NCBI GenBank assembly: GCA_017448975.1
Contig: JAFSKN010000014.1
Coordinates: 1-40,134, forward strand
DNA: 40,134 nt
Origin: Clostridia bacterium
GTDB lineage: Bacteria; Bacillota; Clostridia; Christensenellales; Aristaeellaceae
Direction of reading: 5' to 3'
The position numbers were made by a program, and so were the translations under genes. This document shows, piece by piece, positions 1-40,134 of this stretch. The notes below the pieces were generated by a model. The model worked only from the letters and a program-made list of their open reading frames with translations, was not told the DNA's origin and made no database searches. Each line of letters opens with the position of its first letter. The first letter of the stretch is position 1.

Positions 1-11
1 AAATTCTGCCC

Positions 12-71
12 GCAACCTCAAAGGTCGCAACTCTCCACAGGAGAGATTGCTCCCTTTCGGTTGATCTCACC
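12..71 (+). repeat. Repeat module X, copy 1
   Basis: A roughly 60-nt module with a small hairpin (GCAACTCTCC paired with GGAGAGATTGC) followed by a TTTCGGTTGATCTCACC tail. The same module occurs in reverse orientation at 14052-14109, where the hairpin has the diverged but still complementary arms GCAATCTCC/GGAGTTGC. Here it lies on the left of the large palindromic repeat and in the other copy on its right, so it appears to move or recombine as a separate unit. A second palindrome (TCGGACGG with CCGTCCGA) and a CCGCCACAGGCGG hairpin follow up to about position 120. Confidence 0.6.
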
Positions 72-142
72 TCGGACGGAATTTCCGCCACAGGCGGCCG
101 TCCGAGGTTCGTCCACAGGCGGTCATCGGCGGTTCGTCCCCA

Positions 143-475
143 CCAGGGGCATGATGCCCCTGGACCCTGCACTTGCGGAAGTAGTTGACGCGGTAGTCAA
201 ACGGTTTCCCGCTGCTGATTGGAAGGAACGGCCAAGTTTGACGCGCTGTGCTTCTGGCCCGGCCGCTGAAAGCGGCCAACCCGGATGCAAAGCATCCGGG
301 GAAAGCCAGGGAATAATCCCCAGGAAAAAGCGAGCTTTTTCCCTGGGATTTTCCCGGCTTTCTTGGGCCAGAAGCCTTCATACTATCGTAAAACCCAGCG
401 CGGCAGGCGGAGGTTGTTTGGTTTTCCCAATGTATTCACTTCGCTTAAGGGAGTCCAGAGGCCGACGGCCTTTGG
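143..475 (+). repeat. Palindromic mosaic repeat, copy A
   Basis: First of three copies (the others are 13674-13993 and, inverted, 29717-30049) of a 320-333-nt intergenic element. Each copy starts and ends with a CCAGGG-type hairpin. The 126-nt centre (250-375) is enclosed by GCTTCTGGCCC and GGGCCAGAAGC and holds GGCCGCT/AGCGGCC, CCGGATGC/GCATCCGG and a long GGAAAAAGC/GCTTTTTCC stem. Terminal hairpins: CCAGGGGCAT/ATGCCCCTGG (143-163) and CCAGAGGCC/GGCCTTTGG (455-475). No credible gene lies in 1-527; open frames across it are by-products of the GC-rich palindromes. Confidence 0.8.
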
Positions 476-527
476 TCGGGGGTTTGGGGGCGGAGAGCCT
501 CCAACGTTCCCTTTGTTGGAGGTTCCT

Positions 528-1103
528 ATGTCCGGATTACAGAGCGTATACAAGGAAATGACGGCGTTTTTCCAGCCCTTATGGCCGGGGGAGGACAAGC
601 CCCTGGTGCTGGGCGAGGGCAGGGAGGACGCGCCGGTGCTGATGCTGGTGGGCGAAGCGCCGGGAGAGACGGAGGTATTAAAGCGCCGTCCCTTTGTGGG
701 GAAGGCGGGGAAAAACTTAGACGAGTTCCTCACCCTGGCGCGGCTGAACCGGGAAGATATTTTCGTCACCAACACCGTAAAGATCCGGCCCACGGAAAAA
801 GGCCCCACGGGCCGCACCCGGAACCGGGCCCCCAATAAAGAAGAGCTTTCCCTGTTCGTGCCCTGGCTGATGAAGGAAATTCAGGCGGTGCGCCCCAAGG
901 CCCTGGTCACCCTGGGCAATGTGCCGCTGAAAGCCCTGACGGAGGGCAAAACCACCGTGGGCGACTGCCACGGTCAATGGCTGGAAAGCCGGGCGGGAGT
1001 GCCGCTGTTCGCCCTGTACCATCCCGCGTCCATCATTTACCGCCGCACCCTGGCCCCGGTGTATGAGCAGGATGTGCTGACACTGGCCGAGAATCTCCGC
1101 TGA
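528..1103 (+). CDS. Uracil-DNA glycosylase family protein
   Basis: 191 aa protein of the uracil-DNA glycosylase superfamily, family 4/5-like, expected to remove uracil from DNA in base excision repair. Seen: GEAPGETE at residues 42-49 (the water-activating loop of family 4), RPFVGKAG just after it, VTNTVKIRP, and a C-terminal YHPASIIYRR matching the H-P-S/A DNA-intercalation motif. The start at 528 follows TTGGAGG; the frame is open further upstream, but that part lies in repeat sequence. Family 4 enzymes usually hold a 4Fe-4S cluster by four Cys; here the KCRP position is KIRP and only one Cys is present, so the cluster appears absent. The gene stands alone. Confidence 0.85.
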   Translation: MSGLQSVYKEMTAFFQPLWPGEDKPLVLGEGREDAPVLMLVGEAPGETEVLKRRPFVGKAGKNLDEFLTLARLNREDIFVTNTVKIRPTEKGPTGRTRNRAPNKEELSLFVPWLMKEIQAVRPKALVTLGNVPLKALTEGKTTVGDCHGQWLESRAGVPLFALYHPASIIYRRTLAPVYEQDVLTLAENLR

Positions 1104-1209
1104 AAACGGGGATTTTTTTCTTGCTCTTTTTCGCAGCGGACAAATCCGGCAAATCATAAGCAAAAACGATTCTTTTTGGAAAATATTGCATTCCTTTTTC
1201 GCAGGGGGT

Positions 1210-1237
1210 TTGACAACGGCAAAAAACGTGGTATACT
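1210..1237 (+). promoter_or_regulatory. Sigma-A-type promoter for small HTH gene
   Basis: TTGACA (1210-1215), 16-nt spacer, TATACT (1232-1237), about 50 nt before the start at 1289. Close to consensus and in the only AT-rich gap here. Confidence 0.65.
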
Positions 1238-1288
1238 GTTGCCGAAAAGAAGAACAAATGTTCTTATTTATGAAAAGGAGGCAACACA

Positions 1289-1513
1289 ATGCGCGGAGAA
1301 TGTGTGTACATGCAGGTGATGGTGCAAATGTATCTGAAGGGGTGGGACAATCGGGCCCTGGCGGACAAGGCGGGACTGAGCTACACCTCCATCCGGCGGA
1401 AGCTGCGGGGCATGTCGCCCCTGCATTTGGAGGAGGCCCGGCGCATCCAGCAGGCACTGAACTGCGGCATGTCGCTGGACGAGCTGTTCGCGCGGCGGGA
1501 CAAAGCCGCCTGA
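1289..1513 (+). CDS. Small helix-turn-helix (XRE-like) protein
   Basis: 74 aa. Residues about 17-60 have the shape of a Cro/C1-type helix-turn-helix: a 'W.N..LADKAGLSYTSIRRKLRG' core, then a helix with ARRIQQALNCGMSLDELF, as in short phage-repressor-like regulators of Firmicutes. It probably binds DNA, with unknown target. Start supported by AAAAGGAGG eight bases upstream and a near-consensus promoter. It is a single-gene transcript ending in the inverted AAAGTGG tract. No phage genes lie nearby, so it may be a housekeeping orphan regulator or a remnant of a mobile element. Confidence 0.75.
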   Translation: MRGECVYMQVMVQMYLKGWDNRALADKAGLSYTSIRRKLRGMSPLHLEEARRIQQALNCGMSLDELFARRDKAA

Positions 1514-1610
1514 AAAGTGGAAAGTGGAAAGTGAAATTTTTAGATGGCGCAAAAAATGCGGGGGTAAAGCGTGATCTATTCAGATTTCCACTTTTCACTT
1601 TCCACTTTTT
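1513..1610. repeat. Inverted AAAGTGG short-repeat tracts
   Basis: Two arms made of short tandem units (AAAGTGG / GAAAGTG) in inverted orientation, about 1513-1537 and 1584-1610, separated by roughly 45 nt of unrelated sequence. Together they can form an imperfect stem of about 25 bp directly after the stop of the small HTH gene. Either a terminator-like structure or a miniature inverted-repeat element. The 19919-20029 gap has the same design built from a different unit. Confidence 0.55.
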
Positions 1611-1626
1611 TGCCGTTCGCTTTTTC

Positions 1627-1655
1627 TTGTGCTTTTGCCGGAAATGGGCTATAAT
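1627..1655 (+). promoter_or_regulatory. Promoter for DUF1292 gene
   Basis: TTGTGC (1627-1632), 17-nt spacer, TATAAT (1650-1655), 35 nt before the start at 1690. The -10 is perfect, the -35 weak. Confidence 0.6.
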
Positions 1656-1689
1656 AACGAAGGGAACGCGACAAGAAGGAGGAAGAAAC

Positions 1690-1986
1690 ATGAGCAATCA
1701 GGAAGAATGGGACATCATTGAGCTGGAAGGCGACGATGGCTCGCCCATCCGCCTGTGTGTGGAGCGGTATTTCTTCTACAACGGGGATGAATACGTGCTG
1801 CTCAGCGACGCCTGCGATGTGGAGGACGAAGCGGAGGTTTCCCGGTACGTGATGAAGGTGCAGCCCATGGAGGGCGAGGGCAACGAGGACATGGAAGAAT
1901 TCGTGCCCGTGGACGAGGACCTGATGGATCAGCTGATCAGCGTGGTGGAAGCCACATTCGACACGGACGAGGACGACGAAGAATAA
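1690..1986 (+). CDS. DUF1292 domain-containing protein
   Basis: 98 aa, very acidic (runs of D/E at the C-terminus, 'DTDEDDEE'), with the pattern of the DUF1292/YrzB family: an N-terminal short beta-rich part around 'ELEGDDGSPIRLCVERYFFYNGDEYVLLSD', then 'EEFVPVDEDLMDQLISVVEATFD'. Function unknown; the family is common in Firmicutes, often near yrrK/yqgF, but not here. Start set by AAGAAGGAGGAAGAAAC upstream of ATG. Transcribed from its own promoter and followed by a strong palindrome before uvrC. Confidence 0.85.
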   Translation: MSNQEEWDIIELEGDDGSPIRLCVERYFFYNGDEYVLLSDACDVEDEAEVSRYVMKVQPMEGEGNEDMEEFVPVDEDLMDQLISVVEATFDTDEDDEE

Positions 1987-2034
1987 AATACCGCAATTTG
2001 AAACGGAGAAAAAGAATTAACCTGCTCCCTTTCG

Positions 2035-2097
2035 CCTTTCTTGGAAGGGGGTCCGGGGAAAACCATTCTTTGGGCTCCAAAGAATGGTTTCCCCCGG
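2035..2097 (+). repeat. Palindromic repeat family 2, unit I
   Basis: An 18-nt leader CTTTCTTGGAAGGGGGTC followed by a 45-nt near-perfect hairpin whose tip is CCATTCTTTGG-gct-CCAAAGAATGG inside CCGGGG/CCCCCGG. Two further units lie at 28013-28074 and 28121-28179. It occupies the DUF1292-uvrC gap, ends 13 nt before the uvrC start and may end transcription or protect mRNA ends; there is no T-run on the plus side. Confidence 0.7.
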
Positions 2098-2110
2098 AAA
2101 AAAATAAGAT

Positions 2111-3958
2111 ATGAACGACACCATCGCCCAGAAGCTGCGCCTGCTGCCTGATTCTCCCGGCTGCTATCAGATGAAGGAGAACGGGAAAATCATTTACGTG
2201 GGCAAGGCGGTCAACTTAAAAAATCGCGTGAGAAGCTATTTCCATGGCCGCGACCACACCCCGAAGGTGGCGGCCATGGTTTCGCATATCACGGATTTCG
2301 ATATCATCCTGTGCCGCACCAACCTGGAAGCGCTGATCCTGGAATGCAACCTGATCAAGCTGTATAAGCCCTACTATAACATTCTGCTCAAGGACGATAA
2401 GCACTATCCCTACATCCGCGTGAATTTGAACGAAGCGTATCCCCGGGTGACGCTGGCGCGGCGGCAGCAGGCGGACGGGGCAAAGTATTTCGGCCCGTAC
2501 ATCGGGGCCACGGCGGTCAGGGAAACGCTGGAAAACCTGAAAAAGCTGTTCCCTCTGCGCACGTGCAATCACGCGCTGCCGGAGCACGGCCCCAAGCGGC
2601 CCTGCATGAATTACGAGATCGGCCGGTGCTTGGGCCCCTGTTGCGAAAAGTGCAGCCAGGCGGAATATCGGGCGGTGGTGCAAAGGGTGCTGAAATTCTT
2701 GGGCGGGCAGTACCAGGAAGTGACGGCGGAGCTGGAGAGGGATATGAGGGCCGCCGCCGCCGCGTGGCAGTTTGAAAAGGCCGCCCGGCTGCGGGATCAG
2801 ATCCGGGATATCGAGGGCCTGATGCAGCGGCAGCAGGCCATCCAGACCAGCGGCGCGGAGCAGGATGTGTTCGCCCTGGCCCAGGACGATCTGGACGCCG
2901 TGGCGCAGGTGCTGTACGTGCGAAACGGCCATATCTTAGGCGGGGATTCCTTCGCCCTGCCGAGGGAAGGGAAGGAAGAACCGGGGGAAGTGCTGTTCGA
3001 TTTCATCGTGCAGTTTTACGAGGGCGACCGCAAGCCCGCAAGGGAAATCCTGTGCCCCGGCCTGCCCCAGGAAATCAGCGGCGATCTGGAAGAATGGCTG
3101 CGGCGGCAGAAGGGCGGGGCCTGCACCCTGACCATCCCCCAGCGGGGGGACAAGCGGGCGCTGACCCTGCTGGCGGAAAAGAATGCCCGGGACGCTCTGG
3201 AAAAGCGCAACGCCAAAAAACAGGTGCAGTATGAGCGCACCGTGGGCGCGGCGGCGGAGCTGGCCAAAGCCATCGGCGTCGAAAACGTGCCCCGGCGCAT
3301 CGAGGGCTACGATATTTCCAATACCCAGGGGGCGCAGAACGTGGCGTCCATGGTGGTGTTCCTGGACGGCGCGCCCGCGCCCAAGGAGTACCGGCATTTC
3401 CGCATCAAGAGCTTCGAGGGGGCCAACGACTTCGCCTCCATGAACGAGGTGCTGGGCCGCCGGTTCCGCCGGAGCTTCGCGGAAGAAGAAAAGGACCGCT
3501 GGCCCCTGCCCGATCTGGTGCTGATCGACGGCGGGCCGGAGCAGTTGGCGTTTGCCCGGCAGGCCATGCTGGAAGCGGGGGCCGACGTGCCCATGTTCGG
3601 CCTGGCAAAACGCATGGAGGAAATCTTCCTGCCCGATCAGGAGAAGCCCGTCCTCATCGACCATCATTCCCCGGCGCTCCACCTGATCCAGCGCATCCGC
3701 GACGAAGCCCACCGCTTCGCCATCACCTACCACCGGGACCTGCGGGGCAAAGCCAGCGTTCACAGCGCCTTGGAGGACATTCCCGGCATCGGCCCCGCCC
3801 GGCGGCGCGCCCTGCTGCAATACTTCAAGTCCGTCAAGGCCATCAAGGAAGCGAACCTGGCGGAATTGCAGAAGGTGCCTGGCATGAACGCGAAAGCGGC
3901 AAAGGCCGTGTACGCCTGGGCGCATCCGGACGATCCATCAAAAGAAGTTGAGAATTGA
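2111..3958 (+). CDS. uvrC: Excinuclease ABC subunit C
   Basis: 615 aa, the usual length for UvrC, the dual-incision nuclease of nucleotide excision repair acting with UvrA and UvrB. Seen in order: GIY-YIG domain from about residue 14 (GCYQM...IIYVGKAVNLKNRV); cysteine-containing CMNYEIGRCLGPCC segment; UVR domain near 215-235 (WQFEKAARLRDQI) for UvrB contact; RNase H-like nuclease with GYDISNTQG, LVLIDGG and DEAHRFAITYHR supplying Asp, Asp and His; and a C-terminal helix-hairpin-helix pair (IPGIGPARRRALL, VPGMNAKAA). The start has no clear Shine-Dalgarno site and follows a strong hairpin, so initiation may be weak. Its stop codon lies inside the -35 element of the next operon. Confidence 0.97.
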   Translation: MNDTIAQKLRLLPDSPGCYQMKENGKIIYVGKAVNLKNRVRSYFHGRDHTPKVAAMVSHITDFDIILCRTNLEALILECNLIKLYKPYYNILLKDDKHYPYIRVNLNEAYPRVTLARRQQADGAKYFGPYIGATAVRETLENLKKLFPLRTCNHALPEHGPKRPCMNYEIGRCLGPCCEKCSQAEYRAVVQRVLKFLGGQYQEVTAELERDMRAAAAAWQFEKAARLRDQIRDIEGLMQRQQAIQTSGAEQDVFALAQDDLDAVAQVLYVRNGHILGGDSFALPREGKEEPGEVLFDFIVQFYEGDRKPAREILCPGLPQEISGDLEEWLRRQKGGACTLTIPQRGDKRALTLLAEKNARDALEKRNAKKQVQYERTVGAAAELAKAIGVENVPRRIEGYDISNTQGAQNVASMVVFLDGAPAPKEYRHFRIKSFEGANDFASMNEVLGRRFRRSFAEEEKDRWPLPDLVLIDGGPEQLAFARQAMLEAGADVPMFGLAKRMEEIFLPDQEKPVLIDHHSPALHLIQRIRDEAHRFAITYHRDLRGKASVHSALEDIPGIGPARRRALLQYFKSVKAIKEANLAELQKVPGMNAKAAKAVYAWAHPDDPSKEVEN

Positions 3959-3983
3959 CAAGGAGCATCACATATGATATTAT
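3955..3983 (+). promoter_or_regulatory. Promoter of toxin-antitoxin pair, overlapping uvrC stop
   Basis: TTGACA (3955-3960), 17-nt spacer, TATTAT (3978-3983). The uvrC stop codon TGA (3956-3958) is part of the -35 box. It gives the pair a transcript independent of uvrC. Confidence 0.7.
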
Positions 3984-4005
3984 ATGCAATGCAAGGAGAA
4001 CGAAA

Positions 4006-4251
4006 ATGATCATTGCCCTGAGCAAACAGGCAAAAAAGTATCTGGCGTCCGTAGATGAACCGACGCGGAAAAAGCTGTACAAAGCCTTGGACGAAGTGGC
4101 GGAATTGAAAGGCGATATCGTAAGGCTGAAAGGGAAGCCAGACCTTTATCGGTATAAAATAGCGCATTACCGCATTTTATTCCGCTGGGAAAAGGGAAAG
4201 GTTATGATCGAAGTAATTGAAATCAACACGCGAACCAACATCAAGTATTAA
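4006..4251 (+). CDS. RelE/ParE-family toxin
   Basis: 81 aa, basic. Fold pattern of the RelE/ParE superfamily: N-terminal helices rich in Lys (LSKQAKKYLASVDEPTRKKLYKALDEVAE), then the beta-sheet core 'IVRLKGKPDLYRYKIAHYRILFRWEKGKVMIEVIEINTRTNIKY', with the conserved arginine after the Y.I..YR turn and the C-terminal TR.N.Y that carries catalytic residues in RelE-type mRNA interferases. The start at 4006 follows AAGGAG; an upstream in-frame ATG at the uvrC end lacks a site. It precedes its antitoxin by 12 nt, the order typical of HigBA/RelB-variant systems. Whether it cleaves mRNA or poisons gyrase cannot be told from sequence. Confidence 0.85.
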   Translation: MIIALSKQAKKYLASVDEPTRKKLYKALDEVAELKGDIVRLKGKPDLYRYKIAHYRILFRWEKGKVMIEVIEINTRTNIKY

Positions 4252-4263
4252 GGAGGCGGCAGC

Positions 4264-4533
4264 ATGAACGACCGTGAATTGGAAATGCGGCTGGCGGAGA
4301 TCAATGCGCGCGAACCGGAAGAACCGACCGAAGAAGATTTGGCGGCAATCCGCGCGGCAGAAGCGGAACCTGGAGAATATATTCCCTTGGAAGATTTCAA
4401 GCGTGAAATGGAAGGCTATAACGGGCGCATTTCTTTGCGGATTCCACGCAGTCTGCATAAAAAACTGAAGGAATCTGCCGCTGTTGAGGGCGTTAGCCTG
4501 AATCAGTACGTTCTTTATAAGCTGGCAAAATAA
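4264..4533 (+). CDS. Antitoxin with ribbon-helix-helix domain (HicB-like)
   Basis: 89 aa. The N-terminal half is acidic and probably disordered, suited to wrapping a basic toxin. The C-terminal half (GRISLRIPRSLHKKLKESA, then EGVSLNQYVLYKLAK) is a clear Arc/MetJ-type ribbon-helix-helix like the DNA-binding end of HicB antitoxins. It should neutralise the preceding RelE-like protein and autoregulate the promoter at 3955-3983. Start fixed by AGGAGG. The partner is RelE-type rather than HicA-type, so the family name describes only the DNA-binding part. Confidence 0.8.
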   Translation: MNDRELEMRLAEINAREPEEPTEEDLAAIRAAEAEPGEYIPLEDFKREMEGYNGRISLRIPRSLHKKLKESAAVEGVSLNQYVLYKLAK

Positions 4534-4710
4534 TTCTGGCAGATAGGGAAGGAAGCTTATAAAGGGCTGAACGACCAGGCGCTTCTCTGCGCGGTGCGGC
4601 TTTCGCTTTGACGGAAAGAAGCAGGAACTTACTTTGAGAATGCCTGTTACAGAGACAAGAATGGTTTTGAAAGCGGTTGATCCGGGGCGGTGCCCCGACA
4701 GGAGGAACCG

Positions 4711-5247
4711 ATGAATAAAAGACTGAAATGGGCGACAGGAATCGTCCTGGTGGGCATCATCGCTTTGTATGCCGCGTGGGTGCTGCTTCCGATGCCTGGG
4801 GATAATTGCGTGATCACCGTTTCGGCCACTTTCCGTGTTTCCTCGGAATCGGACGGGTATATATGGAAAACGATCAAGCCCGTTCAGGAAGCGCAATGGG
4901 CGTCCGGCAGCCACGAGGCGCCTTATACGCGGGCCGTATTTAAAGAGGGCGAAATGATACGTTCAACGGGGTACGGCGTACACGAGCTGGAAGGCGCTTT
5001 TTCCTGGAGGGAGATCAAAGAAATATGGCCTGACGCGCCCATCGATCAGGATTGGGCGTTCGGCGTGGGCCTGTTCAATACCCGCTTCGAGGGAAACTAC
5101 CGGATGTATCTGAACGTGCAGGCAGACGCGGAAACGGGCTCCGCGACGGCTGATTTCTACGTTTTTTATCAGGGCTTCGCCAATCCGTACATGGTGCGCT
5201 GGGAAGGGAAAATCGGGGAAAAGATTGTTCTGTCCTTCGATTATTAA
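4711..5247 (+). CDS. Hypothetical protein with N-terminal membrane anchor
   Basis: 178 aa, not recognised. Residues about 8-28 form one hydrophobic segment after basic residues (MNKRLKW), a signal anchor or uncleaved signal; the rest is soluble, rich in W, Y and beta-prone segments, probably outside the cell. Start supported by AGGAGG; directly upstream lies a small CGGGGC/GCCCCG hairpin. The 177 nt before it hold no clear promoter. No enzyme motif seen. Confidence 0.65.
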   Translation: MNKRLKWATGIVLVGIIALYAAWVLLPMPGDNCVITVSATFRVSSESDGYIWKTIKPVQEAQWASGSHEAPYTRAVFKEGEMIRSTGYGVHELEGAFSWREIKEIWPDAPIDQDWAFGVGLFNTRFEGNYRMYLNVQADAETGSATADFYVFYQGFANPYMVRWEGKIGEKIVLSFDY

Positions 5248-5257
5248 CCGGGCGTGC

Positions 5258-5286
5258 TTGCTTCACTTTTGACTGAATGATAATAA
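5258..5286 (+). promoter_or_regulatory. Possible promoter for NYN-domain gene
   Basis: TTGCTT (5258-5263), 17-nt spacer, TAATAA (5281-5286), close to the ribosome site at 5291. The -10 is imperfect and the leader would be very short, so this is tentative. Confidence 0.35.
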
Positions 5287-5303
5287 TTTAGGAGGCAACT
5301 TAC

Positions 5304-6296
5304 TTGAGTACATCCCGTTTTGCGCTATTTGTAGACCTGGAAAACTGCGGGGCCAAAGCGGCCACGCTGAACAGCATTTTGGACAAGGTAAAGATTCGCG
5401 GCGACATCCTGCTGGGCAAGGTGTACGGCTACACCGACCGGTTCAGCGATTTGAAGGAAGTGCTTTTGTCCAACACCTTCACCGTGGTGCCTTCCATCCG
5501 CTACGGCTTCGCCCAGAAGAACAACGCCGACATCATGCTGGTGATCGACGCTTTGGAGGTGGCCTTTTCTAACCCCCTGATCGATTCCTTCTGCATCGTC
5601 AGCGGCGACAGCGACTACACGCCCCTGGTGGGCAAGCTGAAAAGCATGGGCAAATTCGTGCTGGGCATCAGCCGCAGCGAGGTGGCCAGCAGCATTTTCA
5701 TCAACGCCTGCAATGAGTTTCAGTTCCTGGAAACCGTGTCCTCCGTCAGCCGGGACAAGCGCGCCCGCAAGAGCCCGTCCAAGGACGAGCCTCTGGACGA
5801 CAGCGGGCTCAACAAGCTGCTGGAGGGCATCCTGTCCGAGCAGACCGACGAGGACAAGATGTACGCCAGCGAATTGAAGGGCGTGCTGCTGCGCCTGCGG
5901 CCCGATTTCAACGAAAAATCCTTCGGCTGCGCATCCTTCGGCAAGCTGCTCACCAAATTGAGCCAGAAGTTCGGCACCATTCGGGTGAAAAACGAAAACA
6001 ACAACGTGTATGTGGCCCTCAACGCCGACGCGCCGGAGGAAACCGCATCGAAGAAACTCACCCAGGACAACTGGCGCGCCGCTTTCTCCGAGCAATTGCA
6101 GCGCTACAAGGACGACGGCTTCGAGCGCATCAACCCCTCCATCCTCAAAGCCGATATCCAGGCCGCTTATCCGGACTTTACCGAACGCGCCATCGGCTTT
6201 AAGCGCTTCTCCGACGTGCTCCGGCAGATGGAAAAGGATAAGCTGCTGGCCCTGGAACTGGACGAGCAGAAAAATATGCTGGTAAAAATGCTGTAA
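5304..6296 (+). CDS. NYN-domain nuclease with two OST-HTH/LOTUS domains
   Basis: 330 aa. Residues 5-145 form a NYN (PIN-like) domain: FVDLENC near the start, NADIMLVIDALE, and VSGDSDYTPLV supply the acidic residues of the metal site. Two winged-helix OST-HTH/LOTUS-like regions follow, about 165-240 ('YASELKGVLLRLRPDFNEKSFGCASFGKLL') and 255-330 ('INPSILKADIQAAYPDFTERAIGFKRFSDVL'), with a charged linker between. NYN-LOTUS proteins are thought to be RNA-acting: the NYN part may cleave, the LOTUS parts may bind structured or G-rich RNA. Start is TTG with AGGAGG eight bases upstream. Single gene ending in a hairpin terminator. The substrate is unknown. Confidence 0.88.
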   Translation: MSTSRFALFVDLENCGAKAATLNSILDKVKIRGDILLGKVYGYTDRFSDLKEVLLSNTFTVVPSIRYGFAQKNNADIMLVIDALEVAFSNPLIDSFCIVSGDSDYTPLVGKLKSMGKFVLGISRSEVASSIFINACNEFQFLETVSSVSRDKRARKSPSKDEPLDDSGLNKLLEGILSEQTDEDKMYASELKGVLLRLRPDFNEKSFGCASFGKLLTKLSQKFGTIRVKNENNNVYVALNADAPEETASKKLTQDNWRAAFSEQLQRYKDDGFERINPSILKADIQAAYPDFTERAIGFKRFSDVLRQMEKDKLLALELDEQKNMLVKML

Positions 6297-6310
6297 TGCA
6301 TTTATTCAGC

Positions 6311-6359
6311 AAGAACCGTGAAAACCGCCTGCGGAAAGCAGCCGGGATTCACGGTTCTT
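6311..6359 (+). terminator. Terminator of NYN-LOTUS gene
   Basis: Arms AAGAACCGTGAA and TTCACGGTTCTT with a long loop, followed by a short T-rich stretch. Confidence 0.6.
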
Positions 6360-6399
6360 CAATTTTATGCTTCTTCCGAAAAAAAGACCGCTCTTTTTA

Positions 6400-6455
6400 T
6401 TGACAAGCGCGTTTTCTTTGGTATAATGTTAAACGGTTAATGATTAGTCATTTAA
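6400..6455 (+). promoter_or_regulatory. Promoter and probable MarR operator
   Basis: TTGACA (6400-6405), 16-nt spacer, TATAAT (6422-6427). An inverted repeat with arms TTAATGA and TCATTTAA around TTAG lies at 6437-6455, just downstream of the expected transcription start. An AT-rich palindrome in this place is what an autoregulating MarR repressor would bind. Confidence 0.65.
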
Positions 6456-6478
6456 TTTTCCCCGAAAGGAGCGGAGCA

Positions 6479-6970
6479 ATGGATTATTTTGAAGCCGTGG
6501 CGGCCATGCACCGGCTGGAGCTTCTGCGGCGGATCAAGGCCCGCAGCCTGATGGCGGATTCCGGGCTGCATCCCGGCCAGCCCCGGCTGCTGGAATACAT
6601 CCGCAGCCATCCCGGCTGCACCCAGAAGGAAGCGGCGGACGAGCTGGACGTGACCCCCGCTTCGGCGGCGGCCAGCCTGAAACGGCTGGAAAAAGCGGGC
6701 TACGTCACCCGCACCCAGGACGATAAGGACGCCCGGCGCAATCAACTGTATGTGACGGACGCGGGCCTTGGGCAAATGGACGCGCACCGCCGCCTATTTG
6801 GCGCGCTGGACGAAAGAATGTTCACGGGCATGACGGAAGCGGAAATCGAAGCCTTCCGCCGGGCCTGCGAAAAAATGTTCGACAACCTGGCCGACGAGGG
6901 CGACCGCCATCTGACCATTTGGAAGCTGGCCCGGAAGGCCCAGGAAGAAGAGGAGGGAGAAAACACTTGA
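6479..6970 (+). CDS. MarR-family transcriptional regulator
   Basis: 163 aa with a winged helix-turn-helix at about residues 30-100 (PRLLEYIRSHPGCTQKEAADELDVTPASAAASLKRLEKAGYVTRTQDDKDARRNQLYVTDAG), the MarR pattern including the D-x-R wing tip. It likely represses its own operon and releases it on binding a small molecule or drug. The start at 6479 follows AAAGGAG; an upstream in-frame ATG falls in the operator and is not used. Its stop overlaps the TTG start of the first exporter gene by 4 nt, so translation is probably coupled. Confidence 0.93.
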   Translation: MDYFEAVAAMHRLELLRRIKARSLMADSGLHPGQPRLLEYIRSHPGCTQKEAADELDVTPASAAASLKRLEKAGYVTRTQDDKDARRNQLYVTDAGLGQMDAHRRLFGALDERMFTGMTEAEIEAFRRACEKMFDNLADEGDRHLTIWKLARKAQEEEEGENT

Positions 6971-8730
6971 CCCAGGAAAAAAAGAAAAAGGACAGCATTT
7001 TGAACCTGCTGAAATACGCGGGAAAATACAAATGGCCCCTGATTTTCTGCCCCATGGTGATGATCGGGGAGGTAGCCATGGAAACCTACATCCCCAAGCT
7101 GATCCAGCGGCTGATCGACGAAGCCATCCCCAACAGCGCCCAGAGCGGGGAAATGTCCCAGGTGCTGATCTGCGGGGGCCTGATGATCGCCATGGCGCTG
7201 ATTTCCATGGGCTTCGGCATGGCGGGCAGCTACTTGGGCGCGAAAGGCGGCATGGGCTTTGGCCGCAACCTGCGCCAGGCGCTGTTTGAAAAGATCCAGC
7301 GGTTTTCCTTCAAGAATATCGATAAGTTTTCCACCGCGTCCCTGGTCACCCGCATCACCACCGACGTGAACCAGACCCAGAACACCCTGATCATGCTGGT
7401 GCGGATGGCGTTCCGTTCGCCCATCATGTTCCTCATGTCCCTGTTCTACGCCTGGCAGATGAACCCTTCCCTGACCTCCATCCTGTTTGTCGCCGTGCCC
7501 CTGCTGGCCCTGGGCATCGTGATCATCATGCGCAGCGCCTTCCCCCGGTTCCAGATCATGATGAAAAAGTATGACATCCTGAACCGGGAAGTGCAGGAAA
7601 ACCTGATCGCCATTCGCGTGGTGAAGGCCTTCGTGCGCTCGGCGTTTGAAAAGAAAAAGTTCGGCGACGCCGCCGACGAAGTGACCAACGCCCAGCGGTC
7701 CGCCGAAAAGGTGGTGCTGTGGAACGGCCCCCTGATGCAGATTTTGATGTACGGCTGCATCGTGAGCGTGCTGTGGTTCGGCGGCCAGCAGATCATCCGG
7801 GGCGAAATGGGCGTGGGCGCGCTGCTCACCTTCATCACCTATATCACCCAGATTTTGATGGCCCTGATGATGCTCTCCTTCCTGTTCGTGGGCATCGTGC
7901 TCAGCCGCGCTTCCATTTCCCGTATCTTAGAAGTGCTCAATGAAGAACCCGACATCGCCAACCCCGAAAGCGCCGCGACCCACGTGAAGGACGGCGAAAT
8001 CGAATTTGACCACGTGGGCTTCTCCTACGCGGGGGACAAGGATAACCTGGTGCTCCAGGACATCAACCTCCACATCAAAGCCGGGGAAACCATCGGCCTC
8101 ATCGGCGCCACCGGTTCGGCCAAGACCAGCCTGGTGTCCCTGATCCCGCGCCTGTACGACGTGACCACAGGCACCCTCAAGGTGGGCGGACGGGACGTAA
8201 GGGAATACGACATCCACGCCCTGCGCGATCAGGTGGCTATGGTGCTGCAAAAGAACGTGCTGTTCTCCGGCTCCATCAAGGAAAACCTGCGCTGGGGCGA
8301 TGAAAACGCCACTGACGAGGAAATCACGGCGGCCTGCCAGGCCGCGGCGGCGGACGAGTTCGTGCGCTCCTTCCCCGGCGGATATGAAACCGATTTGGGC
8401 CAGGGCGGCGTGAACGTGTCCGGCGGCCAGAAGCAGCGCCTGTGCATCGCCCGGGCCCTGCTGAAAAAGCCCAGGATCATGATTTTGGACGACGCCACCA
8501 GCGCCGTGGACACCGCCACCGATTCCCGCATCCGGGAAGCCCTGCGCTCCCAGATGCCGGACACCACCAAGATCATCATCGCCCAGCGCATCACTTCCGT
8601 GATGGACGCGGACCGGGTGGTGGTGCTGGACAACGGCAAGATCGCCGACGTGGGCACCCACGACGAACTGATGGCCCGCTGCGACATTTATCGGGACGTG
8701 TACCTGTCCCAGCAGAAGGGGGTGGCTTAA
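6967..8730 (+). CDS. ABC exporter subunit with degenerate nucleotide-binding site
   Basis: 587 aa half-transporter: six-helix type-I exporter domain (about 20-320) followed by an ATPase domain. Walker A GATGSAKTS begins near residue 380, signature VSGGQ near 484, and Walker B ILDDATSAVD has Asp at about 509 where the catalytic Glu should be; the switch His is Gln (IIAQRIT, about 540). These are the marks of the degenerate subunit of heterodimeric exporters such as TM287/288, BmrCD or LmrCD. The Ala in place of the last Gly of Walker A is a further oddity. TTG start with AGGAGGGAG upstream, 4-nt overlap with marR, one base before the partner gene. Likely exports drugs or lipophilic compounds. 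Confidence 0.93.
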   Translation: MTQEKKKKDSILNLLKYAGKYKWPLIFCPMVMIGEVAMETYIPKLIQRLIDEAIPNSAQSGEMSQVLICGGLMIAMALISMGFGMAGSYLGAKGGMGFGRNLRQALFEKIQRFSFKNIDKFSTASLVTRITTDVNQTQNTLIMLVRMAFRSPIMFLMSLFYAWQMNPSLTSILFVAVPLLALGIVIIMRSAFPRFQIMMKKYDILNREVQENLIAIRVVKAFVRSAFEKKKFGDAADEVTNAQRSAEKVVLWNGPLMQILMYGCIVSVLWFGGQQIIRGEMGVGALLTFITYITQILMALMMLSFLFVGIVLSRASISRILEVLNEEPDIANPESAATHVKDGEIEFDHVGFSYAGDKDNLVLQDINLHIKAGETIGLIGATGSAKTSLVSLIPRLYDVTTGTLKVGGRDVREYDIHALRDQVAMVLQKNVLFSGSIKENLRWGDENATDEEITAACQAAAADEFVRSFPGGYETDLGQGGVNVSGGQKQRLCIARALLKKPRIMILDDATSAVDTATDSRIREALRSQMPDTTKIIIAQRITSVMDADRVVVLDNGKIADVGTHDELMARCDIYRDVYLSQQKGVA

Positions 8731-8731
8731 G

Positions 8732-10621
8732 ATGCCTCCACATGGACCTATGCGCGCGCCCGCGAAACCCAAGAACGCCAAAGGCACCTTCCGGCGGCTG
8801 GTTTCTTACTTGGCGCCTCATAAGGGCAAGCTGCTGCTGGTAGCGGGCTGCATCCTCATCAGCACCGCCGCCAGCGCCACCGGCACGTACCTGCTCAAGG
8901 ACGTGGTGAACAGCTACATTTCTCCCCTCATCGGTCAGGCCGCGCCGGATCTGACGCCTTTCGCCAATTTCCTGATCCTGATGATGGGCATGTACCTGGC
9001 CGGGGCCGTTTCCACCCTGGTTTACAACCGCCTGATGATGCTGGTGTCCACCGGCACCCTGAACCGCATGCGCAAGGATATGTTCCTGCACATGGAGGAC
9101 CTGCCCATCCGTTACTTCGACCAGCGCACCCACGGCGAAATCATGAGCCGCTACACCAACGACACCGACACCATGCGCGAGTTTTTGAGCCAGAGCTTCC
9201 CCCAGGCGGTGTCCTCCTTCTGCTCGGTGCTGTTCTCCTTCTGCTATATGGTCAGCCTGAACATCTGGCTCACCCTGCTGGTGATCGTGCTCATGCCGGT
9301 GATTTTCAGCATCACCAAGGTGGTGGGCAAAAAATCCGGCGCCAACTTCGTGGCCCAGCAGAAAGCCGTGGGCGAGCTGAACGGCTTTGTGGAAGAAACC
9401 ATCGAAGGCCAGCGGGTGGTGCAGGTGTTCTGCCACGAGCAGAAATCCATTGCCGCCTTTGAGCAGAAGAACGAAAACGTTCGGGTGGCCGGTACCCGCG
9501 CCAACATCTTCGCCAGCATTTTAGGCCCCATCATGAACAACCTGGGCCACGTCAACTACGTGATCATCGCCCTGGTAGGCGCGATCATGATCATCAACGG
9601 CTACACAAATACCGGCGTGCTCATTTCCTTCCTCACCTTCACCCGGCAGTTCAGCATGCCCATTTCCAATCTGGCCCAGCAGATGAATGTGATCATGATG
9701 GCCCTGGCCGGCGCGGAGCGCATCTTTGAGCTGCTGGACGAACCCGTGGAAGCGGACGGCGGCTACGTGACCCTGGTGCGCGCCAAGAAGGACGAGCAGG
9801 GCAACATCGTGGAGTGCAAGGAGCGCACCGGCATGTGGGCCTGGAAGCATCCCCACAAGGCCGACGGCACCGTGACCTACACCGAATGGAAGGGCGACGT
9901 AGTGTTTGAGGACGTGACATTCGGTTACGTGCCCGAAAAGATCGTGCTGCACAATATTTCCCTGTACGCCCGGCCCGGCGAGAAGATCGCCTTCGTAGGC
10001 TCCACCGGCGCGGGCAAAACCACCATTACCAACCTGATCAACCGCTTCTACGACATTCAGGGCGGCAAAATCCGATACGACGGCATCAACATCGAAAAGA
10101 TCAAGAAGGACGATCTGCGCCGCTCCCTTGGCATGGTGCTCCAGGACACCCATTTGTTCACCGGCACCGTGAAGGAAAATATCCGCTACGGCCGCCTGGA
10201 CGCTACCGACGAGGACATCGTGAAGGCCGCCAAGATCGCCAACGCCGATTTCTTCATCAGCCACTTGCCCAACGGCTACGATACCATGCTCACCGGCGAC
10301 GGGGCCAACCTTTCCCAGGGCCAGCGCCAGCTGCTGGCTATCGCCCGGGCCGCCGTGGCCGACCCGCCCGTGCTGATCCTCGACGAAGCCACCTCCTCCA
10401 TCGATACCCGCACCGAAGCCCTCATCGAAAAGGGCATGGACGAATTGATGAAGGGCCGCACCGTGTTCGTCATCGCCCACCGCCTGAGCACCGTCCGCAA
10501 TTCCCAGGCCATCATGGTGCTGGAAAACGGCGTGATCATCGAGCGCGGCAACCACGAACAGCTCCTGGCCCAGAAGGGCAAGTACTATCAGCTCTATACC
10601 GGCATGTTCGAGCTGTCGTAA
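8732..10621 (+). CDS. ABC exporter subunit with catalytic site
   Basis: 629 aa partner of the preceding half-transporter. Transmembrane domain about 25-330, ATPase with GSTGAGKTT (from about 423), LSQGQ, LILDEATSSID and VIAHRLSTV, all canonical, so this subunit supplies the intact catalytic Glu and His. Between the two domains is an extra segment of about 50 residues (EADGGYVTLVRAKKDEQGN to EWKGDVVFEDV) not found in homodimeric exporters but known in one subunit of several Firmicute heterodimers. Start one base after the previous stop; the ribosome site is inside that gene (AGAAGGGGG). Substrate cannot be assigned; MarR control suggests a toxic compound. Confidence 0.93.
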   Translation: MPPHGPMRAPAKPKNAKGTFRRLVSYLAPHKGKLLLVAGCILISTAASATGTYLLKDVVNSYISPLIGQAAPDLTPFANFLILMMGMYLAGAVSTLVYNRLMMLVSTGTLNRMRKDMFLHMEDLPIRYFDQRTHGEIMSRYTNDTDTMREFLSQSFPQAVSSFCSVLFSFCYMVSLNIWLTLLVIVLMPVIFSITKVVGKKSGANFVAQQKAVGELNGFVEETIEGQRVVQVFCHEQKSIAAFEQKNENVRVAGTRANIFASILGPIMNNLGHVNYVIIALVGAIMIINGYTNTGVLISFLTFTRQFSMPISNLAQQMNVIMMALAGAERIFELLDEPVEADGGYVTLVRAKKDEQGNIVECKERTGMWAWKHPHKADGTVTYTEWKGDVVFEDVTFGYVPEKIVLHNISLYARPGEKIAFVGSTGAGKTTITNLINRFYDIQGGKIRYDGINIEKIKKDDLRRSLGMVLQDTHLFTGTVKENIRYGRLDATDEDIVKAAKIANADFFISHLPNGYDTMLTGDGANLSQGQRQLLAIARAAVADPPVLILDEATSSIDTRTEALIEKGMDELMKGRTVFVIAHRLSTVRNSQAIMVLENGVIIERGNHEQLLAQKGKYYQLYTGMFELS

Positions 10622-10641
10622 GCAAAGATACGAGGCAGGGA

Positions 10642-10662
10642 CCAGGGAGGCCACCTCCCTGG
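10642..10662. repeat. Solo copy of terminal hairpin of the mosaic repeat
   Basis: CCAGGGAGG-cca-CCTCCCTGG followed by TGTGCCCC, the same layout as the terminal hairpin of the large repeats (143-163, 13674-13694, 30029-30049) but without their body. Lies just after the exporter operon. Confidence 0.55.
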
Positions 10663-10688
10663 TGTGCCCCATGAAGCAATCAAAATCG

Positions 10689-10717
10689 CGCCGAAGACTG
10701 AATTACAGCCTTCGGCG
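10689..10717. terminator. Probable bidirectional terminator
   Basis: CGCCGAAG/CTTCGGCG arms, 13-nt loop, followed by AATTTTAT on the plus strand and GATTTTGATT on the minus strand. It separates the exporter operon from the small minus-strand ORF. Confidence 0.65.
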
Positions 10718-10721
10718 AATT

Positions 10722-10877
10722 TTATGGGGAAAAATACTGCTTTTCACGCTGAACGCCGCCCTCCTCCATGGGCGGCTCGGCATCCGGGTCGAAGGGAAGA
10801 TCTCCCGCCGGATCCCGGCGATGGCGCAGCAGATCGGTCAGGCTGCGGGTGCCGCGGGCGGTTTCCTTGTTTTCCAT
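10722..10877 (-). CDS. Small hypothetical protein, 51 aa
   Basis: Minus-strand ORF of 51 codons beginning at 10877 with GGAGG nine bases upstream and ending just before the terminator hairpin. The product starts MENKETARGTRSLTDLLRH and has an acidic proline-rich tail (DPDAEPPMEEGG). No family recognised. Support for a real gene: ribosome site, convergent terminator, divergent neighbour, and filling an otherwise empty gap. It could be chance in GC-rich DNA. Confidence 0.5.
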   Translation of the reverse strand: MENKETARGTRSLTDLLRHRRDPAGDLPFDPDAEPPMEEGGVQREKQYFSP

Positions 10878-10970
10878 GGTTTTCCTGCCTCCGTTTTTTG
10901 TTTCTCGGGCATATTTTGCGGGAAAGGCGGCCAGTTTATACCATAGAAACCAAGCGAGGAGGAGAAGAAC

Positions 10971-11450
10971 ATGCGCAAGGCAATGACGGTGATTTTATGG
11001 CTGGGGCTGATGGTGTGCGCGGTCATGCTGATTTCGCTGTCCGGGCAGAAATACGCCCTGCGGCGGGAAGTGGAAAGCGAAACGCGGAAAAAACAGGTGC
11101 TCCAGAACCTGTACGATCAGTTGAAGGAAGAATGGACAGAAAAGGAAACCGCCCTCACCCAGGAGAAAGACGCCCTGCTGCGGGAAACCAAGACCCTGAC
11201 CTTGGAGCGGGACGCCCTGACGCAGGCGCTGAAAGCCGCCCAGGAGGAAACCCAGGCCCAGCGTCAAACGGCGGATTGGCTGACGGCGGAAAGGGAAACG
11301 GCTTCCGACAGGCTGTCCGAGGTGCTGACCATGCTGCTCACCCCCGTATCGGACTCCTTCGCCGCCAACGCGGAAACGGAGGAAGAAACGCCCACCCCGG
11401 CGCTGCCGCTGCCGGGGTGGAGCGTGAAATCCGTACCCTTAATGAAGTAA
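10971..11450 (+). CDS. Hypothetical membrane-anchored coiled-coil protein
   Basis: 159 aa. One transmembrane helix at about residues 5-24 (TVILWLGLMVCAVMLISL) followed by a long heptad-like coiled coil of about 90 residues rich in E, K, Q and L, then a Pro/Thr tail (ETEEETPTPALPLPG). Resembles cell-division or envelope scaffold proteins in layout only; no family assigned. Strong GAGGAGGAG ribosome site. Single gene ended by a clear terminator. Confidence 0.75.
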   Translation: MRKAMTVILWLGLMVCAVMLISLSGQKYALRREVESETRKKQVLQNLYDQLKEEWTEKETALTQEKDALLRETKTLTLERDALTQALKAAQEETQAQRQTADWLTAERETASDRLSEVLTMLLTPVSDSFAANAETEEETPTPALPLPGWSVKSVPLMK

Positions 11451-11457
11451 TCCGCAG

Positions 11458-11487
11458 AACGCCGCCCCTGTCAGGCTGGGCGGCGTT
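11458..11487 (+). terminator. Intrinsic terminator
   Basis: AACGCCGCCC/GGGCGGCGTT arms with 10-nt loop, then TTATTTTC. Ends the coiled-coil gene. The next about 200 nt (11500-11695) are AT-rich and hold nothing I can name. Confidence 0.8.
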
Positions 11488-11694
11488 TATTTTCAAGCCC
11501 TTTTCAGTCCATCATATTGCTTTATGATTATTCATATTTTATCATGAATATAATCTGTTTTGACGAAAACATGACACAATTTTGCCATATTCCTTCTGTA
11601 CCATAAAATTCCAGAGGAGCAAGCGGCGCGTGTGGCTTTGGCTGCCCCCTCGGCTAAAGCGCGTCTGCCCACTGATTTTTATTTCGCTCCCCTG

Positions 11695-11733
11695 AAAAAA
11701 GCCCGCTGCATCCCCTCGCAGCGGGTGATTTTT
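11695..11733 (-). terminator. Terminator of prfA operon
   Basis: CCCGCTGC/GCAGCGGG stem at 11702-11725 with an A-run at 11695-11700 that becomes a T-run on the minus strand; the plus side also carries T7, so it may work both ways. Confidence 0.8.
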
Positions 11734-12798
11734 TTACGGGTTCAGGTTTTTCAGCTTTTCGGTCTGTTCCTGGAGCGTCAGCGCGTCGATGATTTCGTTC
11801 AGATCGCCGTCCAGCACAGCGTCGATTTTATACAGCGTCAGGTTGACCCGGTGATCGGTGACCCGGCCCTGGGGGAAATTGTAGGTGCGGATGCGTTCGT
11901 TGCGCTCGCCGCTGCCCACCTGGGCCCGGCGGTTCTGGGCGTAGGCCGCGTCCTTTTCGGCGCGGTACAGGTCATACAGGCGCGATTTCAGCACCTTCAT
12001 GGCCTTTTCTTTATTCTTTAACTGGCTCTTTTCGTCCTGGCAGGTGACCACCAGGCCGGAGGGCATGTGGGTGATGCGCACGGCGGAATCGGTGCGGTTG
12101 ATGTACTGGCCCCCGTGGCCGGAAGCGCGGTAGGTGTCGATGCGGATATCTTCCTGTTTGATTTCCACTTCCACGTCTTCGGCCTCGGGCAGCACGGCCA
12201 CGGTGGCGGTGGAGGTGTGGATGCGGCCTCCCGCCTCGGTGACGGGCACCCGCTGGATGCGGTGCACGCCGGATTCGTACTTCATGCGGGAAAATGCCCC
12301 CGCGCCGTTCAGGGTGAACACCGCCTCCTTCACGCCGCCCAGCTCCGTATCGGAAATATCCACCGCCTCGAACTGAAAGCCCGCCCGTTCGGCGTACCGC
12401 TGGTACATGCGCAGCAGCAGGGCGGCGAACAGGGCCGCTTCCTCTCCGCCCGCGCCGGGACGGATCTCCATCACCACGCTGCGGTCGTCGTTGGGGTCGT
12501 GGGGGATCAGGAACAGGCGCAGCTTTTGCCGCTCCTGCTCTTCCCTTGGCAGTAATTCCTTTAATTCTTCCTCCGCCATGTCCCCCATATCCGGGTCCGT
12601 GCGCATTTCCTTGGCCTGCTCGATTTCGGAAAGCAGCTGCCGGTACTGCCGCCAGGCGTTCACGGCGGGCTCCAACTGGGCCATTTCCTTTAACATGCCC
12701 TGCCACTTGGGCACGTCGGCGATGATTTCCGGCTGGGCCGTGGCCACCGTCAATTCCTCCAAACGGCCCTCCATGGCTTCAAACTGGGCTTCCATCAT
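11734..12798 (-). CDS. prfA: Peptide chain release factor 1
   Basis: 354 aa. Class I release factor reading UAA/UAG. GGQ at residues 229-231 (ASGHGGQYINRTDSAVRITH), the peptidyl-tRNA hydrolysis motif, and the codon-reading tripeptide PVT at 185-187 in RVPVTEAGGRIHTS, which marks RF1 rather than RF2 (SPF). The GGQ context reads GHGGQYIN instead of the usual GAGGQHVN, a mild divergence. Its start overlaps the prmC stop (ATGA), so the two are translationally coupled, and PrmC methylates the Gln of this GGQ. Confidence 0.96.
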   Translation of the reverse strand: MMEAQFEAMEGRLEELTVATAQPEIIADVPKWQGMLKEMAQLEPAVNAWRQYRQLLSEIEQAKEMRTDPDMGDMAEEELKELLPREEQERQKLRLFLIPHDPNDDRSVVMEIRPGAGGEEAALFAALLLRMYQRYAERAGFQFEAVDISDTELGGVKEAVFTLNGAGAFSRMKYESGVHRIQRVPVTEAGGRIHTSTATVAVLPEAEDVEVEIKQEDIRIDTYRASGHGGQYINRTDSAVRITHMPSGLVVTCQDEKSQLKNKEKAMKVLKSRLYDLYRAEKDAAYAQNRRAQVGSGERNERIRTYNFPQGRVTDHRVNLTLYKIDAVLDGDLNEIIDALTLQEQTEKLKNLNP

Positions 12799-13634
12799 AA
12801 ACGCTTTTCCTCCTTGATTGCGGCGCTGACCACCCGGGGCAGGCCATTGAGGTCGTTCAAAACTTGAATATCGGTAAATTCTTCATATAATAGAGCTTTT
12901 ACCGCGTCCCCCTGCCCGTCCCCGATTTCAATGCACAGCCGCCCGCCCGGCAATAAATGGGCAGGCGCTTCCCGGGCAATGCGGCGGTAAAAGTCCAGCC
13001 CGTCATCCCCCGCGAACAGGGCCAGGGCCGGTTCCCGTTCCACCTCGGCCTGCAAACATCCCCGCAGGCCCTCCGGGATGTAGGGGGGATTGCTTACGAT
13101 CACATCAAATTTTTCTCCCGCCACGGGAGAAAACAAATCGCCTTGCATGAAACGAATATCGGCGTTCAACGCGGCGGCGTTTTCTTTCGCCAGGGAAAGG
13201 GCGGCTTCGCTGATGTCCGAAGCGACGACCTCCGCGCCGGGACACAGCTTTTTGATCGCCGCCGCCAGCGCCCCGGAGCCGGTGCATAAATCCAGCACCC
13301 GGCACCCGGGCCGGACATATTTCAGCGCTTCTTCGCACAGGGCTTCCGTGTCGTTCCGGGGGATCAGGGCGCGGCTGTCCGTTTTCATGCTGAACCCCAT
13401 AAAGCTTTGAGTGCCCAAGATGTATTGCAGGGGTTCCCGCGCTTCCCGCCGGGCCAGCAGCGCTTCAAAGGCCGCTGCTTCCGCTTCGGTCAGCTCCCGG
13501 CGCTTGTCCAGCAGCATTTCCAGCCGGGATACCCCCAAAACCTCCGAAAACAGCCATTCCGCGTCCAGCCGAGGGTCGGGGACTTCCTTCAATCGCTGTT
13601 CAGCCGCTTTTAGTGCTTCCAGTACAGTGGTCAT
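12795..13634 (-). CDS. prmC: Release factor glutamine methyltransferase
   Basis: 279 aa SAM-dependent enzyme that N5-methylates the GGQ glutamine of release factors. Seen: N-terminal helical domain, IPRNDTEAL, SAM-binding DLCTGSGALAAA near 115-126, and the catalytic NPPY at 182-185. Start chosen at 13634 after AAAGGAA; the open frame upstream runs into the repeat. Order prmC-prfA with 4-nt overlap is classic. Confidence 0.95.
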   Translation of the reverse strand: MTTVLEALKAAEQRLKEVPDPRLDAEWLFSEVLGVSRLEMLLDKRRELTEAEAAAFEALLARREAREPLQYILGTQSFMGFSMKTDSRALIPRNDTEALCEEALKYVRPGCRVLDLCTGSGALAAAIKKLCPGAEVVASDISEAALSLAKENAAALNADIRFMQGDLFSPVAGEKFDVIVSNPPYIPEGLRGCLQAEVEREPALALFAGDDGLDFYRRIAREAPAHLLPGGRLCIEIGDGQGDAVKALLYEEFTDIQVLNDLNGLPRVVSAAIKEEKRL

Positions 13635-13673
13635 GGCTGTTCCTTTCTTTGCGGGGCTTTGCCTCGCACCCCA

Positions 13674-13993
13674 CCAGGGGAATGATTCCCCTGGACCCCG
13701 CATCTGCGGAAGCTGCTTGATGTAGGAAAAAACAATTTTCCGCTGTTGCTTGAAACCATGTCCTTGTGCTTCTGGCCCGGCCGCCTTTGGCGGCCAACCC
13801 GGATGCTTCGCATCCGGAGAAAGCCTGGGAATAATCCCCAGGGGAAAGCGAGCTTTCCCCCTGGGATTTTCCCGGCTTTCTGGGGCCAGAAGCCCTCATA
13901 CTTTCGTAATCCCCAACGCAACAAGCGGAAGTTGTGTATTCTTCCCAACCAACTGACTTCGCTTAGTGGGGTCCAGGGACCGATGGTCCCTGG
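13674..13993 (+). repeat. Palindromic mosaic repeat, copy B
   Basis: Second copy, same orientation as copy A. Terminal hairpins CCAGGGGAAT/ATTCCCCTGG (13674-13694) and CCAGGGACC/GGTCCCTGG (13973-13993); core 13768-13893 bounded by GCTTCTGGCCC and GGGCCAGAAGC with GGCCGCC/GGCGGCC and CCGGATGC/GCATCCGG hairpins. Arm sequences differ from copies A and C but remain paired. It fills the prmC-DUF1385 gap, so it splits what is normally one cluster. Confidence 0.8.
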
Positions 13994-14051
13994 TTCAGGG
14001 GTTTAGGGGGACGAACCGCCGATGACCGCCTGTGGCGGGAATTTCATCGGC

Positions 14052-14109
14052 GGTGAGATCAGCCGAAACAAGCAATCTCCGAAGGAGTTGCGCAGATTGA
14101 GGCTGCGGA
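14052..14109 (-). repeat. Repeat module X, copy 2 (inverted)
   Basis: Reverse-orientation match to 12-71: GGTGAGATCA, GCCGAAA, then GCAATCTCC/GGAGTTGC and CAGATTGAGGCTGCGGA. Joined to copy B by a CCGCCGATGA / TCATCGGCGG palindrome (about 14017-14053). Confidence 0.6.
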
Positions 14110-14139
14110 TGGAAGAAGCCCCCTGTTTCGTTTTCCGCA

Positions 14140-14217
14140 GAAAATAAAATCGCCTTCTCTTTTCATAGCCTGAAAAGCGTCCGTGCGGGCGGTTTTCCGG
14201 TCACGCAAAGAGAAGGC
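14140..14217 (-). terminator. Terminator of DUF1385 gene
   Basis: 11-bp arms GCCTTCTCTTT (14152-14162) and AAAGAGAAGGC (14207-14217) with a long loop, followed on the minus strand by GATTTTATTTT. Confidence 0.65.
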
Positions 14218-14226
14218 GCAAAATTG

Positions 14227-15258
14227 CTACGCCTGGGTGGGGTGCAGGATCACCCAGCCCTCGGGGGTGGTTTCGCCCTCGGGCAGGCCATGCAGGGCGG
14301 CGTTCATGGAGGCGATGGCCACCTCGCACTGTTCGTCGCTGGGCTGGCGGGTGGTGAGGCGCTGCATTTGCAGGCCGGGCCAGCGCAGGGCGCGGGTGAG
14401 GGGCGTTTCGGCGTGGGCCAGGGCTTTCAGGGCCTCGTAGCTGATGCCCGCCACGCAGGGCAGCAGGATGACGCGGCTCAAGACCCGCAGGAAGTAATTG
14501 GCGCCCAGGTCAAAGCCGGTCAATTGCAGCACCAGCACGTCGATGACGGAATAGAAGAGAATCGAGAGGATGAACGTGAGCAGCAGGAAGCTGGTGCCGC
14601 ACCGGGGGTGCAGGGTGGTGAACTGCTGGGCGTTCCTGGGGGTCAGGGGCAGGTCGTGCTCGTGGCAGTACACGGTTTTGTGCTCCGAGCCGTGGTACTG
14701 GAAGGTCTTGCGCATATCGGGGATGCGGCCCACCAGACCGATATAGGTGATCAAAAGCACGGTGCGGATGAGGCCGCTGACCAGGTTTTTGAGCAGCAGC
14801 GTGCCGCCGGAGGCGTTCTGCGGGAACAGCATGATGACTGTGTTGGGCAGCAGCACGAACAGGCCGATGCTCATGGCAAGGGCCAGCACCACGGCCACGG
14901 CCATGACCACCTTGTCCACGTTCTTGCCCAGTTTTTTGGCCAGCCATTTTTCAAACTTGCTGGGTTCCTCCTGGGCGTCCTCGCTGCCGGACATTTTCAT
15001 GCTGTCCTCCAGCACCTGCATGCCAAGCATCATCATCTGCACCATGTTCACCGAACCCCGAATGAAGGGCAGGCCCATCCAGGGATGCTTTTTTGAGGGA
15101 GCCTCGTAGGCTTCCCGCTTCACCACGATGTCGCCGTTAGGGCGGCGCACCGCCACGGCCACGGCGTCGGGAGCTTTCATCATCACGCCGTCCAGCACTG
15201 CCTGGCCGCCGATGTCTGCCCGGGGGCAGGAAGCGCCGGTTTCGTTCTTCTTCGCCAT
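14227..15258 (-). CDS. DUF1385 domain-containing membrane protein (YqhQ-like)
   Basis: 343 aa, with the family's hallmarks: IGGQAVLDGVMMKAPD at the N-terminus, several transmembrane segments in the middle and C-terminal half (KVVMAVAVVLALAMSIGLFVLL; TVLLITYIGLVGRIPD), and YHGSEHKTVYCHEHDLPLTPRNAQQFTTLHPRCGTSFL containing conserved His/Cys residues. Function unknown, though often described as a predicted metal-dependent membrane enzyme. Start at 15258 follows AAAGGA. Position between rpmE and prmC is the usual Clostridia order, supporting the assignment. Confidence 0.92.
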   Translation of the reverse strand: MAKKNETGASCPRADIGGQAVLDGVMMKAPDAVAVAVRRPNGDIVVKREAYEAPSKKHPWMGLPFIRGSVNMVQMMMLGMQVLEDSMKMSGSEDAQEEPSKFEKWLAKKLGKNVDKVVMAVAVVLALAMSIGLFVLLPNTVIMLFPQNASGGTLLLKNLVSGLIRTVLLITYIGLVGRIPDMRKTFQYHGSEHKTVYCHEHDLPLTPRNAQQFTTLHPRCGTSFLLLTFILSILFYSVIDVLVLQLTGFDLGANYFLRVLSRVILLPCVAGISYEALKALAHAETPLTRALRWPGLQMQRLTTRQPSDEQCEVAIASMNAALHGLPEGETTPEGWVILHPTQA

Positions 15259-15310
15259 AAAAAATCCTTTCAGAAATATGATATTTTGACACAATATCCC
15301 GAAAACGAGA

Positions 15311-15350
15311 AAAGCAGCACCATCCCGTGTGTACGGCGGTACTGCTTTTA
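15311..15350 (-). terminator. Terminator after rpmE
   Basis: AAAGCAGTACC/GGTGCTGCTTTT stem on the minus strand with T-rich flanks. Probably partial, keeping rpmE mRNA higher than the downstream genes. Confidence 0.6.
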
Positions 15351-15356
15351 TGGGGC

Positions 15357-15554
15357 TTAGATGCCGAAGCGCTTCTTGAAGCGATCCACGCGACCGCCGC
15401 TGTCCACCAGTTTCTGCTTGCCGGTGAAGAAGGGGTGGCACTTGGAGCAAATTTCAACCCTCAGTTCCTTCTTGGTGGAGCCGGTCTCAAAGGTTTCGCC
15501 GCACACGCAGCGCACGATGGCCTTTTCGTACTTGGGATGGATCTTTTCCTTCAT
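15357..15554 (-). CDS. rpmE: 50S ribosomal protein L31
   Basis: 65 aa, full length. Zinc-binding (C+) type: Cys at residues 16 and 18 (CVC) and 36 and 39 (CSKC). [22 protein letters not shown] is the conserved C-terminal part. GAGGTG ribosome site. Confidence 0.97.
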
Positions 15555-15622
15555 TTCGATTTCACCTCTTTTGCCCGTACACTTCCGGATTCATGGGGGG
15601 CGTCCCATGAGCCGCGGAAAGT

Positions 15623-15651
15623 ATTATAGCATGGTTCGCGCGGGAATGCAA
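15623..15651 (-). promoter_or_regulatory. rpmE promoter
   Basis: On the minus strand TTGCAT (15651-15646), 17-nt spacer, TATAAT (15628-15623). Good match; about 65 nt of leader before rpmE. Confidence 0.7.
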
Positions 15652-16193
15652 GGAAATTTTTTAAAGAAATCGTCTTTCTCGGAAATTGTGAGGAGCTGAT
15701 GAGTCGTTTCCCGGCGCTGTTTCCGTCTGTTCTCCCCGCGTGCCGACCCCGTCCGTCCACCCCGAACGAAAACGTTTTCCCTCCGGTTTCTTCCAATGCG
15801 CAGTGTTTTTAACTTTCGTTTTGCAAAAACGGCTCAATTTTCTCTCAAAATTTGCTCTTTATGATTCTCAAATTCCATGATTTTACGGGGGAAAAATGGT
15901 ACTCGTTTGCTTGATATTGAACCAGATATTACATGAAATCCGCGGCGCACAAAGGAAATGGAGGGCCCGCCTTTTGCTTGAAAGAATGCGGAAAATACTT
16001 GATTTTTGCGCAGTCCGGAATAGAAACGCAGCGCACCGCGCCGCAATCCATGACTAAAAATTTCGCAATATTTGAGAAGCAAATACCCGATTTGCCATTG
16101 CTGACAGGCCGTTTTTTTACCATAATAGACGCATCAAGCACATCAGTGCGAGGAACGCAAGGCACCCGACCACAATTTGAAGGAGGAAGAAGC
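15652..16193 (+). promoter_or_regulatory. Long upstream region of the sugar ABC importer
   Basis: About 540 nt without a credible gene. A perfect palindrome GAAAACGTTTTC lies at 15768-15779, the shape of a LacI-family or CcpA-like operator, but far (about 415 nt) from the gene. A likely promoter is TTGCTG (16099-16104), 16-nt spacer, CATAAT (16121-16126), giving a leader of about 60 nt. The open frame through 15933-16193 lacks a ribosome site and family-like sequence. Confidence 0.45.
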
Positions 16194-17867
16194 ATGAAAA
16201 AGTTCCTGGCAGCCCTGTTGGCAATGGTAATGGTGCTCTCCATGATTCCCGCCGTCTTTGCGGAGGAGACCATCACCCTGACCGTGTTCCGCGGCGATCC
16301 CGGCGACCAGCCCACGGAAGACAACAAGATTTACAAGCTGATCGAAGAAAAGCTGGGCATCAAATTTGAATTTGAATTCCTGGCCGGCGATCTGGCCGAA
16401 ACCCTGAACCTGAAAATGGCCGACGACGTGTATCCCGATCTGTTCGACGGCGGCAACTACGCCGAGACCCTGGAGAACGGCGAAGTGCTGATCGACCTGC
16501 TGCCCTACATCAGCGAAGAAAAGACCCCCAACCTCTACAAGCACATCTACACCAACGACCGCATCAAGCAGCTCATGACCGAAGACGGCAAGCTGTACAT
16601 CATCCCCAACTACGGCATCAACTACAACGCTCAGATCCAGAATGAGTGCAACGGCCCCGCCTTCTTCATCCAGAAGCAGGTCATTGCCTGGAACAACTAT
16701 GAAGTGCCCACCACCCTGAACGAATACTTCGACCTGATCGAGCGCTTCATTGCCGCCAATCCCACCACCGCCAACGGCACCCCCTACACCGGCTTTGCCA
16801 TCCTGTGCGAAGGCTGGCGTCACTTCTGCCTGATCAACCCCGTGCAGCACCTGATGGGCCGCCCCAACGACGGTGAAGTGTACATCTGCGTCACCGATCA
16901 GAACTACGAAGTGACCGGCAACGATCCTTCCGTGGCTTTCAAGACCGAAACCTTCATCGACAAGCCCTATGCCAAGGCTTACTATGCCAAGCTGAACGAA
17001 GAATATCATAAGGGCCTGATCAACAAGGACACCTTCGTCATGAACTATGACCAGTACATCGCTGCCCTGTCCAACGGCACCGTGATCGGCATGTTCGACC
17101 AGACCTGGGACTTCGGCACCGCTACCGACTCCCTGCGGGCCAACGAACAGTATGCCAACACCTACCTGGCTCTGCCCCTCGTGTACGATCCTGAATATGT
17201 AAACGGCGCGGTAATCGAAGAACATTACCTCAACGGCGCTGTCATGAATAAGGACCGCGGCTTCGGCATCTCCGTCACCTGCGAGTGCCCCGAGCGCGTT
17301 GTGCAGCTGTTTGAAACCCTGCTCTCCGACGAATGGCAGACCATTCTCCAGTGGGGCATCGAGGGCGAAGATTACTATGTGGAAAACGGCCGCTACCTGA
17401 TGACCAAGGAACAGTATGATAACCGCGCTGACGCTCAGTGGAAGCGCGCCAACCGCGCTCTGGCCATCTGGGAATCCGCTCCCAAGAAGCAGGGCACCAT
17501 GGACAACGGCAACGCCTGGGATCCCGGCCAGCAGCCCGAAATCTACTTCGGCCAGATGAACGACTATGACAAGGACTTCCTGACCGCCGCCGGCAAGAAG
17601 ACCCCCGCCGAATTCTTCAACGCGCCCATCGAACTGGCTCCCTACGGCGAAGCCTGGCAGATCGACAAAGCGCCCATCGACATCGACTACAACCAGGGCT
17701 TCCTGCCCATCCAGGATCGTTGGCTGCCCATCATCATCACCTGCGATCCCGCTGAACTCGACGCCAACTGGGACGCCTTCGTGGCTGAAATCACGCCCAG
17801 CGCGCAGATTTACACCGACTTCATGCAGACTGAGGTGCTGAAGCTGGTTGAACAGGCTACCAAGTAA
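16194..17867 (+). CDS. Sugar ABC transporter substrate-binding protein
   Basis: 557 aa extracellular solute-binding protein of the LplA-like group that works with LplB/YtcP permeases on oligosaccharides, often pectin-derived. Signal peptide in residues 1-23 ends AVFA before EE; there is no lipobox Cys, unusual for a Gram-positive binding protein, so anchoring must differ or the protein is released. Mature part opens with TLTVFRGDPGDQPTEDNKIYK and has several aromatic-rich segments. Start at 16194 follows AAGGAGG. Codon use is strongly biased to C-ending codons, suggesting high expression. The two permeases and an AraC regulator follow. No ATPase is encoded here; importers of this type use a shared MsmX-like ATPase. 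Confidence 0.9.
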   Translation: MKKFLAALLAMVMVLSMIPAVFAEETITLTVFRGDPGDQPTEDNKIYKLIEEKLGIKFEFEFLAGDLAETLNLKMADDVYPDLFDGGNYAETLENGEVLIDLLPYISEEKTPNLYKHIYTNDRIKQLMTEDGKLYIIPNYGINYNAQIQNECNGPAFFIQKQVIAWNNYEVPTTLNEYFDLIERFIAANPTTANGTPYTGFAILCEGWRHFCLINPVQHLMGRPNDGEVYICVTDQNYEVTGNDPSVAFKTETFIDKPYAKAYYAKLNEEYHKGLINKDTFVMNYDQYIAALSNGTVIGMFDQTWDFGTATDSLRANEQYANTYLALPLVYDPEYVNGAVIEEHYLNGAVMNKDRGFGISVTCECPERVVQLFETLLSDEWQTILQWGIEGEDYYVENGRYLMTKEQYDNRADAQWKRANRALAIWESAPKKQGTMDNGNAWDPGQQPEIYFGQMNDYDKDFLTAAGKKTPAEFFNAPIELAPYGEAWQIDKAPIDIDYNQGFLPIQDRWLPIIITCDPAELDANWDAFVAEITPSAQIYTDFMQTEVLKLVEQATK

Positions 17868-17883
17868 TTCAGTCTTGCCTTAT

Positions 17884-17909
17884 GGGGGGAGGGATACGTC
17901 CCTCTCCCC
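17884..17909 (+). terminator. Hairpin between binding protein and permease genes
   Basis: GGGGGAGGGA/TCCCTCTCCCC stem with a tacg loop and no T-run. Probably an attenuating or mRNA-stabilising structure that gives more binding protein than permease. Confidence 0.5.
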
Positions 17910-17995
17910 TTGACGTATATCAGGAGATCATGCATCCGTTCAGGCGCGCGAATGAAACCGAGGCTGGCTGGGCGGCTTCAAAGGGGGAAACGGCC

Positions 17996-18949
17996 ATGAC
18001 GGCGATCACGAAGGAATTGAATCAAACAAAACGGCAAAAAGGGTTTTTCCGCAGGCTGTGCGGGCAATGGCAGTTAATGGTCATGTCTGTGCCCATGCTC
18101 CTGTATGTTTTTTTGTTTAATTACGCGCCCATGTGGGGCTGGCTGACGGCCTTCCAGGATTATCAGCCCAAAAAGGGCTTAGCTGGCAGCCCGTGGGTGG
18201 GCCTGGAGAATTTCAAATTCCTGTTCGGGCGGGAGGACTTCCTGCTCGCGATCCGGAACACCTTAGCCATGAGCGTCATCAACCTGGTATTCGGCACGGT
18301 GTCCTCCATTCTGCTGGCCATCCTGCTGAACGAGGTCAGGAGCAAGGCGTTCAAGCGCACCGTGCAGACCGTGACCTATCTGCCCCATTTCCTTTCCATG
18401 GTCATCGTCGTTGGCATGGCCCAGAACATCTTTTCCAGCAACGGCGCGGTAAACAGCCTGTTGATGTCCTTAGGGCTGGTGAAGGAGCCGGTGTTCTTCC
18501 TGGGCAAGGGAGAATACTTCTGGTGGCTGGTGGGCGTAATCAACGTGTGGAAGGAAGTCGGCTGGAACACCATCATCTATATCGCCGCCATGACCTCCAT
18601 CGACCCCAGTCTCTATGAAGCGGCGTCCATCGATGGCGCGGGCCGGTTCCAGCGCATCCTGCACGTAACGCTGCCCGGCATCAAGTCCACTTTCATGGTG
18701 CTTTTGATTATGAACATCGGCCACCTGATGGAAGCGGGCTTTGAAATCCAGTACCTGCTGCGCTCCGGCCTGACCATGAAATATTCCGACACCATCGACG
18801 TGTTCGCCCTGATCTACAGCTTCGGCAGCAGCAAGCCGCACTACGCTTACGGCACCGCCGCCGGTATGTTCAAGAGCATCGTGGGCATCATCCTGCTGTT
18901 CGGCGCCAATATGGCGGCCAAGGCGCTGGATGAAGAAACGCTGATTTAA
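17996..18949 (+). CDS. Sugar ABC transporter permease (LplB-like)
   Basis: 317 aa, six predicted membrane helices beginning with LMVMSVPMLLYVFLFNYAPM. The EAA loop that docks the ATPase is EAASIDGAGRFQRILHVTLPG, typical of this class. Upstream in-frame starts exist, but 17996 has AAGGGGGAAA at good spacing and matches family length. Second gene of the importer operon, 17 nt before the partner permease. Confidence 0.92.
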   Translation: MTAITKELNQTKRQKGFFRRLCGQWQLMVMSVPMLLYVFLFNYAPMWGWLTAFQDYQPKKGLAGSPWVGLENFKFLFGREDFLLAIRNTLAMSVINLVFGTVSSILLAILLNEVRSKAFKRTVQTVTYLPHFLSMVIVVGMAQNIFSSNGAVNSLLMSLGLVKEPVFFLGKGEYFWWLVGVINVWKEVGWNTIIYIAAMTSIDPSLYEAASIDGAGRFQRILHVTLPGIKSTFMVLLIMNIGHLMEAGFEIQYLLRSGLTMKYSDTIDVFALIYSFGSSKPHYAYGTAAGMFKSIVGIILLFGANMAAKALDEETLI

Positions 18950-18966
18950 GAAGGGAGGGGTATCTT

Positions 18967-19881
18967 GTGACTGCTTTGAATCCTGTCAAGAGAAACGGAA
19001 AGCGGCGGGATATCGTGTTCCCGATCGTGAATACCGTCGTCCTGTGCCTGCTGATGTTCATTACCCTGTATCCCGTGCTGAACACGGTGGCCTACTCCTT
19101 CAACGACGGCATGGACGCGGTTCGCGGCGGCATCGGCATCTGGCCCCGGGTGTTCAGCACCAGCGCCTATAAAGAGCTGCTCCAGGATGGCGCGGTGTAT
19201 CAGGCGTTCTGGATCTCCCTGTCCAAGACCGTGATCACCACCGTTCTGAACCTGTTCTTTACCTCCATGCTGGCCTATGCCCTGAGCCGTAAAGAATATG
19301 TGCTGCGCAAGTTCATCACCGTGGTGCTGGTGCTCACCATGTACGTGAACGCGGGCCTTATTCCCAATTATCTGCTCATTTCCCGCACCCTGGGCCTGAA
19401 AAACACCTTCTGGGTGTACATCATTCCCACCATGTTCTCCTGCTTTAACATGATCGTCATCCGCACCTACATCGTGGGCCTGCCGGAAGCGCTGGTGGAA
19501 TCCGCCCGCATCGACGGCGCGGGGGACTTAAGGACGTTCTTCCAGATCATCCTGCCCCTGTGCCTGCCCGTTATGGCCACGGTGGCCCTGTTCGTGGCTG
19601 TGGGCGCTTGGAACAGTTGGTTTGACACATATCTGTACTGCGGCAGCAAAAAGAACCTGTACACCCTGCAATACCTGCTGAAAATGAAGCTGGCCACCAC
19701 GCAGAACAGCTCTAATGCGGCCAACACCACCGCCGACGCCCTGGCGACCGCCGCCAAGGTGGCGCCCATCACCATCCGCTGCGCCATCACCGTGGTTTCC
19801 GCCGTGCCCATCCTGGTGGTGTATCCCTTCTTACAGAAGTATTTCGTCACCGGCATGGCCCTGGGCAGCGTGAAGGGATAA
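18967..19881 (+). CDS. Carbohydrate ABC transporter permease (YtcP-like)
   Basis: 304 aa with six membrane helices; EAA motif ESARIDGAGDLRTFFQIILPL; C-terminus ending in KYFVTGMALGSVKG as in YtcP-type permeases (compare the fragment at 31407-31733, which ends KGITLGGVKG). GTG start with AAGGGAGGGG upstream. Partner of the preceding permease. Confidence 0.92.
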   Translation: MTALNPVKRNGKRRDIVFPIVNTVVLCLLMFITLYPVLNTVAYSFNDGMDAVRGGIGIWPRVFSTSAYKELLQDGAVYQAFWISLSKTVITTVLNLFFTSMLAYALSRKEYVLRKFITVVLVLTMYVNAGLIPNYLLISRTLGLKNTFWVYIIPTMFSCFNMIVIRTYIVGLPEALVESARIDGAGDLRTFFQIILPLCLPVMATVALFVAVGAWNSWFDTYLYCGSKKNLYTLQYLLKMKLATTQNSSNAANTTADALATAAKVAPITIRCAITVVSAVPILVVYPFLQKYFVTGMALGSVKG

Positions 19882-19918
19882 GTCGCGGAGCGGCTTGAGC
19901 AAGAGACGCTTTAGATTG

Positions 19919-20029
19919 AGTTCAGAGTTGAGAGTTGAGATATATTTCGTGCGTGTGTTCCTTTCACTGGAGATGCAGAGCAAAAGCGAAAAACAAAACA
20001 AATCTCAACGCTCCGCTCTCAACTCTCTC
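19919..20029. repeat. Inverted AGAGTTGAG short-repeat tracts
   Basis: Left arm of AGAGTTG/AGAGTTGAGA units (about 19919-19945) and a right arm of the complementary units (TCTCAAC, CTCTCAACTCTC; about 20001-20029) around some 55 nt of unrelated sequence, lying between importer and regulator. Same layout as 1513-1610 with a different unit; possibly a miniature inverted-repeat element. Confidence 0.5.
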
Positions 20030-20089
20030 GCTGACTGACAAGTATTTCAGAATTGATCCTCACAGCACATCAATGGGGGGGGAGAAACC

Positions 20090-21022
20090 TTGGCCGAGCA
20101 TATTGCCCAGCCGGGAGGCGGACAGTCCCGTTTTCCCGATGGCTTTCGCATCCTGCAGGGCAAGCAGGAATACGTCACCTATCTGGAGCATTCCTCCATT
20201 CGCATTTGGCCCTCCGACGTGGCGGCCCATTATGATCCCCACCGGCATTCCGCCGTGGAGATCATCATGCCCAGCCGGGGCGTGACGCTCTACCATGTGC
20301 AGGACGACGTGTACCGGGTACAGCCGGGAGAGATCCTGATCGTGCCGTCGGACTGCCAGCATGCCCTGACCGAGCCGCCGGAAACCCAGCGTTACCTGCT
20401 GCTGTTCGAGCCTACGCCTTTTACCGGCATGCGCGACATGGCCGAGCTCTCGCCCATGATGCAGCGGCCCATCTACCTGCATGACGGTTCGGAAACCCAC
20501 ACCCAGGCCAGGGAGCTGCTGAACCTTACGGTGGAATGCTATTTCGCCCGGGAACCCATGTGGAATACCCAGTGCTATTCCTATCTGATGCAGCTTTACG
20601 CCCTGCTGGGCCGCCGCTATCTGCGCTCCTCTGCCCAGCCCCGGGAAACGCTGCACCGGAATATCGATCCCGCCATCATGAACAGCGTGCTCACCTACAT
20701 CAATGAGCACTACATGGACGATATTTCCCTGGAAAACGCGGCGCTGTTCGCGGGCTTTTCCAAGTATTATTTCTCCCGCATGTTCAAGCAATTTTCCGGT
20801 CTTCCCTTTTCGGAATACCTTACCCGCAAGCGCTTGAACGTGGCTTCGGACCTGCTGGTGCGCACCAATCAGCCCATCCGGGAAATCGCAGTTTCCTCCG
20901 GCTTCGGCAGCACCGCCACCTTCAATCGCACCTTCCGGGAACATAAAAACTGCACCCCGTCCCAGTTCCGGGCCATTTACGGCATGGTGATCAGCCCCGT
21001 GGCAGAAAAACCGCTGTTCTGA
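20090..21022 (+). CDS. AraC-family transcriptional regulator
   Basis: 310 aa. N-terminal cupin-like sensor domain (about 35-130; HYDPHRHSAVEIIMPSRG and VQPGEILIVPSDCQHAL) and C-terminal double helix-turn-helix (about 200-302; DISLENAALFAGFSKYYFSRMFKQ and IREIAVSSGFGSTATFNRTFRE), then CTPSQFRA. It probably senses the imported sugar and activates the preceding transport operon. TTG start at 20090 after a G-rich GGGGGGAG. Transcribed with or behind the importer. Confidence 0.92.
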   Translation: MAEHIAQPGGGQSRFPDGFRILQGKQEYVTYLEHSSIRIWPSDVAAHYDPHRHSAVEIIMPSRGVTLYHVQDDVYRVQPGEILIVPSDCQHALTEPPETQRYLLLFEPTPFTGMRDMAELSPMMQRPIYLHDGSETHTQARELLNLTVECYFAREPMWNTQCYSYLMQLYALLGRRYLRSSAQPRETLHRNIDPAIMNSVLTYINEHYMDDISLENAALFAGFSKYYFSRMFKQFSGLPFSEYLTRKRLNVASDLLVRTNQPIREIAVSSGFGSTATFNRTFREHKNCTPSQFRAIYGMVISPVAEKPLF

Positions 21023-21043
21023 TCGTCCCGCCGAAACGAACGG

Positions 21044-21086
21044 AAAAAAGCCTCATGCCGGATTTTGCGCCGGCATGAGGTTTTTT
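21044..21086. terminator. Bidirectional terminator
   Basis: CCTCATGCCG/CCGGCATGAGG stem with T6 after it on the plus strand and an A6 before it (T6 on the minus strand). Serves both the AraC gene and the convergent esterase gene. Confidence 0.88.
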
Positions 21087-21127
21087 ACGCGCTTTCTTGC
21101 CCGGCCTAAACCGAGGAAATTTTCGCG

Positions 21128-23074
21128 TCAATACAGTTTGTACATCCGATCCATGATGCTGTAAAGGGCTTCATAGGGCTCGTCCTCGGGGTAGATATCC
21201 TCGCCCAGCACCAGCACCTGGCGGGTGTATTCCATGGGATACCAGGAGGGGAAGCCGACGCCGTTGGGATTGCCGTTTTTCATGAAATTCACCAGATACG
21301 TCTGCATAGCGGCGCTCAGGCGGCGGTCGTAATCGGTGTACAGGGAAGAATTATCGGGGATATTGCCGTAGAAGTATACTTCCTCGCCGCTGTGCCAGTT
21401 GCCTAAGCGGCCGTTGGTCTGCTTGAAATGGTACATGTAGATGGGAATCTTGTTGGTCACCGCCTGGCGCGCCCAGCAATGGTGGCCGTAGGCGAAATAG
21501 TACACGGTGTAGATTTCGGCCCAGTTCGCCTGCGCTTCCGCGTCGGTGTGGGCGGGATAGAGGGCCAGCACCTTGTCGGTCATGTCGCCAAACAGGGCGC
21601 GCACCTTGGCTTCGTAGTTTTCCAGGCTGGTGCTGTCAAGCAGCAGGAAGGGGCCGGATTCGCCTAAGTTAAAGCCCTGCAAAATGGCTTCCTCGTTGTA
21701 ATTTCCGTGGGTATAGGCTTCCCAGGGCGTTTCGGTGAGCACGAAGCCGTCCACGGTGATGTGGTGATGAAAGGCCGCTTCCTCCACTAATTTTTCAGCG
21801 GGCATGGCGCGCAGCTCCTCAACGGATTGAACACCAAGCCTCTCCTTGGTTTCCTGGCCCGCGCGCAGGGCTTCCTCCCTGGTGCGGAAGGAATGGGCGG
21901 GCTCCGGCGCGGTGACGGTGGAGCTTTCGCCCACCACCCGGCGGAACAGCCCCTTGGCCAGGGGAGAGGTGCACAGGGCGGTCACGCAGGCGGACCCGGC
22001 GCTTTCGCCGGCCAGGGTCACGTTGCCCGGGTCGCCCCCAAAGGCGGCAATGTTGTTCTGCACCCAGTACAGGGCGGCGATCTGATCCATCAGGCCGTAA
22101 TTGCCCGTGGTGCCGGAAGCGTTTTCCGCCGCCAGCTCTTCGTCGGCGAAAAAGCCAAATATACCCAAGCGGTAGCCCATGTTCACCACCACCACGCCCT
22201 GCCGGGCCAGGCCCTCGCCGCTGTAATCGGCGTACCAGGGCTGGCCGGTTTGCAGGGAACCGCCGTGGATGTAAACCAGCACCGGCAGGCCGGATACCTC
22301 GCCCGCGGGCTTCCATATGTTCACGTACAGGGAATCTTCGCTCACCGGCGCGCGGTAATTATCCGTTATGGAAATCGCGTAATCGTGATAGCCGATGATT
22401 TGGGACAGACTTTCCACAATGGGCAGGCTTTGGGGCTGCATACTCATGGGGGCGAATTTGTCCGCCTGCAGTTCCCCTTCCCAGGGCTGGGGCTGCTGGG
22501 GCGAGCGCCAGCGCAGCTCGCCCACCGGGGGCTGGGCGTAGGGGATGCCCGTGAATACCTCCACTTCGCCGTCCGCGGTGTACACGCCGGTCAAATCGCC
22601 CTGAGCGATGTGGATCACGTCCGTCCGCCGCAGAGCCGCGCCTTCCAGGGCGGGCACCGGCTTCACCGGCGGCCAGGAAATCACCGCGATGACGGCGTAG
22701 CCGATCAGCACGGCCAAGAAGGCTAAGATGCGCGGGCCCAACCCCGCGTATTTGAGGGTGATCCTGCCGATCCGTCCGCCCCGCAGCACGCTGTACAGGG
22801 CAATCAGGAACACCGTCAAGGCCCAGCCCAGCAGCACGTGCCGGTTGAGCTCCAGAAACGCGAAGAAAACCAGGGCCGTCAGGCCCAGCAGCACCCGCCA
22901 TACCACGCGGTTGGCTTCTTTTCTTGGTTCCTCACGCGGCTCTTCTTCCTGTTCGGTCTCTTCTTCCTGCCCGGCTTGCTCGGCTTGTCCTTCCTGCTCG
23001 GGCTGCGCCGTCTGTTCTTCCCGTTCAGTCTGTTCCGCCGGTTCGGCCGGGGCCGTCTGATCCTTCTGCTCCAC
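21128..23074 (-). CDS. Type-B carboxylesterase with N-terminal membrane anchor
   Basis: 648 aa. C-terminal alpha/beta-hydrolase of the carboxylesterase B family from about residue 150: FTGIPYAQPPVGELRW, oxyanion HGGS at 270-273, nucleophile Ser358 in GESAG, and a likely catalytic His in NWHSGEEVYF. Before it come a Glu/Gln-rich stretch (residues 1-52) and three hydrophobic segments (about 59-75, 79-98, 117-134), so the catalytic part is membrane-tethered, probably outside the cell. GTG start with AAAGGA upstream. It follows the peptidase E-like gene by 21 nt. Likely removes acyl groups from sugars or other esters; substrate unknown. Confidence 0.88.
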   Translation of the reverse strand: MEQKDQTAPAEPAEQTEREEQTAQPEQEGQAEQAGQEEETEQEEEPREEPRKEANRVVWRVLLGLTALVFFAFLELNRHVLLGWALTVFLIALYSVLRGGRIGRITLKYAGLGPRILAFLAVLIGYAVIAVISWPPVKPVPALEGAALRRTDVIHIAQGDLTGVYTADGEVEVFTGIPYAQPPVGELRWRSPQQPQPWEGELQADKFAPMSMQPQSLPIVESLSQIIGYHDYAISITDNYRAPVSEDSLYVNIWKPAGEVSGLPVLVYIHGGSLQTGQPWYADYSGEGLARQGVVVVNMGYRLGIFGFFADEELAAENASGTTGNYGLMDQIAALYWVQNNIAAFGGDPGNVTLAGESAGSACVTALCTSPLAKGLFRRVVGESSTVTAPEPAHSFRTREEALRAGQETKERLGVQSVEELRAMPAEKLVEEAAFHHHITVDGFVLTETPWEAYTHGNYNEEAILQGFNLGESGPFLLLDSTSLENYEAKVRALFGDMTDKVLALYPAHTDAEAQANWAEIYTVYYFAYGHHCWARQAVTNKIPIYMYHFKQTNGRLGNWHSGEEVYFYGNIPDNSSLYTDYDRRLSAAMQTYLVNFMKNGNPNGVGFPSWYPMEYTRQVLVLGEDIYPEDEPYEALYSIMDRMYKLY

Positions 23075-23095
23075 AGTGTGTTCCTTTCTCCCGGC

Positions 23096-23816
23096 TCACG
23101 AAAGGGCCAGGGCTTCGTTTTCCCATCCCGCCTGCTCCATGCGGCCGTCCCGGATGCGATGGGCTTCCCCGAACAGGGTTTCCCGTCCGTCCCGGCCCAG
23201 CAGGTAGCTGCCGTCCGGGATGGCGTAAAAAGGTACGGCCTGCGCTGTCCGGCAGGGTGATTTCATCGAATAATTTGAGGCCGTCCACTTTGCTGTCCTT
23301 CACCATCTGATAATGGGGCAGCAGCATGGTGCGCGTCACGCCTAAGCCCGGCAGCCAGCGGCGGTAATGAGGCGATACCGCTTCCCCTTCCTCCTCCGGC
23401 TGGGCGTATACGGGATCGGCGCAGTTCATGGTGCCCGCGCTGATGCCGATGAGCACGCCGTCAAAGGCTTTCATGCAGGCTTTCTGATCGATTTTTTGAA
23501 AAAAAGCGTTCTGGGTGGGCACGTGGCCCCCGGCCAGGACGATCAGCCCGGCGTTTTGCACCAGATTTGCGGCTGACGTTTCGTTCCGCCCGTCCAATAT
23601 GCGGAAATCTGAAAAACAGTACCCCTCGTGCTCCAAAGCCAAACGCATGTCCCCGGCGATGTGGTCGGTGTAGGCGGGCCGGTTCGGGTCGGCGCAGATA
23701 AACAGCGCGTCTGAACGCCTGGGCAGCGCGCGCTGCAAAGCGTCCAAAAAGCCGTTGGCCGGATTCAGGTACGGCGTGCCCGGCGTGAAAGGACTGCTGG
23801 TGAGAAAATAAACCAT
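23096..23816 (-). pseudogene. Peptidase E-like (S51 / class I amidotransferase-like) gene with frameshift
   Basis: Start at 23816 (MVYFLTSSPF). Intact N-terminal part has LVLAGGHVPTQN-type sequence (here LIVLAGGHVPTQNAFFQ) and the nucleophile elbow GISAGTMNC, as in peptidase E and relatives that cleave Asp-X dipeptides. After DSAGRTF the frame breaks at a run of five T (minus strand; A5 at 23227-23231). Removing one T restores YAIPDGSYLLGRDGRETLF to ALALS and a stop at 23096, giving 239 aa, the family length. So one base is extra: a sequencing error, a recent mutation, or slippage at the homopolymer. Own promoter; first in an operon with the carboxylesterase. Confidence 0.82.
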
Positions 23817-23852
23817 GCTGCCGCGTTCCTCCCTGTTCGCTTTTTTGTGTTT

Positions 23853-23882
23853 ATTGTAATGGAAGAAACAAAGGTTTGTCAA
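23853..23882 (-). promoter_or_regulatory. Promoter of peptidase/esterase operon
   Basis: On the minus strand TTGACA (23882-23877), 18-nt spacer, TACAAT (23858-23853). Confidence 0.62.
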
Positions 23883-23894
23883 TCCCTGCCGCCC

Positions 23895-23923
23895 TTGCGG
23901 AAATTGGAACCCTGAATTATAAT
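23895..23923 (+). promoter_or_regulatory. Promoter of tmcAL
   Basis: TTGCGG (23895-23900), 17-nt spacer, TATAAT (23918-23923), 35 nt before the start. Divergent from the peptidase promoter. Confidence 0.65.
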
Positions 23924-23957
23924 AGGAATTGCATGAAGCGGGGAAGGAGGCGGCGGC

Positions 23958-25115
23958 ATGAACGTCTGCGGCGTGATCGCGGAATACGATCCGTTCCACA
24001 AGGGGCATGAGCGGCATTTGCGTCTGGCTCGGGAAAAGACCGGGGCGGATTTCATCGTGTGCGTCATGAGCGGCAGCTTTACCCAGCGGGGCCTGCCCGC
24101 CCTGCTGCCCGCCCATGTCCGGGCGGAAATGGCCCTGCGCTGCGGAGCGGACATCGTGCTGCAATTGCCCTACGCCTTTTCCGTGCGGGAGGCGGAATTC
24201 TTCGCCCTGGGCGGGGTGCATATCCTGAACGCTCTTGGGTGCGTTACCCATTTGAGCTTCGGATGCGAAACAGAGGATCTTTCCCTGCTGCAAAGCGCCG
24301 CCGCCCTGCTGGAGCAGCCGGACGAAAAGCTGAACGAAGCCGTGCAAGACGGGCTGAACCGGGGCCTTTCCTACGCCGCCGCCCAGGGGCAGGCCGTGGC
24401 CGGTTGGCTGGGTATTGGGGAAAAAGTGCTGGACGCGCCCAACACCGCCCTGGCCCTTTCCTACCTTCGCGCCCTGCTGCGGCTGAACAGTGATCTTGTG
24501 CCTGTGCCCGTATTGCGGGAGCAGGATTACCATGCCGCCGAGCTGGAAGCCTGGCCTTCCGCCTCCGCCGTGCGCGGGGCCATCCTGCGGGGAGACTGGG
24601 CGGGCATTGAAAAAGCCGTGCCGGAAGCCGCTTTGCCCGCCCTGCGGCGGGGGATTCTGGCGGGCGTTTGTCCCCCGGACGGGCTGGACGGCATCCTGCG
24701 GTATACTCTGCTGCATACTGCCCCGGATGAAATCGCCCAGTGGCCCGGCGTCGCCGAAGGGCTGGAGCAGCGCATCCTGAAAGCGGCGGAAACCGCCGTC
24801 AGCCGGGAAGCGCTCCTCGCCAACCTCAAAACCCGGCGCTATACCTACGGCCGCATCAGCCGCGCCCTGTGCCACGGCGTTATGGGCGTGAAGCGGGCCG
24901 ATTTGCCCGCCCTGCCCGATCACGCCCGGGTGCTGGGCTTCCGGGAAAGCGCCCGGCCGTTGCTTCGCAGCATGCAAAAAAGCGGCTTCCCCCTTCTCAC
25001 TCGCCCCGCCCGGGAAGACGCCGCCGCCCTGGATATCCGGGCGGACGAGCTCTGGGCCGTCGGCGCGGGAACGGCACGGGGGGAAACCTACCGAATAAAA
25101 CCGATCATACTTTGA
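23958..25115 (+). CDS. tmcAL: tRNA(Met) cytidine acetate ligase
   Basis: 385 aa, family length (YlbM, formerly DUF795). Nucleotidyltransferase-like: N-terminal GVIAEYDPFHKGH with the HxGH motif at 14-17, and SGSFTQRGLPA matching the family's SGNFVQRG. The enzyme uses ATP and acetate to make N4-acetylcytidine at the wobble position of elongator tRNA-Met. Ribosome site GGAAGGAGG. Single gene with a good promoter. Confidence 0.94.
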   Translation: MNVCGVIAEYDPFHKGHERHLRLAREKTGADFIVCVMSGSFTQRGLPALLPAHVRAEMALRCGADIVLQLPYAFSVREAEFFALGGVHILNALGCVTHLSFGCETEDLSLLQSAAALLEQPDEKLNEAVQDGLNRGLSYAAAQGQAVAGWLGIGEKVLDAPNTALALSYLRALLRLNSDLVPVPVLREQDYHAAELEAWPSASAVRGAILRGDWAGIEKAVPEAALPALRRGILAGVCPPDGLDGILRYTLLHTAPDEIAQWPGVAEGLEQRILKAAETAVSREALLANLKTRRYTYGRISRALCHGVMGVKRADLPALPDHARVLGFRESARPLLRSMQKSGFPLLTRPAREDAAALDIRADELWAVGAGTARGETYRIKPIIL

Positions 25116-25172
25116 TTGCTCAGCATGGTAATAGGGCCGGTAAGCATAACGAATCTTTTACTTGAGATAACC

Positions 25173-25201
25173 TTGTCTTTTCAAGCGCTATGCTTTATAA
25201 T
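25173..25201 (+). promoter_or_regulatory. Promoter of the restriction-modification operon
   Basis: TTGTCT (25173-25178), 17-nt spacer, TATAAT (25196-25201). First AT-rich sequence after tmcAL, so probably brought in with the island. Confidence 0.65.
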
Positions 25202-25257
25202 GACTAATGAAGTATAAAGATAATTATGCTTGTGAAAACGATTTCAAGGAGCAAGTT

Positions 25258-26247
25258 ATGATGTGGAAACCATTAACATGTGTGGAAATATGCGCAGGTG
25301 CAGGCGGTCAAGCGCTTGGGCTTGCAAAAGCTGGTTTTACACATGTGGCCCTCATAGAATATGAAGCAGACTACTGCAAGGTATTAAAAGAAAACCGGCC
25401 GGAATGGAATGTGATTTGCGCAGATATCCATGATTTTGATGGCCGTCCATTTAAAGGTGTCGATTTATTGGCGGGCGGTGTTCCATGCCCTCCGTTTTCT
25501 GTTGCCGGAAAACAACTTGGACAAAATGATGAACGAGACCTGTTTCCTGAAGCGATCAGGCTGATTAAGGAAATAAAGCCGCGGGCTGTAATGATCGAAA
25601 ATGTAAGAGGTTTTCTTGATCCAAGTTTTGAAGAGTACCGCAGCAGCATTCTAAAAGCAATAGATGGAATGGGATACTGTACAAAAATAGAGTTATTAAA
25701 TGCTTCGGACTTTGGCGTTCCTCAACTGCGGCCAAGGGTCGTTATTATAGGGATAAAAAAAGATGAACAGGGTGTTTTTGAATATCCTAAAGGAAATCCT
25801 GATAAAACACTGACGGTTGGACAAACACTATATGATTTGATGTCTGAAAACGGCTGGAATGGCGCAAAGAGATGGGCAGAGCAAGCTAATCGAATTGCAC
25901 CGACTTTAGTAGGTGGGTCAAAGAAACACGGAGGCCCTGATTTGGGGCCGACAAGAGCCAAAAATGCCTGGGCAGAATTGGGCGTTGATGGGCATGGAAT
26001 TGCTAATGAAGCTCCATTTCCAGATTTTGAGGGAATGCCAAAACTAACAAGCAGGATGATGGCAAGGATACAAGGATTTCCAGATACCTGGATATTTGGG
26101 AATAAAAAAACAGTTGCGTGCAGGATGATTGGCAACGCATTCCCGCCACCAGTAGCACAAGCCGTAGGAGAAAAAATAAAGGAGTGTCTTGAGAATGGAT
26201 ACATTGATAGCGAGAGCGAGAAAGAATTTTCACAAGCGGCTGTTTGA
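25258..26247 (+). CDS. DNA (cytosine-5-)-methyltransferase, restriction-modification type
   Basis: 329 aa from the ATG after AAGGAG (an earlier in-frame ATG at 25207 lacks a site). Ordered m5C motifs: I CVEICAGAGGQALGL; IV GGVPCPPFSVAG with catalytic Cys77; VI ENVRGF (114-119); VIII QLRPRVVIIG; IX LTSRMMARIQGFPDTW; X GNAFPPPVAQ. It should protect the site cut by the next gene, with which it overlaps by 53 nt. Base composition is clearly lower in GC than the neighbours and codons are A/T-ending, evidence of recent transfer. Target predicted GCCGGC by association with the nuclease. Confidence 0.94.
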   Translation: MMWKPLTCVEICAGAGGQALGLAKAGFTHVALIEYEADYCKVLKENRPEWNVICADIHDFDGRPFKGVDLLAGGVPCPPFSVAGKQLGQNDERDLFPEAIRLIKEIKPRAVMIENVRGFLDPSFEEYRSSILKAIDGMGYCTKIELLNASDFGVPQLRPRVVIIGIKKDEQGVFEYPKGNPDKTLTVGQTLYDLMSENGWNGAKRWAEQANRIAPTLVGGSKKHGGPDLGPTRAKNAWAELGVDGHGIANEAPFPDFEGMPKLTSRMMARIQGFPDTWIFGNKKTVACRMIGNAFPPPVAQAVGEKIKECLENGYIDSESEKEFSQAAV

Positions 26248-27070
26248 AACAAATACATTGACCTTGACGAACGCTGGTATCGCGTCTAATGCAGATACAA
26301 GCAGCCGTGGATCAAAAGCTATTTCGAGAAGGATTATTGATATCCTGGTGGAAGAACAGAACCACTATATCAACACTGTCGATAAAATTTCAGGCCAGAC
26401 ATTAGGAAAGCAATTTGAAGCAGAAACCATGCTGTTTCTTAGAGAGACTTTTCCCCATCTCCAAAATTTGCGTCCGGGTGAGTGGACTATTTTACAATTG
26501 GGGAATAATAACAGATTGAAAACAAGCGATTTTGCACAATACGAGCATCTGGCTTATCTTAGTGCATTAACTACAGAAAACGCTCAACTTGCAGCATCTC
26601 TTGGAAATGATTATTTAGTGGCGCCGGACGTTGTCATATATCGGGACTTGTGCGAGGATAGTTTGATTAATTCGCAGCAGATAATCGTTGACGCGGCTAC
26701 GGCAAATATGGCGGATCTCCGAAAGGCGAATGGAGGGAAGCCTTTACTTCACGCAAGTATTTCCGCTAAGTTTACAATGAGAAGTGACAGGGCTCAAAAT
26801 AGCCGCACCGAAGCATTGAATTTGATTAGAAACAGGAAAGGACACTTACCTCATATAGCTGTTGTTACAGCGGAACCAATGCCTAACAGGCTTGCGTCCT
26901 TGGCATTGGGAACAGGCGATATTGATTGCATGTATCACTTTGCTTTATATGAATTAATCCGTGCTGTAAGAGACGTTGGAACAGAAGACGCCATAGAAAC
27001 CCTTGAAACTCTTGTACAGGGAAAACGGCTAAAGGATATTTCAGACCTGCCGTTAGATTTGGCAGTATAA
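26195..27070 (+). CDS. NgoMIV-family type II restriction endonuclease
   Basis: 291 aa. Strong likeness to NgoMIV (G^CCGGC), from memory of that enzyme: catalytic Glu75 (GKQFEAE), Asp145 in APDVVIYRD, Lys192 in SISAKFTMRSDRAQ, Glu206 in RTEALNLIRNRKG; recognition residues Arg196, Asp198 and Arg199 in RSDR. All fall at a constant +5 offset from the NgoMIV residues as I recall them. The stretch LASLALGTGDIDCMYHFALYEL is also characteristic. Start at 26195 follows AAAGGAG; TTG at 26189 is a possible alternative. Probably a tetrameric two-site cutter as in that family. Low GC like its methylase. Confidence 0.9.
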   Translation: MDTLIARARKNFHKRLFETNTLTLTNAGIASNADTSSRGSKAISRRIIDILVEEQNHYINTVDKISGQTLGKQFEAETMLFLRETFPHLQNLRPGEWTILQLGNNNRLKTSDFAQYEHLAYLSALTTENAQLAASLGNDYLVAPDVVIYRDLCEDSLINSQQIIVDAATANMADLRKANGGKPLLHASISAKFTMRSDRAQNSRTEALNLIRNRKGHLPHIAVVTAEPMPNRLASLALGTGDIDCMYHFALYELIRAVRDVGTEDAIETLETLVQGKRLKDISDLPLDLAV

Positions 27071-27161
27071 TAACAGACATAAGTTCATCTCGCTATAAAG
27101 ACAAAATAATATCGCATATTTATATAATTATCTTACATAAATCAAAACGAGGGTAATAGTT

Positions 27162-28007
27162 ATGCGCGAAATCTCTGTACAAACCCTTTCCGACACCGTG
27201 CGGGCGCTGTATCTGACCGCCAATTATCAAATCGGGAAGGACATTGAAAGCGCCGTGGAGGAGGCAGAGAAAAAAGAAGCGTCCCCCATCGGGAAATCCG
27301 TGCTGTGCCAGCTCTGCGAAAACTACAAGATCGCCCGGGAGGAAAGCGTGGCCATCTGCCAGGACACCGGCATGGCCATTCTGTTCATGGACATCGGCCA
27401 GGAGGTCCACTTCACCGGCGGGGATTTTGAGGAAGCGGTGCAGGACGGCGTGCGCCGGGCCTATCGGGACGGGTACTTGCGCAAGTCCATCGTGAACGAC
27501 CCGGTCTTTGAACGCAAAAACACCGGTGACAACACCCCCGCCGTGCTGCATCTGCGCATCGTGCCGGGGGACAAGGTGCACATCTTAGCGGTGGCGAAGG
27601 GCTTCGGCAGCGAAAACATGAGCGCCGTGAAAATGTGCACCCCCTCCGAAGGCGAAGCGGGCATCCGGGACTTTATCATCGACACCGCCCGGAAAGCCGG
27701 CCCCAATCCCTGCCCGCCCATGATCATCGGCGTGGGCGTGGGCGGCTCTTTTGAAACCGCCGCCCTCATGGCCAAGCGCATGACCGCCCGCCCCGTGGGC
27801 ACCCACAACCCCAACCCCCGCTACGCCAAGCTGGAACGGGACGCCCTGGAGGCCATCAACCGCCTGGGCATCGGCCCCGCCGGTATCGGCGGCACCACCA
27901 CCGCCCTGGCTGTCAACATCGATTACGCCCCCACCCACATCGCCAGCATGCCCGTGGCCGTGAACATCTGCTGCCACGCCGCAAGGCACGCGGACGGACT
28001 AATATAA
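27162..28007 (+). CDS. Fumarate hydratase / tartrate dehydratase class I, alpha subunit
   Basis: 281 aa. Catalytic iron-sulfur subunit of a class I two-subunit hydro-lyase (fumarate to malate, or L-tartrate to oxaloacetate). Three conserved Cys for the 4Fe-4S cluster: Cys66 (AICQDTG), Cys184 (PNPCPP) and Cys270 or 271 (NICCHAARHA). GIGPAGIGGTTTALAV near 237-252 is a family signature. Sequence cannot separate fumarase from tartrate dehydratase. Start after GAGGG. The beta subunit is not adjacent but 1.07 kb downstream, past repeats and a minus-strand gene. The 90 nt upstream are very AT-rich with no clear -35/-10 pair. Confidence 0.93.
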   Translation: MREISVQTLSDTVRALYLTANYQIGKDIESAVEEAEKKEASPIGKSVLCQLCENYKIAREESVAICQDTGMAILFMDIGQEVHFTGGDFEEAVQDGVRRAYRDGYLRKSIVNDPVFERKNTGDNTPAVLHLRIVPGDKVHILAVAKGFGSENMSAVKMCTPSEGEAGIRDFIIDTARKAGPNPCPPMIIGVGVGGSFETAALMAKRMTARPVGTHNPNPRYAKLERDALEAINRLGIGPAGIGGTTTALAVNIDYAPTHIASMPVAVNICCHAARHADGLI

Positions 28008-28012
28008 TAATA

Positions 28013-28074
28013 CTGGGGGAAACCATTCTTTGGGGGCCAAAGAATGGTTTCCCCCAGACCCCCTTCCAAGAAAG
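28013..28074 (-). repeat. Palindromic repeat family 2, unit II (inverted)
   Basis: Hairpin 28013-28057 with tip CCATTCTTTGG-ggg-CCAAAGAATGG and arms CTGGGGGAAA/TTTCCCCCAG, then the complement of the leader (GACCCCCTTCCAAGAAAG, 28057-28074). Opposite orientation to unit III. Begins 6 nt after the fumarase alpha stop and can end that transcript. Confidence 0.75.
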
Positions 28075-28120
28075 CCACAAAAGGAAAAATAATTCGTTAT
28101 TTGGAAAACCTTTTTATCGC

Positions 28121-28179
28121 CTTTCTCGGAGGGGGCCTGGGGGGACCGCTCTTTGGGCAACAAAGAGCGGTCCCCCCAG
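28121..28179 (+). repeat. Palindromic repeat family 2, unit III
   Basis: Leader CTTTCTCGGAGGGGGC then hairpin 28137-28179, arms CTGGGGGGACCGCTCTTTG and its perfect complement around GGCAA. Compared with units I and II, AACCATTC has become GACCGCTC with matching changes on the other arm. Lies 11 nt before the end of the convergent GDSL gene. Confidence 0.75.
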
Positions 28180-28189
28180 AAATACTCTT

Positions 28190-28930
28190 TTAAGGCGTCC
28201 ACAGCCCCGCTTCGTACTGGGCCTGGGCGAAGTCCAGCAGGGTTTGGGCGAAGATGGCGTTGCCCTTGTTGTTCAGGTGAAATTCGTTGTCCCGGGAAAG
28301 GGTTTTTGGCAGGAAGCCGTCTTCACTCTTGACAGGCGTGGTGATATCGATAAAAACCGCCCCCGTCTCCGCACATTTTTGGGAAAGCCACTCGTTGTAT
28401 TGGTCATGCCCCTCCTGGCGCGGGTTCCCGATTTTTTTCGTCACCGGCGTGAGGGACAGGAAGTAAATCTGCGTGTCGGGGCTGTACTTGTCCCGCAGGG
28501 CTAAGATTTTGTCGATATAGTTCTCCGCCCGGTCGATGTGCTTGTGGATATATTCGTTCAGCCCGGCGTGGATGAACACCTCGGCGGGCTTTTCCTTCTT
28601 CATGATCTCGGCCAGGGTGGCTTTAGAGCCCTTATAAGTCAGATGCACCCGTTCGGAATTGGCGCTGACGTATTCCATGGACGCGGTTTGCAGTTGATAG
28701 CTGTACGCGCAGTAAAATTTGACGCCGGAGAAATAGCCCGCATCCTTATTTCTTATTTCTTTCACATAGTTGCGGAACAGGCAGATCACCGAGTCCCCCG
28801 CAAAAATGGAGCGGTCATAGTAGGTCATCAGCGTTTCGTCGGGCAGGCGTTCCGCGCCTGCCCTCCCGCAAAGCATGAAGGCCGCCAGCAAAAGAAACAA
28901 TAGGAAAATCAGCCGTTTTTGCATTTTCAC
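28190..28930 (-). CDS. Secreted GDSL/SGNH-family esterase
   Basis: 246 aa from the GTG at 28930 (GGGAGGG at good spacing; ATG two codons on is possible). N-terminal signal peptide (KRLIFLLFLLLAAFMLCGRAGA) without a good lipobox, so secreted or anchored outside. SGNH blocks: FAGDSVI with nucleophile Ser (block I), HAGLNEY (block III, N), and DNEFHLNNKGN with Asp/His (block V). Likely removes acyl groups from carbohydrate or cell-wall polymers. It lies convergent to fumarase alpha and divergent from fumarase beta, between the two halves of one enzyme. Confidence 0.85.
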   Translation of the reverse strand: MKMQKRLIFLLFLLLAAFMLCGRAGAERLPDETLMTYYDRSIFAGDSVICLFRNYVKEIRNKDAGYFSGVKFYCAYSYQLQTASMEYVSANSERVHLTYKGSKATLAEIMKKEKPAEVFIHAGLNEYIHKHIDRAENYIDKILALRDKYSPDTQIYFLSLTPVTKKIGNPRQEGHDQYNEWLSQKCAETGAVFIDITTPVKSEDGFLPKTLSRDNEFHLNNKGNAIFAQTLLDFAQAQYEAGLWTP

Positions 28931-29076
28931 GTTCGTCCCTCCCCCGCGCGAATCATGCAATGATTGTATGCTTTCCGGAAAGCGATGTCAAGAAAAATGC
29001 CTGGCGGCGCTTTTCACGCAGAGCAGACTATGATACAATACATCCGTCGCGATACTTTGGCGCTTAGGAGGAAACC

Positions 29077-29643
29077 ATGAGCGAATATCATTTGAAATTG
29101 CCTCTGTCCGCGCAGGACGTGCAACTCCTGCGCGCCGGGGATACGGTATACCTGACCGGCCCCCTGCTCACGGGCCGGGACGCGGCCCACAAGCGGCTGA
29201 TCCAGCTTTTGGACGAGGGCAAGCCCCTGCCCGTGGACATCCGGGGCCAGGCCATTTATTACGTAGGCCCCGCCCCCGCCTCTCCCGGCCATGCCGTGGG
29301 CTCCGCCGGACCCACCACCAGCTATCGCATGGACGCCTACACCCCCCGCCTTCTTTCCCTGGGCCTCAACTGCATGATCGGCAAAGGGCGGCGGTCCGAC
29401 GCCGTGCGCCAGGCCATGCAGGAATACGGCGCGGTGTATTTGGGCGCGGTGGGCGGCGCGGCGGCGCTGATTGCCCGCAGCATCGTTTCATCTGAAGTGC
29501 TGGCCTATCCCGATTTGGGCACCGAGGCCATTCACCGCTTTACCGTAAAGGATTTCCCGGCCATCGTGCTCATGGACGCCCACGGCGGCAACCTGTACGA
29601 ATCAGGCCCCGAAGCATACAGACGGGAAGCAGGCCAGCCGTAA
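29077..29643 (+). CDS. Fumarate hydratase / tartrate dehydratase class I, beta subunit
   Basis: 188 aa. Matches the beta subunit: GDTVYLTGPLLTGRDAAHKRL, YYVGPAPASPGHAVGSAGPTTSYRMD, MIGKGRRSD and YGAVYLGAVGGAAALIA. It completes the active site of the alpha subunit encoded at 27162-28007. Own AGGAGG ribosome site and a possible TACAAT -10 about 45 nt upstream, needed since it is separated from alpha by a minus-strand gene. Confidence 0.93.
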   Translation: MSEYHLKLPLSAQDVQLLRAGDTVYLTGPLLTGRDAAHKRLIQLLDEGKPLPVDIRGQAIYYVGPAPASPGHAVGSAGPTTSYRMDAYTPRLLSLGLNCMIGKGRRSDAVRQAMQEYGAVYLGAVGGAAALIARSIVSSEVLAYPDLGTEAIHRFTVKDFPAIVLMDAHGGNLYESGPEAYRREAGQP

Positions 29644-29716
29644 GAAGCCTTCAAGGACACTTTAAGTCAGCAATGAAACGAGGCAGGGGGCTTCTTCAGC
29701 CCCCTAAACCCCTGAA

Positions 29717-30049
29717 CCAGGGCCGCTTGGCCCTGGACCCATCCTGGCGAATCAACTTGGATAGAAAAAAGCAAAACAACATCCGCCTGTCGCTGGGAGA
29801 TACGAAAGTTTGAGGGCTTCTGGCCCAAGAAAGCCGGGAAAATCCCAGGGAAAAAGCTCGCTTTTTCCCAAGGGATTATTCCCTGGCTTTCCCCGGATGC
29901 TTTGCATCCGGGTTGGCCGCCAAAGGCGGCCGGGCCAGAAGCACAAGGCTATCAAGTTGGTCATTTCTTCCAAGTAACAGCGGGAACTTGCTTTCTTTCC
30001 GCGTCAGGTATTATCCGCGGGTGAGGGTCCAGGGAGATCATCTCCCTGG
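29717..30049 (-). repeat. Palindromic mosaic repeat, copy C (inverted)
   Basis: Third copy, reverse orientation. Terminal hairpins CCAGGGCC/GGCCCTGG (29717-29736) and CCAGGGAGAT/ATCTCCCTGG (30029-30049), then GGGGC/GCCCC. Core 29816-29942 enclosed by GCTTCTGGCCC and GGGCCAGAAGC with GGCCGCC/GGCGGCC and CCGGATGC/GCATCCGG. Fills the gap between fumarase beta and the DUF4956 gene; no gene seen there. Confidence 0.8.
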
Positions 30050-30144
30050 TGGGGTGTGGGGCAAAGCCCCACTGGTCTCCTGGTTTCTTAAAGCGTTCTT
30101 GAAGCGCGCGCCAGAAAATTACAACGAAAGCGAGGTTCTTCATC

Positions 30145-30816
30145 ATGTTCGATTCCATTTATTCCAAAGCCGTCACTCCCGGCCAGTTTTTCATCATGGC
30201 CGCCGCGTCCCTGGTTTCCGGCATCCTTTTTTCCTGGCTGGTGAGCTTCCGCATCCACGCCAACCGGCGGTTCTTCATCGTCAGCTCCATCATCCCCTTC
30301 GTGGTGGGCATGGTGCTCACCTTCGTCAACGGCAGCATCGGCGCCGGCATCGCTTTCGGCGGCGCGTTCGCCCTCACCCGCTTCCGTTCCGCCCAAGGGA
30401 CCTCCGATGAAATTGCCGCGGTGCTCATCACCATGGGATCCGGCGTGGCCTTCGGCATGGGCTATATCGCCTACGGCGTGCTGGTACTGGCGGGGTTGGG
30501 CGCGATCTTCCTGGCTCTGTCCGCCACAAAGCTGTTTGATCACGCCTCCATGCAGGAGGATAAAATGCTCCGGATCACCATTCCCGAATCCCTGGATTAC
30601 GCCCGGGTGTTTGACGATACCTTCACCCATTACCTGAAAAGCGTGGAAAACGCGGGCGTAAAAACCACCGGCATGGGCAGCATGTTCCGCCTGTCCTTCA
30701 AGATCAGGATGAAGAACCCCGCCGAGGAAAAGGAAATGATCGACGAGCTGCGCACCAAGAACGGCAACCTGGAAATCTCCATCCTGCCTTACGTGGAGCC
30801 CCAGAATCTGCTGTGA
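30145..30816 (+). CDS. DUF4956 domain-containing membrane protein
   Basis: 223 aa. N-terminal half has about four membrane helices (FFIMAAASLVSGILFSWLVSF; FIVSSIIPFVVGMVLTFV; AAVLITMGSGVAFGMGYIAYG; LVLAGLGAIFLALSAT) with the conserved GIAFGGAFALTRFRSAQGT loop of DUF4956; the C-terminal part is a soluble alpha/beta domain. Function unknown; family members often sit with VTC-type polyphosphate polymerase or CotH genes, which are absent here. Ribosome site AGCGAGG is moderate. The gene is flanked by repeat copy C and the tRNA promoter region. Confidence 0.9.
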   Translation: MFDSIYSKAVTPGQFFIMAAASLVSGILFSWLVSFRIHANRRFFIVSSIIPFVVGMVLTFVNGSIGAGIAFGGAFALTRFRSAQGTSDEIAAVLITMGSGVAFGMGYIAYGVLVLAGLGAIFLALSATKLFDHASMQEDKMLRITIPESLDYARVFDDTFTHYLKSVENAGVKTTGMGSMFRLSFKIRMKNPAEEKEMIDELRTKNGNLEISILPYVEPQNLL

Positions 30817-31013
30817 CGCATCCGGCGCAGGGAAGCGCGGAAGGCACTTCCGCCACAAAAAACGGGGCCAAATGTTCTTTCCCGCTTCCCCGCCATGATG
30901 GCGCAGTCGTTCCCATGAACCGCCGTCCAAATAATCATTTTCTCTTCGTATCCGGCGGCAGAACGGCAAATCCCGCCAAATCCCGCACGGTGCAAAAAGA
31001 TTGAATTTGGTGC

Positions 31014-31042
31014 TTGACGCGCCGCCTATCCCGTGGTAAAAT
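31014..31042 (+). promoter_or_regulatory. tRNA-Ser promoter
   Basis: TTGACG (31014-31019), 17-nt spacer, TAAAAT (31037-31042), about 30 nt before the tRNA. Confidence 0.7.
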
Positions 31043-31073
31043 AGCCAATGTTGACGGGCAATGCTTGCGGCAT

Positions 31074-31165
31074 GGAGAAGTCGCCTAGCTTGGTCGAGGG
31101 CGCACGACTGGAAATCGTGTAACCGGTAAAACGGTTCGAGAGTTCGAATCTCTCCTTCTCCGCCA
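31074..31165 (+). tRNA. tRNA-Ser(GGA)
   Basis: 92 nt with encoded CCA. Acceptor GGAGAAG pairs with CTTCTCC, discriminator G. Anticodon stem CACGA/TCGTG with loop CTGGAAA, so anticodon GGA at 31110-31112. Long variable arm (AACCGGTAAAACGGTT) typical of class II tRNA-Ser; T arm GAGAG-TTCGAAT-CTCTC. Confidence 0.97.
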
Positions 31166-31167
31166 GA

Positions 31168-31203
31168 GAAAGTCCAGGAATTTCAAGGATTTCTGGGCTT
31201 TCT
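31168..31203 (+). terminator. Hairpin after tRNA-Ser
   Basis: GAAAG..CCAG arms paired with CTGG..CTTTC, then TTCTTTGTTT. Probable terminator. The next 200 nt, up to the permease fragment, hold no gene; a GGCCAGGA/TCCTGGCC inverted repeat lies at 31344-31385. Confidence 0.6.
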
Positions 31204-31406
31204 TCTTTGTTTCCACCCAAATTGTGTTTCATAGCGATTCGATGAACCTCTGCATACGAAAATGCCCCTGGCGTAAGCCAAAGGGCAGCGCATTGGAATT
31301 GTGTTCTTGCAATTTCCAACAGTTTCATATTGAAAAAGCATGCGGCCAGGAACCGATCGACACGCGGTGTGTTGAGGTCCTGGCCTCCATTTCAACCAAA
31401 TACACT

Positions 31407-31733
31407 ATACCACAGGCCAAGCCCATCATCGCAACCATCGCTTTGTTCGTGGGCATCGCCTACTGGAACGACTGGAACAACGGCTACATTTACCTGACCA
31501 AGCGCACGGATCTGTTCTCCATCCAGAACCTGCTGAACCGCATGATCAAAAACATTCAGGCTTTGCAGCAGAACGCCAACGTGGTCAACACCGATGGCGC
31601 TATCGCCAACATGCCCGCCGTGTCCATCCGCATGGCCATCGCCGTGGTGGGCATCCTGCCGGTCATCATCGTTTATCCCTTCATTCAGAAGAGCTTCGTA
31701 AAAGGCATCACGCTGGGCGGCGTCAAGGGTTAA
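31407..31733 (+). pseudogene. 3' fragment of a YtcP-like sugar ABC permease
   Basis: About 108 residues: KPIIATIALFVGIAYWNDWNNGYIYLT through QKSFVKGITLGGVKG, the last third of a YtcP-type permease, matching the end of the intact gene at 18967-19881. All upstream helices and the EAA motif are missing. The frame is open back to 31224, but that part is unrelated sequence without a ribosome site, so a deletion has joined the fragment to tRNA-Ser flanking DNA. Not expected to function. Confidence 0.82.
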
Positions 31734-31750
31734 GCACCGCCTCAACAACA

Positions 31751-31776
31751 GAGCCGGGGCAAAACTGCTCCGGCTC
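31751..31776 (+). terminator. Hairpin after permease fragment
   Basis: GAGCCGG/CCGGCTC stem with 12-nt loop and no T-run. Probably the leftover end structure of the original transport operon. Confidence 0.45.
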
Positions 31777-31798
31777 TGCCTCTAAAGGGGAATTGGTT

Positions 31799-34180
31799 AT
31801 GAAGAAAATCGACGTTCACCTGCACGCTTCATCCGTGGATCAGGCCCGGGAAAGCCTGGATTACCTGCGGGGAAAGGGTGTTGCCCACGCCATTCTGATG
31901 AGCGTAGAGGAAACCGAACTTAACCGGGAAATCTGCGCCCAGGCGCCCGATCTGCACTGGATGTGCGGCTTAAGCGGAGAAAACCCCGATACTGTGTTTG
32001 ACCAACTGGCGGAATACAAGGAAGCGGGGGCCATCGGCGTTGGCGAGCTGTGCGTGAATCAGCGCATGGACAGCCCCTTCCTTGAGGCCCTGTTCGGGGC
32101 GGCGGAGAGCCTGGAAATGCCGGTGCTTTTCCATATGAGCCCGGAGGTGGGCTTCCAGTACGGCATCGTGGACGAGCCGGGGCTTCCGCTGCTGGAGGAA
32201 ACGCTGAAAAAACATCCTCATTTAAAGATCATCGGTCACAGCCAGCCCTTCTGGATCGAAATATCCGGCGATGCGCCGACGGACAGGGAAGGCCGCAACG
32301 GACGGGGCGAAGGTCCCGTCGCTCCCGGGGGCCGGGTGGTGGAGCTTTTGCGGAAATACCCCAACCTGTACGCCGATTTGTCCGCGGGCAGCGGGTTCTG
32401 CGCCATCGTGCGGGACGAAGCGTTTGGGTTAAAGTTTTTGGAAGAATTCCAGGATCAGCTGCTGTTCGGCACCGACACCGTGGACGTAAACAGCCCCTGG
32501 CAGCCGCCCCTGGCCGACTGGCTGGAAGAAAAATACGCGGCAGGCCTGATTTCCGCCTCCGTCATGCGGAAAATCTGCTGCGAAAACGCGGAAAAACTGT
32601 TCGGCAAGCTGCTCCACGACGATGAAAACACCGTTACGATCGACACCCCCTGCGGCCCGATCAAGGGGCTGCAAGATGAAAAGCGAAAAGCGTACTTGGG
32701 CATTCCCTACGCCAGCGCGGAGCGGTTCGCCTATCCCATCGTCACCACCCACTGGGAAGGGACCCTGGACGCCACGGATTTTGGCCCGTGCAGCTGGCAG
32801 TTCCGGGCTTTCCGTTCGGAAGCGCTGGGCGAAGACCCCTTCTATTACCACGAATTCCGCCAGGACATCCCCTTCCGCTACGGCGACGACTGCCAGCGGC
32901 TGAACATCTGGACGCCTTTACAAAAGCCGGACAAGCCCCTGCCCGTGATCGTCTACATTCATGGCGGCGCGTTCCTGGGCGGCAGCAGCGGGGAAAAGCA
33001 CCTGGCTCCGCCCTGCTGGACGGAAGAAAACGTGATCGCCGTTTCCCTCAATTACCGTTTAGGGCCCTTCGGTTTCCTCTGCGCCTCCGACGGCGTGCGG
33101 GAAAGCGGGCATACCGGCAACTACGGCATTTACGATCAGCTGGCCGCCCTGCAATGGGTGCATGACAATATTTCAGCCTTTGGCGGCGATCCGGACAATG
33201 TGACCCTCATGGGCCAAAGCGCGGGCTGCATGAGCGTCCAAATGCTGTGCATCTCCCCCAAGGCCAAGGGGCTGTTCCGCCGGGCGGTGCTGTGCTCCGG
33301 GGCGGGCCGCAGCGAGTTCTTCGATGGAAAAAACACCATGGAAGAAAACCTGTCCTTCGGGGACGCGGTGATGGACGCGCTGGGCTGCAAAACCATGAAG
33401 GATATGCGGCATGTGAGCGCCTGGAGGATTCAGAAGACTTTTGGCGAATTATTGATGAAAGCGAACCGGGGCCTTGCGGTGACCTCCCCCGTCATTAACG
33501 GCGACCTGATCCCCTGCCCGGTGAGCACGGCCATCGAAACCAGGCTGCTCCACAATATCCCCTATATCCTCTGCTCCACCGGTCAGGACCTATGGCAGCC
33601 CGAACTGTACCACGCCATCCTGAAATGGGAGGACGAGGCGGAAACCATCACCCAGGCGTCCCACGAATACTTCGCAGCCCTGTTCGATCTGGCCCGCCAG
33701 CTCGATCCCCAGCGCCGCCCGGTGACCGGCGTGCTGGAAAAGACCAGCAGCCCGGACCGCTGCCAGTGCTACCCGCTCATGGATTTCATCTGCCTGAACC
33801 GGTATTACGGCTGGTACATCAGCGGCGGCGATCTCAAGGGCGCGGAAGCCCAGTTCATGGAAGAAATGGATCAGTGGGCAGAAAAGAACCTGCACGTGCC
33901 CTTTGTGTTCACCGAATTCGGCACCGACACCCTGGACACCCTGCACAAGCTGCCCAGCGTGATGTGGAGCCAGGAATACCAGAGCGAATACATGGACATG
34001 AATTTCAGCGTCTTTGACCGCTACGCCTTCGTTCAGGGCGAATTGGCCTGGAACTTCGCCGATTTCCAGACGGGCCAGGGGGTCTTCCGGGTCAACGGCA
34101 ACAAAAAGGGCCTGTTCACCCGGTCTCGCCAGCCCAAGGACGCCGCCTACACCATGAAAAAACGCTGGGAGGAAAAATAA
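31799..34180 (+). CDS. Chimeric ORF: amidohydrolase + truncated carboxylesterase + truncated beta-glucuronidase
   Basis: 793 aa in one open frame. Residues 1-275: a complete amidohydrolase-2-type TIM barrel (DVHLHAS, FHMSPE, IGHSQPF, LLFGTDTVD) with metal ligands. About 278-605: type-B carboxylesterase from its usual first residues (TVTIDTPCGPIKGL) through HGGAF and nucleophile GQSAG, but broken off before the region with the catalytic His. About 608-793: the end of a GH2 beta-glucuronidase, beginning just after where the acid/base NEP motif would be, keeping the nucleophile in FTEFGTDT and the NFADF and FTRSRQPK motifs. So only the amidohydrolase part looks complete. Start ATG after AAGGGG. 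Either gene decay by in-frame deletions or misassembly; GH3 follows one base later. Confidence 0.8.
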   Translation: MKKIDVHLHASSVDQARESLDYLRGKGVAHAILMSVEETELNREICAQAPDLHWMCGLSGENPDTVFDQLAEYKEAGAIGVGELCVNQRMDSPFLEALFGAAESLEMPVLFHMSPEVGFQYGIVDEPGLPLLEETLKKHPHLKIIGHSQPFWIEISGDAPTDREGRNGRGEGPVAPGGRVVELLRKYPNLYADLSAGSGFCAIVRDEAFGLKFLEEFQDQLLFGTDTVDVNSPWQPPLADWLEEKYAAGLISASVMRKICCENAEKLFGKLLHDDENTVTIDTPCGPIKGLQDEKRKAYLGIPYASAERFAYPIVTTHWEGTLDATDFGPCSWQFRAFRSEALGEDPFYYHEFRQDIPFRYGDDCQRLNIWTPLQKPDKPLPVIVYIHGGAFLGGSSGEKHLAPPCWTEENVIAVSLNYRLGPFGFLCASDGVRESGHTGNYGIYDQLAALQWVHDNISAFGGDPDNVTLMGQSAGCMSVQMLCISPKAKGLFRRAVLCSGAGRSEFFDGKNTMEENLSFGDAVMDALGCKTMKDMRHVSAWRIQKTFGELLMKANRGLAVTSPVINGDLIPCPVSTAIETRLLHNIPYILCSTGQDLWQPELYHAILKWEDEAETITQASHEYFAALFDLARQLDPQRRPVTGVLEKTSSPDRCQCYPLMDFICLNRYYGWYISGGDLKGAEAQFMEEMDQWAEKNLHVPFVFTEFGTDTLDTLHKLPSVMWSQEYQSEYMDMNFSVFDRYAFVQGELAWNFADFQTGQGVFRVNGNKKGLFTRSRQPKDAAYTMKKRWEEK

Positions 34181-34181
34181 A

Positions 34182-36437
34182 ATGAAGACCGCGAAAGAAC
34201 TCGTTCGTGAAATGACCTTAGAAGAAAAATGCTCCATGCTGTCCGGCCTGGATTTCTGGCACACCCAGCCCATCCCGCGCCTCGGCATCGAAGCCGTGAT
34301 GGTGTCCGACGGCCCCCACGGTCTGCGCAAGCAGGCGGAAAAGACCGACCACTTAGGCCTGAATGAAAGCATCCCCGCCGTGTGCTTCCCCGCCGCCTGC
34401 GCCATGGCGGCCAGCTTTGACCGTGCGCTTCTGCGCCGGGTGGGCGAAGCCATGGGCGATCAGTGCCAGCATGAGCAGGTGGGCGTGAACTTAGGCCCCG
34501 CCATCAACATCAAACGTTCCCCCCTGTGCGGGCGCAACTTTGAGTACATGAGCGAAGACCCCTACCTGGCCGGTGAATTAGCCGTCAGCCTGATCCAGGG
34601 CGTACAGAGCAAAAACGTGGGCGTCAGCGTGAAGCATTTCGCCGCCAACAACCAGGAGCACCGCCGCATGTCCAGCGACAGCGTGGTGGACGAAAGGACC
34701 CTGCGGGAAATCTACCTGCCCGCCTTTGAAGCGGCGGCCAAGCGGGGCCATGCCTGGACCTTCATGTGCTCCTACAACAAGCTGAACGGCGAATACGCCA
34801 GCCAGCACAAGTGGCTGCTCACCGACCTGCTGCGCAAGGAATGGGGCTTTGACGGCTACGTGATGAGCGACTGGGGCGCGGTCAGCGACCGGGTGAAGGG
34901 CGTGGAAGCGGGCCTCGATCTGGAAATGCCCTCCAGCAACGGGGAACGGGACCGGGCGGTGATGAAGGCCGTTCAGGAAGGCCGTCTGGATGAAAAGTAC
35001 GTGGATCAGGCGGTGGAGCGCATTCTGGACGTGAACCTGCGGTATCTCAACAATGCCAAACCGGAAACGCCCTGGGACAAGGAAGCCGATCACGCCTTAG
35101 CGGGCCGGGCGGCCGCCGAGTGCATGGTGCTGCTGAAAAATGAGGACAATATCCTGCCTTTGAAGAAGGAAGAAAAAGTGGCCGTCATCGGCGAATTTGC
35201 CGCAAAGCCCCGGTATCAGGGCGGCGGCAGCTCCCACATCAACAGCTTCAAGGTCACGTCCCTTTTGAACGCTTTAGCGGGCGAACAGAATATCACCTAC
35301 GCCCAGGGCTGCGCCATCAAATCCGAAGAAACAGACGCCGCCCTGCTTGCGGCGGCTGTGGAAGCGGCGAAGGCGGCGGACAAGGCCGTGGTGGTGGCGG
35401 GGCTTCCTGACAGCTTTGAGAGCGAAGGCTACGACCGCACGCATATGCGCATGCCGGAAAACCAGGTGGCGCTGATCGAAGCGGTGGCGAAAGCCAATCC
35501 CAACACGGTGGTGCTGCTGTACAACGGGTCTCCTGTGGAAATGCCCTGGATCGACTGCGTAAAAGGCGTGATCGAAGGCTATCTGGGCGGCCAGAACGTG
35601 GGCTTTGCCAGCCGCGCCGTGCTGTACGGCGAAGTGAACCCCTGCGGACGCCTGCCCGAAACCCTGCCGGAGCATTTGGAGGACACGCCCTGCTACCTCA
35701 CCTACGGCGGAGAAGGCAACCGTGCGGAATACACGGAAGGGGTGTTCGTAGGCTACCGGTGGTATACCAGCAAGCTGCAGCCCGTGCTGTTCCCCTTCGG
35801 CTACGGCCTGAGCTACACCCAGTTTGCATATGCCAACCTGCGCCTGTCCGCAAACAGCATCAAGGATACCGATACCGTGACCGTGCAGGTGGACGTGACC
35901 AATATCGGCGCTGTGCCCGGCAAGGAAGTTGTGCAGCTGTACGTGGCCCCGCCCAAAACCGATTTGATCCGCCCCGTCCGGGAACTCAAGGGCTTTGAAA
36001 AGGTGGAGCTCCAGCCCGGCGAAACGAAAACCGTATCCTTCACTTTGGACGAGCGCTCCTTCGCCTACTGGAACACGGCCCTGCACGGCTGGCACGTGGT
36101 CAGCGGCGATTATGATATTCAAATCTGTCGGAACGCGGAAGAAGTGGAGCTGGGGGCCAGCCTCCAGGTGACCGGCACCAAAGCGCCGCCCCGGCATTAC
36201 GATGCCGACACCATCGTGATGGATTTGGACGAGCGTGCTATGGGCATCCTCCAGGAAACCATGCAGGGGGCCATGGGCGTGATGGGCGGCGGGGAAGAAG
36301 CGGGCGAGGACGCCGCCATCAACGCGGAAATGAGCATGGCCATGATGCGCTATATGCCCCTGCGCACCTTCGTTTCCTTCGGCAGCATGACGCTTCAAAA
36401 TTTGGAACAGCTTCTTGACCAAATGAACAAGGAATAA
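34182..36437 (+). CDS. Glycoside hydrolase family 3 beta-glycosidase
   Basis: 751 aa. N-terminal GH3 barrel with VSDGPHGLRK, KHFAANNQEHRR and nucleophile Asp230 in VMSDWGA; C-terminal alpha/beta domain with probable acid/base Glu415 in ESEGYDR; fibronectin III-like domain about 560-670 (FPFGYGLSYTQF start); then a Met-rich tail ending MRYMPLRTFVSFGSMT, seen in other clostridial GH3 enzymes. No signal peptide, so it acts in the cytoplasm on imported oligosaccharides, probably as beta-glucosidase or beta-xylosidase. It appears intact, unlike its neighbours. AGGA-rich ribosome site lies in the preceding ORF, one base apart. Confidence 0.93.
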   Translation: MKTAKELVREMTLEEKCSMLSGLDFWHTQPIPRLGIEAVMVSDGPHGLRKQAEKTDHLGLNESIPAVCFPAACAMAASFDRALLRRVGEAMGDQCQHEQVGVNLGPAINIKRSPLCGRNFEYMSEDPYLAGELAVSLIQGVQSKNVGVSVKHFAANNQEHRRMSSDSVVDERTLREIYLPAFEAAAKRGHAWTFMCSYNKLNGEYASQHKWLLTDLLRKEWGFDGYVMSDWGAVSDRVKGVEAGLDLEMPSSNGERDRAVMKAVQEGRLDEKYVDQAVERILDVNLRYLNNAKPETPWDKEADHALAGRAAAECMVLLKNEDNILPLKKEEKVAVIGEFAAKPRYQGGGSSHINSFKVTSLLNALAGEQNITYAQGCAIKSEETDAALLAAAVEAAKAADKAVVVAGLPDSFESEGYDRTHMRMPENQVALIEAVAKANPNTVVLLYNGSPVEMPWIDCVKGVIEGYLGGQNVGFASRAVLYGEVNPCGRLPETLPEHLEDTPCYLTYGGEGNRAEYTEGVFVGYRWYTSKLQPVLFPFGYGLSYTQFAYANLRLSANSIKDTDTVTVQVDVTNIGAVPGKEVVQLYVAPPKTDLIRPVRELKGFEKVELQPGETKTVSFTLDERSFAYWNTALHGWHVVSGDYDIQICRNAEEVELGASLQVTGTKAPPRHYDADTIVMDLDERAMGILQETMQGAMGVMGGGEEAGEDAAINAEMSMAMMRYMPLRTFVSFGSMTLQNLEQLLDQMNKE

Positions 36438-36444
36438 GGCTTGA

Positions 36445-36759
36445 ATCAAGCTGAATTTCCAGGGCGCATTGCTTCCCGCCCAGACCTTTGCCAAGGACAG
36501 GGTGGCGCGCAAGCGCGGCTGCATCCTGAACATTTCCTCCATGAACGCTTACATCCCGCTGACCAAAATCCCCGCCGATTCCGGCGCGAAGGCCGCCATC
36601 AGCAGCTTCACCCGGTGGCTGGCGACCCACTTCACGGGCGGCGGCATCCGGGCCAACGCCATCGCCCCCGGCTTCCTGGTGAGCGGCCAGAACCGGGCCC
36701 TGTGCTTTAACCCGGACGGAACGCCTGCCGCCCGTTCCGAAATTTGCCATGATCGGTAA
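36445..36759 (+). pseudogene. Internal fragment of an SDR oxidoreductase (D-mannonate oxidoreductase-like)
   Basis: About 104 residues from KLNFQGALLPAQTFAKD to RSEICHDR. GCILNISSMNAYIPLTKIP and GIRANAIAPGFLVSGQN are short-chain dehydrogenase sequence resembling D-mannonate/fructuronate oxidoreductases. The N-terminal NAD(P)-binding part and the C-terminus are missing, and the catalytic YxxxK reads DSGAK, so Tyr is now Asp. Non-functional remnant of a uronate pathway gene. Confidence 0.8.
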
Positions 36760-36802
36760 AAAGAATAATTGATTATACTGCAAGGGGTACAAAAACAACG
36801 TA

Positions 36803-36831
36803 TTGACAGATCACGAAGAATGAAATACGAT
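36803..36831 (+). promoter_or_regulatory. Promoter of GH105 gene
   Basis: TTGACA (36803-36808), 17-nt spacer, TACGAT (36826-36831), about 70 nt before the start. Confidence 0.65.
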
Positions 36832-36900
36832 ATTTCCGAATCATGGAAAACAAAAACGCGAAACGATAGCATCTTTCATCGCGATTGGGAGGACTGAACC

Positions 36901-38019
36901 GTGGACAAGAAGCTGCTGAACGAAAAACTGGATCTGGTGATCCATAAGCTCATGCACCTGGACGCAGCCGACGCGGAGCTTGCCAAAAACGCCTCCAAGG
37001 AAGACCGGAAAAAGGGCATGTTCGCCAGGGATTTTGGCATCAGGGAATGGGACTGGCCCCAGGGCGTGGGCCTGTACGGCCTGCTGCAATTGCAGGCGTG
37101 CCGGGGAAACCGGGACTACGACGCATTCCTGCTCCAATGGGTGAAGGACAACCTGGCCATCGGCCTGCCTTCCGTCAATATCAACACCACGGCCCCCTTC
37201 CTTACCCTGTTCGACCTGACGGAGCGCTATGACCTGCCGGAATGGGAAGCGCTGTGCGAGGAACGGGCGGATTATCTGGTTCACATCCTGCCGAAGACTC
37301 AGATGGGCGGCTTTGAACACGTGACCAGCCACGCCACGGATCGGAACGACGTATCGCGGAACCCGGAACAGCTGTGGGCCGACACCCTGTTCATGGCCGT
37401 GCTGTTCCTTGGCAGGATGGGCGTGCGCCGCGGCAATCAGGAATGGATCGACGAAGCGGTTTACCAATACCTGCTCCACATCAAGTACCTGGCGGACAAC
37501 CGCACCGGCTTCCTCTATCACGGCTGGACCTTCCAGGAACACAGCAATTTCGGCGGCATCTTCTGGAACCGGGGCAATTCCTGGTTCACCTACGGGGCGG
37601 TCATGTTCCTGAAAGCCATGGAAGGCCATATCAGCGGGGCGGACAGGCGTTTTATTCTAAGCGCCTGGAAAAACCAGGTGGACGCGCTGGTCAAGGTCCA
37701 GGACCCCTGCGGTTTATGGCATACCATCCTGACCGATCCAAGCTCTTATCTGGAGACCTCCGGGTCAGGCGCTGTTGCGGCAGGCATATTGGCAGGCATT
37801 CGCTTTGGTTATCTGGATGAAACCTATCTGCCCGCGGCCGAGAAAGCAGCAGAGGCGCTGCTCGATTACGTGGACGACGACGGTTTGGTGGGCAATGTGT
37901 CCGCCGGTACGGGCATGGGCATGGACGCCCAGCACTATAAAGATATTCTGATCCGGCCCATGGCCTACGGCCAGTCCCTCACGGCCCTGGCGCTGACGGA
38001 AGCGCTGTATCTGGCGTAA
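36901..38019 (+). CDS. Glycoside hydrolase family 105, unsaturated glycuronyl hydrolase
   Basis: 372 aa, (alpha/alpha)6-barrel family of YteR. These enzymes hydrate the unsaturated uronic acid left at the end of pectin or rhamnogalacturonan fragments by lyases. Asp161 in QLWADTLFMA matches the catalytic Asp of YteR, and RGNSWFTYG plus LWHTILTDPSSYLETSGSG are family signatures. No signal peptide: cytoplasmic. GTG start with GGGAGGA upstream and its own promoter. Complete and in good shape, so pectin-fragment use probably persists in this strain. Confidence 0.93.
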   Translation: MDKKLLNEKLDLVIHKLMHLDAADAELAKNASKEDRKKGMFARDFGIREWDWPQGVGLYGLLQLQACRGNRDYDAFLLQWVKDNLAIGLPSVNINTTAPFLTLFDLTERYDLPEWEALCEERADYLVHILPKTQMGGFEHVTSHATDRNDVSRNPEQLWADTLFMAVLFLGRMGVRRGNQEWIDEAVYQYLLHIKYLADNRTGFLYHGWTFQEHSNFGGIFWNRGNSWFTYGAVMFLKAMEGHISGADRRFILSAWKNQVDALVKVQDPCGLWHTILTDPSSYLETSGSGAVAAGILAGIRFGYLDETYLPAAEKAAEALLDYVDDDGLVGNVSAGTGMGMDAQHYKDILIRPMAYGQSLTALALTEALYLA

Positions 38020-38176
38020 AACCGCCCCCGCAGCAAAGAAGCAAGACGCTATGATCGGAAAGATCCCCAAAAGGGGATTGTGTCTGGTTGATTGTCCTTG
38101 TGAAAAGCGGCTGCCCGAACTCCCCGGAAAGGCAATGGATGGACTGAAAAATAGAAAACCGCGCAAATAAAGAAAG

Positions 38177-38206
38177 GGCCAGGGGATCCATACCGGTTCC
38201 CTGGCC
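38177..38206 (-). terminator. Terminator of sulfhydrylase gene
   Basis: GGCCAGGG/CCCTGGCC stem; on the minus strand followed by CCTTTCTTTATTT. The rest of 38020-38232 holds a small CCCC-aaaa-GGGG hairpin (about 38066-38077) that may end GH105. Confidence 0.7.
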
Positions 38207-38232
38207 TTGATTGCGCTTTCTCTGTCTTTCGT

Positions 38233-39519
38233 TTATTCGCGGATGGCCCCGAAGCCGTTTTCCAGATCGGCGATGATATCGTCGATGTGCTCCGTGCCGA
38301 TGGACAGGCGGATGGTGTTGGGTTTGATGCCCTGATCCAGCAGTTCTTCCGGGCTCAGCTGGGAATGGGTGGTGGAGGCCGGATGGATCACCAGGGATTT
38401 TACGTCCGCCACGTTGGCCAGCAGGGAGAAGATTTTCAGGCTGTCGATGAAGGCCCAGGCTTCCTTCTGCCCGCCCTTGATTTCAAACGTGAAGATGGAT
38501 GCGCCGCCCTTGGGGAAATACCGTTCATACAGGGCGTGGTCGGGATGTGACCGCAGGGAGGGATGGTTCACCTTTTCCACCAGGGGATGGTTTTGCAGGA
38601 ATTCCACCACTTTTTTGGTGTTTTCGGCGTGCCGGTCCAGCCGGAGGGACAGGGTTTCCACACCCTGCAAAAGCAGGAAAGCGTTGAAGGGGGAGATGGA
38701 CGCGCCGGTGTCCCGAAGCAGGATGGCGCGGATATAGGTGACGAAGGCCGCCGGGCCCACCACGTCATAGAAGGATACCCCGTGATAGCTGGGGTTGGGC
38801 GCGGCGATGTTGGGATATTTCCCGCTGGCCTTCCAATCGAATTTCCCGGATTCCACGATGATGCCGCCCAAGGTGGTGCCGTGGCCGCCGATGAATTTGG
38901 TGGCGGAGTGCACCACGATGTCCGCGCCGTGCTCGATGGGGCGGATCCAGTACGGGGTGCCGAAGGTGTTGTCGATCACCAGGGGCAGGCCGTGCTTATG
39001 GGCGATTTCCGCGATGGCGTCGATGTCTGGAATGTCGCTGTTGGGGTTGCCCAGGGTTTCCAGGTAAACGGCCCGGGTGTTGTCCTGAATAGCGCTTTCC
39101 ACTTCTTTGAGATTGTGGGCGTCCACAAAGGTGGTGGAAATGCCGTACTGGGGCAGGGTATGCGAAAGCAGGTTGAAGCTGCCGCCATAAATGGTCTTCT
39201 GGGCCACGATGTGCCCGCCGTTGGCAGCAAGCGCTTCGATGGTGTAGGTGATGGCCGCCGCGCCGGAGGCCACCGCCAGGGCCGCGCTGCCGCCCTCCAG
39301 GGCAGCCATGCGCTTTTCCAGTACCTCCTGGGTAGAATTGGTGAGTCTGCCGTAAATGTTGCCCGCGTCCGCCAGGCCGAAGCGGTCGGCGGCGTGCTGG
39401 CTGTTGTGGAACACATAAGAGGTGGTCTGGTAAATGGGCACCGCACGGGCGTCGGTGGCGGGGTCGGCCTGCTCCTGGCCTACGTGAAGCTGCAGGGTTT
39501 CAAATTTATAGTTACTCAT
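38233..39519 (-). CDS. O-acetylhomoserine (thiol)-lyase / sulfhydrylase
   Basis: 428 aa from the ATG at 39519 (AAAGGAG upstream; the frame is open further, but into leader sequence). PLP enzyme of the Cys/Met metabolism family that makes homocysteine (from sulfide) or methionine from O-acetylhomoserine. PLP Lys208 in VVHSATKFIGGHG; LETLGNPNSDIPDID and VIDNTFGTPY are typical of MetY-like enzymes. Preceded by a regulatory leader (39572-39819). Confidence 0.94.
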   Translation of the reverse strand: MSNYKFETLQLHVGQEQADPATDARAVPIYQTTSYVFHNSQHAADRFGLADAGNIYGRLTNSTQEVLEKRMAALEGGSAALAVASGAAAITYTIEALAANGGHIVAQKTIYGGSFNLLSHTLPQYGISTTFVDAHNLKEVESAIQDNTRAVYLETLGNPNSDIPDIDAIAEIAHKHGLPLVIDNTFGTPYWIRPIEHGADIVVHSATKFIGGHGTTLGGIIVESGKFDWKASGKYPNIAAPNPSYHGVSFYDVVGPAAFVTYIRAILLRDTGASISPFNAFLLLQGVETLSLRLDRHAENTKKVVEFLQNHPLVEKVNHPSLRSHPDHALYERYFPKGGASIFTFEIKGGQKEAWAFIDSLKIFSLLANVADVKSLVIHPASTTHSQLSPEELLDQGIKPNTIRLSIGTEHIDDIIADLENGFGAIRE

Positions 39520-39571
39520 GATTTTTTCTCCTTTTCTTTTTTTGTCGCTGTGCTGTTTCCTCTCCGGCAAT

Positions 39572-39606
39572 AAAAAACCGGGGGCTGTTTTCTAAGCTCC
39601 CGGGCA
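39572..39606 (-). terminator. Leader terminator, candidate attenuator
   Basis: On the minus strand: TGCCCGGGAG..., stem CCGGGAGCT/AGCCCCCGG with an 8-nt loop, then T6 (39577-39572), lying between the leader peptide and the sulfhydrylase gene. The 5' arm (39606-39597) is perfectly complementary over 10 nt to 39702-39693 inside the leader ORF, so the two pairings exclude each other. Confidence 0.75.
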
Positions 39607-39635
39607 CATGACAGACAGAAGAAGGAGAATCGATT

Positions 39636-39758
39636 TCATCCCCTCATCCAATGGCGCGTGGATAAACAGCCGAACGCCCCTGCCACGGAACCTGCCCGGG
39701 AGTAAAGCATTCGACAGCACATAATGCTCTGCTGTTTGCGAACCACGGTTTCGGACAT
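39636..39758 (-). CDS. Cysteine-containing leader peptide
   Basis: 40-codon ORF starting at 39758 with AGGAGG eight bases upstream, shortly after a consensus promoter. It begins MSETVVRKQQSI and then has Met13-Cys14-Cys15-Arg16-Met17, with a third Cys at 31. The antiterminator segment begins 11 nt after the second Cys codon, so a ribosome halted at the Cys codons would leave it free. No protein function expected; likely a sensor of charged tRNA-Cys (or Met). Confidence 0.68.
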   Translation of the reverse strand: MSETVVRKQQSIMCCRMLYSRAGSVAGAFGCLSTRHWMRG

Positions 39759-39790
39759 CCCTCGCGCCTCCTTTCGGATGAAGTATCTGC

Positions 39791-39819
39791 ATGATAGCAC
39801 GATTTGCCTACTATGTCAA
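39791..39819 (-). promoter_or_regulatory. Promoter of leader and sulfhydrylase gene
   Basis: On the minus strand TTGACA (39819-39814), 17-nt spacer, TATCAT (39796-39791). Confidence 0.75.
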
Positions 39820-39895
39820 TAGGTAATTTGAATTTTTTCAATTTTTTCGTTCACTTCATGATCCATAAGGGTTTGATCGCCAGGCATAGGATGAG

Positions 39896-39946
39896 AAAAA
39901 CAGTTCATTCATCCTCCTGCCGCTGGCAGAAACGATGGATGAACTG
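39896..39946 (-). terminator. Terminator of dapF
   Basis: Arms CAGTTCATCCATC and GATGAATGAACTG on the minus strand with a loop of about 20 nt, followed by T5 (39900-39896). Confidence 0.75.
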
Positions 39947-39985
39947 CTATCCCCATCGGGAAAATCTGAAAGAAAGCGCAATGGT

Positions 39986-40134
39986 TCAGTATGCAAACTC
40001 TCCCTCGAACACGTGGGTGGCTTCGCCGGTGAGGGTGATTTTTTCCTCCGTGCAGCGCACGGTCAGGTCTCCCCCGGCCAGCTTCACCACGATGTCCTTG
40101 TCCGCCGGGCACACGCCGGTTTTCACCGCGGCGG
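39986..40134 (-). CDS. dapF: Diaminopimelate epimerase, C-terminal part (runs off window)
   Basis: Last 48 residues of an ORF that continues past the right edge. The sequence AVKTGVCPADKDIVVKLAGG, then GDLTVRCTEE, LTGEATHVFEGEF matches the end of DapF, which converts LL- to meso-diaminopimelate for lysine and peptidoglycan. The catalytic Cys regions are outside the window, so the call rests on the C-terminal pattern (GG.L.V...., LTGPA..VFEGE). Confidence 0.72.
   Translation of the reverse strand, partial: AAVKTGVCPADKDIVVKLAGGDLTVRCTEEKITLTGEATHVFEGEFAY

Follow-up and report, generated by a model that had tools for sequence, protein, structure and literature searches.

A conserved leader element, predicted to act as a cysteine-responsive transcription attenuator, precedes OAHS and other sulfur amino acid genes in Clostridia

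The stretch of DNA analysed in this study (the window) comprises 40,134 nucleotides of contig JAFSKN010000014.1 from an uncultured, gut-type Clostridia bacterium of the Aristaeellaceae (GCA_017448975.1). A gene on the minus strand (38233..39519) was identified as encoding an O-acetylhomoserine aminocarboxypropyltransferase/cysteine synthase (OAHS), with a score of 626 bits for TIGR01326 (cut-off 495) and a match to PF01053. All leader features described below are located upstream of this gene and on the same strand. A sigma-70-type promoter (39791..39819) was recognized by its sequence, with the −35 box TTGACA at 39819–39814, a 17-nt spacer and the −10 box TATCAT at 39796–39791; a loosely defined −35/−10 pair was also found in 116 of 132 relatives. 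It is followed by a Shine-Dalgarno (SD) sequence, AAAGGAGG (39767..39774), and by a leader ORF of 40 codons, MSETVVRKQQSIMCCRMLYSRAGSVAGAFGCLSTRHWMRG (39636..39758), which starts with ATG at 39758, ends with TGA at 39636 and is supported by homologues in other genera and by a frame control. The ORF encodes Met-Cys-Cys-Arg-Met around two adjacent Cys codons, TGC TGT (39714..39719). The 10-nt sequence CTCCCGGGCA (39702–39693), located 11 nt 3′ of these codons, is the exact reverse complement of TGCCCGGGAG (39606–39597), which belongs to an intrinsic terminator (39572..39603) made up of a stem (39603–39578) and a T6 tract (39577–39572). A preliminary description had proposed that these parts form a cysteine-sensing transcription attenuator, and every detail checked of its coordinates for the promoter, the leader ORF, the Cys codons, the 10-nt pair and the T6 terminator was confirmed. 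It had not noted the further 5 bp of the antiterminator, a probable protector hairpin, an operator palindrome together with an Rrf2 gene, or a Met codon that is as conserved as the Cys codon.

Pairing segments were assigned along the leader. Segment 1, GUCGAAUGC (39707..39715), is the 5′ arm of the probable protector, assigned from its pairing with segment 3, GCGUUCGGC (39669..39677), the 3′ arm, which was also placed by folds. Segment 2, CUCCCGGGCA (39693..39702), is the 5′ arm of the antiterminator and was assigned from its covariation with segment 4; its extension, GUGGC (39682..39686; consensus AUGGC), showed both-side changes in 5/5 extension pairs. Segment 3′, CGCC (39653..39656; consensus CGCCUC), is an alternative partner of GGGGCG at 39680–39675, on the basis of pairing and a covariation score. 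Segment 4, UGCCCGGGAG (39597..39606), provides both the antiterminator 3′ arm and the terminator 5′ arm and has an extension, GUCAU (39608..39612; consensus GCCAU), both assigned by covariation; the terminator was assigned by pairing and a covariation score.

The last 149 bases of the window (39986–40134) recur with 99–100% identity at the ends of contigs C30 and C17, which is either a repeat or an assembly-graph overlap at a contig break. On the plus strand, a single 795-aa frame (31793–34180) contains an amidohydrolase domain, a carboxylesterase domain and a GH2-type C-terminal TIM barrel; truncated genes have become fused here, or the assembly is chimeric. Genes for a GH3 glycosidase and a GH88 hydrolase (34182–38019, plus strand) lie between this frame and the convergent OAHS gene and are perhaps a plant-glycan locus.

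The absence of a SAM riboswitch or T-box motif, noted in the preliminary description from the letters alone, was borne out by an Rfam search, in which no family reached its gathering score in the leader region of the window; neither a T-box (RF00230, at gathering score) nor a SAM riboswitch (RF00162) was found in the window. Six loci searched at gathering score matched no Rfam family, and at E-values up to 0.1 six OAHS orthologue loci, two with the leader (L228, L232) and four without it (L234–L237), gave no T-box, SAM riboswitch or other Rfam match apart from one tRNA. For sulfur amino acid genes, T-boxes and SAM riboswitches are the textbook controls in Firmicutes. Elsewhere in the same genome, the T-box model matched 16 times, once above the gathering score, and the SAM riboswitch model once; the leader thus departs from the usual devices, which this genome also uses. 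Leader peptides have been treated as exceptional in Firmicutes in the relevant part of an earlier study (PMC2965389).

The leader was found to belong to a family of related elements. A leader protein search in 150 genomes of the family Aristaeellaceae turned up 11 more places that share the core and the DNA segments, some of them in other genera; including the window, 10 of these 12 early places lie before OAHS, one before cysK in the window's own genome and one before an ABC permease gene. The tally of 66/150 genomes from the first leader-peptide search was discarded because its weak-score matches mix real and chance ones: L014 (E 0.006) and L015 (E 0.017) were judged by eye to be unrelated, and five places with E-values of 0.5–0.6 (G098:C3, G132:C1, G055:C92, G082:C123, and G104:C30) were later matched by a covariance model. 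A degenerate core pattern matched at least 119 stretches in contigs representing one genome per species. Among the 80 matches listed, the titles were mostly of Clostridia (Lachnospiraceae, Ruminococcaceae, Saccharofermentans, Butyrivibrio, and Blautia), with one record titled Phascolarctobacterium (L061) and one Eggerthellaceae (L104); the same pattern gave 0 stretches in IMG/VR viral contigs. Named isolates that carry the element include Butyrivibrio proteoclasticus P6B7 (L091) and Lachnospiraceae bacterium AC2029 (L087). With the own genome counted at each level, the covariance model matched in 55/308 genomes of the family, 5/200 of the order, 13/391 of the class and 5/398 of the phylum. Three of the five phylum matches lie outside the class (L253–L255) and are followed by proteins that resemble OAHS by eye. 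Altogether 175 candidate elements were collected, mostly from Clostridia with a few outside that class, of which at least three (L135, L151, and L198) look like chance matches. One partial model match (L220; G094:C31:20719-20855) retains the terminator side and has lost the Cys core, and is perhaps a decaying copy.

Within the genus, 20 genomes were sampled by presence or absence of the element, eight with a model match (own genome excluded) and 12 without; at least 20 genus genomes were listed without a model match. OAHS was present at the set cut-off in 11 of the 20, and in one sampled genome all OAHS copies were truncated. All six close OAHS orthologues (93–97% identity) with a readable 5′ region carried the leader, and all belonged to the element-bearing group. 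The group without the element contained no close OAHS orthologue; it held four OAHS genes of 72–73% identity, all without the leader. In this sample, which was selected by the element itself, the element follows the close OAHS orthologue. The sequences examined indicate that the leader, antiterminator and terminator before OAHS are parts of a conserved and widespread element.

A downstream ORF was present in the available DNA for 168 of the 175 elements; for the remaining seven, the available sequence stops within 360 nt. The ORFs were clustered, and the clusters were named from ten representatives with NCBIfam, five of these also with Pfam. The counts, near-duplicates included, were 99 OAHS genes, 37 binding proteins of MetQ or cystine type, 13 ABC permeases, five PepT-like M20 peptidases and four cysK genes. 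A glutamate-cysteine ligase-like gene, an SDF symporter, a DUF2292 gene and a rhodanese gene were found once each, as were a frame without an assigned class (L083) and an ORF that by eye resembles an iron alcohol dehydrogenase (L151). The frames after L208 and L209 are probably other frames over a permease gene, and those after the two chance-like elements L135 and L198 match no class. Three binding proteins (those of L039, L041, and L048) scored below the cut-off with MetQ/NlpA models, and that of L039 also matched cystine-binding-type models. The pattern and model searches were made without use of downstream gene identity, and the genes found fit the amino acid of the leader codons, being mostly sulfur amino acid genes. 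Four leaders located before binding-protein genes (L039, L094, L110, and L115) form a subtype with the core CRM..SRA..GxVHS and extra Cys codons near the end.

Because the core pattern prescribed TGNTGTCGAATG together with a portion of segment 2, conservation of these letters among pattern hits is no evidence. Frame usage was compared in 131 relatives: an SD sequence and a start codon in frame were found in 124, compared to 9 and 10 in the other two frames. A second sample consisted of 57 model-found elements, which are free of the pattern but come from a model trained on pattern hits and an alignment fitted to its structure; they were picked by hand, leaving out near-duplicates, further copies of used loci and L220, a partial match (model positions 21–165) with the core lost. 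Of these elements, 56 had an SD-led frame running through the core with its Cys and Met, and the 57th (L210) had the Cys in the family frame and no SD by the same test. A second SD-led frame was also open in 10 of the 56, and the +1 frame also contains a Cys codon in 54/57, since the same letters read VVEC there. The residues next to the core Cys varied (C, M, W, S, F, Y, V, T, K, L or G), with core variants such as MCRM, GCRM, CGRM, CMRM, CMFRM, KCRM, CCCEM, and CCCCM. The preliminary description had suggested aligning the leaders of relatives, and this comparison showed the core Cys to be kept before different genes while its neighbours vary. The last leader residue is Cys in 46 of 133 non-redundant leaders, which derive from 165 of 167 elements, two with N having been dropped; outside the core, Cys makes up 6.5% of residues in these leaders. 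The leader ORF thus appears to be translatable and contains codons of the amino acid of the pathway.

The position of the stop codon is nearly constant, at a median of 30 nt 5′ of segment 4 (10–90% range 22–39) and 13 nt 3′ of segment 3′. Based on the usual ribosome footprint, a ribosome at a stop codon 13 nt past segment 3′ would be expected to cover that segment.

The antiterminator comprises 15 bp, i.e., the 10 bp of segments 2 and 4 and an AUGGC:GCCAU extension. It was examined in a 75-row alignment made from 93 hits, from which L042, L101 and both L064 places were removed by hand, as well as L085 (stretch end), eight near-duplicates and then, by hand, L052, L065, L069, L075, and L106. Over these 75 leaders 93.6% of the cells were paired, 8/15 pairs had changed on both sides and all five measures were reached in 0/500 shuffles. 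When the helix was slid, paired cells dropped to 22–48%. In the 57 model-aligned elements, 93.4% of the cells were paired and 10/15 pairs had changed on both sides (0/500 shuffles); in neither sample do the shuffles take relatedness among sequences into account. The antiterminator helix thus covaries strongly. The complementarity of the two 10-nt segments, which had been claimed from a single sequence, also exceeded chance expectation: a contiguous downstream partner of at least 9 bp for segment 2 was found in 88 of 93 collected relatives (the exceptions being L042, L070, L091, L101, and L117), compared to 13/465 controls with segment 2 shuffled; the search pattern fixed part of segment 2 in 81 of the 93, and not its partner. 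Both complementary segments are hence retained in relatives, with compensatory changes.

For the terminator, 78.7% of cells were paired and the covariation score was reached in 0/500 shuffles, with both-side pair changes matched by 152/500. Values for 3:3′ were similar (78.1% of cells paired; covariation score 0/500; both-side changes matched by 28/500), and 3:3′ slid by −2 was still 73.3% paired. The protector 1:3, in which segment 1 is fixed by the search pattern, was paired in 83.3% of cells over 75 leaders and showed no covariation, 400/500 shuffles pairing equally. A hairpin 2:2′ was rejected, having 82.3% of its cells paired yet no covariation signal. The consensus fold contained only the antiterminator helix, with no closed aptamer-like core. 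With segment 4 in common, antiterminator and intrinsic terminator are predicted from the sequence to be mutually exclusive.

In equilibrium folds of the full-length leaders, the antiterminator had a probability above 0.5 in 56/75 leaders as free RNA, in 46/75 with a ribosome at the stop codon and in 64–65/75 with a stalled ribosome; in the window it was 1.00 in free RNA and 0.97 with a ribosome at the stop codon. Equilibrium folding was therefore rejected as proof of switching, because the antiterminator dominates most leaders in every state. As it is more stable in most leaders even without a stalled ribosome, the OFF state requires kinetic control. Folds were also computed for transcripts truncated 5′ of segment 4. 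For the window, 1:3 had a probability of about 1.0 both in free RNA and with a ribosome at the stop codon, and 0 on stalling, since a ribosome on the Cys codons masks segment 1; 3:3′ was weak, with a probability of only 0.05 on stalling. Over the 75 leaders, the mean probability of 1:3 was 0.47 with the ribosome at the stop codon and 0.00 when stalled (above 0.5 in 29/75 free folds and 36/75 ribosome-at-stop folds), and that of 3:3′ was 0.10 and 0.31, respectively. 1:3 was higher at the stop codon in 48/75 leaders and 3:3′ was higher on stalling in 38/75. These modelled folds of cut transcripts fit the logic of a trp-type attenuator.

The −35 box of the window promoter is enclosed by a palindrome, ACCTATTGACATAGTAGGC (39806..39824), for which a pattern search of the own genome was carried out. 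Two exact copies of the form ACCTA-N9-TAGGT were found there, one at each of the genome's two elements (before OAHS and before cysK), and no further copy with up to three mismatches; a reversed control pattern gave three matches within three mismatches. TTGACAT[AG]GT or a close variant was present in 83 of 132 relatives. The cysK element of the own genome adjoins an Rrf2 gene in divergent orientation. The Rrf2 protein is related to CymR and IscR and below both curated cut-offs (91.7 bits with the CymR model NF047409, cut-off 195), passing only the Rrf2 superfamily model TIGR00738; its PDB sequence matches include the CymR chains 2y75 and 3t8r. Among 107 non-redundant elements with 800 nt upstream, a divergent Rrf2 gene was found within that distance in 17 and none in 90, and the intergenic regions of the 17 loci contained 17 operator-like matches in total. 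Four loci (L035, L061, L078, and L109) have a second site of the CCTATT...AATAGG type, in full or in part, nearer the Rrf2 gene, which may be its own operator. Judged by these sequences, the promoter palindrome is probably the operator of a CymR/IscR-like Rrf2 regulator.

The most probable explanation, to which we assign a probability of about 0.8, is that the region is a ribosome-mediated transcription attenuator sensing Cys-tRNA, behind a promoter that a CymR-like Rrf2 protein probably represses. The sequence itself shows the parts and how they are conserved, the covariation of 2:4, the reading frame and the association with particular genes, and the kept core Cys, the sulfur amino acid genes downstream and the compensatory 2:4 changes support the cysteine-sensing role proposed in the preliminary description. 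Our account of ribosome placement, order of folding, signal (cysteine, possibly methionine) and repressor is inferred and runs as follows. When cysteine is ample, the leading ribosome would pass the Cys codons, reach the stop codon and cover segment 3′, so that segments 1 and 3 could pair, segment 2 would be held in that hairpin and segment 4 would fold with segment 5 into the terminator; the order for the OFF state would be protector first and terminator next. When Cys-tRNA is short, the ribosome would halt at the Cys codons and cover segment 1, its footprint ending just 5′ of segment 2. Segment 3′ would then take segment 3, and segment 2 would be free to pair with segment 4 over up to 15 bp; with this antiterminator formed, RNA polymerase would continue into the sulfur gene.

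The same leader might instead sense methionine, or cysteine and methionine jointly as a multivalent attenuator, with the Met codons around the Cys pair also acting as stall codons. The core Met is as constant as the core Cys, being kept in the SD-led family frame of 56/56 model-found elements, and the signal may therefore be Cys plus Met; this Met stays even where the Arg is lost (L177, L221). At position −2, which was free in the search pattern, Met occurred in 88 of 133 non-redundant leaders, while it makes up 5.1% of residues outside the core. MetQ-like genes and OAHS are among the genes presumably controlled, and OAHS makes homocysteine, the methionine precursor. However, position −2 is Cys in 20 of the 133 leaders and Trp in six, so that this Met can be replaced; the AUG after the Arg codon is part of segment 1, so that pairing may be the reason for its retention; and cysK, glutamate-cysteine ligase-like and ABC permease genes are presumably controlled too. 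We consider a role of methionine possible, though somewhat doubtful.

It is very unlikely that a small molecule makes the nascent peptide arrest the ribosome, with the Cys-tRNA level being irrelevant. The peptide core CRMxxSRAxxMAGAF is unusually conserved and in part prescribed by the search pattern, but its conserved residues coincide with RNA pairing segments and residues −6 to −4 are variable. At codon +15, 41 of 133 leaders have Gly and 21 have Asp, while the base pair at this site remains U-G or U-A in 56/74. That the repressor acts alone, the terminator being a constitutive damper and the leader peptide having no sensing role, is highly improbable: the element does come with a palindromic operator, and at some loci a CymR/IscR-like gene is present as well, but the kept Cys codon, the kept frame, the near-constant stop position and the covarying antiterminator would be left unexplained. 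A ligand-binding riboswitch or protein-binding terminator with an incidental ORF, suggested by strong RNA conservation and alternative pairing, is hardly credible in view of the frame preference, the lack of an Rfam match in the window leader and the loci searched, and a consensus fold without an aptamer-like core.

Trp-type attenuators of enterobacteria combine leader codons, protector, antiterminator and terminator with a repressor at the promoter. The element described here has the same order of parts and a promoter repressor is likewise predicted; it differs in that its ORF spans segments 1, 2, 3, and 3′ and ends some 30 nt short of the terminator arm. Polycysteine leaderless short ORFs were reportedly found in mycobacteria by Canestrari in 2020. 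As far as these ORFs are described in PMC13236596, they are similar in that Cys codons of an upstream ORF control cysteine genes, and the mode is termed translation attenuation; for earlier actinobacterial and mycobacterial Cys leader candidates, the part of PMC1262725 concerned reports no conserved terminator hairpin in mycobacteria. The present leaders differ from both accounts in having an SD-led ORF and an intrinsic terminator. The uORFC-8-2 motif before cysS in Rhodobacterales, for which ribosome-mediated attenuation was predicted, resembles the element in having tandem Cys codons in a short ORF inside a stem, with a terminator after it (PMC8632094). It differs as an alphaproteobacterial motif of cysS only, whereas the present element occurs in Bacillota before a multi-gene sulfur set and has a near-constant CRM-SRA core and an antiterminator arm within the ORF. 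His leaders before hisS/hisZ in bacilli are, as outlined in PMC2965389, similar examples of Firmicute leader-peptide attenuation replacing T-boxes, for histidine, other genes and another class. The CymR regulon of Bacillales and Clostridium shares an Rrf2 regulator and a cysteine gene set (PMC3828012; background also in parts of PMC3766115), and the relevant passages of PMC3828012 mention no leader-peptide attenuator. No description of a Cys leader element of this kind was found in open-licence PubMed Central, and the element is apparently uncatalogued. New are the 15-bp antiterminator, the probable protector over the Cys codons, the placing of the stop codon some 30 nt ahead of the terminator arm, and the promoter inside a palindrome, sometimes beside a CymR/IscR-like gene.

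In the own genome, OAHS and cysK carry a leader-peptide attenuator, as predicted here, despite the T-box and SAM riboswitch matches elsewhere. Being short, conserved in sequence and easy to find, the element marks out a candidate sulfur regulon across many gut and rumen bacteria, most of them uncultured. It is of use in linking transporters and peptidases to cysteine supply and offers a directly testable two-layer switch. More speculatively, and with a good deal of doubt, it may represent an undescribed cassette of gut and rumen Bacillota, combining a CymR/IscR-like repressor site with a six-segment attenuator mostly inside the leader ORF, in which Met-Cys-Cys-Arg-Met would read both sulfur amino acids and the stop position would set the OFF state by masking segment 3′. 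If true, this cassette would replace T-box and SAM control across the whole cysteine/methionine regulon.
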